Of a stretch of 64,000 bases of DNA, positions 1 through 64,000 are shown piece after piece. Below the pieces are notes generated by a model that was not told the origin of the DNA, made no database searches, and saw nothing but the letters and a program-made list of their open reading frames with translations. Source of the stretch: Acidobacteria bacterium Mor1. Lineage in GTDB: Bacteria; Acidobacteriota; Polarisedimenticolia; Polarisedimenticolales; Polarisedimenticolaceae. How positions within the stretch are numbered: the first letter of the stretch is position 1; each line of letters opens with the position of its first letter. The translations under genes and the position numbers were made by a program. The DNA lies in contig CP011806.1 in the NCBI GenBank assembly GCA_001664505.1, positions 3,189,350 through 3,253,349 of the forward strand. The letters run 5' to 3'.

Positions 1-354
1 TGGCGCAACGCCCCGGTGCGGGAGCCCGACCACGGAAAGGCCTGGCAGCTGCTGGGCTGGTTGGCGTTGATGCTGATCGCCTGCTCCCCCGTCGCCTTCT
101 ACCTGTTCCAACAGATGGAATACATCGAGACGATGTACCGCACCGAGGCGCTGCGCAACGAGCGCGCCCGGCTGGTCGAGGCCGAGCGGCTGCTGCGGGT
201 CGAGACCGCCTCTCTCGAGGCCTTGCCCCGGGTCGAGCGTGAGGCCGACCGGCTGGGACTGGTGCCCGCGTCCCCTGAACAGATCATCGTCGTCGTGCCC
301 TCCGGGCCGGTCGACGACAGCCTGGTAGCCGGCGTCACGCCGGCAGATCGGTGA
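1..354 (+). CDS. ftsL: FtsL-like divisome protein (5' end uncertain)
   Basis: Small bitopic protein of the FtsL type, which in the division complex links FtsB/FtsQ to the FtsW-FtsI synthase. A GTG at 16 would give 112 residues, but the frame is open to the window edge and no ribosome binding site precedes 16, so the start may lie outside. One membrane segment (about residues 10-31 from the GTG) is followed by a charged, heptad-like stretch rich in Glu, Arg and Leu, as expected for the periplasmic coiled coil. FtsL sequences are poorly conserved, so the name rests on size, topology and position directly before ftsI in a dcw cluster. Confidence 0.8.
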   Translation, partial: WRNAPVREPDHGKAWQLLGWLALMLIACSPVAFYLFQQMEYIETMYRTEALRNERARLVEAERLLRVETASLEALPRVEREADRLGLVPASPEQIIVVVPSGPVDDSLVAGVTPADR

Positions 355-361
355 GGTAGCC

Positions 362-2329
362 ATGGAGCAAAACCGCTTCCGTCATCGCATGTGGGGAGTC
401 GTTCTCGGCGTACTCGCCGCGGCGACCTACGTGGGCTACACCCTCTACGATCTGCAGTACGTGCGCGCCGCCGAGCTCAAGCAGCGCGCCGAGCGCCAGC
501 AGCAGGACCAGGTCGAGATCGCCGGCGGCCGCGGTGCGATCCTCGATCGCAACGGGCGTGAACTCGCGGTCAGCGTCGAGACCGAATCGCTCTACGTGCA
601 CCCCTACCGGCTGACCGACGACGACGTGCGGCGCCGGGCGGCCCGGCAGATCGCCGAGGTGCTCGACGTGCCGACCAGCAAGGTCGCGAACAAGCTGAAG
701 TCGGACAAGCCGTTCGTCTGGATTCAGCGCCGCCTCGACCCCAAGGTCGCCGAGAAGATTCGCGAGCTTGACCTTCCGGTGGGCCCCGCCGGTGCGTTCC
801 ACTTCAAGCCCGAACCCAAGCGGGTCTACCCGCTGGGATCCACCGCCGCCCACGTGCTCGGTTTCGCCAACATCGACCAGAAAGGTGTCGAGGGCATCGA
901 GCTGCTGTTCGACGATCTGCTGCAGGGCGATCCCGAAACGCACCTGGCGCTGCGCGACGGAGCCGGTGGCCGGGTGATGCAGCTGATCCAGGCGCCGACC
1001 CAGCAGCCGGAAGACCTGATCCTGACCCTGGACGTGGTGCTGCAGCACGCCGTCGAACGCGAACTCGAACGCGCCATGCGCGAGACCGGCGCCCGGGCGG
1101 CCTCGGCGGTTCTGCTCGATCCGACCACCGGCGAGGTGCTGGCCCTGGCCAACCGCCCGACGGCCAACCCCAACCGCTACGGCAAGTCCACCGCGACGGA
1201 CCGCCGCAACCGCGCCGTGGTCGACAGCTACGAACCGGGTTCGACGTTCAAGATCGTGACCGCCGCCGCGGCTCTCGACCAGGGCACGATTCGCCCCGGG
1301 CAGCGCTTCGACTGCGAGAACGGCGGGATGCGTACCGGCGGCGACCTGGTTCGCGACCACAAGAAGTTCGGCATCCTGACCGTCAGCGAGATCCTGCAGA
1401 ACTCGAGCAACGTCGGCGTGATGAAGATCAGCCGCACCCTCGAGCCCGAGGTGTTTCACGACTACGTGAAGCGCTTCGGCTTCGGCGAGCGCAGCGGCAT
1501 CGAGCTACCCGGCGAACAGCGCGGCATCGTGCACCCGGTCGCCAACTGGTCCAGCCGCACCGGCGACACCATGGCCTTCGGCCAGGAGGTCGGCGTGACG
1601 GTGCTCCAGATGGCCTCCGCCTTCGCCACGGTGGCCAACGACGGCGTGCGGGTCGCGCCGCGCATAGCCCTGGGCCGCCGGGACGCCGACGGGTTCGAGC
1701 GTTTCCCGGAACCGCCGAACAAACAGGTCATCGCGCCGGACATCGCCCGCCGCTTGAGCCACATGCTCGAACTCGTGGTCGCCGACGGCACCGGACACAA
1801 CGCCGCCATCGACGGCTACTCCATCGCGGGCAAGACCGGTACGGCCCAGATCTTCGGACCCGGCGGTTACTCCAAGACCGACTACATGGCCAGCTTCGGC
1901 GGCTTCGCGCCGGTGCACGCGCCGGCCATCGCCGGCATCGTGACCCTGGACACCCCCGAAGGGGAGCGCCACCAGGGCGGCCAGGTTGCCGCACCGGTGT
2001 TCCGGCGCATCCTCGCCACCGCCCTGCCCCACCTGCGGGCTGCCCGTGACGAAGGTGTGCTGGCGGTGGATCCGAACCGTCACGACGAACCGCTTCGGGC
2101 CAACTGGGTTCGCCAGCGCACGAAGCCGCGAAAGGTGCCGGCGGGTTCCGCCGACTCCCTGCCCGACGTGCGGGGGCTCCCGCTGCGTTCGGCAATCGCG
2201 CGGCTGGCGGCCAGCGGCTGCCGGCCGGAGGTCATCGGAAGCGGAACCGTCACCGCCCAGCAGCCGGCCCCCGGCGACGCCCTCGGCCCCGAGGGCCGCT
2301 GCGTCGTACGGGCGGAGAGGAGAAGCTAG
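362..2329 (+). CDS. ftsI: Peptidoglycan transpeptidase FtsI (PBP3) with C-terminal PASTA domain
   Basis: Septal class B penicillin-binding protein of 655 residues that cross-links peptidoglycan at the division site with FtsW. It has an N-terminal membrane anchor (about residues 9-28), a dimerisation region and a transpeptidase domain with all three active-site motifs: STFK at 294-297 (nucleophile Ser294), SSN at 348-350 and KTG at 491-493. Residues from about 599 form one PASTA-like domain beginning SLPDVRG. PASTA is common on Gram-positive and some other PBPs but absent from the E. coli protein. The ATG follows the ftsL stop by seven bases with a GAGGT site. Confidence 0.96.
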   Translation: MEQNRFRHRMWGVVLGVLAAATYVGYTLYDLQYVRAAELKQRAERQQQDQVEIAGGRGAILDRNGRELAVSVETESLYVHPYRLTDDDVRRRAARQIAEVLDVPTSKVANKLKSDKPFVWIQRRLDPKVAEKIRELDLPVGPAGAFHFKPEPKRVYPLGSTAAHVLGFANIDQKGVEGIELLFDDLLQGDPETHLALRDGAGGRVMQLIQAPTQQPEDLILTLDVVLQHAVERELERAMRETGARAASAVLLDPTTGEVLALANRPTANPNRYGKSTATDRRNRAVVDSYEPGSTFKIVTAAAALDQGTIRPGQRFDCENGGMRTGGDLVRDHKKFGILTVSEILQNSSNVGVMKISRTLEPEVFHDYVKRFGFGERSGIELPGEQRGIVHPVANWSSRTGDTMAFGQEVGVTVLQMASAFATVANDGVRVAPRIALGRRDADGFERFPEPPNKQVIAPDIARRLSHMLELVVADGTGHNAAIDGYSIAGKTGTAQIFGPGGYSKTDYMASFGGFAPVHAPAIAGIVTLDTPEGERHQGGQVAAPVFRRILATALPHLRAARDEGVLAVDPNRHDEPLRANWVRQRTKPRKVPAGSADSLPDVRGLPLRSAIARLAASGCRPEVIGSGTVTAQQPAPGDALGPEGRCVVRAERRS

Positions 2330-2330
2330 C

Positions 2331-3848
2331 TTGGTCGCCACCCAGGGAATCCGGCTGCACGCCCTGCTCGAGCAGGCGGGGGTGCGCCCGATGCAGCCTC
2401 CGGGTGCCGATCCGGAGATTCGGGGCGTTCGTCTCGATTCCCGCCGGGTCGACCAGGGTGACCTCTTCTTCGCGCTCAAGGGATTCCGTACCGACGGCGA
2501 ACGCTTCGTGCCCCAGGCGCTGGAGCGCGGCGCCGCCGCCATCGTCGCCGCCTCGCCGCGGCCGGAGAGCCTCTCCGACGACGTCGCCTGGGTCCGGGTC
2601 GAGGATCCCCGGCGGGTCGCCGGACGTCTCTCGCGGATCTGCTACGGCAAGCCCGACGAAGCGATGGTGCTGGTCGGCATCACCGGAACCAACGGCAAGA
2701 CCACCGTGGTGTTCTTCCTCGAGTCGATCGCCGCCGCCGCCGGCCGCCCGGTGGGCCGCATCGGGACCGTCAGCAACGCCATCGACGGCGTCGAGGTCCC
2801 CGCTGCGCTGACGACGCCGGAAGCTCCGGAGTTCTTCGCACTCCTGGCGGAGATGCGGGAACAGGCCATCGACGTGGTGGCGATGGAGGTTTCCTCCCAC
2901 GCCCTGGAGCTGTCCCGGGTCGACGGCGCCCACTTCCGCGTCGCGGCCTTCCTGAACCTGGGGCGGGACCATCTGGACTTCCACGGCGACGTCGAGAGCT
3001 ACTTCCGCGCCAAGGCCCGGTTGTTCGACGACCTCGGACCCGATGCCGTGGCGGTGCTGCCCGCCGATGACATGTACGGCCGCCGTCTGTCGGAACAGAC
3101 CCGCGCCCAGGTGCTGACCTTCGGCCGCTCCCAGAGCGCCGACGTGCGCCTGACCGAGGAGCATCGCTCCCTGCGCGGCTCCACCGCCATCCTGACGACG
3201 CCGTCGGGCCCGGTCCCGATCGAGACGTCGCTGCTGGGTAGTTTCAACCTGGACAACGTCGCCGCGGCCGCCGCCTGCGCCCACGCCGTCGGCATCCCCG
3301 CCGAGGCGATCACCCGCGGCGTCCGCAACCTGCGCGGCATTCCCGGCCGGATGGAAGCGGTCGATTGCGGCCAGCCCTTCGGCGTGGTGGTCGACTACGC
3401 CCACACCGAAGCGGCCCTGAGCTTGTTGCTCAGCGCGGTGACCGACCTGGCCGAGGGACGGGTCCTGCTGGTCTTCGGCTGCGGAGGCGGGCGGGACCGG
3501 GGCAAGCGGCCGGCAATGGGCCGGGCCGCGGCCCAGGGTGCCGACCTGCTGTTCCTGACCTCGGACAACCCGCGCAACGAAGATCCGCTGGAGATTCTCG
3601 ACGACGTCCGCCGGGGCATCGCCGAACTTCCCGGAGCGATCGAGCGGAGCAAGATCGAACCCGAGCGGGAACGCGCCGTACGCGCGGCCATCGCCGAGGC
3701 CCGTGCAGGGGACGTGGTGATCCTCGCCGGCAAGGGACACGAGACGACTCAGACCGTGGGCAACCGGGAGATCCCGCTGGACGACCGGGAACTGGCGCGA
3801 CAGGCGCTGGCCGAACGCGGTTGGGGTGGTGACCATGCCGATGCTTAG
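2331..3848 (+). CDS. murE: UDP-MurNAc-L-Ala-D-Glu:meso-diaminopimelate ligase MurE
   Basis: Cytoplasmic Mur ligase of 505 residues that adds the third peptide residue of peptidoglycan precursors. The ATP loop reads GITGTNGKTT, and the motif DNPRNEDP is the signature of ligases that accept meso-diaminopimelate rather than lysine. The frame is open far upstream inside ftsI. I chose the TTG one base after the ftsI stop because a GGAGAGGAGAA ribosome binding site lies 7-17 bases before it and the protein then has the usual family length. Its 3' end overlaps murF. Confidence 0.96.
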   Translation: MVATQGIRLHALLEQAGVRPMQPPGADPEIRGVRLDSRRVDQGDLFFALKGFRTDGERFVPQALERGAAAIVAASPRPESLSDDVAWVRVEDPRRVAGRLSRICYGKPDEAMVLVGITGTNGKTTVVFFLESIAAAAGRPVGRIGTVSNAIDGVEVPAALTTPEAPEFFALLAEMREQAIDVVAMEVSSHALELSRVDGAHFRVAAFLNLGRDHLDFHGDVESYFRAKARLFDDLGPDAVAVLPADDMYGRRLSEQTRAQVLTFGRSQSADVRLTEEHRSLRGSTAILTTPSGPVPIETSLLGSFNLDNVAAAAACAHAVGIPAEAITRGVRNLRGIPGRMEAVDCGQPFGVVVDYAHTEAALSLLLSAVTDLAEGRVLLVFGCGGGRDRGKRPAMGRAAAQGADLLFLTSDNPRNEDPLEILDDVRRGIAELPGAIERSKIEPERERAVRAAIAEARAGDVVILAGKGHETTQTVGNREIPLDDRELARQALAERGWGGDHADA

Positions 3849-5232
3849 GCTCGACGACATGGCCCGTGCCACCGGCGGCACGCTGGTGCGGGGTGACGGT
3901 TCCACCGCCGTGGGCAGCTTTGCCATCGACAGCCGCCGGCTCGAACCGGGCGGCATGTTCGTCGCCCTGCGGGGCAGCCGCACCGACGGACACACCTTCC
4001 TCGGCGAGGCCGCCGAACATGGCGCCGCCGCGGCGCTGGTCCAGTACGTCCCCGGCCCCGACGAACCGGCGCCGCCGGCCTTGTTGCGTGTGCCCGAGGC
4101 GGTCAAGGCGCTGGGACGCGCCGGCGCCCTGGCGCGCAACCAGTGCCGCGCCACGAAGTTCCTCGCGGTGACCGGCAGTTCCGGCAAGACCACGACCAAG
4201 GAATTCATCGCCGCCGGACTCGCCGAGGGACACCGGGTCCATCGCACCTCGGGCAACTTCAACAACCATCTCGGAGTGCCCCTGACCCTGCTCGCCTGCC
4301 CCGACGACGCCGAGATGGCGGTCATCGAGATGGGCATGAGTGCGCCGCTGGAGATCGCGGCGCTGGCCGAGATGGCCCGCCCCGACGTCGGCCTGGTGAC
4401 CAACGTCAGCGCGGCTCACCTGGAGAACTTCCGCTCCATCGACGACATCGCCGCCGCCAAGGGCGAACTCTTCGCCATGCTCGGCGATGACGGCGTGTCG
4501 GTGGTGAACCTCGACGACGATCAGGTGCGCGTGCAGGCCCAGCGCCACAAGGGCAAGCAGGTCACCTTCGGCAGCGCCTCCCACGCCGACGTGCGCCTCG
4601 AGGAGATCGAAGATCGTTTCCTGCCCGGCGCCGCGCTGACCTTCCGTCACGACGGCAAACGGCAGCGGCTCGAACTGGCGATCGGCGGGGCCCACGCGGC
4701 GCGCAACGCCCTGGCTGCCCTGGCCACGGTGGTCGCCGCAGGTGCCGACGTCGAGCAGGCGATGCAGGGCATGGCCAAGGTCGAGGCGAGTGCCGGCCGG
4801 GGCAAGACCCAGAAGCTGGACCAGGGCATGCTCCTGATCGACGACAGCTACAACAGCAACCCGGCCGCCATGGCCTCGGTCATCGGCACCCTGGCCTCCA
4901 CCCCGGTCGAGGGTCGCCGCATCCTGGTGATGGGCGACATGCTCGAGCTGGGCCCCGAGAGCCCGGCGATGCACCGGGAAGTCGGCAAGGCTGCCGCCCA
5001 GGCGGGCCTGGACGTGTTGTTCGCGGTGGGCAAGCTCTCGTTGCTCGCCGCCGAGACCGCCCGCCGGGCCGGCGTGCCCCAGGTGCACCATCAGCCCGAC
5101 GCCCGGGACGCCGCCTCGGATCTGCCCGAGTGCGTGCGGCCCGGCGACGCGATCCTGGTCAAGGGTTCGCGTTCGATGAAGCTCGAGATGGTGGTCAAGG
5201 CGCTCCAGCGTGCCTACGGAGGAGCCGCCTGA
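3826..5232 (+). CDS. murF: UDP-MurNAc-tripeptide:D-Ala-D-Ala ligase MurF
   Basis: Mur ligase that adds D-Ala-D-Ala to make the UDP-MurNAc-pentapeptide. The ATP-binding loop is TGSSGKTTTKEF, and the central and C-terminal Mur ligase domains are complete (about 468 residues). The start lies inside the murE 3' end; GTG 3826, ATG 3835 and ATG 3841 are all possible, so the exact start is uncertain. The overlap implies translational coupling to murE. Confidence 0.95.
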   Translation: MVTMPMLRLDDMARATGGTLVRGDGSTAVGSFAIDSRRLEPGGMFVALRGSRTDGHTFLGEAAEHGAAAALVQYVPGPDEPAPPALLRVPEAVKALGRAGALARNQCRATKFLAVTGSSGKTTTKEFIAAGLAEGHRVHRTSGNFNNHLGVPLTLLACPDDAEMAVIEMGMSAPLEIAALAEMARPDVGLVTNVSAAHLENFRSIDDIAAAKGELFAMLGDDGVSVVNLDDDQVRVQAQRHKGKQVTFGSASHADVRLEEIEDRFLPGAALTFRHDGKRQRLELAIGGAHAARNALAALATVVAAGADVEQAMQGMAKVEASAGRGKTQKLDQGMLLIDDSYNSNPAAMASVIGTLASTPVEGRRILVMGDMLELGPESPAMHREVGKAAAQAGLDVLFAVGKLSLLAAETARRAGVPQVHHQPDARDAASDLPECVRPGDAILVKGSRSMKLEMVVKALQRAYGGAA

Positions 5233-6335
5233 TGTTCTACGAGCTGCTCTATCCGCTGCACGAGCAGATCGGCGCGTTCAACGTGTTCCGCTACATCACC
5301 TTCCGCACGGCGATGGCGACGTTGACCGCGCTGCTGGTGGCGCTGATGCTGGGACCGACGTTGATTCGCCAGCTGCGCCAGTTCCAGATCGGCCAGGAGA
5401 TCCGCGAAGAAGGCCCGCAGTCGCATCAGTCCAAGCGCGGCACCCCGACCATGGGCGGCCTGCTGATCATCATCGCCGTGGTGCTGCCGACGCTGCTCTG
5501 GGCCAACCTGGAGAACCGGCTCCTGTGGATCGCCATCGGTTCCACGGTGGCCTTCGGCGCCATCGGCTTCATCGACGACTACCTCAAGGTCGCCAAGAAG
5601 CACAACCTCGGCCTGACCGCCCGGCGCAAGTTCGGCCTGCAGATCGTCGTGGCCGCAGCCCTCGGCGCCGCGCTGATGTGGCTGGAGGGCGAAGGGCTGT
5701 TCGCCCTGGGCGACAAGTCGGCGACCACCCTGACGGTGCCGTTCTTCAAGCAATTCTCCCCGGAGCTGGGCTGGTGGTTCCTGCCCTTCGTCATCCTGGT
5801 GATGACCGGCACGGTCAACGCCGTCAACTTCACCGACGGGCTCGACGGCCTGGCCATCGGCTCGGTGCTGATCGCGTCGGGCACCTTCGTGATCCTGACC
5901 TACGCCGCGGGCAACGCCATCGTCGCCGACTACCTGGGTATCGCCAACGTCAAGGGCTCCGGCGAACTGACGGTGTTCTGTGGCTCCCTCGTCGGCGCCA
6001 GCCTCGGCTTCCTCTGGTTCAACTGTCATCCCGCCGAGGTCTTCATGGGAGACGTCGGCTCGATGGCGCTGGGTGGCGCCCTGGGCACCATCGCGATCCT
6101 GATCAAGCAGGAGGTCCTGCTGATCCTGGTCGGCGGCCTGTTCGTGCTCGAGGCGCTCTCGGTCATCCTGCAGGTCGGATCGTTCAAGCTTCGCGGCGTG
6201 CGCATCTTCCGCATGTCGCCTCTACATCACCATTTCGAGCTGGCCGGCTGGAGCGAGACCAAGGTCGTGATCCGTTTCTGGATCATCGCCCTGATCTTCG
6301 CGCTCCTGTCGCTGGCGACGTTGAAACTGCGATGA
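5232..6335 (+). CDS. mraY: Phospho-MurNAc-pentapeptide transferase MraY
   Basis: Polytopic inner-membrane enzyme (367 residues, about ten membrane segments) that transfers phospho-MurNAc-pentapeptide to undecaprenyl phosphate, giving lipid I. Family motifs are plain: GTPTMGG near the N-terminus, FIDDYLK, NAVNFTDGLDGLA and the C-terminal SPLHHHFEL. The ATG shares one base with the murF TGA stop, so the genes are translationally coupled; a longer in-frame extension into murF is rejected. Confidence 0.97.
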   Translation: MFYELLYPLHEQIGAFNVFRYITFRTAMATLTALLVALMLGPTLIRQLRQFQIGQEIREEGPQSHQSKRGTPTMGGLLIIIAVVLPTLLWANLENRLLWIAIGSTVAFGAIGFIDDYLKVAKKHNLGLTARRKFGLQIVVAAALGAALMWLEGEGLFALGDKSATTLTVPFFKQFSPELGWWFLPFVILVMTGTVNAVNFTDGLDGLAIGSVLIASGTFVILTYAAGNAIVADYLGIANVKGSGELTVFCGSLVGASLGFLWFNCHPAEVFMGDVGSMALGGALGTIAILIKQEVLLILVGGLFVLEALSVILQVGSFKLRGVRIFRMSPLHHHFELAGWSETKVVIRFWIIALIFALLSLATLKLR

Positions 6336-7741
6336 GTGCCACGATGGAACGCTTCGCCGCCCGCAACCCGGAGCTCAAGGACCGGAACGTCCTCGTGGTC
6401 GGCCTCGGCCGTAGCGGCGAGGCCGCGGCATGGCTCGCGCTGTCCCGCGGAGCCCGGGTGCGGGTCACCGACCACCGCCCGCTGCACGAACTGGGCGATG
6501 CGGTCGAACGGCTGCGCGAGGCCGGCGCCGAGATCCAGAGCGGCGGTGACGCCGACGAGTTGGTGCAGCGCAGCGACCTGCTGGTGGTGAGCCCCGGCGT
6601 GCCCCTGACCCTGCCGCTGTTCTCGGCGGCCCGCGCCGCCGGCGTGCCGGTGTGGGGGGAGATCGAGCTGGCCGGACGCTTCACCCAGGGCCGGGTGATC
6701 GGCATCACCGGCTCCAACGGCAAGAGCACCACCACCTCGATGGTCGGCACCATCCTGCGCCGCGCCGGCATCCCCGGAGGCACCGGGGGCAACCTGGATA
6801 TTCCGTTCAGCGATCTGCTGCACACCGACAGCGTCGACTCGGTTCACGCCATCGAGCTGTCCTCGTTCCAGCTGGAGAGCATCGAGCAGTTCCGTCCCGA
6901 CGTGGCGATGGTGCTCAACCTGACGCCGGACCACCTCGACCGCTATCCCTCCTTCGACGCCTACGGCAGGGCCAAGGCGCGGTTGCTCGAGGTCCAGCGC
7001 TCCCGGGACTTCGCGATCCTCAACGCCGACGACCCCGAGGCACACCGCTTCGAGCAGGCGGCGCGGGGCCGTGTCCTGCGCTTCTCCACCCGTGGCGACG
7101 TGCCTGCAGGCGCGTTCGTCCGCGACGGCAAGTTGATCCTGCGCACCGATACCGGCGACGAGGCGTTGATGCCCGTCGACGCCCTGCCGGTGCCCGGCGA
7201 ACACAACGTGGCCAACGCCCTGGCCGCCGCCCTCGGCTGCCGACTGATCGGCTGCACCAAGGAGCAGATCGTCCAGGGTCTCGAGGCCTACCGCCCGCTG
7301 GCCCACCGGCTGGAACCGCTGGGTGAGATCGACGGCGTCAGCTACTTCAACGATTCCAAGGCGACCAATCTGGATTCCGCAGAGCGGGCGCTGACCTCGT
7401 TTCCACCTCACAGCGTCCACGTGATCCTGGGAGGCAAGGACAAGGGGGCCGACTGGCCGGCTCTGGCCACCGCCGTCGTACGGCACGCGCTGAGCGTGCT
7501 GCTGGTCGGCGAGGCGGCTCCCGCGATCCGCGACGCTCTGGGCATGCTCGATGTCGACGTGTTCGAAGCGGGCACCATCGAAGCCGCAGTGCGCGAAGGC
7601 GCCCAGCGAGCGGAACCGGGCGAGGTCGTGTTGCTCTCGCCGGGCTGCGCCTCCTTCGACCAGTACCCGAACTTCATGGCCCGCGGAGACGCGTTCAAGC
7701 GCGCGGTGCGTGCCCTCAACGGGGAGGGCCTGAATGCCTAG
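6332..7741 (+). CDS. murD: UDP-MurNAc-L-alanine:D-glutamate ligase MurD
   Basis: Cytoplasmic Mur ligase of 469 residues adding D-glutamate to UDP-MurNAc-L-Ala. An N-terminal Rossmann-like region (VVGLGRSGEAAAW) is followed by the ATP loop GITGSNGKSTTT and the LNLTPDHLDRY segment. The C-terminal domain has NDSKATN and GGKDKGAD, both typical of MurD. The ATG overlaps the mraY stop by four bases (ATGA). Confidence 0.96.
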   Translation: MSATMERFAARNPELKDRNVLVVGLGRSGEAAAWLALSRGARVRVTDHRPLHELGDAVERLREAGAEIQSGGDADELVQRSDLLVVSPGVPLTLPLFSAARAAGVPVWGEIELAGRFTQGRVIGITGSNGKSTTTSMVGTILRRAGIPGGTGGNLDIPFSDLLHTDSVDSVHAIELSSFQLESIEQFRPDVAMVLNLTPDHLDRYPSFDAYGRAKARLLEVQRSRDFAILNADDPEAHRFEQAARGRVLRFSTRGDVPAGAFVRDGKLILRTDTGDEALMPVDALPVPGEHNVANALAAALGCRLIGCTKEQIVQGLEAYRPLAHRLEPLGEIDGVSYFNDSKATNLDSAERALTSFPPHSVHVILGGKDKGADWPALATAVVRHALSVLLVGEAAPAIRDALGMLDVDVFEAGTIEAAVREGAQRAEPGEVVLLSPGCASFDQYPNFMARGDAFKRAVRALNGEGLNA

Positions 7742-8819
7742 GCGCATGGCCCACGACCCGTGGCTGTTCTTCACCGCCGCCTTCCTTGTGTTGGCCGGAC
7801 TGTTCATGGTCGGCAGCGCCTCCCAGTACGAGGCGGTTCGCGGCAGCGGTGGACCGGCGTACCTGATGAAGCAGGCGGTCCATATCGCCATCGGCGGCAT
7901 CGCGTTCCTGATCGGGCTGTTCGTGCCCTACAACCGCTGGAACCAGCGCTGGATCGCCCTGAGCGCGGTCGGCGTGAGCGCCGTGCTGCTGCTGCTGGTG
8001 TTGGCCATGCCGCCGATCGCCGGAGTCCATCGCTGGATCCGGTTCGGTCCGGTCTCGCTCCAGGTCTCGGAGTTGGCCAAACTCTCGGTGGTGATGTTCC
8101 TCGCGGTGGTGCTGTCCCGCAGGGACCACCGCCTCGACGAACCGCCGGTTGTGGTCAGCTGCCTGTCGGTGATCGGCGCGCTGTCGTTCTTGATCTACAT
8201 CGAGCCCGATCTGGGCTCGGCGTGCGTGCTGGCCCTGATCGCCGGGCTGATGCTCTATGCCGCCGGCCTCAACTGGAAGGCGGTTACCGGACTGGTCGCC
8301 GCCGGCGCCGGCGCCTTTGCCGTCGCCGTGATGATCTCGCCCTACAAGCTGCAGCGGATCAAGACCTTCCTCGACCCCGAGGCGGATACCCAGGGGTCGG
8401 GATTCCAGCTGATGCAGTCGCTGATCGCCGTGGGAAGCGGCGGTCTGACCGGCGTCGGACCGGGACAGGGACAGCAGAAGGCGTTCTTCCTGCCCGAGGC
8501 CCACACCGACTTCATCTTCTCGGTCATCGGCGAAGAGCTGGGCCTGGTCGGCACCGGCGTGCTGCTGGGCGCGTTCATGCTGCTCTACTGGCGCGGGGTG
8601 CGCACGGCGCTTCGCGCCCCCGATCGTTTCGGTTTCTACCTGGCCTTCGGCATCACCCACCTGCTGGTGATCCAGGCCTTGATGAACATGGGTGTCTGCC
8701 TCGGACTGTTGCCGACGACCGGACTGCCGCTGCCCTTGATCAGCTACGGCGGTTCCTCGGCGCTGATGTCGATGGCGGCACTGGGTTTGCTTCTGAATGT
8801 GTCCCAGTACTCGAACTGA
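7734..8819 (+). CDS. ftsW: Division-specific peptidoglycan glycosyltransferase FtsW
   Basis: SEDS-family membrane protein of 361 residues with about ten membrane segments, which polymerises glycan strands from lipid II at the septum with FtsI. The signature GVGPGQGQQK followed by LPEAHTDFIFSVIGEELG is present, as is the late membrane motif GLPLPLISYGGSS. It overlaps the murD 3' end by eight bases and has a GGGGAGGG ribosome binding site inside murD. Confidence 0.96.
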   Translation: MPRRMAHDPWLFFTAAFLVLAGLFMVGSASQYEAVRGSGGPAYLMKQAVHIAIGGIAFLIGLFVPYNRWNQRWIALSAVGVSAVLLLLVLAMPPIAGVHRWIRFGPVSLQVSELAKLSVVMFLAVVLSRRDHRLDEPPVVVSCLSVIGALSFLIYIEPDLGSACVLALIAGLMLYAAGLNWKAVTGLVAAGAGAFAVAVMISPYKLQRIKTFLDPEADTQGSGFQLMQSLIAVGSGGLTGVGPGQGQQKAFFLPEAHTDFIFSVIGEELGLVGTGVLLGAFMLLYWRGVRTALRAPDRFGFYLAFGITHLLVIQALMNMGVCLGLLPTTGLPLPLISYGGSSALMSMAALGLLLNVSQYSN

Positions 8820-8822
8820 GTC

Positions 8823-9953
8823 GTGAAGGGGAGGAAACGTAGGATCGTGTTTGCGGGTGGTGGAACCGGTGGGCATCTTTTTCCCGGCCTGGCGGTCGCG
8901 GCGGAGCTGCGTGAGCGGCACCCCGACGCTGGGATCGGATGGATCGGTGCGCGCCGCGGTATCGAGCAGCGCCTGGTGCCCGAGGCGGGCTATCCGCTGT
9001 GGTCGCTCTCACTGGGCGGTCTCAAGGGGCTCGGCCTGGTGACCCGGGTGCGCTCGGTGTTCGGAGCCGGCTGGGCGGTGTTGCGCTGCCTGGGCCGCAT
9101 GGCGACCCGGCGCCCGGCGCTGGTGGTCGGTGTCGGCGGCTACGCCTCGGGCCCCGCGGTGCTCGCCGCCTCGACCCTGGGCGTCTCGACCCTGGTCCTC
9201 GAACAGAACCACTTCCCCGGCGCCACCAACCGCTGGCTGGCCCCGCGGGTCGACGGCGTCTGCGTCCCCTCTCAGGCGGCGGCGGACCGCATCGGCGGCC
9301 GGCGCTTCGTCACCGGCAACCCGGTGCGGCGCGAGATCGCCGCTCTCGGTGACCGGCCGCGTTCCATCGCCGAGGACGGCCGGCCCCGCCTGCTGGTCTT
9401 CGGCGGCAGCCGCGGCGCCCGTTCGGTCAACCGGGCGATGATCGCCGCCATGCCCGCCCTCGGGAAGCTGAGCCCGGCTCCGCGCATCGTGCATCAAACC
9501 GGCGATGCGGATGTCGACGAGGTTCGCGCCGCTCTGGGCGACCACGCCGGCCTGGACTACGAAGTGCACCCGTTCCTCGACGACATGCCCGAGCGTCTGG
9601 CCTGGGCCGACCTGGTGATCGCCCGGGCCGGCGCCACGACCATCGCCGAACTCGCCGCCGCGGGGCTGCCCTCGGTGCTGGTGCCCTACCCCCACGCCGC
9701 CGACGACCATCAACGGCACAACGCCGAGGCGCTGGCCGACGCCGGCGCGGCCCGGGTTCTCCTCGACGGCGACGCCGCCGCGCAACTGCCGGCGCTCCTC
9801 GAAGAGCTGCTGGGCAACCCCGCAGGCCTGGCCTCGATGGGCCAGGCCGCCCGCGGCGTGGCCCGCACCGACGCCACCGGCGCCATCGCCGATCTGGCCG
9901 ACCGGCTGCTGGCCGGCGAACCCCTGCCCCGGGAGGACGCGCATGTTTCGTAA
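8823..9953 (+). CDS. murG: Lipid II synthase (UDP-GlcNAc transferase) MurG
   Basis: Peripheral membrane GT-B glycosyltransferase (376 residues) converting lipid I to lipid II. The N-terminal GGGTGGHLFPGLA loop and the donor-binding segment AGATTIAELAAAGLPSVLVP with the following DDHQ are diagnostic. GTG 8823 gives the usual short basic leader before the glycine loop. GTG 8847, preceded by GGGGAGGAAA, has a better ribosome binding site but would start directly at the glycine loop, so the choice is open. The 3' end overlaps murC by 11 bases. Confidence 0.95.
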   Translation: MKGRKRRIVFAGGGTGGHLFPGLAVAAELRERHPDAGIGWIGARRGIEQRLVPEAGYPLWSLSLGGLKGLGLVTRVRSVFGAGWAVLRCLGRMATRRPALVVGVGGYASGPAVLAASTLGVSTLVLEQNHFPGATNRWLAPRVDGVCVPSQAAADRIGGRRFVTGNPVRREIAALGDRPRSIAEDGRPRLLVFGGSRGARSVNRAMIAAMPALGKLSPAPRIVHQTGDADVDEVRAALGDHAGLDYEVHPFLDDMPERLAWADLVIARAGATTIAELAAAGLPSVLVPYPHAADDHQRHNAEALADAGAARVLLDGDAAAQLPALLEELLGNPAGLASMGQAARGVARTDATGAIADLADRLLAGEPLPREDAHVS

Positions 9954-11361
9954 GGCGCGACAGCTCCACTTCGTGGGCATCGGCGGTTCGGGGATGAACG
10001 GCATCGCCGAGGTGCTGCTCAACCTCGGGTACCGGGTGACCGGTTCGGACCTGGTGTCCAGCGACGTCACCCGCCGGCTAAAGAAGCTCGGCGCCAAGAT
10101 CTCCCGCGGCCACCGGGAGCGCAACGTCGGCGACGCCGACGTGGTGGTTATCTCCTCGGCGGTCAGCGAAGAGAACCCCGAGCTTGTGGAAGCCCGCCGG
10201 CGCAAGATCCCGGTCATTCCCCGGGCCGAGATGCTGGCCGAACTGATGCGCGTGAAGTACAGCGTCGCCGTCGCCGGGGCCCACGGCAAGACCAGCACCA
10301 CCGGCATGATCGCCGAGGTGATGGGCCGCGGAAAGCTCGACCCGACGGTGGTCATCGGCGGCCGCTTCGGACGCTTCGGCTCCAGCGCCAAGCTGGGCAA
10401 GGGGGACTTCATGGTCGCCGAGGCCGACGAGTCCGACGGTTCGTTCCTGCGGATGAACCCGACCATCGGCGTGGTGACCAACATCGACCGGGAGCACCTG
10501 GACCACTACGCCGATCTCGGCGCGATCCAGGACGCCTTCGTCAGGTTCCTCAAGCGCATCCCGTTCTACGGAGCGGCGGTGGTCTGCGTCGACGAGCCGA
10601 ACCTGCGCTCGATCCTGCCCCGCCTCGACCGCAAGGTGATCACCTACGGCTTGTCCGACGAGGCGATCGTCGCCGCGCGGAACGTCGAGATCGAGGGCTT
10701 CGGCTCCCGCTACGAGCTCTATGTGAACGGCGAGCGCAAGGGGCGCATTCGCCTGCCCACGCCGGGGCGCCACGCGGTCAGCAACAGCCTGGCGGCCGTC
10801 GCCGTCGGGCTCGAGATGGACCTTTCCTTCCGCACCATCGCCTCGGCGCTCAAGGAGTTCCACGGCATGGAGCGGCGGTTTCAGCCGCGGGGCGAAGCCT
10901 ACGGCGCGACGGTGGTCGACGACTACGGCCACCACCCCACCGAGATCGAGGCGACCCTCACCGCGGTGCGGGAAGGCTTCGGCGCCCGCACCCTGGTCGT
11001 GTTCCAGCCTCACCGCTACTCGCGGACCCAGGCGCTGCTCGAGGACTTCGGCCGCGCCTTCCCGCTGGCCGACCACGTGATCGTCACCGACATCTACGCT
11101 GCCGGTGAGGATCCGATCGACGGGCTGGACGGCGCTCAGGTCGCCGACGCCCTGGTGCGCCACGGACATCCCTCGGTGCACTACGAACCGAAACTGACCG
11201 ACGTCCCCAAACGGCTGAAGGAGATGGTGCGCGAGGGGGATCTGATCCTGACCCTCGGCGCCGGGGATGTGTGGAAAGCCGGAGAGACCCTGGTGCGCAA
11301 CGCCGCCCGCGGGGCGCGGCGCAAGAAGACGACGAAGAAGAAGACGCTGCGGAAGAAGTGA
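9943..11361 (+). CDS. murC: UDP-MurNAc:L-alanine ligase MurC
   Basis: First ligase of the cytoplasmic peptide branch, 472 residues. The N-terminal FVGIGGSGMNGIAEV loop, the ATP loop GAHGKTSTTGM, EADESDGSF and DDYGHHPTEI are all characteristic of MurC. The C-terminus ends in a lysine/arginine-rich tail of about 15 residues (RRKKTTKKKTLRKK) that is not part of the ligase fold. The stop shares a base with the ftsQ start. Confidence 0.96.
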   Translation: MFRKARQLHFVGIGGSGMNGIAEVLLNLGYRVTGSDLVSSDVTRRLKKLGAKISRGHRERNVGDADVVVISSAVSEENPELVEARRRKIPVIPRAEMLAELMRVKYSVAVAGAHGKTSTTGMIAEVMGRGKLDPTVVIGGRFGRFGSSAKLGKGDFMVAEADESDGSFLRMNPTIGVVTNIDREHLDHYADLGAIQDAFVRFLKRIPFYGAAVVCVDEPNLRSILPRLDRKVITYGLSDEAIVAARNVEIEGFGSRYELYVNGERKGRIRLPTPGRHAVSNSLAAVAVGLEMDLSFRTIASALKEFHGMERRFQPRGEAYGATVVDDYGHHPTEIEATLTAVREGFGARTLVVFQPHRYSRTQALLEDFGRAFPLADHVIVTDIYAAGEDPIDGLDGAQVADALVRHGHPSVHYEPKLTDVPKRLKEMVREGDLILTLGAGDVWKAGETLVRNAARGARRKKTTKKKTLRKK

Positions 11362-12200
11362 TGGACGAGCGCGAGCAACATCCGGGCGAACAGGATCGCC
11401 GCTATTGGCGCCGCCGGTACAACCGGCGGGTGCGCAAGGCGCGGCGGGCCCGTTCGTTCCTGCACTACGCGATCATCGGCAGCGCCCAGCTGGTGCTGGC
11501 CACGATGTTCGTGCTGGCCGGCGTGCGCGCGGCGGACTTCGTCACTCAGACCGACTCCCTCGCCCTGCGGCAGTTGCGCTTCGAGGGGTTCCAGCGGGGC
11601 TCGGCCCAGACGGTGCGGGATTCGCTGGGGCATCTGGACGGCCGGAACCTGCTGTCGCTGGACCTGCGCGGCATCACCGGGATCGTCGCCTCCGACCGCT
11701 GGGTCCGCGACGCGTCGGTCCGCCGGGAACTGCCGCACACCCTGGTCGTGCGGGTGCAGGAGCGGGAGCCGGCGGCGATCGCCTTGATCGGCGGGATCGC
11801 GCACCTGGTCGACGACCAGGGGGTGGTGATCGGCGCCTGCGGACCGCGGATGGCCGAGGACCTGCCGGTGCTGGTCGGTTTCGCGGAACTCGAGGGAGAT
11901 GTATTGGCCGCGGCGATCGGCCGCGGGGTCGATGCGCTGGCCCGGCTGGCGCAGATCGACCGGGATCTTGCGGAAGAGATTGCGGAACTGGATCTGGGGG
12001 GACGGGACCGGGTGGTCGCTCGACTGCTGCAGGGCCCGCCGCTGTTGCTGGACCCGCAGAAGGTCGAACGCAACGTGGAGGACTACCTCGCCTTGAGAAC
12101 GGAGATCGGCGCGCGGGTCGCGACGGCGGAATACGTCGATCTTCGCTGGCGGGAACGAATCACCGTGGGTGCGGTGCAGGAACTTTCGACCGGATCCTGA
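11361..12200 (+). CDS. ftsQ: Cell division protein FtsQ/DivIB-like
   Basis: Bitopic division protein of 279 residues: a very basic cytoplasmic N-terminus (many Arg in residues 10-35), one membrane segment (about 38-58), then a POTRA-type region beginning near LALRQLRFEGFQ and the FtsQ beta domain. In the divisome FtsQ recruits FtsL/FtsB. The ATG overlaps the murC stop by one base; the in-frame extension upstream into murC is not needed. ddl and murB, which often lie between murC and ftsQ, are absent here. Confidence 0.88.
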   Translation: MDEREQHPGEQDRRYWRRRYNRRVRKARRARSFLHYAIIGSAQLVLATMFVLAGVRAADFVTQTDSLALRQLRFEGFQRGSAQTVRDSLGHLDGRNLLSLDLRGITGIVASDRWVRDASVRRELPHTLVVRVQEREPAAIALIGGIAHLVDDQGVVIGACGPRMAEDLPVLVGFAELEGDVLAAAIGRGVDALARLAQIDRDLAEEIAELDLGGRDRVVARLLQGPPLLLDPQKVERNVEDYLALRTEIGARVATAEYVDLRWRERITVGAVQELSTGS

Positions 12201-12226
12201 CGGGGCTCCGGAGGAACAGAGGGACC

Positions 12227-13468
12227 ATGGCGAAGAACGAACGCTATGTCGTGGGGTTGGACATCGGGACCACCAAGATCTCGTGCGTCGTCGCCGAACT
12301 GCGCGACGACGGTGCGGTGCACGTCGTCGGCCTGGGCGAATCCCCTTCCAAGGGGCTGCGCAAGGGGGTCGTCGTCAACCTCGAGGCCACGGCCGAGGCG
12401 GTGAAGTCCGCCATCGAGGAAGCCGAGCTGATGGCCGGAGTCAGCGTCGAGTCCGCGATCACCGGGATCGCCGGGGGCCACATCCGGTCCTTCAACAGCC
12501 GCGGCGTGATCGCCGTCTCGGGCAAGGACCACACGGTCACCGACGAGGACGTGCGCCGGGTGATGGACGCGGCCAAGGCGGTCAGCATCCCTCAGGATCG
12601 GGAGATCCTGCACGTGCTGCCCCAGGAGTTCGTGCTGGACAACCAGGGCGGCATCATGTCGCCGGTGGGCCTCAACGGCTCGCGCCTCGAAGCCAACGTG
12701 CACATCGTCACCGCGGCCAGCACCTCGGTGCAGAACCTGGTCACCTGCGTCAACCGCGCCGGCGTCGAGGTTCGGGACACCGTGCTGGAACAGCTCGCCG
12801 TCGCCGAGTCGGCGCTCTCCGCCGACGAGAAGGAGCTGGGCGTCGTGCTGATCGACATCGGTGGCGGCACCACCGACCTGGCGATCTTCGAGCGCGGCTC
12901 GATCTGGCACACCGCGGTGCTGCCGGTAGGAGGCGACCACTTCACCAATGATCTTGCCGTCGGGTTGCGTACGCCGATCCCCGACGCCGAGAAACTCAAG
13001 GTGCGTCACGGCTGCGCCCTGGCCTCGATGGTCCAGGAGGGTGACGCCATCGAGGTGCCTTCGGTCGGCGGACGCAAGTCGCGGCTCTTGTCGCTGGAAG
13101 TGTTCGCCGAGATCCTTCAGCCGCGGGCCGAGGAGATCTTCACGCTGGTCCACGAAGAGGTCGTTCGCGCCCGCTTCGAGCGCCAGCTCAACGCGGGGGT
13201 GGTGCTGACCGGCGGCGGCAGCCTGCTTCCGGGCATGACCGACGTGGCCGAGCAGGTCTTCGACCTGCCGGTGCGCACCGGCGTCCCCCAGGGGGCCGAC
13301 GGACTGGTCGAGCCCGCATCGGGTCCGCAACACGCCACGGCCATCGGCTTGGCGCTGTTCGGCGCCCGCAACCAGAACGCGCAGAGCCGGACCCAGGTGC
13401 CGGTCGGCGCGGGATTGATCGGCCGCATGGGCGGCCGGGTTAAAGCTTGGTTTTCGGAGATGTTCTGA
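12227..13468 (+). CDS. ftsA: Cell division actin homologue FtsA
   Basis: Actin-fold ATPase (413 residues) that tethers FtsZ filaments to the inner membrane. The phosphate-1 motif GLDIGTTKISCVV and the phosphate-2 motif LIDIGGGTTDLAIF are visible, as is the adenosine motif VVLTGGGSLLPGM. The last residues (RMGGRVKAWFSEMF) form the amphipathic membrane-targeting helix. The ATG lies 26 bases after ftsQ with GGAGG upstream; the longer frame reaching back into murC is rejected. Confidence 0.96.
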   Translation: MAKNERYVVGLDIGTTKISCVVAELRDDGAVHVVGLGESPSKGLRKGVVVNLEATAEAVKSAIEEAELMAGVSVESAITGIAGGHIRSFNSRGVIAVSGKDHTVTDEDVRRVMDAAKAVSIPQDREILHVLPQEFVLDNQGGIMSPVGLNGSRLEANVHIVTAASTSVQNLVTCVNRAGVEVRDTVLEQLAVAESALSADEKELGVVLIDIGGGTTDLAIFERGSIWHTAVLPVGGDHFTNDLAVGLRTPIPDAEKLKVRHGCALASMVQEGDAIEVPSVGGRKSRLLSLEVFAEILQPRAEEIFTLVHEEVVRARFERQLNAGVVLTGGGSLLPGMTDVAEQVFDLPVRTGVPQGADGLVEPASGPQHATAIGLALFGARNQNAQSRTQVPVGAGLIGRMGGRVKAWFSEMF

Positions 13469-13491
13469 GCGCCGCGCTCGTGGAGCGTGGG

Positions 13492-13518
13492 GCGTGTTCC
13501 GGGGGGCTTGGAACACGC
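13492..13518. repeat. Perfect hairpin in the ftsA-ftsZ gap
   Basis: The nine-base arms GCGTGTTCC (13492-13500) and GGAACACGC (13510-13518) are perfect inverted repeats around a nine-base loop GGGGGGCTT. No T-run follows on either strand, so it is not a simple terminator. In the transcript it would sit 43 bases before ftsZ and could act as an RNA stability element, a processing site or a protein-binding operator. Confidence 0.7.
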
Positions 13519-13561
13519 GATGGTTACGTGGGGCTTCTGAACCGGATACAAGGGGACTGAG

Positions 13562-14812
13562 ATGATCACGATGGACGATAACGACGATCGCGGCGCTCGA
13601 GATATGTCGTTCGAAGACGGCGTGATGTCGCCGGCCAACATTCGCGTCGTCGGCGTGGGTGGCGGCGGCGGCAACGCGGTCAACCGCATGATCGCGGCGG
13701 GCGTGCAGGGGGTCGAGTTTCTGGCGGCCAACACCGACTGCCAGGCGCTGACCTCGAACCGCGCGCCGACCAAGCTCCAGCTGGGCAGCAAGCTGACCAA
13801 GGGGCTCGGTGTCGGCGGCAACCCGGAGATCGGCCGCAGCTCCGCCCTCGAGGACACCGAGATGGTGGTCGAGGCGTTGGGCGGCGCGGACATGGTCTTC
13901 GTCACCGCCGGCATGGGAGGCGGCACCGGTACCGGTGCGGCGCCGATCATCGCCAACCTCGCCCGGGAGATGGGTGCGCTGGTGGTCGCGGTGGTGACCC
14001 TGCCCTTCTCCTTCGAGGGACGGCGCCGGCAAAAGCAGGCCCAGCAGGGTCTGGCCCAGCTCAAGCAGATGGTCGACACCGTGATCACCATCCCCAACGA
14101 CAAGCTGCTGCACACCGTCGGCCGCGACACGCCGCTGACCGAGGCCTTCGTGCTGGCCGACGACATCCTGCGCCAGGCGGTCCAGGGCATCTCCGACCTG
14201 ATCACCGTGCCCGGCGAGATCAACCTGGACTTCGCCGACGTCAAGACGGTGATGGCCGGCATGGGCATGGCGCTGATGGGCACCGGTTGCGCCGAGGGTG
14301 AGCACCGTTCGGTGGAAGCGGCCCAGCGGGCGATCTCCTCTCCGCTGCTCGAGGACGCTTCGATCCATGGCGCCCGGGGCGTCTTGATCAACGTCACCGG
14401 CGGCGAGGACATGACCCTGCACGAGGTCAGCGAAGCGGCGGATATCGTTCAGGAAGCCGCGGACCCCGACGCCAACATCATCTTCGGCACCGTGGTCGAC
14501 CGGGCGCTCCAGGGCCAGATCAAGGTCACCGTGATCGCCACCGGATTCGTGCGGGAGGAGATCCGCGAGGACATCCGTCAGAACCACGAATTCGAAGAAA
14601 GCCCCGCTATCCCGGCGCCCCAAGAGGCCCCCGCGGCTGCCCCCGCCGCCAGTCCCGAGCCGGCCCGCACCGAGGAGCCCCAACCGGCCAACCCCTACTC
14701 CAGTTCGGAGAGCTTCGACTTCGACAGCTCCGACGAAGGGATGATGCCTAATTTTGGTAACATGAAGGACGATCTCGACGTACCTGCTTTCTTACGGAAG
14801 CAAATGGACTGA
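13562..14812 (+). CDS. ftsZ: Cell division tubulin homologue FtsZ
   Basis: Tubulin-like GTPase (416 residues) that forms the Z ring. The GTP-binding tubulin signature [10 protein letters not shown] is intact. A variable Ala/Pro/Glu-rich linker (about residues 345-385) separates the core from the C-terminal peptide [14 protein letters not shown], the conserved docking site for FtsA and other Z-ring partners. ATG 13562 or ATG 13571 could start it. It follows ftsA after 93 bases, the largest gap in the cluster, which contains a hairpin. Confidence 0.97.
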
Positions 14813-14820
14813 GGGCGCTC

Positions 14821-15855
14821 ATGAGCCACACCGCGCACCAGCGGGCGAGTTACAAGCTGCTGGTCGTCGACGACGACCCGCAAACCGCCCGACTGGTCCG
14901 CTCGTGGTACGAAGGGCGCCCCTACGAAATCTTCGAGGCCGCCGACGGCGCGGCGGGCCTCGAGATGGCCCGCAGTGTCGAGCCGGACCTGATGCTGCTC
15001 GACCTGCGCATGCCCAAGGTCGACGGGCTGACCGTGGCCCGCACCATCAAAACCGATCCCCGCCTTCGGACCATCCCGATCATCCTGCTGACCGCCTGCC
15101 GCGATGTCGACGACAAGGTCGAGGCCTTCTCCGCCGGCGCCGACGACTACGTGACCAAGCCCTTCGCTTTCGAAGAGGTCGACGCCCGCATCCAGGCGAT
15201 GCTGCGCCGCCGGGAACAATGGGTCGGACTGGTCTCCACCGTCGCCGACCTCCGCGAGAGCAACGCCCGGCTCGAGCAGCTGCTGATCACCGACGAGAAG
15301 ACCGGCCTGCACAACTTCCGCGAGTTCCAGCGCAAGCTGACCGAGGAGTTCCAGCGCGCCGAACGCTACGACATGCCCCTGGCGCTGGTGCTGTTCGACA
15401 TCGACCACTTCAAGGTGCTCAACGACACCCTGGGACACGTGGCCGGCGACAAGGCGCTGCGTGAGTTCGCGACATTGGTTGCGGGAGGCGCCCGCAACAC
15501 CGACACCGCGGCACGCTACGGCGGCGAGGAATTCGCCGTGATCCTGCCCCACACCGATTCCGAGATGGCCGCCCGAGTGGCCGAACGCATCCGCAAGGCG
15601 GTCGAGGCCTTCGTCTTTCTCGACGATGAGGTCCCGACGCGGATCACCGTGTCGGGCGGCGTCGCCGGGTACCCCGAATCCGACGACACCGACTCGGTGG
15701 ACGCGCTGGTGCGGGCGGCGGACAAGGCGCTCTACCGCGCCAAGAGCGGCGGCCGCAACCGGATCGTGATCGCCGACGAACGCCAGGAACCCCGCCGGCC
15801 CAAGAGCCACCGCCGGCGCACCGGCGTCAACCGCCCGATCGTCCCGCGGGACTAG
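14821..15855 (+). CDS. Response regulator with diguanylate cyclase (GGDEF) output
   Basis: Cytoplasmic two-domain protein of 344 residues. The receiver domain (about 12-128) has the acidic pair D17/D18, phosphoacceptor D61 in LLDLRMPKVDG and the KPF lysine loop. The GGDEF domain carries an intact active site GGEEF at 234-238, and the RNTD at 225-228 fits the RxxD product-inhibition site five residues upstream. It should therefore make cyclic di-GMP under phosphorylation control. It begins eight bases after the ftsZ stop with GAGGG upstream, so it is probably co-transcribed with the division cluster. No cognate histidine kinase is adjacent. Confidence 0.93.
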   Translation: MSHTAHQRASYKLLVVDDDPQTARLVRSWYEGRPYEIFEAADGAAGLEMARSVEPDLMLLDLRMPKVDGLTVARTIKTDPRLRTIPIILLTACRDVDDKVEAFSAGADDYVTKPFAFEEVDARIQAMLRRREQWVGLVSTVADLRESNARLEQLLITDEKTGLHNFREFQRKLTEEFQRAERYDMPLALVLFDIDHFKVLNDTLGHVAGDKALREFATLVAGGARNTDTAARYGGEEFAVILPHTDSEMAARVAERIRKAVEAFVFLDDEVPTRITVSGGVAGYPESDDTDSVDALVRAADKALYRAKSGGRNRIVIADERQEPRRPKSHRRRTGVNRPIVPRD

Positions 15856-15858
15856 GGT

Positions 15859-17412
15859 TCACCCACGCCGAGCGCGGATCATCAGCGCCATCAAGCCGGC
15901 GATCGCGATCCAGGCGACCAGCTCACCCACCCGGTTGTAGAGCGTCCGCGCTTCCATGAGCGCGACGTCGTCGACCCCCGCGGTCTCGACGAATAGCGGC
16001 GTCCTACCCCGGTAGCGCCCCAGCGGATCGAGAAACCCGGAGATCCCGGTGTTGGCGACGCGCACGTACGACGTGCGGTTCTCGATCGCCCGCAAACGCA
16101 GCACGTCGGCAAGGTAGGGCTGGAACAACGTGTCGCCGAACCAGGCGTCGTTGGTGATCACCACCTGCAGGTTGGCGCCGGCGTTGCGCAGGCCGCGCGG
16201 AAGGTCCTGAAACAGCTGCTCGTAGCAAACGAGGGTGCCGATGCGGGCGTCGCCGACTTCCATGATCGCCGTCGCCGGACCGGGCGTGAACCCGCCGACG
16301 ATCCAACGCCACTCGCCGCCGGACTTGCCCTCGAGCAACGGTCCGAGGAAGCGCCGGAAGGGCAACCCTTCGGTGAAAGGCACGAGATAAACCTTGGCGC
16401 CCCAGGTCTCGTCGAGAGTTCCGTCCTCGTGAACCAGGATCGCCGCGTTGTACAGCTCATCGTTGGCCGGGTCGTCGTCGTGCCGCCAGTACTCGACGCC
16501 GACCAGCATGGCGACCTCGCGGGTGCGGGCCAACGCCTGGACCTCGGCCATGCGATAGGTATCGGGCTTCTCCAGATGGTGATAGAGCGGCCAGGGTCGC
16601 GAGCTCTCGGGCCAGATCACGAACTCCGCTCCCTGTTCGACCACCTCCTGGGTGCGGGTGCGCAGCGCTTCCCATTCACGCTGTTCGTGACCGTCGCCCC
16701 GCTTGACCTGAATCGGAATGTTGGGCTGCACGAAGCCGATGCGCATGGTCGGCGCCGCTTCCAACCGGGCCTGATGATGTTGCCAGGACCAGGCGTCGTA
16801 GCCGAGCACGGCGACCCACAGCAACGCGAACCCGATCCAACCGCGGCGTCGATCGGATCGATAGAACCCCTGAAGCCCCTGGAACACACAGCCGTTGATC
16901 ATCAGCAGGAACGCCGTCACGCCGTAGAGCCCGAACAGGTCGGCAAACTGCACCAACCACGGGAACTTGGCCAGCGAGTGCCCCAAATGATCGGCGGTCA
17001 TGCGTAGGTCGCCCCAGGAGCCGGCCCACTCGAAGGGGATCCATGCCGCGGGGAGCAGCCAGACGTAGGACAACCCGGTTCGCCGGCGCAGCCAGCCGAG
17101 GAGCGCGAAGGTCAGCGCGAAGCGAATGCCGTACGCCATCACGATGCTGACGTACATGACCCAGGCGAGCCATGAGATCTCCGCCATGGCGTAGTGGAAG
17201 TAGAGCGCGATGCCGTGACCGATGAAGCCGAAGAGGAACCCGGCCCACATGCGGCGCAGGCGCGGAGCTTCCGGCTCCCGCTCGAGCCAGATCAGCATCG
17301 GCAGGAACAGCACGAAGTTGGCCACCAGCGTCGACGAGTAGTACGCCAGCACCAGCAAGAGCCCCGAGGCTGCCGGCAGGCGCCACAGCGAATGGGGATC
17401 GCGGTTCAACAC
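15859..17412 (-). CDS. lnt: Apolipoprotein N-acyltransferase Lnt
   Basis: Inner-membrane enzyme that adds the third acyl chain to lipoproteins, a marker of a diderm envelope. About six N-terminal membrane segments precede a nitrilase-like periplasmic domain. Its triad is visible: Glu269 in VIWPESS, Lys340 in GAKVYLVPF and Cys396 in LVCYEQLF (numbered from GTG 17412), close to the E. coli spacing. A final membrane helix ends the protein. The frame extends to an ATG at 17457 inside the upstream fabF gene; I prefer the GTG just after the fabF stop. It converges with the GGDEF gene with only three bases between stops. Confidence 0.94.
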   Translation of the reverse strand: MLNRDPHSLWRLPAASGLLLVLAYYSSTLVANFVLFLPMLIWLEREPEAPRLRRMWAGFLFGFIGHGIALYFHYAMAEISWLAWVMYVSIVMAYGIRFALTFALLGWLRRRTGLSYVWLLPAAWIPFEWAGSWGDLRMTADHLGHSLAKFPWLVQFADLFGLYGVTAFLLMINGCVFQGLQGFYRSDRRRGWIGFALLWVAVLGYDAWSWQHHQARLEAAPTMRIGFVQPNIPIQVKRGDGHEQREWEALRTRTQEVVEQGAEFVIWPESSRPWPLYHHLEKPDTYRMAEVQALARTREVAMLVGVEYWRHDDDPANDELYNAAILVHEDGTLDETWGAKVYLVPFTEGLPFRRFLGPLLEGKSGGEWRWIVGGFTPGPATAIMEVGDARIGTLVCYEQLFQDLPRGLRNAGANLQVVITNDAWFGDTLFQPYLADVLRLRAIENRTSYVRVANTGISGFLDPLGRYRGRTPLFVETAGVDDVALMEARTLYNRVGELVAWIAIAGLMALMIRARRG

Positions 17413-17419
17413 GGGAAGA

Positions 17420-18709
17420 TCAGACGGCGGAGAACACCAGGCAGGCGTTGTGTCCACCGAAACCGTAGGAGGTCTTGATCGCCAATTGCGGCCGCGACTC
17501 CAGCGGCGTGTTGGCTACCAGGTTGACCTCGGCGTCGGGATCGGGGGTTTCGTAGTTTATCGTCGGCGTGATCACGCCGCGCTGCATCGAGAGCGACAGC
17601 GCCGCGCTTTCCATCGGACCGCTGGCGCCGATGCCGTGACCGGTCATCGACTTGACGGCGGTAACCGTCACCTCGCCGGCCCGCGCACCGAACAGTTCCC
17701 GGAAGACCTTCGCTTCCGTACGATCGTTGAGCAACGTCGAGGTGCCGTGTGCGTTGACGTGGTCGACATCGTCGACGCTCATCCCGGCGGTGGCCAGGGC
17801 GCTTTCGATCAGGCGGCGGATGGCCACCCCGGTGTCGTCGATCTGCATCATGGAATGGGCGTCGCAATTGCTGGCGTAGCCGCTGATCGCGCCGTAGATC
17901 CGCGCACCCCGGGCCCGGGCGAAGGACTCCCGCTCCAGCACCAGGATCGCGGAACCCTCACCGATGACGAAGCCGTCCCGGTCCTTGTCGAAGGGCCGGC
18001 TGGCCCGGGTGGGATCGTCGTTGCGCACCGACATGGTCTTGAGCCGGTCGAAGCCCATCATGCAGTAGCCGTCGTGGTCACCGGCGACCCCTTCGGCGCC
18101 CCCGGCGATCATCACGTCCGCTTCGCCGCGGGACAACGAGCGCCAGGCCTCGCCCAACGCCATGGTGCCCGCAGCGCAGGCGGTACTGAGCGCCTTGCAT
18201 TCGGCCCGGGCACCGAAACGGATTGCGATCTGCCCCGCCACCGCGTTGGGGATCAACATCGGCAGGGCGTAGCGCTTGACGTGAGTACGGTTGTGTTCGG
18301 CGATCCAGTTGGCGTGGGTCTGTTCGAGAGTGGTGATGCCGCCGATTCCGGAACCCAGCGAGCTACCCAGCCTCCAGGGATCCACCCCCTCGACCACGAG
18401 CTGGTCCCGGCGCTCGGCACTGGGCGTCAACTCGAAGCCGGCATCGGTCAACGCTTCGTGGGCAGCGGCGAGACCGAAATGGGTGGTGCGGTCGAGCAGC
18501 GAGACCTGCCGGGCAGGAACTCCTTGCTGCTTCGGTTCGAACCCCATGATCGGCGAGCCGATGCGTGAAGACAGTCCGGCAACCGCCGGGTTCTCCAGGG
18601 ACACGGCCCCGGAGCGGCCTGCCAGACATGCTTGCCAGAAGGATTCGCGATCGGTCCCGATCGGACTGACCACGCCGACGCCGGTAATGACGACGCGTTC
18701 CGATTCCAA
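17420..18709 (-). CDS. fabF: 3-oxoacyl-ACP synthase II (FabF-like)
   Basis: Condensing enzyme of 429 residues, chain elongation in fatty acid synthesis. It has the KAS I/II triad: Cys178 in STACAAGT, His321 in NAHGTST and His358 in MTGHGIGASG, plus the C-terminal SYGFGGHNA. No acyl carrier protein or other fab gene is adjacent, so a role in a specialised acyl product is possible. It is followed by lnt, probably in one transcript, and is divergent from the CYTH gene. Confidence 0.92.
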   Translation of the reverse strand: MESERVVITGVGVVSPIGTDRESFWQACLAGRSGAVSLENPAVAGLSSRIGSPIMGFEPKQQGVPARQVSLLDRTTHFGLAAAHEALTDAGFELTPSAERRDQLVVEGVDPWRLGSSLGSGIGGITTLEQTHANWIAEHNRTHVKRYALPMLIPNAVAGQIAIRFGARAECKALSTACAAGTMALGEAWRSLSRGEADVMIAGGAEGVAGDHDGYCMMGFDRLKTMSVRNDDPTRASRPFDKDRDGFVIGEGSAILVLERESFARARGARIYGAISGYASNCDAHSMMQIDDTGVAIRRLIESALATAGMSVDDVDHVNAHGTSTLLNDRTEAKVFRELFGARAGEVTVTAVKSMTGHGIGASGPMESAALSLSMQRGVITPTINYETPDPDAEVNLVANTPLESRPQLAIKTSYGFGGHNACLVFSAV

Positions 18710-18738
18710 CGAGGATGCTCCCGCCTGAAAACAGCAAC

Positions 18739-18758
18739 GTCCGGGTGCTGACCCGGAC
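18739..18758. promoter_or_regulatory. Inverted repeat between divergent fabF and CYTH genes
   Basis: GTCCGGGT (18739-18746) and ACCCGGAC (18751-18758) are perfect eight-base inverted arms around GCTG. It lies in the 95-base gap from which both neighbours are transcribed outwards and lacks a T-run. An operator for a dimeric regulator, or a leader hairpin of fabF, are both possible. Confidence 0.5.
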
Positions 18759-18804
18759 GACCCAAGAACGTCTATCTCACTGAAAATAGAGGAAGAATGC
18801 TAAC

Positions 18805-19389
18805 ATGTGCCGAATGACGGTGTCCAGGAAAGAGATCGAGATCAAACTGCGCTACGACACGGTCGACGAGGCTCGGCGAGCGATCGACGCCCTCGGCGCA
18901 ACTCTGGTCGAAGACCGGGTGTTCGAAGATAACGTTCTGTGGGACACGCCCGAAGCGACCCTGCGTGCGTCGCAGCAGATGCTGCGGCTCCGCCAACGGG
19001 GCCCACGGACGATCCTGACCCACAAATCGAATCCCTCGCGGGATACCGTGCACAAGGTCTGGGAAGAACACGAGACCGTCGTCGAGGATTTCGACGAAAT
19101 GCGCCGCATCCTGGAGCTTCTGGGGTACCGGCCCAGCTGGCGCTATCAGAAGTACCGCTCCCGATTGAAGCTCGACGGGCTCGAGTTCTGCCTCGATGAA
19201 ACCCCGCTCGGCTGCTTCGTGGAGCTCGAGGGCGCCGCGGAGGCAATCGATGCCGCCGCCGCCCGCATGGGAAAGACCGTGGACGACTACATCGCCCTGA
19301 GCTATCGCGAACTTTTCGACGAGGCCCGGGAGCGCGGCGAGATCGGCGCCGAAAACTTGATGGTGGAAGACCACCCGGCTGACTCCTAG
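18805..19389 (+). CDS. CYTH domain protein (class IV adenylate cyclase / thiamine triphosphatase fold)
   Basis: A 194-residue CYTH protein. The N-terminal signature ExExK reads EIEIK, and alternating charged strands follow (RLRQRGP, WRYQKYRSRL, CFVELEG), as in the triphosphate tunnel fold. Members hydrolyse inorganic triphosphate or thiamine triphosphate, or make cAMP; the sequence alone does not decide which. ATG 18805 is preceded by GAGGAAG at nine bases; ATG 18814 is an alternative. It is followed after 13 bases by the MurU-like gene, suggesting an operon of three. Confidence 0.85.
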   Translation: MCRMTVSRKEIEIKLRYDTVDEARRAIDALGATLVEDRVFEDNVLWDTPEATLRASQQMLRLRQRGPRTILTHKSNPSRDTVHKVWEEHETVVEDFDEMRRILELLGYRPSWRYQKYRSRLKLDGLEFCLDETPLGCFVELEGAAEAIDAAAARMGKTVDDYIALSYRELFDEARERGEIGAENLMVEDHPADS

Positions 19390-19402
19390 GATCCTCCGAC
19401 CG

Positions 19403-20473
19403 ATGAAAGCGATGCTGCTCGCGGCGGGGCTCGGCACGCGCATGCTGCCGCTGACCCTGACCGCCCCCAAACCCTTGCTCCCGGTGCTCGGCCGGGCCAT
19501 GGCGCGCCAGACCCTGCGGCGGTTGGCCCGTTTCGGCGTCGAGCGAGCGGTGCTCAACCTGCACCACATGCCCGACCGGGTGCGGGATGACCTGGGCGAA
19601 GGGGACGAGGACGGCCTCCCCGGTCTGAGCTACACCCACGAACCGCAACTGCTGGGCACCGGCGGCGGAATCGGCAACGCCGCACCGCACCTGCGCGGTG
19701 ATGGAGCGTTCCTCGTTTGCAACGGCGACTTCCTGGCCGATATCGATCTCGACGCGGCTCGGAGGCATCACCGGGAGAGCGGCATGTTGGCCACTCTCGT
19801 CGTCACCGCTTGCCGCCCCGGCTACTCGGTCGTCGAGATCGATGCCGGCGGCCGGATCGCCTCCCTGGCGGGGCTGCCGCGCCAGGTGGGTGCAGATGCC
19901 GCGCGCAGGGGCCTGTTCACCGGCGTCCACATCATGGAAGAGTCGGTGCTGGAACGCATTCCCCGGGAAGGGCCGAGCAGCATCGTGCGGGACGTCTATC
20001 TGGATCTGATCGAAGAAGGCAAGCTGGGGAGCTTCGTCCATCCCGGATTCTGGTGGGAGTTCGGCTCCCCGGCGCTGTACCTCGACGGCTCGATGAAGCT
20101 GCTGCGGCTCAGCGCGGAACAACGGTCAGCCGTCGGCGACTTCGATCCCGTGCGCGAACAGGGCGAGGCCCGGGTCGCTTTCGGTGCCGGCGCCAAGCTG
20201 GACGCCACGGCGAGCCTCCACGGCGGCGTGGCCCTCGGGTTTGCCGCCTTCGTCGGCCGCGGCGCCCGGATCCAGGATTCGATCGTGATGCCCGAGGCCT
20301 GGGTCGGTCCGGATGTACGGCTCAGCCGTTCGATCGTCGGCGGGGGCGTCGAGGTGCGTGAGGGTTTCGAGGGGGACGGGCTGGTCCTGGCCCAGGACCC
20401 CGGCGGGAAAACTCCGCTACCCCCGGGCTGCAGGCGACAGGACGGCATCCTGATCGCTCCGATCGAGGGCTAG
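19403..20473 (+). CDS. Sugar-1-phosphate nucleotidyltransferase, MurU-like, with left-handed beta-helix tail
   Basis: Nucleotidyltransferase of 356 residues. The N-terminus MLLAAGLGTRMLPLT and the PKPLLPV motif bind the nucleotide and metal, and CNGDFLADID holds a metal-binding Asp. Together with the next gene it matches the MurU/AmgK pair, in which MurNAc-1-phosphate is turned into UDP-MurNAc to recycle cell wall. Pseudomonas MurU is roughly 220-230 residues; here about 110 extra residues form a hexapeptide-like beta-helix (about 245-335, e.g. GFAAFVGRGARIQDSIV). A mannose- or glucose-1-phosphate enzyme is the alternative. Confidence 0.8.
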   Translation: MKAMLLAAGLGTRMLPLTLTAPKPLLPVLGRAMARQTLRRLARFGVERAVLNLHHMPDRVRDDLGEGDEDGLPGLSYTHEPQLLGTGGGIGNAAPHLRGDGAFLVCNGDFLADIDLDAARRHHRESGMLATLVVTACRPGYSVVEIDAGGRIASLAGLPRQVGADAARRGLFTGVHIMEESVLERIPREGPSSIVRDVYLDLIEEGKLGSFVHPGFWWEFGSPALYLDGSMKLLRLSAEQRSAVGDFDPVREQGEARVAFGAGAKLDATASLHGGVALGFAAFVGRGARIQDSIVMPEAWVGPDVRLSRSIVGGGVEVREGFEGDGLVLAQDPGGKTPLPPGCRRQDGILIAPIEG

Positions 20474-20478
20474 GCCCC

Positions 20479-21507
20479 ATGCGGGACGCACTGCAACGCG
20501 AACTCGAGGCGCGGCATCCCGCCGCGCGGATCGAACCGCTGGCCGGCGATGCCTCGACCCGGCGGTTCTACCGTCTCCGGCCGGCGCGGTCCGGCGACGG
20601 GCAGCATCGCTCCCTGGTCGTCATGGACTATGGCGAAGCGGTGGCCCCCGGCGATATCGCCAAGACGGCCCTTTTCCAACAGGCTGGGCTGCGGGTTCCG
20701 AGAATCGAGCATGTTTTCGACTGCGGCGGAGCGCTGCTGCTGGAAGACCTCGGCGACCGGACCCTCGAGCAAGAAGTCCTAGACGAGTTGCGGAGCGGCC
20801 CCGAAGCTGACGGACCGGCCCGGCGGCTTTACGACCTCGCCGTCGACCTGGCTGCCGACATTGCACGCCAGGGCAGCGAGGCCCTGGCCGCCGAGGCGGA
20901 CGATCCCGGCCGCTCCCGACTCGACGCCGCCCGCTTCCGCTTCGAAATGGACTTCTTCCTCGAACACTACGCCAGCGCCCTGATGGGTTGCTCGCGGGCA
21001 GCGGGACTACGGGAAGCGCTTCACGATCTGGCCGACCGGGCGGCGTCCGGCCCTCAAGTGCTCTGCCACCGGGATTACCACAGCCGCAACCTGATGGTCC
21101 TGTCGGACTCGTCGAATGCCGACAGCCTGGCGCTGGCCATGGTGGATATCCAGGATGCCCAGCCCGGGCCGGACACCTACGATCTGGCTTCCCTGCTGCG
21201 GGATGCCTACGTCGACGTTCCCGAGGGTTGGGTCGACCCGTTCCTCGAGCGCTTCGCCCGCCGGGCCCGGCTCGAAGATGCCGGCCAGGAAAGCCTTCGG
21301 CGGCGTTTCGACCTGGTCGCGGCCGAGCGCATGATCAAGGCGTTGGGGACCTTCGGCTTTCAGGCGACGAGCCGCAGCCAGGACCGCTACCTGGAAGGAG
21401 TGCCCCGCACCCTGCGGCGGCTCACCTCGACGCTTCCCCGCCTTGACCAGGGCGCCACGCTCCTGGAACTCCTCGACCGGTCCGGCCTGCTCACCCCGCC
21501 GCGCTAG
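20479..21507 (+). CDS. Aminoglycoside-phosphotransferase-family sugar kinase, AmgK-like
   Basis: Kinase of 342 residues with the APH fold. The N-terminus GDASTRRFYRL matches the AmgK-type nucleotide loop, the catalytic loop CHRDYHSRN has catalytic Asp199, and VDIQDAQPGPDTYDLASLL is the metal-binding segment. In Pseudomonas AmgK phosphorylates MurNAc/GlcNAc at the anomeric position for MurU. The start is five bases after the MurU-like stop, which supports a shared pathway. The 3' end overlaps the convergent tldE gene by four bases. Confidence 0.82.
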   Translation: MRDALQRELEARHPAARIEPLAGDASTRRFYRLRPARSGDGQHRSLVVMDYGEAVAPGDIAKTALFQQAGLRVPRIEHVFDCGGALLLEDLGDRTLEQEVLDELRSGPEADGPARRLYDLAVDLAADIARQGSEALAAEADDPGRSRLDAARFRFEMDFFLEHYASALMGCSRAAGLREALHDLADRAASGPQVLCHRDYHSRNLMVLSDSSNADSLALAMVDIQDAQPGPDTYDLASLLRDAYVDVPEGWVDPFLERFARRARLEDAGQESLRRRFDLVAAERMIKALGTFGFQATSRSQDRYLEGVPRTLRRLTSTLPRLDQGATLLELLDRSGLLTPPR

Positions 21508-22769
21508 CCGCGGACCCGATCCAGCGGATCCAACAGCAGCCAGGGCACCTCGACCCCGAGGTGCGAGCGATAGGGAGTTCCCACCGCCGCCCGGCACGCG
21601 CGCACCAGCGTGTAGGGCGCGACCTCGACGGCGCAGCGCCGGGGCGCGCCGGCCGGCCCCCCTTCATCGAGGGCCTGCAGTTCCAGGTCCAGGAGCCAGC
21701 CCGCCTCGACCGGATCGATCCGCGCCGCGGTGACGACCCAGGCCGACGAGGGGAAACCCTCGCTACCCGCCTTCACGCGAAGGTGGGCCGGACGCGGCTC
21801 GGGCCGGTCGCGGAACGAGCCGCGACGCAGACTGCCGACCGGATGGACTGCCGCATCGACGGTGCGGCCCGCGGCGAGGACACGGCGGGCAGTAGGGAAC
21901 CCGGCGTCGTCGAACAGGCCGCCGAACGGGGCGCCCGGCTCTCGGGGTGCATCTTCGATGAACCACCCGGGGCCGACAGGGGCGCCGAGCTGTGCCGCCC
22001 CACCGTGCACATCAGCCACCAGAGCGGCAACCCACTCCGAGGCCAGCACCGGCGGAACCAGCCAGGGCGCATCCGCCGACAGGAGGTGATCGGGCGCTCC
22101 GGCGTCTCCCCAGAGCGGAGTCGCCTCGACCCAGGGCCGGGCATCCAGCTCCTCGGCGCCCTCGGCCAGGAGGGCACATCGCAGGGCGGGGCGATCCCCG
22201 CTCTCGGGCTGGAGCCACACGTCGGCGGAGACGCGGCGGCGGCTGCGTGAAGCGGACAGACCGTCGCCTGCCGCCAGCGCCTCGAACACATGGACCCCGT
22301 CGACCTGCCCGCTGATCACCCGCCAGCCTCGTCCCCGCCCACGGCCCGCTCCCTCCAGCGTGGCGCATACCCGGTCGAGAGCCGCCTCGAGTTGTGGCCG
22401 ATCGAGGGGGGACCGGGCGGACTCGCGATGGTCCTCCAGACCGGAATCCTCACCCCACAGCGTGGCGTCATCGACGGGTGACCACTCCCCCTGCAGCGCC
22501 CGGTCGAGCACCCGATGGACCGAGAGCGGCCCCGACCCGGAGGCGGAGGCGAAGGCAGCGCGCTGATCGATGCTGAGCAGGCGGATGGCCACCCCCTGGT
22601 CGTGCCCCCGGGAGGATCTCGCCCGGCCGCCGAGCATCCGATCCCTTCGGACCGAGTGCACCTCGGCCTCCCGGCGGTAGAGTTCGACCTGATGGCGAGG
22701 GACCCTTGTCAGGATCAGGGCAAGTTCTTCCCCCAGCCTGGTTCGTAGCTCGAGAGCGCGCTCGCTCAT
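21504..22769 (-). CDS. tldE: TldE/PmbA-like metalloprotease subunit
   Basis: About 421 residues resembling TldE (PmbA), the non-catalytic partner of TldD in a heterodimeric protease known for maturing microcin B17 and degrading CcdA. The N-terminal region with GVAIRLLSIDQRAAFAS, the central linker and the glycine-poor C-terminal domain fit the family. It lacks the HExxxH zinc motif found in the neighbouring TldD. The frame opens at a TTG at 22799; ATG 22787 and ATG 22769 are better starts and I use the latter. The sequence is divergent, so PmbA membership is less certain than that of TldD. Confidence 0.75.
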   Translation of the reverse strand: MSERALELRTRLGEELALILTRVPRHQVELYRREAEVHSVRRDRMLGGRARSSRGHDQGVAIRLLSIDQRAAFASASGSGPLSVHRVLDRALQGEWSPVDDATLWGEDSGLEDHRESARSPLDRPQLEAALDRVCATLEGAGRGRGRGWRVISGQVDGVHVFEALAAGDGLSASRSRRRVSADVWLQPESGDRPALRCALLAEGAEELDARPWVEATPLWGDAGAPDHLLSADAPWLVPPVLASEWVAALVADVHGGAAQLGAPVGPGWFIEDAPREPGAPFGGLFDDAGFPTARRVLAAGRTVDAAVHPVGSLRRGSFRDRPEPRPAHLRVKAGSEGFPSSAWVVTAARIDPVEAGWLLDLELQALDEGGPAGAPRRCAVEVAPYTLVRACRAAVGTPYRSHLGVEVPWLLLDPLDRVRG

Positions 22770-22814
22770 TGGTTTTCCCGGCTCCATGACCTTAACCAAC
22801 CGCCGGTTGCACGA

Positions 22815-22848
22815 CCTTGATCAAGCGACCAGCGAACCCTGATCAAGG
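22815..22848. repeat. Inverted repeat between tldD and tldE
   Basis: CCTTGATCA (22815-22823) and TGATCAAGG (22840-22848) are perfect nine-base inverted arms with a 16-base spacer. The left arm is also part of the self-complementary CTTGATCAAG (22816-22825). The site fills the short gap between the tldD stop and tldE start. No T-run follows, so it may be an operator or an RNA hairpin setting the ratio of the two subunits. Confidence 0.55.
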
Positions 22849-22857
22849 CCCGCGCAA

Positions 22858-24252
22858 TCACGGTTTTTTTGGGGTAACCACGCTGGCCACCCCTAGCCGA
22901 AATGTCGGCGCGCCGACGCTTGTGGCCAGGGGCTGACCATCGCGCACGCACGTTCCGATACAGGTGTCGAAGGCGAGGTCCGAGGCGATCTTGTCCACCC
23001 CGTTCACGAAGTCCTCCACTTTAACTTTTAGAAGGCACGTGGTAAGCGAGCGGCCGAGCCGCCCCTCGTGAATCTGGTCTGCATCGGTCACCCGCAGGGT
23101 CGCGGTCCCGGTTGCCGGGTCGGCGACGGCCGCCTCCGCACGCCGAACGAACAGACCCTGCTCAACACTGGTCACCCCTTCCTCGGGCCGATGGGTTCCG
23201 GCGGCCATGAAGGTGCAGCCGAGCCGCGGGAGCACCGGGTCGCGGTAGCCCGCACGGCGTCCATGGCCGGTGGAGGCCGCCCCGGCGAGGCGGGCGGTGC
23301 GCCGGTCGTGGATGCCGGATAGCAGGCGGCCACCTCGCAGCAGGGCGGTTGCCCGGCAGGGGGTGCCCTCGTCGTCGATCCGCCAGGGTGTCCGGCCACG
23401 GCGCGGATCTTCGATGACCACCATCGAACTGTCGAAGGGAGTGGAGAGCCGGGCGAGGCGGGACCGTCCCTCGAGAACCGCGTCCGCCTCCAGGGCGTGG
23501 CCGATCAACTCATGGACCAGTACCCCGCCGGTGCCCGGGGCGAACACCACAGGCATGTTGCCGGCGGTGGGTGCCACTGCATCGAGGCGGGTGGCGGCCC
23601 GCTCAACGGTTGCCGACGCCCAGCCCTCGAGGTCGTTGGTATCGGGGAGCCGGTCTCCGCGAAGGACACGGTCGAGCCGTGCCACGGACCGGCGGTTGCC
23701 TGCGGCCCCGCGAACCTCGAGATGTACCCGGCGGCCGACCCGGCGATCCCCGGCCGGGTCGGCTCCGTCCGCCACGATCAGGATGCGCTGGTCGAACTCC
23801 ACCAGCCGCGCCCGGACACTGAAGCCGCGGGGAGCCTCCCGCCCCGCCGCGGCCGCCAGCCGGACCAACCAGTCGGCGACGGCCGAGGGGGGTGGCTCGT
23901 GATGCCGTGGGGAAGCGGCGCCCCGGGGCAACGGAGCGGTTCCGTCGACCGCCGCGGCAGCGACCGCTGCGACATCCTCGACGCGGGGCTCGGCGACGTA
24001 GGCGTAGCCGGGATCGGTCAGCCCGGCCCGGACCGAGAGCCCCGAAGTCCAGCCCCGGCTACCCGAGCGGACACCGTCGGGACCGGCGACCGTGGTGCGG
24101 TCGTCCCGCCACTCCATGAACAGCAGGTTGCCCGGGTCGGCTGGGAGGGCGCGCAACGCTGCGCTCAGCGCCTCTCGCAGGCGCTCGCGATCGCCGGTTT
24201 TCCCCTGAAAACGGGCAGTTTCCGCGTCTCTAGGCTCGCTTGAAAGGCCCAT
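22858..24252 (-). CDS. tldD: TldD metalloprotease, catalytic subunit
   Basis: About 464 residues of the TldD family. The zinc-binding HExxxH is seen as VHELIGHALEAD, with His247, Glu248 and His252. It is preceded by the family segment GTGGVLVH, and C-terminal Cys residues lie in the usual place (FDTCIGTCVRDGQ). TldD with TldE forms a cytoplasmic protease that threads unfolded peptides. It lies directly upstream of tldE. The ATG at 24252 has only a weak ribosome binding site. It is divergent from the TonB fusion gene. Confidence 0.88.
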   Translation of the reverse strand: MGLSSEPRDAETARFQGKTGDRERLREALSAALRALPADPGNLLFMEWRDDRTTVAGPDGVRSGSRGWTSGLSVRAGLTDPGYAYVAEPRVEDVAAVAAAAVDGTAPLPRGAASPRHHEPPPSAVADWLVRLAAAAGREAPRGFSVRARLVEFDQRILIVADGADPAGDRRVGRRVHLEVRGAAGNRRSVARLDRVLRGDRLPDTNDLEGWASATVERAATRLDAVAPTAGNMPVVFAPGTGGVLVHELIGHALEADAVLEGRSRLARLSTPFDSSMVVIEDPRRGRTPWRIDDEGTPCRATALLRGGRLLSGIHDRRTARLAGAASTGHGRRAGYRDPVLPRLGCTFMAAGTHRPEEGVTSVEQGLFVRRAEAAVADPATGTATLRVTDADQIHEGRLGRSLTTCLLKVKVEDFVNGVDKIASDLAFDTCIGTCVRDGQPLATSVGAPTFRLGVASVVTPKKP

Positions 24253-24343
24253 ACCCGGACCCTATGTTTGACGCGGGCGCACGGCAGTGGCCGCCGATTA
24301 AACAAGAAGAACTCGACAGTACACGGCGTACGGGAAGGTTGCA

Positions 24344-26878
24344 ATGGCGCAGAAGACCATCCTCCTGATCGACTACGATCCTCGCAGCATCGAGAGCATC
24401 AAGGGCCCGCTGGAAGAGGTTGGCTACCAGGTGGCCGTGGCCGGAGACGGCGTCGCGGGCATGGAAGCCTTCGAACAGCTCCGCCCCGCGATGGTCTTCG
24501 TCGAGGCCATGATCCCCAAGAAGCACGGCTTCGAGGTCTGCCAGGACCTGAAGAAGACCGAGCTCGGCAAGCAAACCCCGATCGCCATCGTCACGGCGGT
24601 CTACCGGGGCCAGAAGTACCGCAGTCAGGCCTTCCACAACTACCACTGCGACGAGTACCTGGAGAAACCGGTGGACCGGGACACCCTGTTGGCGGTGACC
24701 AAGAAGTTCGTCGAGGACCGCGCCGCTGCCATGGAAGCGGTTCAGCGCCAGCGCGCCGAAGAAGCCGATCCGGTGGTGACCTCCTCCGAGCCGGCCGGTG
24801 CCCCGGCCGTTGCGGCGAGCACCGCTGCATCCCCGGCGGAACCCGCCGGGGCCCAGGCTCAGGCCGCCCCGCCGGCAGCAACTCCGGCGTCGCAGCCGTC
24901 TGCGGCATCCCCTGCCGCCGGCCCGGCTTCGGGCATGGGCCAGGTCGGGGTGACTCCGGGCAAGCCCGGTGTCGAGAGCCTGGCCTGGGATGACCTGCTG
25001 GAAGACCCTCCGGCCGCCGCGGTCAAGAAGAAGTCCTCGGACTCACCGGTGGCGGGGCTGAGTGACGACGAAATCATGGAACGGCTCGATTCGATTCTCC
25101 CCGGTGACGCCCTGGGCGAAGCTCCGGAGATCGTCGAAGCGGTCGATTCTTCGCCGGGAGACGTCGACGACGGCGAAGCGCCTCAGATGGTGGCGGTCGA
25201 CCTGACCGAAGACGACTCGATGCCCGATCTCGACGCGGCGCTGGATGCCCTGGTTCCCGAGGATCTGCGCTCCTCCCCGGCCCCGGCCGAGGCGGAACCC
25301 GCTGCCCAGGCTCAGACGCCGCAGCCGAACGCCGACGCAGCCGAACCGGCGGCGGCGGAACCGGCTGCTGAACCGGCCCAGGCCGCGGCCTCGGCTCAGC
25401 CGACCCCTCCGGCCGAGGCCGAAGGCGAAGATACGGCGCTAACCGACGAGCTGGACCGGGCGGTGGACACCCTGCACATGGGCGCCGACCCGCAGCCGGT
25501 GCAGAAAAAGCCGGCCCAGGCCGCCACCGTCCCGGGCCCTGCATCCGGGCAGGGTCAGCCGGCAACCGAGGCGCCGGCCGAGAACCTGATCTCCTTCGAT
25601 CCCGATCGAAAGAAGAAAAAAGCCCAGGCCAACGCCGAGGACGCCGTCGCGGCGACGGCGGCTGCCGTTCAGGCCGCCATCGAGGCGGACGCCGCGCCCG
25701 TCGAACCCCAGAGCGACGGCAAGCGCTCGGGCATGCCCTGGATGATCGCCATCGCCGCGCTGGTCGTGCTGGGTGCCGGTGTCGGAGCCTACTTCATGCT
25801 CCAGGGAGGCTCCCCCTCCGGCGAATCCGCAGCCGCGACCCAACCGGCCGCCTCGAATCCGGCACCGGTCGAGAACGAGGCCACCCAGGTCCCGGCGGTC
25901 GGGGTCGGGACGCCTGCCGCCGAAGCCACCGACGATTCGCCACTGAAGCCCGAGACCCAGGCCACCGCCGACAACGACACTGCGGCTGCCGGCCAACCGG
26001 CCCGTGCGGAGGCTGAGCCCCAGACCCGGTCCCGGCCCACGCCGGCAGCGGCGAAGCCCTCGACCACGCCCTCGACCACGCCGACCCGCACCGCCGAGCG
26101 CCGCACAACCCCGCCGGTCAACGTGGAATCGAAACCGGCCCCTGCGAAGCCGGCACCCCGTCGCGAGGAAACCACCGCCGCCGCGAAAGAGCGCTGGGAG
26201 CGGACGCCCCCGGCCGAGAACAACACGCGTCAGGCCGCCTCGAAGTCGGCGGATCGCTCGGCCAACTCCGGCCAGGCCGCCCCTGTAAGAACCGCGCCAT
26301 CCCGCCCCGCCACCGACGAGGCCCAACCCGCCTCGGGCACGGCGAACCCCGGCGCCGTCGATTCGAGCAACCCGGCCGACACGAAGCCGGCGGAGCAGTC
26401 GGCGACGCAAGGGTCGGCCGCTTCCAACGATCCGGCTCCGAGCCGGGTCGAGAGCCAGCCGACTCGCGAACCGGTCCGGCAACCGGAAACCCGGACGACC
26501 TCTCAGCCGGTCACCACGCCGGCGCCCACTCCGGCGGCCAAGGTCGCCGAGCCCGCACCGAAGCTCCCCGAGGTGCCCCGCACCACCCGCGGACAGCTGG
26601 TCGATCTGACGTCGGTCGATCGGGCGCCCGAGGCCCTGAGCAAGGTCGCACCGGTCTACCCGCCCGCCGCGAAGCGCGCCCGGCGCCAGGGTGAGGTCGA
26701 GTTGATGCTGCTGATCAACGAGAACGGCCAGGTCGCCGACATCGAGGTGGTCCGCGGAGTCAAGATGTTCGAGAAATCGGCCATCGCCGCCGCGGAGCAG
26801 TGGACCTACCGCCCGGCTCAAAAGGACGGGGTCGATGTGAAGGTCTGGATCGCCGAGCGCATCGCCTTCACCCTCTAG
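24344..26878 (+). CDS. Receiver-TonB fusion protein with a Glu-substituted receiver domain
   Basis: An 844-residue protein joining three parts. Residues 1-120 are a CheY-like receiver: D10/D12 acidic pair, T84 and K108 are present, but the phosphoacceptor position is Glu54 (VFVEAMIPKKHG), so it probably cannot be phosphorylated normally. A long Ala/Pro/Glu-rich region follows, then one membrane segment (about 464-486). A second Pro/Ala/Thr-rich stretch probably spans the periplasm. Residues 761-844 are a TonB C-terminal domain (KVAPVYPPAAKRARRQG to EQWTYRPA). It would energise TonB-dependent transport from the inner membrane. btuFCD follow on the same strand and a BtuB lies nearby. No exbB/exbD is seen in the window. 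ATG 24344 has GGGAAGG upstream. Confidence 0.88.
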   Translation: MAQKTILLIDYDPRSIESIKGPLEEVGYQVAVAGDGVAGMEAFEQLRPAMVFVEAMIPKKHGFEVCQDLKKTELGKQTPIAIVTAVYRGQKYRSQAFHNYHCDEYLEKPVDRDTLLAVTKKFVEDRAAAMEAVQRQRAEEADPVVTSSEPAGAPAVAASTAASPAEPAGAQAQAAPPAATPASQPSAASPAAGPASGMGQVGVTPGKPGVESLAWDDLLEDPPAAAVKKKSSDSPVAGLSDDEIMERLDSILPGDALGEAPEIVEAVDSSPGDVDDGEAPQMVAVDLTEDDSMPDLDAALDALVPEDLRSSPAPAEAEPAAQAQTPQPNADAAEPAAAEPAAEPAQAAASAQPTPPAEAEGEDTALTDELDRAVDTLHMGADPQPVQKKPAQAATVPGPASGQGQPATEAPAENLISFDPDRKKKKAQANAEDAVAATAAAVQAAIEADAAPVEPQSDGKRSGMPWMIAIAALVVLGAGVGAYFMLQGGSPSGESAAATQPAASNPAPVENEATQVPAVGVGTPAAEATDDSPLKPETQATADNDTAAAGQPARAEAEPQTRSRPTPAAAKPSTTPSTTPTRTAERRTTPPVNVESKPAPAKPAPRREETTAAAKERWERTPPAENNTRQAASKSADRSANSGQAAPVRTAPSRPATDEAQPASGTANPGAVDSSNPADTKPAEQSATQGSAASNDPAPSRVESQPTREPVRQPETRTTSQPVTTPAPTPAAKVAEPAPKLPEVPRTTRGQLVDLTSVDRAPEALSKVAPVYPPAAKRARRQGEVELMLLINENGQVADIEVVRGVKMFEKSAIAAAEQWTYRPAQKDGVDVKVWIAERIAFTL

Positions 26879-26952
26879 CCGGCACGGGTCACTAACCCGC
26901 ACCCACGGGGCCGCTCGACGCGCTATTCTTGCGGGTCGAGGTGACGGCCCTG

Positions 26953-27861
26953 ATGAGAAAGACGAACGAGATCCCGCCCGCGGCCGGCCGGCTGTTGCCG
27001 ATCCTCTGGATCGTGCTGCTTGCCTGTCTCGCATGTGGGTCGCCCCAGCAGGAATCCTCCGGCGATGCCTCGCAAGACGCCCCCCCCCGGCGCATCGTCT
27101 CGCTCACCCCTTCGATTACCGAGATCCTGTTCGCCCTCGGCCTCGGTGAGCGGATCGTCGGAGTGACCCAGTTCTGCGACTGGCCCGCGGAAGCCGCCGC
27201 CAAACCGCAGGTCGGCGGCTACTCCAACCCTTCGATCGAAAGCGTGCTGGCCCAACGCCCCGACCTGGTCCTGGTCAGCCCCAACACCGGCAACCGGGAA
27301 GCCGCTCTTGCCATCGAGCGAGCGGGGGTTCGCCTCGAAGTTATCGAGGGGGACAGCCTGGAAGAGACCTACCTGGCGGTTCGACAGGTCGCCGACGCCG
27401 CCGGGGTACCCGAGGAAGGCCAGCGCCTCGCCGCCGAGATCCGAGCACGGATCGATGAAGCGGGACGCCGGGTCGCCGGCCGCGAGCCGGTGCCCGCGCT
27501 GTTCTCGGTGCAGCTCGAGCCGATGATCGCGGCGGGCTCCGACACGTTGATCTCGGAGCTGCTCGAAGCCGCCGGCGGCCGCAACGTGGTTCAGGCCGAG
27601 GGCTACCCCCGGCTCGGGATCGAGACCGTGCTTCAGAGCGGCCCCGCGGTGGTGTTCCAGACCCGTATGGGCATGGAGGCCGAAGAAGAACGGGCGTTGA
27701 CCGATGCCTTCTGGCAACGCTGGCCGGCGCTGCCGGCGGTACGCGACGGCAGGGTCGCCCTGATCGATGCCTCGATCGCGACTCGACCGGGGCCGCGGAT
27801 CGCCGACGCCGTCGATGAGCTCGCCCGCCGGCTACACCCCGAGGCATTCGAAACCCCGTGA
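26953..27861 (+). CDS. btuF: Cobalamin ABC transporter substrate-binding lipoprotein, BtuF-like
   Basis: A 302-residue periplasmic binding protein. The signal peptide ends at a lipobox (Cys25 in VLLAC or Cys28 in CLAC), so it is probably a lipoprotein. The helical-backbone fold of the BtuF/FhuD class is indicated by RIVSLTPSITEILFALG, GVTQFCDWP, NPSIESVLAQRPDLVL and the C-terminal RPGPRIADAVDELA. The CDWP segment is frequent in cobalamin-binding members. I chose ATG 26953 (CGAGGTGA ten bases upstream) over a GTG at 26929. A siderophore or heme substrate is the alternative; the riboswitch-controlled BtuB nearby favours B12. Confidence 0.85.
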   Translation: MRKTNEIPPAAGRLLPILWIVLLACLACGSPQQESSGDASQDAPPRRIVSLTPSITEILFALGLGERIVGVTQFCDWPAEAAAKPQVGGYSNPSIESVLAQRPDLVLVSPNTGNREAALAIERAGVRLEVIEGDSLEETYLAVRQVADAAGVPEEGQRLAAEIRARIDEAGRRVAGREPVPALFSVQLEPMIAAGSDTLISELLEAAGGRNVVQAEGYPRLGIETVLQSGPAVVFQTRMGMEAEEERALTDAFWQRWPALPAVRDGRVALIDASIATRPGPRIADAVDELARRLHPEAFETP

Positions 27862-28871
27862 GGCCCAGGGCGCTCATGGCGCTGCCGTTGCTGCTGGCGC
27901 TGCTACCGATCTCCCTGTTGCTGGGTCTCGGCATCGGCACCAGCGGCGCGGGTTGGTCGGACTTACCCGGATTGTGGAACGACGACGCCGACCCGGTCGT
28001 GCGTCAGATCCTGATCGACGTGCGCCTGCCCCGGGTGTTGCTCGCCGCACTGGTCGGCGCCGCCCTCGCCGCCGCCGGCGTGGCCTACCAGGGCGTGTTG
28101 CGTAACCCGCTGGCCGACCCGTTCATCCTGGGTGTCTCCGGCGGCTCCGCACTCGGTGCCGTGCTGTTCGGCGCGGCGGCGGGCGCCACCTCCCTCGGCG
28201 TGCTCGGCCGGCCGGCAGCAGGATTCGGCGGCGCGCTGGTCACGCTCTTTCTACTGTTCCGGCTGGCCCGGCTCGGCGGCCGCACCGGGCCCACCACGTT
28301 GCTGCTGGTCGGTGTCGTACTCAACGCCATCGCTTCGGCATTGATCCTGTTCGTGATCACCGCCGGTGATCCGGCGCGCTTCCAGGGTGAGTTCTTCTAT
28401 CTGATCGGCCGCATCCCGCCGCAACCGCTCTCGACCCTGCTGGCCATCGCGATCTGGCTGGCCCTGGGCCTCGCGGTGCTGGCGACCCAGAGCCATCGAC
28501 TCAACCTGCTGGCTCTCGGTGAAGATGCCGCGGGACAGCTCGGCGTCGATCCCGAGCGTTCGATGTGGATCACGGTGCTCGCCGCGTCACTGGTTACCGC
28601 GGCGGCTGTAGCCTTCACCGGACTGGTCGGGTTCGTCGGCCTGATCGTGCCCCACATCGTGCGCACGCTGCTCGGGCCGGACCACCGCATTCTGTTGCCC
28701 TGCGCGACCCTCGCCGGCGCCTCCTTTCTCGTGTTGGCCGATTCGGCCGCGCGAGTCGTTGCCGCTCCGGTGGAAATTCCCGTCGGGGTACTGACGACCC
28801 TGATCGGCGGCCCCTTCTTCCTGGTGCTGTTCCTGCGTCACCTGCGAGAGGAGGGCGGCGCCGTGGGGTAG
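27858..28871 (+). CDS. btuC: Cobalamin ABC transporter permease, BtuC-like (FecCD family)
   Basis: A 337-residue permease with about ten membrane segments. Typical FecCD motifs are RLPRVLLAALVGAALAAAG near the N-terminus, NPLADPFILGVSGGSALGA, GFVGLIVPHIVRTLLGPDHR (the coupling helix region) and EIPVGVLTTLIGGPFFLVL at the end. The GTG start overlaps the btuF stop by four bases. The gene ends in a GTGGGGTAG context just before the ATPase coding sequence. Confidence 0.92.
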   Translation: MRPRALMALPLLLALLPISLLLGLGIGTSGAGWSDLPGLWNDDADPVVRQILIDVRLPRVLLAALVGAALAAAGVAYQGVLRNPLADPFILGVSGGSALGAVLFGAAAGATSLGVLGRPAAGFGGALVTLFLLFRLARLGGRTGPTTLLLVGVVLNAIASALILFVITAGDPARFQGEFFYLIGRIPPQPLSTLLAIAIWLALGLAVLATQSHRLNLLALGEDAAGQLGVDPERSMWITVLAASLVTAAAVAFTGLVGFVGLIVPHIVRTLLGPDHRILLPCATLAGASFLVLADSAARVVAAPVEIPVGVLTTLIGGPFFLVLFLRHLREEGGAVG

Positions 28872-28873
28872 CT

Positions 28874-29665
28874 CTGGAACTGCAGCAGGTCGACTTCGAC
28901 TACGGGCGCGGACCGCTGCTGCAGGATGTCACCTTCCGCATCGACGCCGGCGAGATGACCGGCCTGCTCGGCGCCAACGGTGCCGGCAAGACGACACTGG
29001 TGCGTCTGGCCTCCGGTCAACTCCAGTGCCGCCGGGGTACCGTGCGCCTCGACGGCGACGATGTATCCCGCCTGACGCCGCGGGACCGCGCCCGGCGCAT
29101 CGCCGTGGTGCCCCAGGAAACCCGGCTGACCTTCGGCTTCGATGTCGAACAGGTGGTCGCCATGGGACGCGCCCCTCACCAGGGACGCCTGGGGCTGGAA
29201 CGCCCCGAAGACCGCAGGGTCATCGAGGAGTCGATGGAGCTCACCGGCGTCGCCGATCTCCGGCGGCGTCCGTTCCAGCAGTTGTCGGGAGGAGAACGGC
29301 AACGTGTGGTGATCGCCCGGGCGTTGGCGCAACAGGCGTCGCTCCTGCTCCTCGACGAACCGACGGCCTTTCTCGATCTGCGGCACCGGGTCGAGACCTA
29401 TGAACTGTTGCGGCGGCTGCATCGTGACGACGGGCCGGCGATCCTGCTGGTGAGCCACGACCTGAACATGACCGCGCGCTACTGTTCCCGCTTGCTGCTC
29501 CTCGGCGAAGGCCGGCTTCTGGCCGACGGCGCTCCGGGCGAGGTGTTGAACCGGGAGCTGATCCGTCAGGCCTACGGCGTGGACAACCAGGTATTGCAGG
29601 ATCCGCTCTACGGTCATCCCTACGTCGTGCCTCTCGGCGGCGATGACCGGGAGCCCGCATCGTGA
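28874..29665 (+). CDS. btuD: Cobalamin ABC transporter ATP-binding protein, BtuD-like; no canonical start codon
   Basis: ABC ATPase of about 263 residues. Walker A is GANGAGKTT (33-41 from the CTG), the signature is LSGGERQRV, Walker B is LLLLDEPTAFLD and the H-loop is LLVSHDL. The family sequence begins at VALELQQVDFDYG, yet this frame has no ATG, GTG or TTG between an ATG far back in btuC (28565) and the conserved region. The coordinate given is CTG 28874. Alternatives are a -1 ribosomal shift on GGGG (28865-28868) that would fuse BtuC to BtuD, or a base error in the sequence. The 3' end overlaps roxA. Confidence 0.88.
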   Translation: MELQQVDFDYGRGPLLQDVTFRIDAGEMTGLLGANGAGKTTLVRLASGQLQCRRGTVRLDGDDVSRLTPRDRARRIAVVPQETRLTFGFDVEQVVAMGRAPHQGRLGLERPEDRRVIEESMELTGVADLRRRPFQQLSGGERQRVVIARALAQQASLLLLDEPTAFLDLRHRVETYELLRRLHRDDGPAILLVSHDLNMTARYCSRLLLLGEGRLLADGAPGEVLNRELIRQAYGVDNQVLQDPLYGHPYVVPLGGDDREPAS

Positions 29666-30855
29666 ACCGACCGAGCCCTTTCGGCGAAGTGTCCGTCGAC
29701 ACCTTCCTGAGCCGCTACTGGCAGCGCGAACCGCTGATGGTTCGCCGGGCGATCGAACCCGCGGACTACCCGGCGCCCGGCCGGGATCAACTGATCGCCG
29801 CCGCCGTCGACGGCGCACCGGCACGGTTGGTCGTGATACCGGGCCCCGAACAGGTCTGGTCGGTGCACCGCGAGCCCTTTCGGAGGGAGGACTTCGAACG
29901 GCTGCCCCGAGAGGGTTGGACGCTGTTGGTTCAGGAGAGCGACCGGCTGTTCGCCGGCTGCCGCCGGCTGCAAGAGCGTTTCCGCTTCATTCCCAACTGG
30001 CGGACCGACGACGTGATGACCAGCTACGCCGGCGACGGCGCCGGTGTCGGCCCACACGTCGATCGCTACGACGTGGTGCTCTATCAGGCCGCCGGCCGGC
30101 GGCGGTGGCGCATCGAATCGAAGCCGCGGAGGAATCCCGCACTGCGCAACGACACGGCGCTGCCGCTACTGGATCGTTTCGAACCGGACCGGGAGTGGAT
30201 CCTCGAGGCGGGCGATCTGCTCTATCTCCCGGCGGGGATTCCTCACGACGGCGTCGCGCTCGGCGAGTCGACCACCTGCTCCGTCGGCTTTCGCACGCCC
30301 GACCTGCGGGAGCTGGTCTCCGGCTTCGTCCGCGAACTTCCCCCGAGCGAGCTATCGCAGATCGCGCAGGCGGCGGAAGCCGAGCCCGGCACCCATGGAG
30401 TCATGGATCGCTCGCGGCCGGGCGAACTCTCCGACGCCGACCGTGCAGGTCTGCGAGCGACCATGCGACGGGTGTTCGCCGACGACGATCGTCTCGACCG
30501 TTGGATCGCCCGCTTCGTGACCCAACCCCGGCGCGGACTACGCGCTTCGGGACAACGGCCCCGCGACATCGACCATCTGCGCCGCCTGCTCGACCAGGGG
30601 CATGAGCTGCAGCGCAGCGCCACCGCCCACTTCAGCTGGTACGAGGACGGCGAGGGCAACACACAGTTGTTCGTCGGAGGGGAGCGCTATGAGCTGGGGC
30701 AGGCGGGCCGCGGAACCGCCGAATTGCTCTGCGGCGAGCAAGCGCTCGATCGAATCACCCTGGCCCCGCTGCTCTCCGATGCCCTCGGAGCCTTCGTGCT
30801 GCTGGATCTGATGGCCCGCGGCTATCTGCGGGCGGCAGCTCCGGCCGAAGGCTGA
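29662..30855 (+). CDS. roxA: Ribosomal oxygenase, RoxA/YcfD-like cupin (JmjC) protein
   Basis: Fe(II)/2-oxoglutarate-dependent oxygenase of 397 residues, related to E. coli YcfD, which hydroxylates an arginine of ribosomal protein uL16. The iron facial triad is visible: His132 and Asp134 in GPHVDRYDVVL and His195 in PAGIPHDGV. The surrounding GRRRWRIES and the C-terminal winged-helix-like region match the bacterial ROX group. GTG 29662 overlaps the btuD stop, so it is translated from the btu transcript. The 3' end overlaps the convergent exported protein gene by 34 bases. Function on the ribosome is inferred from family. Confidence 0.87.
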   Translation: MNRPSPFGEVSVDTFLSRYWQREPLMVRRAIEPADYPAPGRDQLIAAAVDGAPARLVVIPGPEQVWSVHREPFRREDFERLPREGWTLLVQESDRLFAGCRRLQERFRFIPNWRTDDVMTSYAGDGAGVGPHVDRYDVVLYQAAGRRRWRIESKPRRNPALRNDTALPLLDRFEPDREWILEAGDLLYLPAGIPHDGVALGESTTCSVGFRTPDLRELVSGFVRELPPSELSQIAQAAEAEPGTHGVMDRSRPGELSDADRAGLRATMRRVFADDDRLDRWIARFVTQPRRGLRASGQRPRDIDHLRRLLDQGHELQRSATAHFSWYEDGEGNTQLFVGGERYELGQAGRGTAELLCGEQALDRITLAPLLSDALGAFVLLDLMARGYLRAAAPAEG

Positions 30856-31388
30856 CCCGGCCGGCGAAGGGCCAGACCGAACTCCAGGACCAGTCTCTCG
30901 TCGTCGACCCGCACCTCCTGGACGAACAGCGAGACCTGGGTCTCCTCGCCGAGGGCCGGAAGCGACCCGCGTAGCGACCGGGGCAAGGCCACCACCGGCA
31001 TCCACGCCGCCACGTCGACGGCAGCGGGCAACCCGACGTCGGCCGAAGCCTGCTCGGCAACCAGCCGCACCGTTCCATCGAGACGATCGACCTGCGGGAC
31101 GTAGCGTGCCGCCAGGTTGCCGGACAGCGGCCCGGCGTGGAACGGCACGTCGACCTCGACGCCCCCTTCGGTGAAGCGCGGCGGGCGAGACCGCTCGAAG
31201 CGCAGCGGGATCGAACCGGCGCCGGGAAGCTCCACGGTGCGCGGCTGTGCCAGGGCGGCCTCGAACACCGCGTGAATCGCGCCGCGGTCCAACGAGAGCT
31301 CACCGGCACCGCCGGCGAGGCAGGGAACGATCGATGCCCACGCGAACACCGCGAGAGCGGCACACCATCGCAGCGATTGTCGACCCAT
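30822..31388 (-). CDS. Exported protein of unknown function
   Basis: A 188-residue protein I do not recognise. An N-terminal signal peptide (RRQS-like basic start, hydrophobic core, cleavage near CLAGGAG) directs it out of the cytoplasm. The rest alternates hydrophobic and polar residues as in an all-beta or lipid-binding-protein-like fold (e.g. GTVRLVAEQASADVGL). There are no Cys pairs or catalytic motifs. It begins nine bases after the lipoprotein gene and may be the last gene of the riboswitch-led transcript. Confidence 0.6.
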   Translation of the reverse strand: MGRQSLRWCAALAVFAWASIVPCLAGGAGELSLDRGAIHAVFEAALAQPRTVELPGAGSIPLRFERSRPPRFTEGGVEVDVPFHAGPLSGNLAARYVPQVDRLDGTVRLVAEQASADVGLPAAVDVAAWMPVVALPRSLRGSLPALGEETQVSLFVQEVRVDDERLVLEFGLALRRPGQPSAGAAARR

Positions 31389-31397
31389 CGGGAACTC

Positions 31398-32948
31398 CTA
31401 GTCGAGGGCTTCGATTGCGAACGGGGGCAATCCGAGGTTCACGCAGCCCAGCGCGGTCTCGGCATCCTGGGGATCGGCAGGTATCCGATAGAGGCAGACC
31501 TTCGGCTCGACGAAGGAACGCTCGGGCACCGCCAAGAGGCCGCTGCCGCCGAGCGCAATCTCGGGCAAGAAGTCGGGAGTGCTGCGCACCGTGCGCAAGG
31601 GCCTGGCGGCGACCGGATCGAAGGCCACCACCGAGCTACGGAACTGCTCGTCGACGACGATGGTGTAGCCGAGCCCCGGCGAGACCATCGCCAACCCACC
31701 GATGTTGCCGCCGGCGTCGTCGTCATCCAGGGCCCAGGACTCCACCGCCCAGTCCACCGGATCCACGACCACCACGCCGCCGGAGAGTTCCCGGGGCACG
31801 AGCCCGGGGAAGATGCCGGCCAACGCCACGTACAGCCGCTCCCCGTCGGGTGTCTCCACGACCTCGATCACCCCCGGGTTCTTGCCGCCGAGTGCCACCA
31901 CACCGGCCACGCTGTCCGTGTCGGGATCGATCACCGCCAGCTTTCCCTCGGCGTAGCGGGTGAAGGTGCGATCGATATCCTGCATGCCGGCGAAGACGTA
32001 GCCGCCGGCATAGGCCAGGCGATCGAGCCGTGGAGTGCCGTCCCGGTTCTCCGCCTCTTCCTCCAGCGGAATCGAGGCGCGGACAGTGCCCCCCTTGGGC
32101 GTGAACCGGGCCACGTCATCGAAGGGCGGCTCGTAACGGCTGACGAAGGCGCGCTCGTCGTCGAGCATCAGCACGTCATGGGGATTGGAGCCGGCCCCGG
32201 TCCCCGCTTGCCACGCCGTTCGGAACCCGTCGTCGGGATCGAGACGCTGCAGGTTGTCGAAGGTGAAGCGGTTGATCACGAACACCGCGCCGCCGGTGAC
32301 CCGCAACTCGGGATCGGAGCTGACCAGTTCCAAACCGTCGGTCAGGCGCAGCTCCCGTTGCTTGACCCAGGCGACCTCGGCGACCTGGCCGCTGGCGAAG
32401 AAGTCGGTGGTGGTCAGGAGAAAGCGCTGGCGGCGCCAGCCGGCGAACGTACCCGGCAGGCCGCTCTGGCTCTCCCATGATTCGCCGGCAACCGACCAGC
32501 CGCCGTCGATGCTGTCGCCACGCACCGTCAGTTCGAAAACCGTGTCGGCGACCCGCAGCGGCCCGATGCGGCCGGTGGTCCACGACGTAGGCGAGGCAAA
32601 CACCGTCGTACCGCCGTTGACCGAAAGATCCTCCACCGTGCCGCTGGCCTGGTCCCAGCGGGCGAGACCGGGCTCGACCTTCGCGAACCGTTCGCCGAAG
32701 CCACCGGCCTCGACGTGCAGCGTCAATTCGAGTTCGACGCCACGCTGCACCGCGCCCTGGATCAAGAGCTGAGGCAAGGTCACTTCCAGATCGATCACCT
32801 GCCCCAGCGCGGCGGCCGGTGCGCCGGTGGTCGGCAGGTCCGGCGGCGAGTAGTCACTGCCGCACCCGCAGACGGCGACGAGCGACAGCGACAGCGCCGC
32901 CGACAGGCCCAGGCCCTTGAAGCGCCGGAGCATCGCGGTCCCGATCAT
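31398..32948 (-). CDS. Surface-type lipoprotein, probable beta-propeller, next to BtuB
   Basis: A 516-residue lipoprotein. The signal peptide has RRFK, a hydrophobic core and a lipobox (Cys27 or Cys29 in VAVCGCGS). The C-terminal half has repeated blade-like stretches (GGYVFAGMQ, GKLAVIDPDTDSVAGVV, GERLYVALAG, GGVVVVDPVDWAVESW, VVAFDPVAARPLRTV), as in YncE-type propellers. The N-terminal 200 residues are a separate beta-rich part. In Bacteroidetes a propeller lipoprotein, BtuG, caps BtuB and binds B12; this gene is coupled to btuB by an ATGA overlap and could have the same job, but homology to BtuG cannot be shown here. Confidence 0.72.
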   Translation of the reverse strand: MIGTAMLRRFKGLGLSAALSLSLVAVCGCGSDYSPPDLPTTGAPAAALGQVIDLEVTLPQLLIQGAVQRGVELELTLHVEAGGFGERFAKVEPGLARWDQASGTVEDLSVNGGTTVFASPTSWTTGRIGPLRVADTVFELTVRGDSIDGGWSVAGESWESQSGLPGTFAGWRRQRFLLTTTDFFASGQVAEVAWVKQRELRLTDGLELVSSDPELRVTGGAVFVINRFTFDNLQRLDPDDGFRTAWQAGTGAGSNPHDVLMLDDERAFVSRYEPPFDDVARFTPKGGTVRASIPLEEEAENRDGTPRLDRLAYAGGYVFAGMQDIDRTFTRYAEGKLAVIDPDTDSVAGVVALGGKNPGVIEVVETPDGERLYVALAGIFPGLVPRELSGGVVVVDPVDWAVESWALDDDDAGGNIGGLAMVSPGLGYTIVVDEQFRSSVVAFDPVAARPLRTVRSTPDFLPEIALGGSGLLAVPERSFVEPKVCLYRIPADPQDAETALGCVNLGLPPFAIEALD

Positions 32949-34975
32949 CGCGCGGCCCTCTGCCAACCGACGTGCAGCAACACGACCCGGGAGGGCAACG
33001 GGTAGCGGGCAACGTCGCGGACCTGCCGGTCGAACAGGTTGCGGATATCGAGACCGAGTCGTGCGCCGCCGCGCAGGCGCACCCCGAAGCGCACGTCGTG
33101 GAGCAACCGGGAACTCATGCGCAGCTCCGGCGTATCCGCCCGGTCGGTGCTGTTGGCGCCGACGTAGGTCGCATCCCAGCGGCCGTCGACCCGGCCCTGG
33201 GTCCAGCTCAGCCCCAGATAACCGAGGCGCTCGGGCTCGTAGACCAACGGCTTGCCGTCGAACACGATCGCCGAGCTCTCCTCGGGACGCTGCAACGTGC
33301 CGCCGGCGCTCAGCGCGATCCCTCCCTCGAACCTGAGATCGACCGAGGCCTCCAGCCCGGACACCCGGGCGCCACCGAGGTTCTGAAAGCGGGCGATTCC
33401 CTGGGCGTTGTTCAACAGCCAGATCAGGTCGTCCACATCCCGGTGGAAGCCGAGCAGCTCGACGCTCAGTCGATGTCCCTCGCCGTCGAAGCGGCGCTGC
33501 ACGCCGAACTCACCGCTCCACCCGCTCTCCGAGCGCAGCTCCGGGTTGCCGACGATGGCGCCGCGGTTGCCGAACAGCTCGGTCAGGTTCGGCGCGCGGA
33601 AGAAACGGCCGACGGAACCTCGAAGCTGGGTGCGGGGTCCCAGGGTCCAGGCCAGCCCGAACTTGCCCGAGACTCCGGTCTCTCCCACATCCCCCGACGG
33701 CGGCGGCAGCGTGCCCTGCCCTCCGGCGAGAAAACGATCTTCACGGCGCTCGACCCGCAACGCCGGCGCCAGGGTCAGGCGTCCACGGGTCACGACGTCT
33801 TCGACGGTCCAGGCCCAGGAGACACGTTCGGCGCCACCCCGGTCGACGATGTCGAGGGCCTGGTCATCGACCTCCGCACGCTCGAAGCGCCCGTCGAAGC
33901 GCAATCGCACACTGTGGGAGCCCCGCCGCAGCGCTCCCTGGGCCGCGAAACCACCGCCGCGAATCTGCGTGGTTTGATCGATGAGGAACACCGGTCCCTC
34001 GAGATCCCGGAATCCCCCGCGCTGATCGACCAGATCGATCTGAGTCTCGACGGCGTCGAAGACGCCGAAGTCCTCCCTGCGATGGGACAGCACCAGGTTG
34101 ACGTTGCGATCGGTGGCGGTGGCACTGGGGGAGGGCGTGAAATTTTCGATGCCGGGCACGCCCTGCTCGCGATCCTGTCCACGCAGCGACAGCCGGTAGC
34201 TGCCCCGCCCCGGCGGCGCCCAGACCCCGGACACCGAGACCGAGCGATGTTCGAGGCCATTGTTCTCCCGGCGCCGCACCACGTCGTCGCCGGAGTTGAA
34301 CGGGGTCGCTCCGGTATCGAGGTAGCGATAGTCCCCTTCGCTCTCCAACGACTCGACGCCGAAACGGAGGTGACCGTGCTCCCCGGCGGGCACCACGGCA
34401 CCGCCGGAAACCCGGGTGGTACCCAGCTCGCCGGCGAGCAGGTCGAAGCGGCCTTCCGCCGCTTCCGGTTCGCGGGTGCGAATGTCGATCAGGCCACCGA
34501 GCCCGCCGAGGCCGAGATGCGCCGGACCGAAGCCGCGGAAGACGGTGACCTCGGCGATGTCCGACGCGGGGATGGCAGCCAGGTTGACCGGGCCACCCAG
34601 AGCGCGGTTCTGGGGCACGCCGTCCACCAGCACCGTGACCTGTTCGGCGGTCGAGCCGCGCAGGGAAACCGTCGCGTACTGGCCGAGCCCGCCGTAGTCC
34701 CGTACCCGGGCACCGGGCACCTGACGCAACAGGTCGGAAAGGTCTGCGCCCTGGGCCGCCAGATCCCGGGCATCGAGGGTCGTGACGAAGGCCGCCACGT
34801 CCTCGGTCTCGGGAGTTTCTCCCTCGACCCGCACCGATTCACGCACGCCCGACGGCCGCGCCGTTTCGGCAGCGGCTTCGTCGCTGCTCTCGCCGGAGGC
34901 CCAGAGCGGGAGCCCGGCGAGCAGCGTCAGGGACAGTCCGAGGACGTGTCCCGCGGCTCGAGGTCCGAAGACCAT
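32945..34975 (-). CDS. btuB: TonB-dependent outer-membrane cobalamin receptor, BtuB-like
   Basis: A 676-residue outer-membrane beta-barrel. After a signal peptide (about 1-30) comes a region with VTTLDARDLAAQG, resembling a TonB box/secretin-like start, then a plug domain (LSDLLRQVPGARVRDYGG, VLVDGVPQNRALGG, DIAEVTVFRGFGPAHLG). The barrel has family segments such as FFRAPNLTELFGNRGAIVGNPEL and ends in RVVLLHVGWQRAAR with few aromatic residues. Substrate assignment to cobalamin rests on the upstream riboswitch. The start at 34975 overlaps the upstream gene by 49 bases; a longer frame is rejected because it hides the signal peptide. Confidence 0.9.
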   Translation of the reverse strand: MVFGPRAAGHVLGLSLTLLAGLPLWASGESSDEAAAETARPSGVRESVRVEGETPETEDVAAFVTTLDARDLAAQGADLSDLLRQVPGARVRDYGGLGQYATVSLRGSTAEQVTVLVDGVPQNRALGGPVNLAAIPASDIAEVTVFRGFGPAHLGLGGLGGLIDIRTREPEAAEGRFDLLAGELGTTRVSGGAVVPAGEHGHLRFGVESLESEGDYRYLDTGATPFNSGDDVVRRRENNGLEHRSVSVSGVWAPPGRGSYRLSLRGQDREQGVPGIENFTPSPSATATDRNVNLVLSHRREDFGVFDAVETQIDLVDQRGGFRDLEGPVFLIDQTTQIRGGGFAAQGALRRGSHSVRLRFDGRFERAEVDDQALDIVDRGGAERVSWAWTVEDVVTRGRLTLAPALRVERREDRFLAGGQGTLPPPSGDVGETGVSGKFGLAWTLGPRTQLRGSVGRFFRAPNLTELFGNRGAIVGNPELRSESGWSGEFGVQRRFDGEGHRLSVELLGFHRDVDDLIWLLNNAQGIARFQNLGGARVSGLEASVDLRFEGGIALSAGGTLQRPEESSAIVFDGKPLVYEPERLGYLGLSWTQGRVDGRWDATYVGANSTDRADTPELRMSSRLLHDVRFGVRLRGGARLGLDIRNLFDRQVRDVARYPLPSRVVLLHVGWQRAAR

Positions 34976-36144
34976 CCGTACTGCTCCCGGTTCGCCGTGC
35001 GAACCACGTAGAAGAAACCCTCGCCGGCCGCGGGCTGATCCGCGTCGCAGCTGTAGCGCACCGCGGCCGGCCCCTGGTACAGGCAGGTCGTATTGCCGAG
35101 GTCGACCCCGCCGGCGTCGGCGAAGAGCATCGACAGGTCTCCACGCAGAAGCGCGTAGGACTCGGTGCTCCCCAGGAAGGTCCAGCGGGCCTCGGTGCAC
35201 GCCGCGCCGCTCAGCCACAAGCGCGGCTCCGCGAGATGCGCGGGACCGGCCAGGGCGGAGTTGGCATCGCGACAGGCCGCCACCTCGCGGCCGTCGTCGA
35301 CGCCGTCGAGGTCGCTGTCGCTCAACGCCGGGTCGGTGCCGTAGAGCTCGACCTCGGCGGCATCGCTCAGGCCGTCTCCGTCGCTATCGGATGCAGCCGG
35401 CTGGGTCGGCCGTCCGTTGAGCACCACGACGGCGTCGAGATCGAAACCGTCGCCGGCGCCGGGGAAGCCGTTCCTGCTGTCGGCATCGATGATGCGGACG
35501 TAGCGCGCCTCGCTCAATCCCACCGTCGCCAGATCGAACGCGTCACCGCCGGCGCCGGATATGCCGTTGGTTCCGGCGGGATCCCAGACGTCAGGATCGT
35601 CGGGCACCGTCCAGTCGCCGGTGAGCGTCGGCGTCAGCCCGGCCAGCCCTCGCAGATCGAGATACAGCGCCCGGTCGACTCCGCTGACGCCGCTGGCCGC
35701 GGCCAGGGCGCCGGCATCGTAGGGGAAAGCGACCCACTGAACGCCGTCGGCGGAGACCTCGACGATCCCCGGCTCGACGAAAACGACGAAGTCGTCGGCG
35801 GGATCCGTCGGACCGGCGCCGGAAAAGAACGCGTTCTCGAACACGATGAAATCGGGACCGGGACCGTCCTCCAGGATCACGTCCGCCCAGCTGAAGACTG
35901 CGCTGCCGCCATGACCCAACGATGCCACGCTGGTCGAACCGATCACCGGCGCCGAATCACCGGGAGGGCCGAGCACGATGCCCGGAAGGTTCGCCGCGCC
36001 GAAGCGCACCGATGGATCCGGTCCGGCCGCGGACCACTCGAGGCGGTCGGGAAGGCAGTCCACCGGCTGCGACCGCTCACCGGCGAACGGCGTGGCCGCG
36101 ATGAGCCACGCCGCCGCCAGCATCACGAGGACGCGACGATTCAT
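34927..36144 (-). CDS. Exported protein with calcium-type thrombospondin-3 repeats, riboswitch operon
   Basis: A 405-residue protein with a signal peptide ending near ATPFAGE. Residues 30-245 form a beta-rich domain with FIVFENAFF, VEVSADGVQWVAFPYD and ARYVRIIDADSRNGFPGAGDGFDLDAVVV, a pattern reminiscent of carbohydrate-binding or discoidin-like folds. Residues 253-287 carry two Asp-rich thrombospondin type 3-like repeats (DSDGDGLSDAAE, DSDLDGVDDGRE) expected to bind calcium. Four Cys lie in the C-terminal part. It is coupled by ATGA to the gene before it and overlaps btuB, so a role in surface capture of cobalamin is likely but unproven. Confidence 0.7.
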   Translation of the reverse strand: MNRRVLVMLAAAWLIAATPFAGERSQPVDCLPDRLEWSAAGPDPSVRFGAANLPGIVLGPPGDSAPVIGSTSVASLGHGGSAVFSWADVILEDGPGPDFIVFENAFFSGAGPTDPADDFVVFVEPGIVEVSADGVQWVAFPYDAGALAAASGVSGVDRALYLDLRGLAGLTPTLTGDWTVPDDPDVWDPAGTNGISGAGGDAFDLATVGLSEARYVRIIDADSRNGFPGAGDGFDLDAVVVLNGRPTQPAASDSDGDGLSDAAEVELYGTDPALSDSDLDGVDDGREVAACRDANSALAGPAHLAEPRLWLSGAACTEARWTFLGSTESYALLRGDLSMLFADAGGVDLGNTTCLYQGPAAVRYSCDADQPAAGEGFFYVVRTANREQYGWSSDLEPRDTSSDCP

Positions 36145-37031
36145 TCGCCCGCCTGGGGAATCGCCACGCCGGGGCGGACTTCCAACCGGTGGTAGTGAAC
36201 CCGGGCGAAGACCGTCGGCGTCTCGCCGCTGAAGCCGTCGCGCCACAGGGTCAAGCCGACGGTGTCCAGTTCGTATCGGCGCAGCCCCATGCCATCCAGC
36301 GGGGCGGCGCTGACCGAACCCGGAATCAGAACCGGCACTCCGCTCTCGTCGAAACGGTAGACGCTGGAGGTCACGCGATCGGCCGCCGGGTCGTGCTCCA
36401 GCACAGCGATCAGCGGTTCATCCAGGGGAAGCTCCAGTTCGACGCTGGCGAAGCCGGCGTTGATGAACGAGCCGAGAAAGTCGAACAGCGGGTTGTCCGG
36501 ATCGGCCACCCCGAACGCCGAGGGTCCGACGAAGGGGCCCCCGAAGAACGGCGACACGTTGGGAAAGTAGTCGAACTCGACCAGTTCGAAGGTGTCGCCG
36601 GCGAAGTTCTCGAGGGTGCCGGTGCGCTCGAGACCGGTGGTCTCGGAGTTCCACAGCCCCCAGGAGATCTGGAAAAAGCCGAAGGGGTCGGCCTGGAACT
36701 CGTCGGAGTCGATGACGAAGACCGAGGTCGCCGTGAACGGCTGGGTCTCGTCGAAATACCGCGGCAGGGTCCAGCCGGCGAGGCCGCTCGGCATCCGCGC
36801 GTCGTAGACGGCGGTCCAGGAACCGGCGCTGTCGCCGGGGAAGGCGGGCGCGTCGTCGTTCCAGCTCAGGCGATCGAGGGCGGCGCCGCGTAAAACCAGC
36901 GCGGCGTCCTCCACCGGGTTGTTGTCGAAGGTCTCGACGAAGACCGGAAGTTGCCGTGCCTCTTGCTGGGCCACAGCCGAACCGGAGAGAAGGACAAGGG
37001 TGAGCAGCGAGACGAAAACAAACAAACGCAT
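36141..37031 (-). CDS. Exported protein, first gene of the riboswitch-led operon
   Basis: A 296-residue protein I do not recognise. The signal peptide is clear (MRLFVFVSLLTLVLL, cleavage after AVA before QQEAR). The mature part is rich in Phe, Asp and Gly with beta-strand patterns (FELVEFDYFPNVSPFFGG, GFASVELELPLDEPLIAVL) and has no Cys. ATG 37031 has GGAGA seven bases upstream; a longer frame running into the leader RNA is rejected. It lies 115 bases after the riboswitch terminator and is coupled to the thrombospondin-repeat protein. DUF4465-type proteins in Bacteroidetes B12 loci are a family to compare. Confidence 0.7.
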   Translation of the reverse strand: MRLFVFVSLLTLVLLSGSAVAQQEARQLPVFVETFDNNPVEDAALVLRGAALDRLSWNDDAPAFPGDSAGSWTAVYDARMPSGLAGWTLPRYFDETQPFTATSVFVIDSDEFQADPFGFFQISWGLWNSETTGLERTGTLENFAGDTFELVEFDYFPNVSPFFGGPFVGPSAFGVADPDNPLFDFLGSFINAGFASVELELPLDEPLIAVLEHDPAADRVTSSVYRFDESGVPVLIPGSVSAAPLDGMGLRRYELDTVGLTLWRDGFSGETPTVFARVHYHRLEVRPGVAIPQAGE

Positions 37032-37145
37032 ACAACGATCTCCGCGAAGGAGAGCCGGCGCGGTTTCGCTCAGGGGCTCGGACGAAAAAGCGGCCGAGGG
37101 AGCGAACCCACGGACCGGGTCTCCGCCGCAAACGTCCGATAAACG

Positions 37146-37181
37146 AAAAAACCCCGCCGAAGCGTGCAACGCTCCGCGGGG
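37146..37181 (-). terminator. Intrinsic terminator in the riboswitch leader
   Basis: Read on the minus strand, GCGGGG (37176-37181 complement) pairs with its partner at 37152-37157. An inner AGCG/CGCT stem (37161-37164 with 37170-37173) follows, with a five-base loop. The stem is followed by six T residues (37151-37146). It lies between the cobalamin riboswitch and the first gene, so ligand binding probably decides whether transcription stops here. Confidence 0.85.
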
Positions 37182-37261
37182 CATTTCCTCCGATAGACCG
37201 GTCAAGCCGGCAATCGGCGGCGCTCGGCGGTCGAACCTGCCCCTGGTCGGTTCAACACCAT

Positions 37262-37432
37262 CGGCATGCGTCGGTCTCCTGGCTTGCGGGTCAACCGGCT
37301 AGCCGCGCCTTCCCAGGGTTTCCCCCAGTGGCAGGTCCTGAAGCAGGACCCCGCGGTTGCCGTCGCCGCTCACAGTCGCCGGGCGGCATGGGATTCACAC
37401 CCAATTTCCCGTTACGCCTGCCGTGCTCTGAC
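37262..37432 (-). ncRNA. Cobalamin (B12) riboswitch
   Basis: On the minus strand the conserved blocks appear in order: GGGTGTGAATCCCATGCCG, then GCCCGGCGACTGT, then the B12 box GCCACTGGGGG with AAACCCTGGGAAGG, and finally AAGCCAGGAGACCGAC. These are the core elements of the AdoCbl-class riboswitch. A terminator follows 80 bases downstream, so control is by transcription attenuation: cobalamin should switch the btuB operon off. The outer boundaries are approximate. Confidence 0.96.
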
Positions 37433-37438
37433 CGACGG

Positions 37439-37468
37439 AGAGTACCAGAGGCCACCGCGGCCGGGCAA
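37439..37468 (-). promoter_or_regulatory. Probable sigma-70-type promoter of the riboswitch operon
   Basis: On the minus strand TTGCCC (37468-37463) and TACTCT (37444-37439) are separated by 18 bases. Initiation would fall near 37432, at the 5' edge of the riboswitch. The match is moderate. Confidence 0.45.
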
Positions 37469-37542
37469 GGGCTGAAAAGTCAGGCCCCTCGCGCGTTTCC
37501 GCCGCCGGCCGGCGTTACTTCCCGGCCCCGATCCGTGTTCTG

Positions 37543-38184
37543 ATGGACATGAACGCGGAAACAAACATGATTGAAGGAACGACGGCCAAGGCCGCAACCC
37601 GCGGATTCGCCCGAACCTGGCTCGTCGGCAACACCCTGGCGCTGATGGCCGGATACCTGCTCTACACGCCGATCGGCCACGGTTTCACCGGCGGCCACGG
37701 GCGGGAACTGAACGGCGCCCAGCTGGTCTCCCACACCCTGGCGCTGTCGGTGGTCGCCCTGTTCGTCGCCCTCGCCCAGCGCCGCATGCTGGCCCCCCAC
37801 GCCCGGGTCCCGGCGTCGCGCATTCCGCTGGCGATCCTGTTGTTCGTCGGGTTGTTCTGGGCCGGCTACTACCTGCCGCTCCCCTTCGGCCTCGACTGGG
37901 ACATCCTGTTCGGCTTCACCGCACTGGGCGCGAGCATCTGGATCGGCCACCTGCGGGTTGGGGGTCATCCGATCGCTGCGCTGGTGGCCTTTCTGGCGTT
38001 CCCGGCGGCCAGCTTTCTCGGCGAGGTGATCATCTACCTGGTCGTGATCAACCTGGGTCTCGAGCCGAAAATCGGCACCGACCCGATCATGCACAGCGTG
38101 TTCTTTCTCACCGTCGCGCTGACCACCGGCCTGGTCGGCGGCGGCCTCTCGGGGAAGGCGTTGGAGCGCATGCTGCCGGCGTAG
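37543..38184 (+). CDS. Multi-pass membrane protein of unknown function
   Basis: A 213-residue protein with about six hydrophobic segments, the first at about residues 27-44 and the last near 176-198. A short charged loop (AQRRMLAPHARVPASR) separates the second and third. I do not recognise the family. It is divergent from the riboswitch operon and converges with the S46 peptidase. ATG 37543 or 37549 could start it; no strong ribosome binding site is seen. Confidence 0.65.
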   Translation: MDMNAETNMIEGTTAKAATRGFARTWLVGNTLALMAGYLLYTPIGHGFTGGHGRELNGAQLVSHTLALSVVALFVALAQRRMLAPHARVPASRIPLAILLFVGLFWAGYYLPLPFGLDWDILFGFTALGASIWIGHLRVGGHPIAALVAFLAFPAASFLGEVIIYLVVINLGLEPKIGTDPIMHSVFFLTVALTTGLVGGGLSGKALERMLPA

Positions 38185-38188
38185 CAGC

Positions 38189-38210
38189 GGCCCCTCGCAC
38201 CCGCGGGGCC
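38189..38210. terminator. GC-rich stem-loop between convergent genes
   Basis: GGCCCC (38189-38194) pairs with GGGGCC (38205-38210) around a ten-base loop, between the stops of the membrane protein and the S46 peptidase. No T-run follows, so terminator function is uncertain. Confidence 0.3.
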
Positions 38211-38232
38211 CTGCATTCACCGGTCCCGGCCG

Positions 38233-40389
38233 CTACATCGAGGCAGGGACGCCCAACTCCACCAACAGATGGTGCGCGTTGTCGACGTGCTCCATGACCC
38301 ACAGCATGTAGCGCACATCGACGTGGATCGCGCGGGTCGTCCGCTCGTCGAAATCCCAGTCGGAGTTGATGCTGTCGTAGGTGCCGTCGAACAGGAGCCC
38401 GATCAACTCCGCCTTGCTGTTGAGGGTCGGCGAACCGGAGTTGCCTCCGGTGGTGTCGACGGTGCTGAGGAAGTTGACCGGCACCGACTCGATGCTGTCC
38501 AGGGAGAAGCGGCCGTGGTGCCCCTCGTCGATCAGTTCCATTTGCTTGGCCGGCGGGGCGAAGGGCTCCTCGCCGGTGAACTTCTCGGCGATGCCCTCGA
38601 GCCGGGTGAACGGCTCGTAGACGATGCCGTCCCGGGGGGAGTAACCCTTGACGGTACCGTAGGTCACCCGCAGGCTGCTGTTTGCGTCAGGGTAGACCGC
38701 CCGCCCCTTGCTGCGCAGGAACTCCAGCATCGTTTCCATGTACGCGGGCCGCAGGGCGTTGAACTCACCGGAGATCGCCTCTTGCTTTGCTTCCCGCGCC
38801 CGGCGGAAATCGTAGAGCGCCACCGCGAGCTGGATGAACGGATCTTCGCTGGCCTCGAGCTGCTTCGGCGTGGCCTCGAGCAACTCCAGGCGGTGGTCCT
38901 GCTCGTCCAGGCGGGTCTTCTCGTACATCTTCTCGAGACGCGCCTCGAGGCCGTCGACACCCTTGCCGAGCTTGAGGAACTTGTCGAACTCGGGCACTCG
39001 TTGATCGGCGGGTAGCTCCATGTACTGGACGATGGCGTCATGCCACAGCGCCCGGTCGACCCGGGGGTCGAAGCGTCGATCCATCCGCTGCATCCGCGCC
39101 TTGATCCGCGGCCAGTTGCGCTCCTGGTAGGAAGGCTCGCGATCGATGTCGTCGAGCTCCTTCTCCCGGCTCATGCGGTAGAGCGTGCCGGCGGTGGAGG
39201 CCAGGGTGCTGCGGCTCAGCGCGACCAGCAGGCGGTCCCGCTCCCGGGTGGACTGCTGCTCCTTGATCAACGCTTCGAGATCGCGCAGGGACGATTCGTG
39301 CTTCTTGCGGATTTCGGGGCTGCTCTCGATCCAGGCCTGGAGTTCCTTCTCCAACGCCCGGCGCCGCTCCAGCATGTTGCTGCGTGCATAGCCGTCGAGC
39401 ATGCCCTGGGTGTTCTTGTTGGCGTTCTGGATGCCGCCGACCATCGACGCGTACTTGATCTTGGCGTCGGGGCGATCCTTGGTGTGCTCCTCGATGATCT
39501 CAAGACGGCGGTCGAAGGACTTGCGCCGCATGGGGTAGCTCCAGGTGAAGGTGTTCTCCACCTCGGCGGCCAGACGGTAGCGCCCGGTGCTTCCGGGGTA
39601 GCCGGTGACCATCACGAAGCCGCCGTCCTCGACTCCCTCGGGCGACGTCTTGAGGAAGTGCTTCGGCTTGTAGGGAACGTTGCTCTCCGCGTGATCGGCG
39701 GGCTTGCCGTCGGCACCGACGTAGGCGCGGTAGAAGGAGAAGTCGCCGGTGTGCCGAGGCCACATCCAGTTGTCGATGTCCCCGCCGAAGCGGCCGATCC
39801 AGAGCGCCGGAGCGTAGACCATGCGCACGTCCCGCAACTCGAGCTGTTTGACCAGGTAGTACTGCAGGCCGCCGTAGAAGCTGAACAGCCGGCAGCGGTG
39901 TCCGTCGTCTTCCTCGCAGGCAGCGACCATCTCCTTGCGCCGCCGTTCGATCCGGTCGTAGCGTTCGGCGCCGTCGAGTTCGTCGAGCCCCTTGCGCACC
40001 TTCTTGGTCACGTCGGTCACATCGACGGTGACCCGCACCCGGGAGCCGGGGCCGATGGGCAGCTCCTCGTCCAGGTCACCCGCCAGGAAACCGTCCTGGA
40101 GCAGATTCTTCTCGGGGGTCGAGAGGTACTGCAGGGAACCGTAGACACAGTGATGGTTGGTCACGATCAGACCGTTGGGCGAGACGAAGGAGGCGCTGCA
40201 GCCCCCAAGGTCGACGACCGCCGCCATCGGATGTTCGGTCAGCTTGCTCAGGCTGGCCGGATCGATCTCGAGCCCCGTGGCCCGCAACTCATCCTCGATC
40301 TCCGGCAATTGGATGGGCATCCACATGCCCTCATCCGACATGGCGGGTAGACAGACGAAGATCGACAGCAGCAACAACCAGCGTTTCAT
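38233..40389 (-). CDS. S46 family dipeptidyl-peptidase (DPP7/DPP11-like)
   Basis: Exported serine exopeptidase of 718 residues that removes dipeptides from N-termini, as in DPP7/DPP11 of Porphyromonas and relatives. The signal peptide runs MKRWLLLLSIFVCLPAMS. The chymotrypsin-like halves flank a helical domain: catalytic His80 is in TNHHCVYG and Ser651 in TTGGNSGSPTLN, near the positions known for the family. I chose ATG 40389 because of the GAGGGGGAGGGG site before it. Such enzymes feed peptide-fermenting or proteolytic metabolism. An ATGGAT-started longer frame is rejected. Confidence 0.93.
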   Translation of the reverse strand: MKRWLLLLSIFVCLPAMSDEGMWMPIQLPEIEDELRATGLEIDPASLSKLTEHPMAAVVDLGGCSASFVSPNGLIVTNHHCVYGSLQYLSTPEKNLLQDGFLAGDLDEELPIGPGSRVRVTVDVTDVTKKVRKGLDELDGAERYDRIERRRKEMVAACEEDDGHRCRLFSFYGGLQYYLVKQLELRDVRMVYAPALWIGRFGGDIDNWMWPRHTGDFSFYRAYVGADGKPADHAESNVPYKPKHFLKTSPEGVEDGGFVMVTGYPGSTGRYRLAAEVENTFTWSYPMRRKSFDRRLEIIEEHTKDRPDAKIKYASMVGGIQNANKNTQGMLDGYARSNMLERRRALEKELQAWIESSPEIRKKHESSLRDLEALIKEQQSTRERDRLLVALSRSTLASTAGTLYRMSREKELDDIDREPSYQERNWPRIKARMQRMDRRFDPRVDRALWHDAIVQYMELPADQRVPEFDKFLKLGKGVDGLEARLEKMYEKTRLDEQDHRLELLEATPKQLEASEDPFIQLAVALYDFRRAREAKQEAISGEFNALRPAYMETMLEFLRSKGRAVYPDANSSLRVTYGTVKGYSPRDGIVYEPFTRLEGIAEKFTGEEPFAPPAKQMELIDEGHHGRFSLDSIESVPVNFLSTVDTTGGNSGSPTLNSKAELIGLLFDGTYDSINSDWDFDERTTRAIHVDVRYMLWVMEHVDNAHHLLVELGVPASM

Positions 40390-40461
40390 TGGGACCCCTC
40401 CCCCTCGGAATGACGGAATGACCGGGATTCTATCCAACCCCTGCGAGGGGTGCGAACGGCG

Positions 40462-41232
40462 TCAACGAACCCGGCCTTCCAGGTATTCCCGGCGGCGGGA
40501 CTCGGGTAGCTTCTCGATGGCGTAGCGCAGCATGGTGCGGGGCATGGTGTGGTGGCGCGGCTTGAGGAAGGTCTCCATCGCCTCCCGGTCCCGGTTCCCC
40601 ACCTCCCGCAGCATCCAGCCCACCGCCTTGTGAATCAGATCGTGAGGATGCAACAGCAGCATCTCGGCCAGTTCGAAGGTGTCCTCGAACTCTTCCTGCT
40701 TGATGAAGGTCAGCGTGGCGATGATCGCGATCCGCTGCTCCCAGAGGCTTTTTGAGCGAGCCAGCCGCCGCAGAGGCCCACGGCCTCGCTCGAGCAGATA
40801 GCCGCCGACGATCTGGTGGGCCGAACCGTCGACCAGATCCCAGTTGTTGATCCGCTCGGTGTTGGCCAGGTACAGGTCGTAGATCTGCTTCTGGAGCGCC
40901 GCGTCCCCCCGCTGGAACTGGATCACCAGGATGAACAGCGCCAACTGGCGCTCCTCGTGGAACTTGGAGCGCAACAGCGACTGCAGGTCGACGAGGGAAA
41001 GATCCCGGTGGGCCCGGGCCACCTTGCGGACGTTGGGGACCCGCACCCCGAGGAAGACGTCCCCCTCGCCGTACTGGCCCTCACCGGTCTGGAAAAACCG
41101 CTGAAGTACCTCGACCCGGTCCGGCTCGGCCACCCCGCCCAGGTCCGAACGGGCACGCTGGAGCGGAGAAAGGGGCGACGACGACACGCTTTTGGATCCC
41201 TCCCGGCGACCCAGGCGCCCATCTGGCACCAT
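40462..41232 (-). CDS. DNA alkylation repair protein, AlkD-like HEAT repeat family
   Basis: About 256 residues built of HEAT-like helices and matching AlkD-type 3-methyladenine/7-methylguanine glycosylases: [17 protein letters not shown] near the start, [16 protein letters not shown] in the middle and [18 protein letters not shown] near the end, where the catalytic Asp/Trp cluster of this family lies. ATG 41232 is used; the frame extends to 41289, overlapping the divergent adenosyltransferase start, which is unlikely. Confidence 0.88.
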
Positions 41233-41272
41233 TCCCCGACTTACGGAACAATGCCCGGGGAAGGAGTCGCGA

Positions 41273-41836
41273 ATGCCGAAGATTACCAAGGTTTATACCC
41301 GAGCTGGAGACGAAGGGACCACTTCTCTCGGCGGCGGGCAACGGGTGGACAAGCACTCCCTTCGGATCGAGTCCTACGGGACCGTCGACGAGCTCAACTC
41401 CGCCATCGGCGTGGCCCTGGCCGGCGGCTTGGATCCCCGGCTCGAAAAAGAGCTGGGGCGGGTCCAGAACGAGCTGTTTCACCTGGGTTCCGACCTGTGC
41501 GTGCTCGAGGAGGACAAGCACAAGTTCAAGGTGCCCTGCGTCGAACAGCGCCACATCGACACCCTCGAGGCGACCATCGACGAGCTCAACGAGCAGCTGG
41601 GCCCCCTCGAGAACTTCATCCTGCCGGGAGGCTCCGCCGGCGCCGCCTCGCTGCACCTGGCCCGCACCATCGCCCGCCGGGCCGAGAGGCTGCTGGTCGC
41701 CCTATCCCGGGAACAGACCATCGGGCCCCACACGCTGGCCTACCTGAACCGGCTTTCCGACGCCCTTTTCGTCATGGCCCGCTTCGAAAACCACCGCCAG
41801 GGCGTCGAGGACGTCTGCTGGGACAGCAGGGCCTGA
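41273..41836 (+). CDS. Cob(I)alamin adenosyltransferase, PduO type
   Basis: A 187-residue enzyme that transfers the adenosyl group of ATP to cob(I)alamin, giving coenzyme B12. The ATP-binding N-terminus [16 protein letters not shown], the segment [13 protein letters not shown], the RRAERL motif and the C-terminal [13 protein letters not shown] are the hallmarks of the PduO/MMAB family. ATG 41273 has GGGGAAGGAG upstream. It is divergent from the AlkD gene with 40 bases between starts. It would act on cobalamin delivered by the btu genes in this region. Confidence 0.95.
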
Positions 41837-41920
41837 GCGCAGCGAAGGCCCGGCCCCGCCCTGCCCCGAGCGAGGGGAGCGAGCCGAGGGGCCCTTCACC
41901 GCGCCGAAACTAAAAATCCG

Positions 41921-41949
41921 GTGACGATCGGTCGGTTTCGAGTTATATA
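41921..41949 (+). promoter_or_regulatory. Candidate promoter of an untranslated RNA
   Basis: GTGACG (41921-41926) and TATATA (41944-41949) are spaced by exactly 17 bases, a sigma-70-like arrangement in a locally AT-richer stretch of an otherwise GC-rich window. Transcription would begin near 41956. Confidence 0.5.
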
Positions 41950-41955
41950 GGGGAG

Positions 41956-42147
41956 TACAAAAGAAGCGCCCCCGGAGTAGGAGGAGGGGTTCTAGCTCCG
42001 GAAGCGCCTCAGGGGTTCGGTAACGTCTCACGCTTACTTGCTTGCAAGTAAGTACGCCGCAACCCCTCGTTTGGTTGCGCACCGACCGAGCGTTTTGTCG
42101 AAATTCGGGGCCGGAAGCTCTCACGGGTTTCCGGCCCCGTGCTTTTT
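41956..42147 (+). ncRNA. Candidate structured small RNA of unknown class
   Basis: The 358 bases between pduO and accD hold no credible gene but strong paired structure. Hairpin 1: GCGC and CCGGAG (41966-41977) pair with CTCCGG and GCGC (41996-42007), displaying a purine-rich GGAGGAGGGG loop. Hairpin 2: AGGGGTT (42011-42017) pairs with AACCCCT (42061-42067) and encloses CTTACTTGC/GCAAGTAAG (42033-42052). Hairpin 3 is an 11-base terminator stem followed by T5. A promoter-like site ends at 41949. The predicted RNA is about 190 bases. It does not match tmRNA, RNase P or 4.5S by eye; 6S-like or a taxon-specific RNA remain possible. Confidence 0.5.
42106..42147 (+). terminator. Strong intrinsic terminator
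   Basis: CGGGGCCGGAA (42106-42116) pairs perfectly with TTCCGGCCCCG (42129-42139), with a 12-base loop, followed by TGC and five T residues (42143-42147). It terminates rightward transcription, either a small RNA of this gap or read-through from pduO 270 bases upstream. On the minus strand no T-run follows. Confidence 0.88.
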
Positions 42148-42194
42148 CAGGGCACTTCCCCGGCGAGATTCAAGTCTGGAGAGCGCTGCGGCGC

Positions 42195-43043
42195 CTAGTT
42201 CGGCATCAGGAAGCGCAGGCTGGAGATCAGCTTGTCGCGCATCTTGTTCCGCTCGACGATGTAGTCGAGCATCCCGTGCTCGACCAGGAACTCCGAGCGC
42301 TGGAAGCCGGCAGGCAGCTTCTGGCGGATGGTCTGTTCGATGACCCGGGGTCCGGCGAAACCGATCAGCGCCTTGGGCTCGGCGATATTCAGATCGCCCA
42401 GCATGGCGAAGGATGCGGTGACTCCACCGGTGGTCGGGTCGGTCAGCACCGAGATGAAAGGCAGCCCGGCGACGTCGAGTTGCGCCAGCGCCGACGAGAT
42501 CTTGGCCATCTGCATCAGCGACAGGGCGCCTTCCTGCATGCGGGCGCCGCCGGAACAGGCGATCACGATCAGCGCACGCTGATCCTTCAGGGCCTGCTCG
42601 GCCGCCCGGGTGACCTTCTCACCCACGACGCTTCCCATCGAGCCGCCCATGAAGCCGTACTCCATCACCGCCATCGATACCGGGTGGCCACCGATGGTGC
42701 CGGTGCAGGTGATCACGGCGTCTTTCAGGCCGGTGCGCTTCTGGTAGTCGACCAGGCGCTTCTCGTAGGACTTGGAATCGACGAACTGGAGCGGGTCCAG
42801 CGGCGCTACTTCAGTGGCGAACTCCTGGTAGCGGCCCATGTCGAACAGCTGGTCGAGCCGCTCACGGGACCCGATGCGGAAGTGGTAGTCGCACTTGGTG
42901 CAGACGTTGGTGTTACGCAGGACCTCTTTCTTGTAGACGATCTCCTTGCAGTCCGGGCACTTGACCCACAGCCCTTCGGGCACTGTGAATCGGCGTTCCG
43001 CCTGTGGCTGCTTGGGTGTCTTCTCTTTCTTGAACCAGGCCAT
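42195..43043 (-). CDS. accD: Acetyl-CoA carboxylase carboxyltransferase subunit beta AccD
   Basis: Carboxyltransferase subunit (282 residues) that with AccA makes malonyl-CoA. The N-terminal zinc ribbon has Cys29, Cys32, Cys48 and Cys51, followed by the crotonase-like core with IACSGGARMQEG and TDPTTGGVTASFA. ATG 43043 (MAWFKKEK) gives the family-typical start; the frame extends to 43148 into the upstream gene. accA is not adjacent. In many genomes accD precedes folC; here folC lies nearby but divergent, beyond the glycosyltransferase. Confidence 0.95.
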   Translation of the reverse strand: MAWFKKEKTPKQPQAERRFTVPEGLWVKCPDCKEIVYKKEVLRNTNVCTKCDYHFRIGSRERLDQLFDMGRYQEFATEVAPLDPLQFVDSKSYEKRLVDYQKRTGLKDAVITCTGTIGGHPVSMAVMEYGFMGGSMGSVVGEKVTRAAEQALKDQRALIVIACSGGARMQEGALSLMQMAKISSALAQLDVAGLPFISVLTDPTTGGVTASFAMLGDLNIAEPKALIGFAGPRVIEQTIRQKLPAGFQRSEFLVEHGMLDYIVERNKMRDKLISSLRFLMPN

Positions 43044-43122
43044 GCGTCCGCTCATCGCCATCCTGTTTGTTGGATTGATCGGCTCAAATCCCTGCGAGAC
43101 AAGGGCTTTCGCCGCTCCAAAA

Positions 43123-44733
43123 CTAACCTGAGCCCTGTTTGCCGTCAAGGACGCCCCCGGCGGGAGCCTCCCCGGCCCTGCGGCAGATCCGGTACTTGCC
43201 CGCCGCGGCGACCTCGATGATGCGTTCCCGCACCTCGGGTTCCAGCCGCTCCAGGTCGTCGGGGTCGAAGACCAGCACGAGGTCTCCGGAGCGATCCAGC
43301 CGAGCGGGCAGATCCCGGAGATCGACCTCCTCCACCGGGCGATCCAGGTAGAACAGGAGACTGGGCACCTTCATATCCACCACAGCCACCGGCACTTGCG
43401 GGTACGACGCCTCGATCTCCAGGGCGACGCCTCGAGAGCTGCGCACGGTGGACATCCCAGGGAGCAACACCGTGGTCAACAGCAGCAGAAACCCCGCGGC
43501 CGCCCCGACGGCGGCTCCGTAGGCCAGCCTGGGCCGCAGGCGCATGGCGCCGAGGAGCGCCACCAACGCCGCAGCGATCCAGAGCCCGCCGCCGAGCCAA
43601 CCGACCAGCTCCACATGGGGCACCTCGGGATAGCGCCGGGCCGCCAGCGGCAGGATCACACCGAAGGCAGCCAGACTGGCGGCGAGCAGGGTCGAAACCA
43701 GGGCACCCGGTTTCTCCCGTCCGGCGTCCCGGGCCAACTCCCAGGTGGTCAGCCACGCGGCAAGGGGCATCAGGGGCACCAGATAGTTAGGCAACTTTCC
43801 CTGGCCGAGAGAGAAGAACAGGATCCCGGCGACCAGGGCTCCGGCGCAGTAGGGCGCCGTCGGACCGGCCTGCTTGCGCCCCAGCCAGAACGCCCGCAGC
43901 GTGCCGGTCAAGAGCGGCACGACGAAGGGAAAGGCTCCGACCAGCAGCACCGGAACGTAGAACCAGAGCGGCTTCACGTGGTCGGTCCCGCTGACGTAGC
44001 GATCCAGTGCTTCGCGGCGCAACAGCTCGGTGACCCCGTCGATACCGATCCGGCCGATCAACGCCAGGCCCCAGGGAGCGATCACCGCCAGACAGGCTCC
44101 GGCGGCGGTGGCCGCCACCCGCCACCCGGGCACCAGGGAAAGCCCGGCCGCCGTGCGGCCGGCGAGCAGGATCAACAGCGGCAGCAACAGCGCCACCGGC
44201 CCCTTGACCAGAAAGCCGAGCCCGAGCAGCGCCCCGAAGGCGCCGCCACGCCGGGCGCTCCAGCCGTCGGGGGCCAGCAGGTCCAGCGCTACCGCCGCGG
44301 TGATGTGTACCGAGAGCAGCGCGTCGTAGGTCCCCACCCGGCCGGGAACGACCACCAGCGGAAAACAGATGAAGATCGCCGCCGCCCAGACCGCCCCCTC
44401 ATCGCCGAACCGGCGGCGGGCCACGGCGCCGACCAACCACAGAGAGATCAGGGTGGCCAGAGCCGCCGGCAGCCTAGCGGTCCACTCCCGGGCGCCGAAG
44501 GTGGCGTAGAGCGGGACCTGCAGCCAGTGGACCAGCGGCGGCTTGACCAGCCTCGGCTGCCCGTCGAACAGGGGCACCACCGGATCGCCGCTGCGCAGCA
44601 TCTCGACGCTGGTGCGGGCGACCCGGGGTTCATCGGGATCGATCAGGGGCACGTCGCCGGTGCGCAGGAGCAGGATTGCCGCCGCCAGCAGCACGACCCC
44701 GACAAACAGGCGCTGTGCCAGTCGTTCATCCAC
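43123..44733 (-). CDS. GT-C membrane glycosyltransferase, ArnT/PMT family
   Basis: A 536-residue protein with about eleven to twelve membrane segments and the catalytic acidic motif of the family in the first periplasmic loop (Asp34-Glu35 in IDPDEPRVA). The VKPPLVHWLQ and GFLVKGPVALLLPLL segments also match the ArnT/PMT_2 group. These enzymes transfer a sugar from a polyprenyl-phosphate donor to lipid A, protein or other envelope acceptors; the acceptor cannot be told. It lies 80 bases upstream of accD on the same strand and is divergent from folC. Confidence 0.85.
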   Translation of the reverse strand: MDERLAQRLFVGVVLLAAAILLLRTGDVPLIDPDEPRVARTSVEMLRSGDPVVPLFDGQPRLVKPPLVHWLQVPLYATFGAREWTARLPAALATLISLWLVGAVARRRFGDEGAVWAAAIFICFPLVVVPGRVGTYDALLSVHITAAVALDLLAPDGWSARRGGAFGALLGLGFLVKGPVALLLPLLILLAGRTAAGLSLVPGWRVAATAAGACLAVIAPWGLALIGRIGIDGVTELLRREALDRYVSGTDHVKPLWFYVPVLLVGAFPFVVPLLTGTLRAFWLGRKQAGPTAPYCAGALVAGILFFSLGQGKLPNYLVPLMPLAAWLTTWELARDAGREKPGALVSTLLAASLAAFGVILPLAARRYPEVPHVELVGWLGGGLWIAAALVALLGAMRLRPRLAYGAAVGAAAGFLLLLTTVLLPGMSTVRSSRGVALEIEASYPQVPVAVVDMKVPSLLFYLDRPVEEVDLRDLPARLDRSGDLVLVFDPDDLERLEPEVRERIIEVAAAGKYRICRRAGEAPAGGVLDGKQGSG

Positions 44734-44753
44734 CGCGCGCTATCATAGCGAGC

Positions 44754-46079
44754 ATGGCGCAGGACCCGGTCCGCTGGCTTTACGACCTCCAGCATTTCGG
44801 CATCAAGCTCGGACTGGAAAACATCCGGACGTTGCTGGAATGGTGCGGCTCGCCCCAGCGGGCCTTCCGTACCGTGCTGGTCGGCGGCACCAACGGCAAG
44901 GGCTCGGTGGCCTCGATGCTGGCCTCTATGCTCGAGGCCCACGGCATCAAGAGCGGGCTGTTCACCTCCCCTCACCTGGTGCGCCCCAACGAACGGATCC
45001 GTATCGGCGGCGAGGACATCTCGACCGAGGCGCTTCACGAACGCTTGAACGGCATGCGCCGGATGATCGAGGAGGCCTGCGCCGACGGCCGGATGGAGTT
45101 CCACCCCTCGTTCTTCGAGGTCATGACCGCCACCGCGCTGACCGCCTTCCGGGACGCCGAGGTTCAGGCAGGGATTCTGGAAGTCGGGCTCGGCGGCCGG
45201 CTGGACGCGACCAACGCCGTGGAGGCGGACCTCTCGGTGATCGTCTCCGTCGACTTCGACCACATGAAGACCCTGGGGCGCAGCCTGCTGCTGATCGCCG
45301 CCGAGAAGGCGGGGATCATCAAGCAGGGCCGGCCGGTGCTGAGCGGCATCGAACGCCTCGACGCCCTGGGGGTGATTCGCGGGGTAGCCCGGCGGCGCGG
45401 AGCGCCGGTGCTCGAATCCCGGGAGTCGGTCCAGCTCCACGAAGAGCCGGGCGGCACCTTCGCCCTCGAGACCTCGGCGGCCCGCTACGACAGGTTGAGC
45501 CTGGGACTCGACGGCAGGCACCAACGGCAGAACGCCCGGCTGGCGCTGTTGGCGCTGGAGACGTTGCTGGAACGAATGGGCCGCGGCGCCGATCCCGAAC
45601 AGGTGCGCCATGGACTGGCGTCGGTTCGCTGGGCCGGCCGGCTGCAGTGGCTCGAACCCGAGGGCGGTCCCGAGATGCTGTTCGACGGCGCTCACAACGT
45701 CGCCGGGGTGGAAGCCCTCGGCGAATATCTCGATGGACTCCAACGGCCGCGGCCGGTGATGTTGTTCGGCGCCATGCGGGGCAAGAAGATCCCCGAGATC
45801 CTCGAACGCCTGCGTCCGAGGATCTCGAAACTGGTGATCACCCGGCCCGGCGTCAACCGATCGCTGGAACCCGAGGAGATCGCCGAGGTCGCCCGCCGGG
45901 TCGGGATCCCCTGCGAATGCGTCGAAGAACCGGCGCGGGCCTTCGAACGTGCCCGCGGTCTCGCCGCCGAGGGTTCGGAGCCAGGAGGCTATCTGCTGGT
46001 TGCCGGCTCGCTCTATCTGGTCGGCCAGGTCCTGGCGATGCTGGAACCGGAAGAAGCGCCGGGACCGGTTTCGATGTAG
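44754..46079 (+). CDS. folC: Folylpolyglutamate / dihydrofolate synthase FolC
   Basis: Mur-ligase-like enzyme of 441 residues that makes dihydrofolate and adds glutamates to folates. The ATP loop GGTNGKGSVAS, the region SPHLVRPNERIRI and the GLGGRLDATN segment identify it. ATG 44754 yields the usual N-terminus (DPVRWLYDLQHFGI); the upstream in-frame extension overlaps the divergent glycosyltransferase gene. Confidence 0.94.
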   Translation: MAQDPVRWLYDLQHFGIKLGLENIRTLLEWCGSPQRAFRTVLVGGTNGKGSVASMLASMLEAHGIKSGLFTSPHLVRPNERIRIGGEDISTEALHERLNGMRRMIEEACADGRMEFHPSFFEVMTATALTAFRDAEVQAGILEVGLGGRLDATNAVEADLSVIVSVDFDHMKTLGRSLLLIAAEKAGIIKQGRPVLSGIERLDALGVIRGVARRRGAPVLESRESVQLHEEPGGTFALETSAARYDRLSLGLDGRHQRQNARLALLALETLLERMGRGADPEQVRHGLASVRWAGRLQWLEPEGGPEMLFDGAHNVAGVEALGEYLDGLQRPRPVMLFGAMRGKKIPEILERLRPRISKLVITRPGVNRSLEPEEIAEVARRVGIPCECVEEPARAFERARGLAAEGSEPGGYLLVAGSLYLVGQVLAMLEPEEAPGPVSM

Positions 46080-46131
46080 CCGTATCGATGTCACCCTCCC
46101 GATCGCATCTCCCCCAAGGCAAGGAACCTCG

Positions 46132-46920
46132 ATGAGCACGCTGTTTCAGATCGACGCATTCACCGCGGAACCCTTCAAGGGCAACCCCGCCGCCGTCTGC
46201 CTGCTGACCCAGCCCAAGGATCCGGCGTGGATGCAGCAGGTCGCCGCCGAGATGAACCTGTCGGAGACCGCTTTCGTCCATCGAGACGGCGAGGGCTTCG
46301 GGCTGCGCTGGTTCACCCCGGCCTGCGAGGTCGACCTCTGCGGCCACGCGACGTTGGCCGCGGCCCACGCGCTCTGGGAACATCGCTGGCTCAAGCCCTT
46401 CGACGTGGCGCACTTCTCGACGCGCAGCGGCACGTTGACCGCCGAGCAGGGTGAGCACTGGATCCATCTGGACTTCCCCAAGGAAGCCGCGGAAGAAAGC
46501 GGCTTCCCCGACGAACTGTTGCGCGGTCTTGGGGCGGTCAATCCGCGCTGGGTCGGACGCAACCGACTGGACTATCTGGTCGAGCTGGAGTCCGAAGCGA
46601 CGGTACGGGCATTCAGTCCGAACCTGGCGGCGCTGGCGGGTCTCGAGAGTCGCGGCGTGATCGTCACCGCCGCGGCCGATCCCGGAGAGTTCGATTTCGT
46701 CTCCCGCTACTTCGCCCCGTCGTGCGGCATCGGCGAGGATCCGGTCACCGGCTCGGCACACTGCGCGCTGGCGCCCTACTGGAGCAAGAAGCTGGGCAAG
46801 ACCCGGATGACCGGCTACCAGGCATCCCAACGGGGCGGCACCGTCCGGGTCGAGGTCGGCGCCGACCGGGTCAAACTGAGCGGCCAGGCGGTCACCATCT
46901 TCCGCGGCCAGCTCGCTTGA
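46132..46920 (+). CDS. PhzF family isomerase/epimerase
   Basis: A 262-residue protein of the diaminopimelate-epimerase-like PhzF family. The N-terminus FQIDAFTAEPFKGNPAAVC, the catalytic Glu45 in NLSETAFV, CEVDLCGHATLAAAH and the second-half GEDPVTGSAHCALAPYW are all canonical. No phenazine genes are near, so the substrate is unknown and the role is probably small-molecule isomerisation. ATG 46132 is used. The next gene follows after 32 bases. Confidence 0.92.
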   Translation: MSTLFQIDAFTAEPFKGNPAAVCLLTQPKDPAWMQQVAAEMNLSETAFVHRDGEGFGLRWFTPACEVDLCGHATLAAAHALWEHRWLKPFDVAHFSTRSGTLTAEQGEHWIHLDFPKEAAEESGFPDELLRGLGAVNPRWVGRNRLDYLVELESEATVRAFSPNLAALAGLESRGVIVTAAADPGEFDFVSRYFAPSCGIGEDPVTGSAHCALAPYWSKKLGKTRMTGYQASQRGGTVRVEVGADRVKLSGQAVTIFRGQLA

Positions 46921-46952
46921 CGAAGCCGGTGCCTTCGACACCTGGAGGAGCC

Positions 46953-47522
46953 ATGTCTGATTCGCGGGTTCAAGTCTACGTCGCCTGCTCGCTGGACGGC
47001 TTTATCGCCGGCCCCGATCACGATCTGTCCTGGCTTCCCGGTAGCGGCGGAGAACATGACCGCTCCCATCCCGACAAGGACGCGGGTGCGCTGGAATGGG
47101 AGGACTTCATCCAGGACGTCGGTGCGATGCTGATGGGGCGCAGCACCTACGATGTGGTCCGCGGTTTCGACGTGCCCTGGCCCTACGGCGAGATGCCCGT
47201 TTGCGTCGCGACCCATCGCGACCTGGATGCCGGCGCCCCCGCCACGGTGAAGCCGGTCGCCGGCGGAATTCGAGAAGTGGTCGACATGGCCAAGGAGACC
47301 GCCGGAGGCAAGGACGTTTATCTTGACGGCGGCAACCTGATCCGCCAGGCAGCCGAGGCGGACCTGGTCGACCGCTGGATCATCACCTACGCGCCGGTGG
47401 TCCTGGGAAAGGGGATCTCACTCTTTTCCGGTCTCGAGAACTACTACGAGCTGGAGATCACGGGCCACCACCGCTACGCCTTCGGCATGGTGCAGATCCA
47501 CGCACGGCCCTCGCGCCGCTAG
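46953..47522 (+). CDS. RibD C-terminal / dihydrofolate-reductase-fold protein
   Basis: A 189-residue protein of the DHFR-like RibD_C family: YVACSLDGFIAGPDHDLSWL at the start, MLMGRSTYDVV, KDVYLDGGNLIRQ and the late WIITYAPVVLGKGISLF. Such stand-alone proteins bind NADPH; many have no known substrate. ATG 46953 has GGAGGAG five bases upstream. It follows phzF-like on the same strand and its end overlaps the convergent lipoprotein gene by four bases. Confidence 0.88.
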   Translation: MSDSRVQVYVACSLDGFIAGPDHDLSWLPGSGGEHDRSHPDKDAGALEWEDFIQDVGAMLMGRSTYDVVRGFDVPWPYGEMPVCVATHRDLDAGAPATVKPVAGGIREVVDMAKETAGGKDVYLDGGNLIRQAAEADLVDRWIITYAPVVLGKGISLFSGLENYYELEITGHHRYAFGMVQIHARPSRR

Positions 47523-48124
47523 TTGCGGAAGACCGTTTCCAGTTGGGGCGCGTCGAACATGGCCGCAGGTGAGATGACCGGCTCCTCCAGCGGAAGCGCA
47601 TCGCCGAAACGCTCACGAACCTTGGCCGCCACCGCGGGGTGGGACACATCGAAATCGGCAAAGGTCGCGAGTTCGCCGATCTCGATACCGGCGCCACGTT
47701 TGTAGACCTTCCAGACCAACTCCGAACAGTAGATCCGCTCGTCGGACCACTCGAAGGTCAGGTCGTAGTCCAGGCCGGCCATCTCCTCACCGACGGCACG
47801 CATGCGGGCAAGCACCGGATCGGTCAGCGCCGCGACGTCCCGCAATCGCTTGGCCACGAAGTGTCCGTCCTTGCCCCGGGCGATCCACTGGTCGAGAGGG
47901 GTCAACTTGACCGGTTGCACCGCCTCGTAGACGAAGGGTTCGCCCTCTTGCAAATAGACGATACCCATGTGGCTGTAGCGGGAGTCGGTCGCCTGCTGGA
48001 TCGCCTCGCTCTGGGACGAGCGGGACTCGTGAAAGACCACGTCGCCGTTCTGCGGCTGGTAGCCGCCGGCCCCGCAGCCGGTGGCGAGACAGATCAGGCC
48101 GATCAGCAGGATCCCGTGTTTCAT
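47519..48124 (-). CDS. YiiX/YebB-like lipoprotein with permuted papain fold
   Basis: A 201-residue lipoprotein with lipobox LATGC (Cys17). The permuted NlpC/P60-type catalytic residues are visible: His52 in YSHMGIVY, Glu67, and Cys133 in IYCSELVWKVY. YiiX-type proteins are predicted amidases or peptidases acting on cell-wall peptides or lipids. It ends against the RibD-like gene and is divergent from trmB. Confidence 0.82.
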   Translation of the reverse strand: MKHGILLIGLICLATGCGAGGYQPQNGDVVFHESRSSQSEAIQQATDSRYSHMGIVYLQEGEPFVYEAVQPVKLTPLDQWIARGKDGHFVAKRLRDVAALTDPVLARMRAVGEEMAGLDYDLTFEWSDERIYCSELVWKVYKRGAGIEIGELATFADFDVSHPAVAAKVRERFGDALPLEEPVISPAAMFDAPQLETVFRN

Positions 48125-48202
48125 CGAACCAGCCTAGTCCCGGGCCCGAGGCCGGGCAAGCAGGGCTGGAAGGGACTCGCCCCCCGGTTCTACACTGTCG
48201 GG

Positions 48203-48832
48203 ATGCGTGAACTGAAAGTAGTCGCCCCGGAACTCCGACTGGACCCGGAACGAGCCCTGGATGGGCTGGACTGGACCGAAGTCTTCGGCGAGCCCGGCCG
48301 GGTGGAAATCGAGATCGGGCCGGGCAAGGGCAAGTTCCTGGTGGAGGCCGCCTCGACCCGCCCCGACGTGCACATGCTCGGGGTCGACTGGGCCAACAAG
48401 TACCTGCGGATGGTCGAGGGCAAGGCGCTGCGCGCCGAGCTGAAGAACGTGCGTTTCATCCGGATCGACGCCAAGGAGTTCGTCCACCGGGCGGTGCCCG
48501 AGCATTCGGTTTCGGCCTACTACGTCTTCTATCCGGACCCCTGGCCCAAGAAGCGGCACCACAAGCGGCGTTTCTTCCAACCGCCGACCATCGACGATCT
48601 TTCGCGAACCCTGATCCACGGCGCCTACCTTCACGTGGCCACCGACTTCCGCGGCTACTGGGAGCACCTTGAGCCGCTGCTCGACGCCCACGCGGATTTC
48701 GAGCGCCAGGCGGCCTTCGGCAGCCCCGAGTTTCCGGTTCCGACCGATCAGCCCCTGACCAACTTCGAGGCCAAGTACCTGGTCCAGGGACGCGACCGCT
48801 TCCGCGGTTCCTGGCGGCGCAAGGACGCCTAG
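48203..48832 (+). CDS. trmB: tRNA (guanine-N7-)-methyltransferase TrmB
   Basis: SAM-dependent methyltransferase (209 residues) forming m7G46 in tRNA variable loops. The SAM loop EIEIGPGKGKFL, the acidic LGVDWANKY strand end and the catalytic YYVFYPDPWPKKRHHKRR are diagnostic, as is the C-terminal TNFEAKYL. ATG 48203 follows a TACACT hexamer (48191-48196), so the mRNA leader may be very short. It lies 75 bases before a tRNA gene whose variable loop carries G46. Confidence 0.95.
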   Translation: MRELKVVAPELRLDPERALDGLDWTEVFGEPGRVEIEIGPGKGKFLVEAASTRPDVHMLGVDWANKYLRMVEGKALRAELKNVRFIRIDAKEFVHRAVPEHSVSAYYVFYPDPWPKKRHHKRRFFQPPTIDDLSRTLIHGAYLHVATDFRGYWEHLEPLLDAHADFERQAAFGSPEFPVPTDQPLTNFEAKYLVQGRDRFRGSWRRKDA

Positions 48833-48850
48833 CGCTCCCGGCAGGCCAAG

Positions 48851-48879
48851 TTGAATTCCCCCGGGGGCGGTTGTACACT
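48851..48879 (+). promoter_or_regulatory. Promoter of the tRNA-Trp gene
   Basis: TTGAAT (48851-48856) and TACACT (48874-48879) are separated by exactly 17 bases, a good sigma-70-type match. The predicted start is about 20 bases before the tRNA. Confidence 0.75.
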
Positions 48880-48907
48880 GCGCCGGTTCGACGGGTCGCC
48901 CCGGTAC

Positions 48908-48983
48908 AGGGGAGTAGCTCAATTGGCAGAGCACCGGTCTCCAAAACCGGGGGTTGCAGGTTCGATTCCTGTCTCCCCTGCCA
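48908..48983 (+). tRNA. tRNA-Trp (anticodon CCA)
   Basis: A complete cloverleaf: acceptor AGGGGAG pairs with CTCCCCT, the D-arm has GCTCAATTGGCAGAGC, the anticodon stem CCGGT/ACCGG encloses CTCCAAA with anticodon CCA at 48941-48943, and the T-arm is GCAGG-TTCGATT-CCTGT. Discriminator G48980 and an encoded CCA end complete it. The variable loop GGGTT supplies G46, the TrmB substrate. Confidence 0.98.
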
Positions 48984-49012
48984 ACCGGGCGGTTCGTTAA
49001 CGGAGCCCACCC

Positions 49013-49567
49013 TTGGCTTATCCGCACGCGGAAGTGCTCGACAGCCTGCCGCTGGCCATCGCCGTCGTCGACCGGCAGGGTCTGATCCTCGGCGTCAACG
49101 CCGAATGGGCCGAAGCCTTCGGCCACGATCGCGATGCGCTTCACGGCAGTTCCCTGGCCGAAACCGTCGGCCTGACCCTGGACGACGGCGGGTTTGCCGG
49201 CCTGTTCGAAGCCGCGCCGGCGGACCCCGTCGGCCTACGCGCCCTGGTTCACGACCGGGACGGCACGCCGATCATGCAGACCCTCTGGCTTCGACCCACC
49301 GCTGCCGACGGCCCCATCCTGGCGGTGTTCGAGGACATGCACCCGGGCATGCGCAACGTGGTGCGCACCGCGCGCTCGACCCGCCACTCGATCAACAACG
49401 TGCTGATGGGACTGGTGGGCTACGCCGAGATCCTGCGGGACCAGCCGGGCCTCGACGCGGGTGCCCGCTCCAAGGTGGTCAAGATCATGGAGCGAGTGCA
49501 GCAGATCCGGACGGAGGTGAATCGCCTCGGTGCGCTTGGTCGCGAAGCTGAAGGCGATAGCGAATAG
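49013..49567 (+). CDS. PAS domain protein with histidine-kinase-like dimerisation helix, no ATPase domain
   Basis: A 184-residue protein. Residues 5-105 resemble a PAS sensor domain (LPLAIAVVDRQGLILGVNAEWAEAFG). Residues 118-170 match the phospho-acceptor helices of sensor kinases (TRHSINNVLMGLVGYAEILRD) with a His in the expected place, but no HATPase domain follows. It may be a phosphotransfer or scaffold remnant. The start is a TTG with a weak GGAG site just after tRNA-Trp. Its 3' end overlaps the convergent cytochrome gene by 83 bases. Confidence 0.65.
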   Translation: MAYPHAEVLDSLPLAIAVVDRQGLILGVNAEWAEAFGHDRDALHGSSLAETVGLTLDDGGFAGLFEAAPADPVGLRALVHDRDGTPIMQTLWLRPTAADGPILAVFEDMHPGMRNVVRTARSTRHSINNVLMGLVGYAEILRDQPGLDAGARSKVVKIMERVQQIRTEVNRLGALGREAEGDSE

Positions 49568-51476
49568 CCGCATCCTTGAGCGAAGCCATCATGCGCCGCG
49601 CCTGCGACACACCCGCCCGGTCACCTCGAGCCTGCATCACCTTCAGATAGAAGTCCCAGCTTTCCTCGGAGTCGGGATCCAACCGGGTCGCCATCGCCGC
49701 GTCCTCGGCGGCGGTCTCCAGCTGCCCGCTCGCCGCCCGGGCCCGGCCGCGGTTGAGGTAGTTGGTCACGACCTCGGGTTCAAGCGCGATGGCGCGATCG
49801 AACAGCTCGATCGCCTCGGCGGTCTGGCCGGCCAGCAGACGGAACCGCCCGTACTCGGCGAGCACTCCAGCGTGTTCAGGGGATCGCTGGGCCTGCGCCG
49901 CCAGTAGGTTCAGCGCGTCGGCACCGGCACCCCGCTTCTCGAGCAACAGTCCGAGGGCGATCGCGGCGTCGTCGTACCCGGGCGAGAGCTCCAGCGACTC
50001 CCGGTAGGCCTGCTCCGCCTCGGCGTCCTTCTCCTGATAGCCGAGCACCTTGCCCAGGAAGAAGCGGGCGCGGCCGTCGGACCAACCCTTGTCGATCGCC
50101 TCGCGGAAACCCGCCTCGGCCGCCTCCCACATCGCGCGGCGCTCACCGGGGATGCTGAGCGACATCAGCATGTTGGCGCGGGCGGCGTAGTACGCCTGCT
50201 CGGCCTGCTCCAGCTGGGCATACTCCTCGGGAAAGACCGGCTTGATCTCGAGGCTCGCCCGGGTGTCGTGCTCCGGTGTCGGCGTGATGTCCCGGCGAAT
50301 CCAGTGATCGGTGAAGGTGGTGTGGCGCTGATCGTCGGGTTCGGCCACCCGCATGTGACAGGAGACGCAGTCGTCGGGCATGCCGTCGGTGCCGGAACGG
50401 GCGCCATGTTCCTCGCTGCAATCTTCGACCGTGTGGCAGCCCGTACACTTGCGCTTGAAGTAGTCCGCCGGCCGGTTCTCGGCATAGACGGTGCTATGGG
50501 GGTTGTGGCAGGTCAGGCACTCCAGGCGCCCTTCGCTCTCCTGGTAACAGGCGCTCAGGATCAGGCGATCCGCCTGGGCCGACAGCCCGAACTCGTCGGG
50601 CGTCTGATGCACGTAGTGGAACGGCACGATGATGTCCTGAAGAGGCCGCCCCGGGCGGAAATCGTTGAGCGCCACGTCGACCCGCCCGACCCGGTCGGTG
50701 GCCTTGGAGTCTCCGAGATGGCACTGGAGGCAGACGTCGAGGCGACGTTCCCGGGACAGGCGCCGCGGATTGACGATGGTCGGGTCGGCGCTGCCGTCGG
50801 GCTCGCGCTGACCGTCGCTCCACTTGGCCACGTGCAGTTCACCCGGGCCGTGACAGCTCTCGCAACCGATGCCCTCGGGGATCGGCTCGACGAAGGCGTT
50901 GTGGGTGCCCGGCGCCAGCTCCATCCTGCCGTTGTGGCAGAAAACGCAGCTCTCCCGCACCTGACGCGCGAAGTGCGCGCTGTCGTGTTCGAAGCCGGGA
51001 CAGAGGTCCCACAAGGTCTCGTTGGGGTACCAACAGACCGGCGCCTGGAAGAAGCGCCCCTCCTCGATGACGATGTAGCCCCGGTTGTGATTGTTGGAAC
51101 CCACCGCCCAGATCAGTTCCCGCTCATCCCGGGCCACCTGGCTCCCGTCGTTGGGATCGACCAGAAACTGCTCCATGAAGTAGCGGCCGTCCCGCTCGAA
51201 CATGCGATAGCTCACGCCGGTCTTCGGATCGGCGAAGGTGTTGTCGGCGGTGAAGTCCGCCTCGATCATCTCCGGCGCCATGCGGTGCCAGGCCCGGCCC
51301 ATACCGGTGTGCATGTAGGTCGAGGCCACGTCGAGATGACACTGGCTGCACTCGGCAGCGCCGACGAAGGCGACATCCGCCTGGGTATTGAGCAGCCCCG
51401 CGCCGTCGTCCTTGCCGCCACCGCAGCCCAAAGCGGTCACGGTGAGCACGAACAGGATCGCGAGGCGGCGGATCAT
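49485..51476 (-). CDS. Seven-heme c-type cytochrome lipoprotein with TPR repeats
   Basis: A 663-residue exported protein with lipobox TALGC (Cys18). Seven CxxCH heme motifs lie in the N-terminal 400 residues (CSQCH, CVFCH, CESCH, CLQCH, CLTCH, CTGCH, CVSCH). The C-terminal 250 residues contain tetratricopeptide-like helices (e.g. ARFFLGKVLGYQEKDAEAEQ, YLNRGRARAASGQLETAAED). Such proteins are thought to move electrons in the periplasm; the partner is unknown. ATG 51476 overlaps the stop of the upstream DUF429-like gene (ATGA), so they are co-translated. Confidence 0.9.
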   Translation of the reverse strand: MIRRLAILFVLTVTALGCGGGKDDGAGLLNTQADVAFVGAAECSQCHLDVASTYMHTGMGRAWHRMAPEMIEADFTADNTFADPKTGVSYRMFERDGRYFMEQFLVDPNDGSQVARDERELIWAVGSNNHNRGYIVIEEGRFFQAPVCWYPNETLWDLCPGFEHDSAHFARQVRESCVFCHNGRMELAPGTHNAFVEPIPEGIGCESCHGPGELHVAKWSDGQREPDGSADPTIVNPRRLSRERRLDVCLQCHLGDSKATDRVGRVDVALNDFRPGRPLQDIIVPFHYVHQTPDEFGLSAQADRLILSACYQESEGRLECLTCHNPHSTVYAENRPADYFKRKCTGCHTVEDCSEEHGARSGTDGMPDDCVSCHMRVAEPDDQRHTTFTDHWIRRDITPTPEHDTRASLEIKPVFPEEYAQLEQAEQAYYAARANMLMSLSIPGERRAMWEAAEAGFREAIDKGWSDGRARFFLGKVLGYQEKDAEAEQAYRESLELSPGYDDAAIALGLLLEKRGAGADALNLLAAQAQRSPEHAGVLAEYGRFRLLAGQTAEAIELFDRAIALEPEVVTNYLNRGRARAASGQLETAAEDAAMATRLDPDSEESWDFYLKVMQARGDRAGVSQARRMMASLKDAAIRYRLQLRDQAHRGDSPPSGSAALAP

Positions 51477-52924
51477 TCGACGCTCTCCAGGCCGTAGATC
51501 CAGCCTTCGACGCGCACCCGCTCGGGGTCGTCGGGACACAGGTCTTCGGGGGTTTTGGCCGCTTCACCGCTCAAGACCGCCCGCGCCGCACAGCGCGCCG
51601 CGATGACCGCATCCAGCGCGTCCCGGCGCTTGGCGCACTGCGCCTGTTGCTCGTCGTTCAGCTCCAGCGGCAGCTTCGAGAGCTTGCCCAGAGCGTCGAT
51701 GATCGCCCGTCGCCGGGCGGTGGCGTCTCCGTTGCCGGAGATCCGCAGACTGCGCACCAGCTGGCCCGGGTAGGCCTCGAGCAACAAGCGGCCGGTGGCG
51801 CTCTCGAAGGGGCGCACGGTGTAGCGGGAGCGTTCTTCGGCGATGGTGCGGATGCCGTGGTAGGTCATCGGCCCGAGGTCCGGATTGACCCGGTGGAGCG
51901 GCGAGAAGGCTCCCGCCCGTTCGTCGGTCAGGCGCTTGACCTCACCTTCGGCGTCGCGGAACTCCTGCAGCGCGACCAGGTATTCCGGCCGGGAGATCTG
52001 CTCGAAACGCTGCGCGAGATTCCACCAGCCCTCTTCACCGTCGCCGGAAAGGCGCGCCGCAAACCCGCGGGGCAGGCTGAACGGAAAGTCGAGACCGATC
52101 GCCTCCGCCCGCATCAGGAGCGCATCGGGGTCGCGCAGACGGGCCTGGAGCCCCTGGCGTCCGGTAGCCTCCAGGCGCAGCACCCGCAGACGGTCCCCCC
52201 GCTGCTCCAGCAGGCAGAGCCAGGTCGCCTGGCGGGGATCCCGCATGTCGCCGCTGAAGTCGACGCCGCCGAACACCCGGCCGGCGGGTTCGGCTTCTGC
52301 GGCGGAGGCCTCGTCGTCGTTCTTCTTCTCGGGAGCCGCAGCCTCGGCAACGACGTCCGGTTTCGTGTCGGCCGGCTTCGTGCTCTCTGGTTTGCTGCCG
52401 TCCGGTTTCGTTGACGCCTTTCCCCGCGCCTTCGAAGGGGACTCCGCCTTCGCCGGCGCCGGACCGGGCTCCGCCGGTCCCTCGAGATCGGCGGGAGCGG
52501 GACGGAACCCGTCGGACACCGCGGCGTCGAACACCGCGCGGAACAGGGTCACGTCGGGCCCCGGCCAGGCCGGGTCGCAACACATGAACACCCGCCGGGG
52601 CGCCATGCCGAGATCGAGGCCCGGAGAAAATCGGTGAGCGATGGCGAGATCGATCCAGCAGAAACCTTCGTCGTCGGCTTCGCGCAGCCCGACCACCCGG
52701 CTGAGGCCGAGGAATCGGTTGGCCCGCTCCTGGTGCTTCTTGCTCTCGGGGTGGTAGATCGCGATCAGGTCGCCGAGACGCAGGCGATGAGCCACGGTGT
52801 CGTAGGCCAACACGTGGCGAGGCATGCCGTCCTGCCAGATGTTGGGGTAGCGGGCCCGGGGATCGTTCCATTCCAGGGCCCGCATCATCCAACGCGAGCG
52901 GTGCCGCACCTGCTCTGCTGCCAT
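51473..52924 (-). CDS. PUA/EVE-like domain fused to a DUF429-like nuclease-fold domain
   Basis: A 483-residue protein. Residues 1-130 contain RLGDLIAIYHPESKKHQERANRFLGLSRVVG, the look of a PUA/EVE-type nucleic-acid-binding domain. A Pro/Lys/Ala-rich linker (about 155-210) follows. Residues 215-480 resemble DUF429, an RNase H-like fold: GGVDFSGDMRDP, AIGLDFPFSLP and LEAYPGQLVRSL supply the acidic residues, and the C-terminal DALDAVIAARCAARAV fits too. Function is unknown; a nucleic-acid role is inference. Its stop is coupled to the heptaheme cytochrome. Confidence 0.62.
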   Translation of the reverse strand: MAAEQVRHRSRWMMRALEWNDPRARYPNIWQDGMPRHVLAYDTVAHRLRLGDLIAIYHPESKKHQERANRFLGLSRVVGLREADDEGFCWIDLAIAHRFSPGLDLGMAPRRVFMCCDPAWPGPDVTLFRAVFDAAVSDGFRPAPADLEGPAEPGPAPAKAESPSKARGKASTKPDGSKPESTKPADTKPDVVAEAAAPEKKNDDEASAAEAEPAGRVFGGVDFSGDMRDPRQATWLCLLEQRGDRLRVLRLEATGRQGLQARLRDPDALLMRAEAIGLDFPFSLPRGFAARLSGDGEEGWWNLAQRFEQISRPEYLVALQEFRDAEGEVKRLTDERAGAFSPLHRVNPDLGPMTYHGIRTIAEERSRYTVRPFESATGRLLLEAYPGQLVRSLRISGNGDATARRRAIIDALGKLSKLPLELNDEQQAQCAKRRDALDAVIAARCAARAVLSGEAAKTPEDLCPDDPERVRVEGWIYGLESVE

Positions 52925-52967
52925 CGTCTATGCCTCGAATCGATTGAGACTAGGGACTATGCGGCGA

Positions 52968-53396
52968 TCAGTCCCACTTGTCCAGCATCAGCTTGAGTTC
53001 GTCGTGATGCTTGGCTTCGTCGGCGATCAGGGTATCCAGTTCGATGGCCAGTCCGAACTGCTCCAGGTCCTCGGCCTGCCTGCGGCGTTGGACGTAGCGG
53101 GTGATGGTGTCCCGTTCGGCAACCAGCGCCTGCTCCAGCATCTGCTTGGCATCGTCGACCATCTCGACCGGCGCGACCCGGGTGGTCGGAACCCCGCCCA
53201 GGGCGACGATCTTGTCGGTCAGCAGGCCGGCGTGGGTCAGCTCCTCGGGAATCTCCGCCTCGAAGAACTCCCGAAGTTCCTTGCGGTAGGGGCCCTTCAC
53301 CATGCTGGCGTAGCTGCGGTACATCTGGATAGCGGCCCATTCGTTGGCCAGGTCCTCGTTCAGGCCGTCCAGCAGTTCTTGTCTCTTGTCACTCAT
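52968..53396 (-). CDS. Ferritin-like iron-binding protein
   Basis: A 142-residue four-helix protein with the spaced carboxylate and histidine ligands of ferritin-like di-iron proteins: Glu in LANEWAAIQMY, EIPEELTHAG, LVAERDTITRY and DEAKHHDELKLML. It is shorter than bacterioferritin (about 158) and nearer to the Dps/bacterioferritin-like group. It probably stores iron or removes peroxide. It lies 11 bases after the Fur-family gene, suggesting one iron or peroxide-responsive operon. Confidence 0.82.
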   Translation of the reverse strand: MSDKRQELLDGLNEDLANEWAAIQMYRSYASMVKGPYRKELREFFEAEIPEELTHAGLLTDKIVALGGVPTTRVAPVEMVDDAKQMLEQALVAERDTITRYVQRRRQAEDLEQFGLAIELDTLIADEAKHHDELKLMLDKWD

Positions 53397-53407
53397 CTTC
53401 TCGATCC

Positions 53408-53851
53408 TCAGCGCGTTTGGGGGGAACACTCGCGGCAGATCACCTCGTACTCGAGGCGTATCGCCGTCAACTGCATTCCGTCGGGGAGCGGCGGGTCCGC
53501 GGAGACCGCCTCGGCCTGACGGGGGATGTCGTAGATCGCGCCGCACTTGCGGCAGATTGCGTGATCGTGGGCTCCGGCGTGAAGCGTGCCGTCGACTCGG
53601 AGGCGGCCGTCGCCACCTCGCATGCGCACGCACAGACCGGCCTGGATGAAGGACTCCAGGGTTTGATAGACCGTCGAGAGAGAGAGGGTCGGGTAGCCCG
53701 GGCGCAGCGCCTCCCAGACCTCTTCGGCGGCGGGATGCCCCCAATGGCCGGTGACCGCTCCCAGGATCGCCACCCGGTTCGCCGTGGCCCGCAGCCCCGC
53801 TTCACGGAGCCTGCCCGCCAGGTCCTCGGTGCTGGGTTTCTCCTCGCTCAT
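53408..53851 (-). CDS. Fur/PerR family metal-dependent repressor
   Basis: About 147 residues: an N-terminal winged helix (LREAGLRATANRVAIL, LSLSTVYQTLESF) and a dimerisation domain with AHDHAICRKCGAIYDI and a final CRECSP. The two CxxC pairs form the structural zinc site, as in PerR and many Fur proteins. ATG 53851 or ATG 53860 may start it; the frame extends to 53887. The adjacent ferritin gene and an upstream inverted repeat suggest iron or peroxide control with autoregulation. Confidence 0.9.
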   Translation of the reverse strand: MSEEKPSTEDLAGRLREAGLRATANRVAILGAVTGHWGHPAAEEVWEALRPGYPTLSLSTVYQTLESFIQAGLCVRMRGGDGRLRVDGTLHAGAHDHAICRKCGAIYDIPRQAEAVSADPPLPDGMQLTAIRLEYEVICRECSPQTR

Positions 53852-53867
53852 GCCTCTCATGGTAGTG

Positions 53868-53879
53868 AGAACAAGTTCT
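53868..53879. promoter_or_regulatory. Possible Fur-family operator
   Basis: AGAAC (53868-53872) and GTTCT (53875-53879) are inverted arms around AA, just before the Fur-family start, in an AT-richer stretch running to 53940. It is not a textbook Fur box; PerR-type boxes are similarly short palindromes. Confidence 0.4.
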
Positions 53880-54032
53880 TCCTGCAAATCATTCCGATGT
53901 AGAAAAGAATACCAACTAGGTCGTTTTCCACCGACAAAAACAGTTGCTTTCGGGGCCCGGGCCCCGCCGCCGGGCGACTGCTAGAATCGAGGGTCTTACC
54001 CCTTGAAAGCCCGCAGACGGAGGTTTCCCGGC

Positions 54033-55235
54033 ATGAAGTTCGACAACGCGTTCATCCCCTACGGCGGCTACTGGAGCACCCCTTTCACCAAGTGGCAGGG
54101 CAGCCTCTCCAACAGCCACGCCGTCGAACTGGCCGCCCAGGCGGGCCGCAAGTGGATGGCCACCCGGGACCTCTCCCCCGAGCACTTCGACAGCGTGCTG
54201 CTGGGCATGACCGTGCCCCAGAAGAGCACCCTCTACGGCGCCCCCTGGCTGGCCGCGATGCTGGGCAACGACAAGGTGACCGGCACCGCCATCGCCCAGG
54301 CCTGCGCCACCGGCGCCCGCACCCTGGCGGTCTCCGGCGCCGAGGTCACCCTCGGAAACAGCCACACCTCCCTGGCCGTGACCGCCGATCGTTGTTCCAA
54401 CGGACCGCACATCTACTACCCGAACCCGGCGGGTCCCGGTGGTACCGGCAGCAAGGAAGACTGGGTCATGGACAGCTTCGGCTTCGACCCCTACGCCAGG
54501 AACTCGATGCTGCAGACCGCCGAGAACGTGGCTGCCGAGGCGGGCATCAGCCGCGAGGAACAGGACCACTGCGCGCTGGTGCGTTTCAACCAGTACCAGG
54601 AAGCCCTGGCCGACGACCGCGCCTTCCAGAAGCGCTACATGCTGACCCCCTTCGAGGTGATGGATCGCAAGGGCCGCAAGGTGCTGGCCTCGGTCGAAAC
54701 CGACGAGGGTGTGTTCCCCACCACCGCCGAGGGATTGGCCAAGCTCCGTCCGGTGATGCCCGAAGGCACCGTGACCTTCGGCAGCCAGACCCACCCCGCC
54801 GACGGCAACTGCGGCATGATCGTGACCGGCAAGGACAAGGCCGCCGAGCTCTCCCGGGATGCTTCGGTGCCGGTGCAGCTTTTGTCCTACGCCGAGGCGC
54901 GCACCCAGAAGGGCTACATGGCCAAGGCCACGGTGCCCGCCGCCCGGCTGGCCCTCGAACGGGCCGGCATCGAGGTCGGCGACGCCAAGGCGATCAAGAC
55001 CCACAACCCCTTCGCCGTCAACGACGTGTTCATGGCCAAGGAAATGGGCCTCGAGATCGAGAGCTTCAACAACTACGGCTCGTCGCTGGTCTTCGGCCAT
55101 CCCCAGGGACCGACCGGCATGCGCCTGATCATCGAGTTGATCGAGGAGCTGGCGATCAAGGGTGGCGGACACGGCCTGTTCGTCGGCTGCGCCGCCGGCG
55201 ACACCTCGGCTGCCGTGGTGGTCAAGGTCGGCTGA
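54033..55235 (+). CDS. Thiolase family acetyl-CoA acyltransferase
   Basis: A 400-residue thiolase. The acylated Cys lies in AQACATGARTL. The region THNPFAVNDVFMAKEMGL replaces the usual NEAFA loop, GHPQGPTGMRL replaces GHPIGASG, and the C-terminal GGGHGLFVGCAAGD supplies the second Cys. It probably condenses acetyl-CoA or cleaves 3-ketoacyl-CoA; the variant loops mark a sub-branch. ATG 54033 has GGAGGT upstream. No beta-oxidation partners are adjacent. Confidence 0.9.
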   Translation: MKFDNAFIPYGGYWSTPFTKWQGSLSNSHAVELAAQAGRKWMATRDLSPEHFDSVLLGMTVPQKSTLYGAPWLAAMLGNDKVTGTAIAQACATGARTLAVSGAEVTLGNSHTSLAVTADRCSNGPHIYYPNPAGPGGTGSKEDWVMDSFGFDPYARNSMLQTAENVAAEAGISREEQDHCALVRFNQYQEALADDRAFQKRYMLTPFEVMDRKGRKVLASVETDEGVFPTTAEGLAKLRPVMPEGTVTFGSQTHPADGNCGMIVTGKDKAAELSRDASVPVQLLSYAEARTQKGYMAKATVPAARLALERAGIEVGDAKAIKTHNPFAVNDVFMAKEMGLEIESFNNYGSSLVFGHPQGPTGMRLIIELIEELAIKGGGHGLFVGCAAGDTSAAVVVKVG

Positions 55236-55242
55236 CGATCGG

Positions 55243-55258
55243 GCCGGGCCTGCCCGGC
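55243..55258 (+). terminator. Hairpin after the thiolase gene
   Basis: GCCGGGC (55243-55249) and GCCCGGC (55252-55258) form a perfect seven-base stem eight bases after the stop. Only a weak CTCCTT follows, so termination is plausible but not certain. Confidence 0.4.
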
Positions 55259-55351
55259 GGCTCCTTCAGCAAAACCGAACCGGCCGCTAACCGGCGGTAG
55301 ACCCGTTCGTTTGAGACTCGGCAAGACGATGCTCAAACGAGGGGGTTCGGT

Positions 55352-56893
55352 ATGTGCGAAGTGTCCCGTCGAGCGGTCCACGCCGCTGTTTGCCTGGCGT
55401 TCCTGCTGTCCTCGGTTGCCTGCGGAGTCCAGACCGAGCCGCAACAACCTGAAGCCCCGTCGGCATCTTCCCGGCCGGTCGACACCGAGCGGCTGGCTCA
55501 GCGGATCGACGAGACGGTCGAACGGATCATGGGCGAGCGCAACCTGCCCGGCGCCGCCGTGGTCGTGGTTCAGCGCGGCCGCACCATCTTCAGCCGCGGC
55601 TACGGCATGGCCGACGTCGAAGCCGGGCGTGTGGTGGACGTCGACCGCACCCTGTTCCGTATCGGCTCGATCACCAAGGCGTTGACGGCGCTGGCGGTCA
55701 CCCGGCTGGTCGACCAGGGCCGCTTGAACTTCGATGACGACGTCTCGACGCTGATCGACGGCCTCGAACTGCAGGGCTCCTTCGACGAACCGGTGCGGGT
55801 GCGGCACCTGGTGACCCACACCGCCGCCTTCGATCAGATCGGGGTCGGGCGGCAGCTCGGCGGCTTCGAATATCCGCTGCCCACCCGGCAAGCCGCGCGC
55901 CCACCCCTGGCGGAGTTCCTTCGCGGCAACCTGCGGCGCACCGACGAACCGGGCCGCTTCATGCGCTACGACACCTACGGCATCGTGCTCGCAGGCCTCC
56001 TGTTGGAGCAGGTCACCGGCAAGACCTACGCACAGGCGATGAACGAACTGGTGTTCGAGCCGGCGGGAATGAGCCGCAGCTCCGTCGAGGTGACTCCGGA
56101 GCTGGAGCCCGACCTGGCGTTGGGGTACGGGTTCGACGACGGCAACTTCGAGCCGCAACACTACGAGGTCTACCTGACCACGCCGGCCTCTTCGATCGAC
56201 GCGACCCCGGCGGACATGGGGCGCCTGCTCGAAGCGCTGACCTCCGGCGGCGCCAACGAACACGGCCGGCTGCTCAGCGCGGAAGCGGCCCGAGCCGTGG
56301 GGCGGCCGCAGTTCCGGCCGCATCCCGAGTTCCCGGGCATCACCCACGGTTTCTGGGAGCGCCCCCTGGGGCGCCGGGCCGACGGTTCCGCCGGCTTCTC
56401 GGTGGAGCACGGCGGAGGCATGCTCGGCTTCACCTCCAGGCTGGCCCTGCTGCCGGAACTCGAAGCGGGCTTCTTCGTCACCACCAATCGCGACTGGGAA
56501 GCCGGCGGCGGCGATGTCGAGATCACCGGCGCCGTCGGCGACATCATCGTCGAGGAACTGTTGGGCGCCCTCGAAGATGCACCGCTGCCCCGCCCCGGGC
56601 AGAACGACGCCGACCTTCAGGAATATGCCGGCGACTACGTAAACGGCGTGTACTGCCGCACCTGTAGCGAAGAGGAGTTCCAGATGGGGGGTTGGCCGAT
56701 GCGCCGGCCCCAGAGCGTCGAGGTCGACGGGCAAGCGCTGGTCTTCGGCGAGGCGCGCTATCTGGCGGCCGGGAACGATGTGTTCGTCCGTGAGGACGGA
56801 TTGCAGCGCATCAGCTTCGGCCGCGGCGGAAACCGGCAGGTCGCCTTCCTGGTCGAGTCCGACGGCCCGGTCACCCTGGAGAAGATCCGCTAG
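55352..56893 (+). CDS. Serine beta-lactamase-fold hydrolase, exported lipoprotein
   Basis: A 513-residue class C-type serine hydrolase. The signal peptide ends at lipobox SSVAC (Cys24). The nucleophile is Ser106 in GSITKALTALA (SxxK), the second motif is near Tyr206 in RYDTYGIVLAG, and the third is EHGGGMLGF. A C-terminal beta domain of about 110 residues follows. Members include esterases and D-aminopeptidases; a true antibiotic resistance role is not implied. It converges with the DtxR-family gene. Confidence 0.88.
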   Translation: MCEVSRRAVHAAVCLAFLLSSVACGVQTEPQQPEAPSASSRPVDTERLAQRIDETVERIMGERNLPGAAVVVVQRGRTIFSRGYGMADVEAGRVVDVDRTLFRIGSITKALTALAVTRLVDQGRLNFDDDVSTLIDGLELQGSFDEPVRVRHLVTHTAAFDQIGVGRQLGGFEYPLPTRQAARPPLAEFLRGNLRRTDEPGRFMRYDTYGIVLAGLLLEQVTGKTYAQAMNELVFEPAGMSRSSVEVTPELEPDLALGYGFDDGNFEPQHYEVYLTTPASSIDATPADMGRLLEALTSGGANEHGRLLSAEAARAVGRPQFRPHPEFPGITHGFWERPLGRRADGSAGFSVEHGGGMLGFTSRLALLPELEAGFFVTTNRDWEAGGGDVEITGAVGDIIVEELLGALEDAPLPRPGQNDADLQEYAGDYVNGVYCRTCSEEEFQMGGWPMRRPQSVEVDGQALVFGEARYLAAGNDVFVREDGLQRISFGRGGNRQVAFLVESDGPVTLEKIR

Positions 56894-56909
56894 GCGATCG
56901 AGTCCGGGC

Positions 56910-57401
56910 TCACGCGTCCCCGGCGCCCTCGCCGACGGCCATGCACACGCCATCGGCGACGCACGCTGCGCACAGTTCGTCCCGAGCGCGGAGCCCCTTG
57001 GCCAGGGAAAGGTTCCGGCTGCGGGAACGCTTGAGGACCGCGGCCATACGGGCGATCGTCTGAGCGCTTGCGGCATGTTCCATCATGCAAGCGTCGATCG
57101 CGGCGGTTTCGTCGTCGACGCCGAACAGTTCCGTCAGGACGTCCCGCAGCACTTCAAAACGGCGGAGGACGCATTCGGCAACGCCTTCCCCCTGTTCGGT
57201 CATGGCGATGACCCCGTACCGCTCGTGCTCGACCAGATTCATCTTCTCCAGGGTCTTGAGCACCCCGGTGACGGTGCCCGGATTGACCCCGAGCCCCTTG
57301 GCCAGGTCGCGCACCCGGGCGACCCCGTGGTCGCTGCGGACCCCGTAGAGCACCTTGAGATACATCTCCTGGGTCGGAGAAATGGCCTTCTGACGATGCA
57401 A
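56910..57401 (-). CDS. DtxR/MntR family metal-dependent repressor
   Basis: About 163 residues. The winged helix (MYLKVLYGV, VARVRDLAKGLGVNPGTVTGVLKTLEKMNLVEHERYG) and the metal and dimerisation domain with DACMMEHAAS fit the DtxR/MntR family. The C-terminus adds a small Cys cluster (DELCAACVADGVC). I place the start at TTG 57401 because CGGAGG lies nine bases before it; the frame itself runs to 57449. The gene follows the IMPase-family gene, with an operator-like repeat in the gap. Confidence 0.85.
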   Translation of the reverse strand: MHRQKAISPTQEMYLKVLYGVRSDHGVARVRDLAKGLGVNPGTVTGVLKTLEKMNLVEHERYGVIAMTEQGEGVAECVLRRFEVLRDVLTELFGVDDETAAIDACMMEHAASAQTIARMAAVLKRSRSRNLSLAKGLRARDELCAACVADGVCMAVGEGAGDA

Positions 57402-57436
57402 GGGATCGTGCCTCCGCAGGCACCGTAGCACAGGTG

Positions 57437-57474
57437 TTTGGGCGACCAAAGTTATTGCCGCTCACCAAACTTTG
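57437..57474. promoter_or_regulatory. Overlapping inverted repeats upstream of the DtxR-family gene
   Basis: TTTGG (57437-57441) and CCAAA (57446-57450) form one inverted repeat. CAAAGTT (57447-57453) and AACTTTG (57468-57474) form a second. On the minus strand the site also shows TTTGGT twice. The location between the upstream stop and the TTG start fits an autoregulatory operator. Confidence 0.5.
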
Positions 57475-57479
57475 ACGGG

Positions 57480-58247
57480 TCAATCCCCGGAAGCGGCGGC
57501 CAGCGCCTGCTCGTGCAGCAGCCCGTTGCTGGTCAACAGGTTGCCCGCGTAGATGTCCCTGCTGCCGTCCAGGGCCGTGGCCTTGCCGCCTGCCTCCTCG
57601 ACGATCACCTGCACCGCCGCGATATCCCAGGGGGCGACCACCGGATCCAGGCCGGCCTCGCCGGAACCCTCGGCGACCAGCACGTGCTGGAAGAAGTCGC
57701 CGAAGCCGCGCATGCGATCGGCACCGGCGCCGAGGGCGTAGTACGACCGGGGCGGACCGCTCTCCCCGGCGGAGCCGCTGTCCCCGTGAAACAGCTGGGC
57801 GTCGGCCAGGTCGGCGATCCCCGAGACACGCAAGCGGCGATCACCGCGCCAGGCACCGTGGCCCCGTTCGGCATGCCAGCGCCGGCTCATCGCCGGCGCC
57901 GAGACGAGTCCGGCGACGACCTCGCCCTCTTCCTCGATGGCCAACAGCGTGGCGAAGATCGGAATGCCGCGGATGAAGTTCCGGGTCGAGTCCAGTGGAT
58001 CGATGATCAATCGCCGACCGGTATCCCCGGCCTCGCCTTCTTCCTCTCCGAACACGCCCAGGCCGGGATGCCGCTCGGCGCAGAGCTTGCGGGCCATCGA
58101 CTCCACCGCCTGATCGACCTCGGTGACCGGGCTGCGGTCGGGCTTCCTGGTGACGTGCAGATCCACCGACTGAAAGCGTCCGAGGGTGATTCCGTCGGCC
58201 CGGTCGGCGATTTCGTGGAGGAACGGGGTCCAGCGGAGTTCGGCCAT
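57480..58247 (-). CDS. Inositol monophosphatase family phosphatase (histidinol-phosphatase-like)
   Basis: A 255-residue Mg-dependent phosphatase. Metal-binding motifs are GEEEG, IDPLDSTRNFIRG (variant of DPIDGT) and the late WDIAAVQVIVEEAGG. Many such proteins in bacteria are HisN histidinol phosphatases rather than inositol phosphatases; TRNF in place of the usual TxNF fits that group. No his genes are adjacent. ATG 58247 is used. Confidence 0.9.
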   Translation of the reverse strand: MAELRWTPFLHEIADRADGITLGRFQSVDLHVTRKPDRSPVTEVDQAVESMARKLCAERHPGLGVFGEEEGEAGDTGRRLIIDPLDSTRNFIRGIPIFATLLAIEEEGEVVAGLVSAPAMSRRWHAERGHGAWRGDRRLRVSGIADLADAQLFHGDSGSAGESGPPRSYYALGAGADRMRGFGDFFQHVLVAEGSGEAGLDPVVAPWDIAAVQVIVEEAGGKATALDGSRDIYAGNLLTSNGLLHEQALAAASGD

Positions 58248-58353
58248 GGCGGGCTCCGGAAGGCCGGAAGCGGTCGGCGGCGTGCCGGAACGACCGAACC
58301 TTCAACCGTGGGATGATAGACCCGACGATCAAGGGGCGCAGGGAGGTGTCGGG

Positions 58354-58884
58354 ATGATCCATGAAACAGAAACACTGCTGGCCGAGGTACAACAGGGCAA
58401 GCTGACCCGGCGGGAAGCCAGCCGCCGATTGCTGCTGCTGGCGGCCGCGACCTTCGGAGCCGTCGGGAGCGGGTGCGCCGCCCAGGGAGCCCAGAGTGCT
58501 TCGACGGCGGACTCCGCGGAATCGAAGCCGACGTTCCAATCCGAGGGGTTGAACCATATCGCCCTGCGGGTGACCGACCTCAACCGCTCCCGGGACTTCT
58601 ACGGCCGGCACCTGGGCCTCGAGGTGTTGCGGCAGTCGCCCTACAACTGCTTTCTACGTGCCGGCGGCAATCACTTCGTCGCCCTGTTTCGCAGCGACAC
58701 CCCCGGGCTGGATCACTACTGCTACACCGTGCCGAACTACGAGGCGGGGGCGGTCGTCGAGACCCTGAAGGGCGCCGGACTGGAGCCCCGCCGTACCGAG
58801 GACCGGGTCTACTTCGACGATCCCGACGGCATCGAGGTGCAGCTGGCCAGCACCTGGGGCGACTACCCGGGAGGCCGGCCGTAG
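58354..58884 (+). CDS. Exported glyoxalase/VOC-fold protein with Tat-like lipoprotein signal
   Basis: A 176-residue protein. The N-terminus KLTRREASRRLLLLAAATFG carries twin arginines followed by a hydrophobic core and lipobox GSGC, suggesting Tat export and lipidation. Residues 58-170 form a vicinal-oxygen-chelate fold: LNHIALRVTDLNRSRDFYGRHLGLEV, HFVALF, DHYCYTV and VYFDDPDGIEVQL, where His and Glu would bind metal. The substrate is unknown. ATG 58354 has GGGAGG upstream. Confidence 0.85.
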   Translation: MIHETETLLAEVQQGKLTRREASRRLLLLAAATFGAVGSGCAAQGAQSASTADSAESKPTFQSEGLNHIALRVTDLNRSRDFYGRHLGLEVLRQSPYNCFLRAGGNHFVALFRSDTPGLDHYCYTVPNYEAGAVVETLKGAGLEPRRTEDRVYFDDPDGIEVQLASTWGDYPGGRP

Positions 58885-58975
58885 CCGGTAGCTGCCGCGG
58901 GGCGGAGTATGCCTCGGACGAACGGATCTGACAGGGTAGACTCCATCGGTTGTCGTCAAGTCGGAGGATCGGCGG

Positions 58976-61669
58976 TTGAGTCTCGAGGCAGGCGGGAAGC
59001 TGCTGCACTATGAGCTGCTGGAAAAACTCGGTGAGGGCGGGATGGGCGTCGTCTGGAAGGCGCTCGACACCACCCTCGATCGCGAAGTGGCCATCAAGGT
59101 GCTTCCCGCCTCGGTCGGCGCCGACGCCGACCGGCTGGCACGATTCGAACGTGAGGCCAAGCTGGTCGCATCGTTGACCCACCCCAACATCGCCTCGGTC
59201 TACAGCGTCCACGAAGCCGAGGGGCGACGCTTCCTGGCCATGGAGCTGGTCCCCGGCGAGGATCTCGAACGCCGCATCTCACGGGGAGCGATCGAACCCC
59301 GGGAAGCGATGGAGATCGGGATCCAGATTGCCGAGGCGCTCGAAGAGGCCCATGAACAGGGCATCGTGCACCGGGACCTCAAGCCGGCCAACGTCCTGCG
59401 GACTCCCGACGGTGAGATCAAGGTGCTCGACTTCGGCCTGGCCCGGGCCTTCGGGCCGCCTGAACCCGAAGGAGGCGATCCGAGCCTCTCACCCACCCTG
59501 ACCTCGGCGGGCACCCTCGCCGGCGTCATCCTCGGCACCGCGGCGTACATGGCGCCGGAACAGGCCCGCGGCTACGTCGTCGACCATCGGGCCGACGTCT
59601 GGGCCTTCGGCGCCATGCTCTACCAGATGCTCACCGGCAAGCGCCCCTTCGAGGGGGAGACCGTCTCCGACACCCTGGCCTCGGTGCTCAAGGTGGAACC
59701 GGATTGGGACGCCCTGCCCGAGGGGACCCCGCCGGGCTTACGCCGCCTGCTCCGCCGCTGCTTGCAGAAGGATCGTCGCGAGCGCTTGCACCACATTGCC
59801 GACGCCCGGCTGGAGCTCCGTGATTGCCTCGATGGAACGGCGCTCGAGGCCACACCCTCCGGCGCGCAGCTCGCGGGAGGAGAGCAAAGGAAGCCGTCGG
59901 CGCTCCCGTGGGTCCTGGTGGTCGCCCCGCTGGCGTTGATCACGATCTTCTCGCTGTGGCATGCGTTGAAGGCACCCAGAGAGGTGCCTCGGGAACCGAT
60001 TGCGCTTTCTATCCCGATACCGCCGGACAAGCGGCTGCTGGACACCCAGGAAGCAAGCATGAGCATCGCTCCCGATGGACGCACCCTGGCGGTCCTGCTT
60101 TCAGGAAGCGACGGCATCCGGCTCTACCTGCGCCGTCTCAACGACGACACCCTGATCGAGGTGCCCAACTCCCTCGGCGCGTCGACTCCGTTCTTCAGCC
60201 CCGATGGCGAATGGATCGGGTTTTTCGCCGACGGAGCCTTGATGAAGGCCTCGGTTGCCGGAGGCGCACCGGTCCGCCTGACGGAAGCGGGCGAGGTCAA
60301 CCGCGGCGCGACCTGGACCGACCGGGAGACGATCGTCGTGGCAGCCTCGTTCAACGGCGGCCTGCAGGCAATCTCGGCGTCGGGAGGAGCGCTGAAGCCA
60401 ATCACCGAGCTCGACCGGTCGCGGCAGGAGCGCACCCATCGCTGGCCCAACGCGATCCTCGGAACCGATGTGGTCCTGTTCACCGTCGGCGACGAGTCCA
60501 GTCCGGAGTTCTACGACGACTCGCGCATCGACGCCGTCCGGCTGTCCAGCGGCGAACGCAAGACCATCTATGAAGGAGCGAGCTACGCGTTCTATGCGCC
60601 GACCGGCCATCTCCTGATCGGACGGGGTGGCTTTCTGTTCGCCCTGCCCTTCGACGTCGAAGCCCTCGAGGTCCGGGGTGAACCGGTACCGGTCCAGGAG
60701 CAGGTCTTGAGCGCACCGCGCTCGGGTCTCGTCAACGCTTCGGTTTCCCAGAACGGGATGCTGGCCTACGCGCCGGGTGGCACCTGGGCTTCCCGGCGAA
60801 TCCTGGCCTGGGCAGACCTCGATGGCACCAAGACCCGGCTCCCGATTCGCCCGGGCACCTACCAGTTCCCCGAGCTGTCCCCCGACGGCGAGCGACTCGC
60901 CATTTCCGTCGCCGGTGACCGGGACTTCGATATCTGGACCTACGAGTTCGCCAGTGAACGCTGGACCCGGCTGACCTTCGACGAGGGCAACATCGGCCCA
61001 TTCTGGTCTCCCGACGGCACGGCGATCTCCTACTACTCGGTCATTCCCGGAGGGGGTGGCGGCTCCCACCGCCGGCCGGCGGACGGCAGCGGTCCTTCGG
61101 AAGTGATCCTGGAACAGGACGGAATCATCGTCAGCGTGACCGACTGGGCTCCCGGCGACCGCTATGTGCTGGAACTCGTGGCCAGTAATGCCGACATCTC
61201 GATCCTCGACCCGGCCGTCAGCGACGAACCCCGCAAGGTCATCGATAGCGGCGCCGACGAGCGCAACGGCGTACTCTCCCCCGACGGCCGCTTCCTCGCC
61301 TATCAGTCGGATGAGAGCGGGCGCGACGAAATCTACGTCCAGCGGGTCGACGGCCGGACCGGCCGCTGGCAGGTGTCCTCCGGCGGAGGCGTCGAACCCT
61401 ACTGGCCCGACCGCGGAGACAAGGTCTTCTACCGTGACGGCCGCCAGCTCTACTACGCCGAGGTCGAGACCGAACCGACTTTCTCCGCCGGTCAACCGGT
61501 GCCCTTCGTCGAGATGGCGGTCGGCTTCAGCCGCGAAGTCTCCGGCTTCTCGGCGCACCCCGACGGCGACCGGGTCCTGATCATCGACGAGGCCGACCGC
61601 GAGGGACGCTCCGATGAACTCCGGGTGGTGATCGACTGGTTCGAAGTGTTGAGAGCCCTGCCGAAATAG
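58976..61669 (+). CDS. Ser/Thr protein kinase fused to a TolB-like beta-propeller
   Basis: An 897-residue transmembrane receptor-like kinase. The kinase domain has the loop [11 protein letters not shown], Lys41 in VAIKVL, catalytic Asp134 in [10 protein letters not shown] and Asp152 of DFGLA. One membrane segment (about 310-331) follows. The exported part repeats the TolB/WD40-like blade motif ([40 protein letters not shown]). This architecture is especially frequent in Acidobacteriota. The propeller probably senses an envelope ligand. The start is TTG 58976 with CGGAGG upstream; no ATG is available nearby. Confidence 0.93.
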
Positions 61670-61690
61670 CGCGAGCGATCTCGGCGTGAT

Positions 61691-62716
61691 TCAGCGCTGG
61701 GGCTCGACGATCACCTTGAGCGACTCGCCCGCGTCGGCCACGAGCCGGAACCCCTCGCCGGTTTCGGCCAGGCCGAGACGGTGGGTGATGGTCGAGGCCA
61801 CATCCACCCGGCCCGAGGCGATCAGGTCCAGGGCGCGCTGCATGTCCGCCGGCGGGCCGGCGTAGGAGTGGGTCACGTTGATGCAGCGGGCCCAGAGGTC
61901 GTGGGCGGGAATGCTCACCTCGGTTCCCGGAGCCACCGGGGCAAACAACATCACCGAGCCGCCCCGTTCGACGCTCCGGAAGGCCTGGGCAATCGCAGGC
62001 AGCGCCGCGGTGCAGACGACGACCACATCCGCCAGCCGCCCGTCGTTGGCCGCGCGAATCGCCTCCGGCACATCGCCGGTCGCGTTCAGCGCCACATCGG
62101 CGCCGAAGCGGGTCGCCTGTTCCACCCGCCAGGGATCCACATCGGTGGCGACGATCGGTCCCGCGCCGAGACTGCGCGCCAGCTGCAGATGCAGCACGCC
62201 GGACACCCCGGCACCCAACACCGCGACGCAGTCCCCCGCCCCGACCCCCGCAATCCGCTGGGCGCGAATCGCGCAGGCGAGCGGCTCGACGAAGGATGCG
62301 GCTTCGAAGCTCACCCCGGCGGGAAGCTTGAAGGTGCCGCGGTCGACGTTGATCGCAGGCAGCCGCACGAACTCGGCGAAGCCCCCGGGATCGAAACTGG
62401 TGGTGCGCAGCGTTTCGCAGACGCTGTGGCGATCGGTCAGGCAGTAGCGGCAGGCGTTGCAGGGAACGTGATGGGTCGCCACCACCCGGTCGCCCACGGC
62501 GAACCCGTCGACCCCCGCCCCGACCTCGACGATCTCGCCGGCCACCTCGTGACCCAGGACCAGCGGCGCACGCTTGATCCGATACCACTCCATCACGTCG
62601 GAGCCGCAGATCCCGCTGGCCTCGATGCGCATCAGCGCCTCGCCCGGGCCGAGTTTCGGCCGGGGCCGCTCCTCGAGGCGCACGTCGGCGTTGGAGTAGT
62701 AGACGGCGGCGCGCAC
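61691..62716 (-). CDS. Zinc-dependent MDR alcohol/polyol dehydrogenase
   Basis: A 341-residue medium-chain dehydrogenase. The catalytic zinc ligands are Cys37 in ASGICGSD and His56-Glu57 in GHEVAGE; the structural zinc Cys set lies in CNACRYCLTDRHSVC. The NAD-binding loop is VLGAGVSGVLHLQLAR. It resembles threonine or sorbitol dehydrogenases. GTG 62716 starts two bases after the aldolase stop, so the two genes are translated from one mRNA and probably act in one pathway. A longer frame into the aldolase gene is rejected. Confidence 0.9.
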   Translation of the reverse strand: MRAAVYYSNADVRLEERPRPKLGPGEALMRIEASGICGSDVMEWYRIKRAPLVLGHEVAGEIVEVGAGVDGFAVGDRVVATHHVPCNACRYCLTDRHSVCETLRTTSFDPGGFAEFVRLPAINVDRGTFKLPAGVSFEAASFVEPLACAIRAQRIAGVGAGDCVAVLGAGVSGVLHLQLARSLGAGPIVATDVDPWRVEQATRFGADVALNATGDVPEAIRAANDGRLADVVVVCTAALPAIAQAFRSVERGGSVMLFAPVAPGTEVSIPAHDLWARCINVTHSYAGPPADMQRALDLIASGRVDVASTITHRLGLAETGEGFRLVADAGESLKVIVEPQR

Positions 62717-62718
62717 GA

Positions 62719-63507
62719 CTAGCCTCTCGCGTCCTTCTCCTGGCGGTAGATCTCGAAGGCATCGTTGACCGTCGCGTTCTCGTGCACGACGGAACGCACC
62801 GCGCGGATCATGCCCACAGGACAGTCGGACTGGAAGATGTTGCGGCCCATGTCGACGCCGCTGGCGCCGGCCTTGATGGCGTTGTGAGCCAACTCGATCG
62901 CCTCGCGCTCGCCGATCTTCTTGCCGCCGGCGATCACCACCGGGATCGGCGTGTTGGCGATGACCTCCTCGAAGCCGTCGCAGTAGTAGGTCTTGACGAA
63001 GTGGGCGCCGATCTCGGCGCAGATGCGGCACGCCAGACCGAGATAGCGGGCGTCGCGCACCATGTCCTTACCCACGGCGGTCACCGCCAGCACCGGGATC
63101 CCGTACTTCTGGCCGACGTCGCACAGCTTGGCCAGGTTGAGCAGGGTTTCCCGCTCTCCCTCACCGCCGACGAATACCGACAGGGTGATCGCCGATGCGT
63201 TGAGCCGGATCGCGTCGTCGGTGGCGACGGTCAACCCCTCCCCCGAGAGCTCGCTCAGGATGCTGGTGCCGCCGGAGACCCGCAGCACCACCGGGATGTC
63301 CGAGGAGGCCGGAATGCACTGCCGCAGCACCCCGCGGGTCAGCATCAACGAGTCGGCGTAGGGCAAGAGCGGCTCGACGGTGCGGCCGGGATCTTCGAGG
63401 CCGGAAGTCGGTCCGAGGAAGTAGCCGTGATCGACGGCAAGCATCACCGTGCGGCCGGTGTCCGGCTTGAGAATGCGGTTCAGACGGTTCTCGAGACCCC
63501 AATCCAT
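62719..63507 (-). CDS. DhnA-family aldolase, LsrF-like
   Basis: A 262-residue class I aldolase-fold enzyme closely resembling LsrF, the thiolase of AI-2 breakdown: [63 protein letters not shown] (the Schiff-base Lys) and [20 protein letters not shown]. Archaeal members make 2-amino-3,7-dideoxy-heptulosonate instead. ATG 63507 (GGGAG upstream) matches the family start; a TTG at 63543 is possible. Other lsr genes are absent, and the partner is an MDR dehydrogenase. Confidence 0.9.
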
Positions 63508-63609
63508 GCTGTTGCTCCCGTGGAAGAAGTGGCGACCGGCCAACCATAGACAGGGCGGCCCCCCATTTCAACCGCGGGAAACCGGGATCGGCGGGAAGTC
63601 TGCCGAAGA

Positions 63610-64000
63610 TCAGGCGGACCGCCGGCCCACCAGAACGGCGAGCCCGACGAGCAGCAACGCGATGCCGACGAAACCGGCGAGAACGGGGGAGAACGTCGAG
63701 CGGCCGCCGGGCACCGGCACCGCCTCGGCGTCCCCGATCAATACCAGTCCGGCCCAGCCCGCGGCCGGGTCTCCGGCGGCGATCCGGTCTTGGCGCGCCT
63801 GGGCCAGGGCGGCACCGACGCTCTGGCCCTCGCCCAGATGCCGGGAGAAGTCGCGCACCAACGAGGCGGCCTCGTCGTCCCTGAGCGGCCACAGGCTGCC
63901 GACCACCGCGCGGGCTCCTGCCTGGAAGAACGCGCGGGCCAGTCCCAGCACCCCCTCGCCGGCGACCACCGTGCCCCCGGCGCTGCTGCAGGCAGAGATC
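63610..64000 (-). CDS. CHAT-domain protein, C-terminal part, with membrane anchor (cut by window edge)
   Basis: The last 130 codons of a protein entering from beyond position 64000. The catalytic Cys of a caspase-like CHAT peptidase lies at the very edge (ISACSSAGGTVV), followed by GLARAFFQAGARAVVGSLWPL and the helix with GEGQSVGAALAQARQDRI. One membrane segment (STFSPVLAGFVGIALLLVG) ends it. CHAT domains are often fused to TPR repeats and take part in bacterial defence or signalling; the N-terminal part is not visible. Confidence 0.85.
   Translation of the reverse strand, partial: ISACSSAGGTVVAGEGVLGLARAFFQAGARAVVGSLWPLRDDEAASLVRDFSRHLGEGQSVGAALAQARQDRIAAGDPAAGWAGLVLIGDAEAVPVPGGRSTFSPVLAGFVGIALLLVGLAVLVGRRSA

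Follow-up and report, generated by a model that had tools for sequence, protein, structure and literature searches.

What do the exported proteins encoded around a BtuB-type transporter behind a cobalamin riboswitch do in an acidobacterium? We addressed this question in the window, a stretch of 64,000 nucleotides of contig CP011806.1 of Acidobacteria bacterium Mor1 (class Polarisedimenticolia), in which a minus-strand unit spanning 37445-30822 comprises a riboswitch, a terminator, and the genes of proteins A, B, BtuB, D, and E, in this order (Table 1). We propose, with a probability of roughly 0.8, that this operon serves outer-membrane cobamide (B12) scavenging through BtuB/BtuG/BtuH-like capture, together with a new partner, protein A, of predicted lectin fold.

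Table 1. Features of the locus, with positions counted from the first nucleotide of the window
Feature	Positions	Strand	Basis or remark
btuF-like gene, periplasmic binding lipoprotein	26929..27861	+	Open reading frame; homologues beside B, BtuB, and D in relatives
btuC-like gene, permease	27858..28871	+	FecCD, E = 2e-84; PRK09535 (BtuC)
btuD-like gene, ATPase	28868..29665	+	Best NCBIfam family, corrinoid ABC transporter ATPase
ROXA-like JmjC oxygenase gene	29662..30855	+	
Protein E gene	30822..31388	-	Open frame, 188 aa; small exported protein
Protein D gene	31398..32948	-	Open frame, 516 aa; lipoprotein
BtuB gene	32945..34975	-	Open frame, 676 aa; TonB barrel and plug (Pfam)
Protein B gene	34927..36144	-	Open frame, 405 aa; signal peptide
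C-terminal module of B, residues 305-405	34930..35232	-	Class-specific; common to many large exported proteins
TSP3 calcium-binding repeats of B, residues 250-290	35275..35397	-	Linker; PF18884, E = 1.7e-7
BtuH-like domain of B, residues 26-244	35413..36069	-	Predicted homologue of 7biz 315-593 (BtuH2) and 8blw_B 388-660 (BtuG1 H-domain)
Protein A gene	36141..37031	-	Open frame, 296 aa; exported
Intrinsic terminator downstream of riboswitch, ahead of protein A gene	about 37182-37146	-	Strong hairpin and T-run
Cobalamin riboswitch (RF00174)	37252..37445	-	E = 1.2e-18; complete, full model

The covariance-model score of the leader riboswitch was above the gathering score of RF00174 (81.9 versus 31.5 bits), and this is the sole cobalamin riboswitch in the 5.985-Mb genome. 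The terminator hairpin downstream of it has a predicted energy of -23 kcal/mol (z = -3.8 for the stretch), and most relatives likewise have terminator-like hairpins in this interval; the arrangement is one of transcription attenuation. The preliminary description had placed a riboswitch and a terminator at the head of the operon and had reported overlaps of ATGA or longer among the first four genes, and both statements were confirmed: A/B and BtuB/D overlap by ATGA (4 nt each) and B/BtuB by 49 nt, and the gap between D and E is 9 nt. Pfam gave no match for A, D, or E. This arrangement is not due to chance, since the set of riboswitch, BtuB, and D, accompanied by A and/or B, is found again in different families of the class.

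The identity of the transporter was assigned from its riboswitch context and its best equivalog match, which is TIGR01779 (TonB-B12; E = 5e-39), yet the score of 134 bits did not reach the equivalog cut-off of 599.7 (about 600) bits. Judged by sequence, it is a putative, divergent BtuB-type TonB-dependent outer-membrane transporter. The btuF-, btuC-, and btuD-like genes and the ROXA-like oxygenase gene form an operon convergent to A-B-BtuB-D. The oxygenase gene overlaps the btuD-like gene by 4 nt and meets E tail-to-tail, with a 34-nt overlap with the end of E. BtuB also scores against heme receptor families, and the btuD-like ATPase resembles heme ABC ATPases too, which, with the divergence of BtuB, would fit a system for a nutrient other than complete cobamides, be it another corrinoid-like compound or a metal tetrapyrrole (e.g., heme or precursor corrinoids). 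We regard this as highly improbable, because a cobalamin riboswitch lies in front, the best equivalog of the receptor is TonB-B12, the best family of the ATPase is one of corrinoid transport, and B has BtuH-domain homology. Cobamide scavenging also accords with the gene content of the host: CbiC, the sole marker of corrin-ring synthesis that we examined, is absent from the genome, and four proteins with B12-binding domains are present, so that uptake matters. This is consistent with dependence of the host on B12 uptake, as far as biosynthesis is represented by CbiC.

In protein B, Pfam recognized only the TSP3 repeat, and the NCBIfam model LIC_13355 gave a sub-threshold match. Structural comparison placed its N-terminal domain with the B12-binding domains of Bacteroides: in VIA-align, the predicted model of B matched 7biz_B and 8blw_B at Z = 11.8 each (165-173 residues, 20% identity), and in Foldseek, 8blw_B was ranked second. 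The model is of moderate confidence, with a pLDDT of 68 overall and of under 50 at residues 42-73 and 174-179. Besides, a B-family profile built from 26 B-domains of many phyla was compared with the whole PDB and found 8blw_B (E = 0.0036) and 7biz_A (E = 0.29), with no entries beyond 8blw and 7biz up to E = 10. The FENAF motif of B aligns to GNAF of 7biz, and N104 and F106 correspond to Asn399 and Phe401 of BtuH2, in a numbering of 7biz that is offset by +100, as inferred from the construct. In BtuH2, Asn399 contacts the phosphate and Phe401 the base of B12 (PMC8941943). Both residues of B are invariant in the class alignment; across phyla, the Asn of the B-domain never varies and the Phe hardly does. 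The profile alignment to 7biz covers this motif and leaves out the B12-contact regions of BtuH2 at Gln333, His476, Tyr510, Trp511, and Trp577. Profile and model identify the N-terminal domain of B as a distant homologue of the B12-binding domains of BtuH and BtuG1-H, and we infer that B binds cobamides.

The remainder of B differs from BtuH. No lipobox Cys was found in its signal sequence, and the features of full-length BtuH, N-terminal PKD/Ig-like domains and a lipoprotein signal, were not found in it. Since these domains and the lipobox are lacking, we do not file the whole protein as BtuH and call only its domain BtuH-like. Of the three parts of B, the N-terminal domain is the conserved one. 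The TSP3 segment matches the corresponding segment of the Bap B domain 7c7r. The preliminary description had regarded B as a calcium-repeat protein without an obvious counterpart, a view that the BtuH-type domain overturns. We considered the calcium repeats as the active part of B and rejected this, because homologues in other phyla often have nothing beyond the BtuH-like domain (about 240-300 aa). The C-terminal module, of about 100 aa, recurs in many large exported proteins of the class (also in loci L077-L090), where it occupies the very C-terminus, 0-6 residues before the stop, and it has the look of a domain for surface anchoring or sorting. It usually terminates with a Cys only a few residues before the stop, is present in at least 6 proteins of this genome, and is absent from Pfam.

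How far the B family extends was assessed by scanning 84,980 species genomes. The best 80 of the 221 relatives were kept, and these are from Acidobacteriota, Myxococcota and other former Deltaproteobacteria, Binatota, Planctomycetota, KSB1, Ignavibacteria, Bacteroidota, and further groups; a search for B on plasmids gave no match. By a direct Rfam scan, a cobalamin-type riboswitch was located upstream on the same strand in 20 of 24 B loci so examined outside the class. An earlier matching of riboswitches to B by coordinates only (37/44) was dropped, at least two of its matches (L133 and L167) being spurious. Sequence searches with class-trained profiles covered 65 distant B loci, many of them incomplete; of these, 25 carry a BtuB-like gene at a distance of up to 4 kb on the same strand, 17 carry a D-like propeller, and 14 carry both. 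All 26 B-domains also match NF033170 (LIC_13355), with a best E of 5e-20; B of the window (35395-36075) scores 52 bits against a curated cut-off of 120. The Leptospira protein LIC_13355 was assayed as a putative host-binding lipoprotein, with no mention of B12.

Several of the distant loci had features of their own. A full-length acidobacterial-type B gene (L099, 1712-2959) comes from a contig that bears the label Candidatus Rokuibacteriota, which may reflect a binning error or a transfer. In Corallococcus interemptor, one locus (L110, 9593-14541) contains two B-domain genes, and three hits of cobalamin riboswitches, all on a single contig of this genome, have coordinates that fit this locus, which suggests several B12 capture units side by side. 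A Bacteroidota locus (L176, 14313-17103) has a DUF4465 (BtuJ-type) gene directly 3' of a TonB receptor gene. Long proteins with a C-terminal BtuH-like domain are encoded in L147 (4151-6082), L151 (7010-8917), and L137 (7298-9427); the N-terminal part of the last is propeller-like in appearance, and in the other two an apparent C-terminal sorting-type tail follows the domain.

The fold and the distribution of B bear on a different reading, in which B (and A) would be carbohydrate-binding proteins that tether the cell or its B12 machinery to glycans, cobamide being handled by D and BtuB alone. The next fold after the BtuH domains in the VIA-align comparison of B is CBM32/discoidin-like (Z = 7.9), and A matches legume lectins. 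However, the BtuH domains outscore all CBM32 folds by about 4 Z units, the B-family profile matches only BtuH domains in the PDB, and the family is located behind cobalamin riboswitches across phyla. We thus consider such a tether improbable and retain cobamide capture as the likely function of B; for A, glycan binding is a possible function.

Protein D, which the preliminary description had called a probable propeller lipoprotein, was corroborated as such: its lipobox Cys is invariant, and profiles of its conserved part match β-propeller structures, BtuG entries included. Which propeller comes first depends on the sequences in the profile. With YncE-like fusion sequences, BtuG structures were matched at E = 1e-8 to 1e-10; without them, the generic propeller 1l0q came first (E = 1e-10), and BtuG entries were at about 1e-3. 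D adjoins BtuB both in the class and in distant phyla. We regard D as a predicted β-propeller lipoprotein and as probably the counterpart of BtuG. Furthermore, in L147 and L151 a YncE-like propeller precedes and is fused to the B domain, as in BtuG1, and these fusions link B and D functionally, here outside gut Bacteroidetes. The BtuG1 of Bacteroides has two B12 sites (PMC10404256).

Protein A was modeled with high confidence (pLDDT 88, pTM 0.85) as a concanavalin/legume-lectin-like β-sandwich, with a structural match at Z = 15.4 (3.2 Å, 203 residues, about 10% identity). Profile searches of Pfam, NCBIfam, and the PDB found no sequence relatives of A, and no legume-lectin match was obtained by sequence. 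Two exported proteins of unfamiliar family had been reported in the preliminary description; this still applies to A, for which no family was found, and no longer to B with its BtuH-like domain. DUF4465 (BtuJ), which had been suggested for comparison, is not involved: PF14717 is absent genome-wide and from 20 A members, hhalign of A with two DUF4465 sequences gave a probability of 0.2, and no DUF4465 entry is among the structural matches listed for A. We thus rejected the assignment of A to DUF4465/BtuJ at the sequence level.

Homologues of A occur in 20 of the 41 genomes of the class, one in each, and all 20 copies are in the B12 locus. No homologue was found in 39 sampled genomes of other classes of the phylum, nor in the other phyla sampled. 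Being exclusive to the riboswitch operon, A may well have a role in cobamide acquisition; it is the true unexplained partner, with no link to any cobamide binder known so far. Its strict linkage to the locus would also suit a role of A in scaffolding or assembly of BtuB/D, or as a permanent lid partner, as would the position of the gene, which moves between first place and the place directly after D, and the lack of sequence similarity to ligand-binding families. We find a nonbinding A of this kind rather unlikely, given that concanavalin-like sandwiches usually bind ligands. The widest reading is a tentative proposal, possible rather than probable: that A founds a new extracellular cobamide-binding or -transfer family on a lectin-like fold and that BtuB-BtuH-propeller capture is general in many phyla beyond Bacteroidota.

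The layouts in the class place these proteins in rank. The order is either riboswitch-A-B-BtuB-D(-E) or riboswitch-B-BtuB-D-A, and in some loci of the latter type BtuF adjoins A. In one genome the order is riboswitch-B-BtuB-D, next to btuFDC and lacking A. From these layouts, B-BtuB-D is the stable core, to which A is often and E rarely added. Homologues of E occur in 21 of 41 class genomes, mostly away from the B12 locus, and searches of Pfam, NCBIfam, and PDB profiles gave nothing useful. E belongs to a class-wide family, probably without specificity for B12, and it was rejected as a core component, as most of its homologues are outside the B12 locus.

A scheme of hand-over can be drawn by analogy with Bacteroides thetaiotaomicron (PMC8941943, PMC10404256, PMC12751083). 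When B12 is scarce, the riboswitch would let transcription read past the terminator. Secreted B, held at or near the surface via its calcium-stiffened repeats and C-terminal module, would bind cobamide with its N-terminal domain; D would take the cobamide and, like BtuG, pass it to BtuB as a lid. BtuB would import it with TonB energy, and BtuF/BtuCD of the convergent operon would move it over the inner membrane. A might be a lectin-fold accessory dedicated to the pathway, which binds cobamide itself or helps to load or anchor the complex. Here we infer the surface location, the cobamide binding by A, B, and D, the order of hand-over, and the lid role of D.

Among known systems, B is closest to BtuH (BT_1956/BT_1488) and the H-domain of BtuG1 (BT_1490) of B. 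thetaiotaomicron. It resembles them in the fold of its B12-binding-type domain (Z = 11.8), in keeping the B12-contacting Asn and Phe, in a weak but specific sequence match, and in being encoded with btuB behind a cobalamin riboswitch. It differs in its low identity (about 20%), in the N-terminal position of the domain, which is followed by TSP3 repeats and a class-specific C-terminal module, and, from BtuH, in the lack of PKD/Ig domains and lipobox and in its acidobacterial host. An analogous but sequence-divergent capture system had been proposed for this lineage; a riboswitch-led uptake operon comparable to BtuG/BtuH is indeed present, whereas for B the relation is one of predicted homology and not of analogy. 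The original description of BtuH reported that its domain was without known structural homologues, and the survey of the domain covered gut Bacteroidetes and, as exceptions, three Firmicutes (PMC8941943); these three are the only BtuH proteins outside Bacteroidetes that we found in the open-access literature. Our finding of a BtuH-like domain downstream of such riboswitches in groups that include Acidobacteriota, Myxococcota, Binatota, and KSB1 would make capture of B12 at the surface a widespread strategy of soils and sediments, not a speciality of the gut.

The other comparisons are less close. D shares with the BtuG proteins (YncE/DUF5074 propeller lipoproteins of BtuBG complexes) its propeller, its lipoprotein nature, and the location of its gene immediately downstream of btuB; unlike them, it carries an additional N-terminal domain (roughly 150 aa), and its own profile does not distinguish BtuG from other propellers. 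The Leptospira LIC_13355 lipoproteins (NF033170) share a model that all 26 B-domains match, although B of the window falls short of its cut-off (52 versus 120 bits); a testable function is thereby offered for proteins named 'LIC_13355 family lipoprotein', including the Leptospira protein studied as a host-binding factor. Lastly, our analysis isolates A as the one unexplained partner: it is a small exported β-sandwich encoded with btuB, as are the cobamide-binding jelly rolls of BtuJ/DUF4465, but it models as a concanavalin-like sandwich and has no profile similarity to them.
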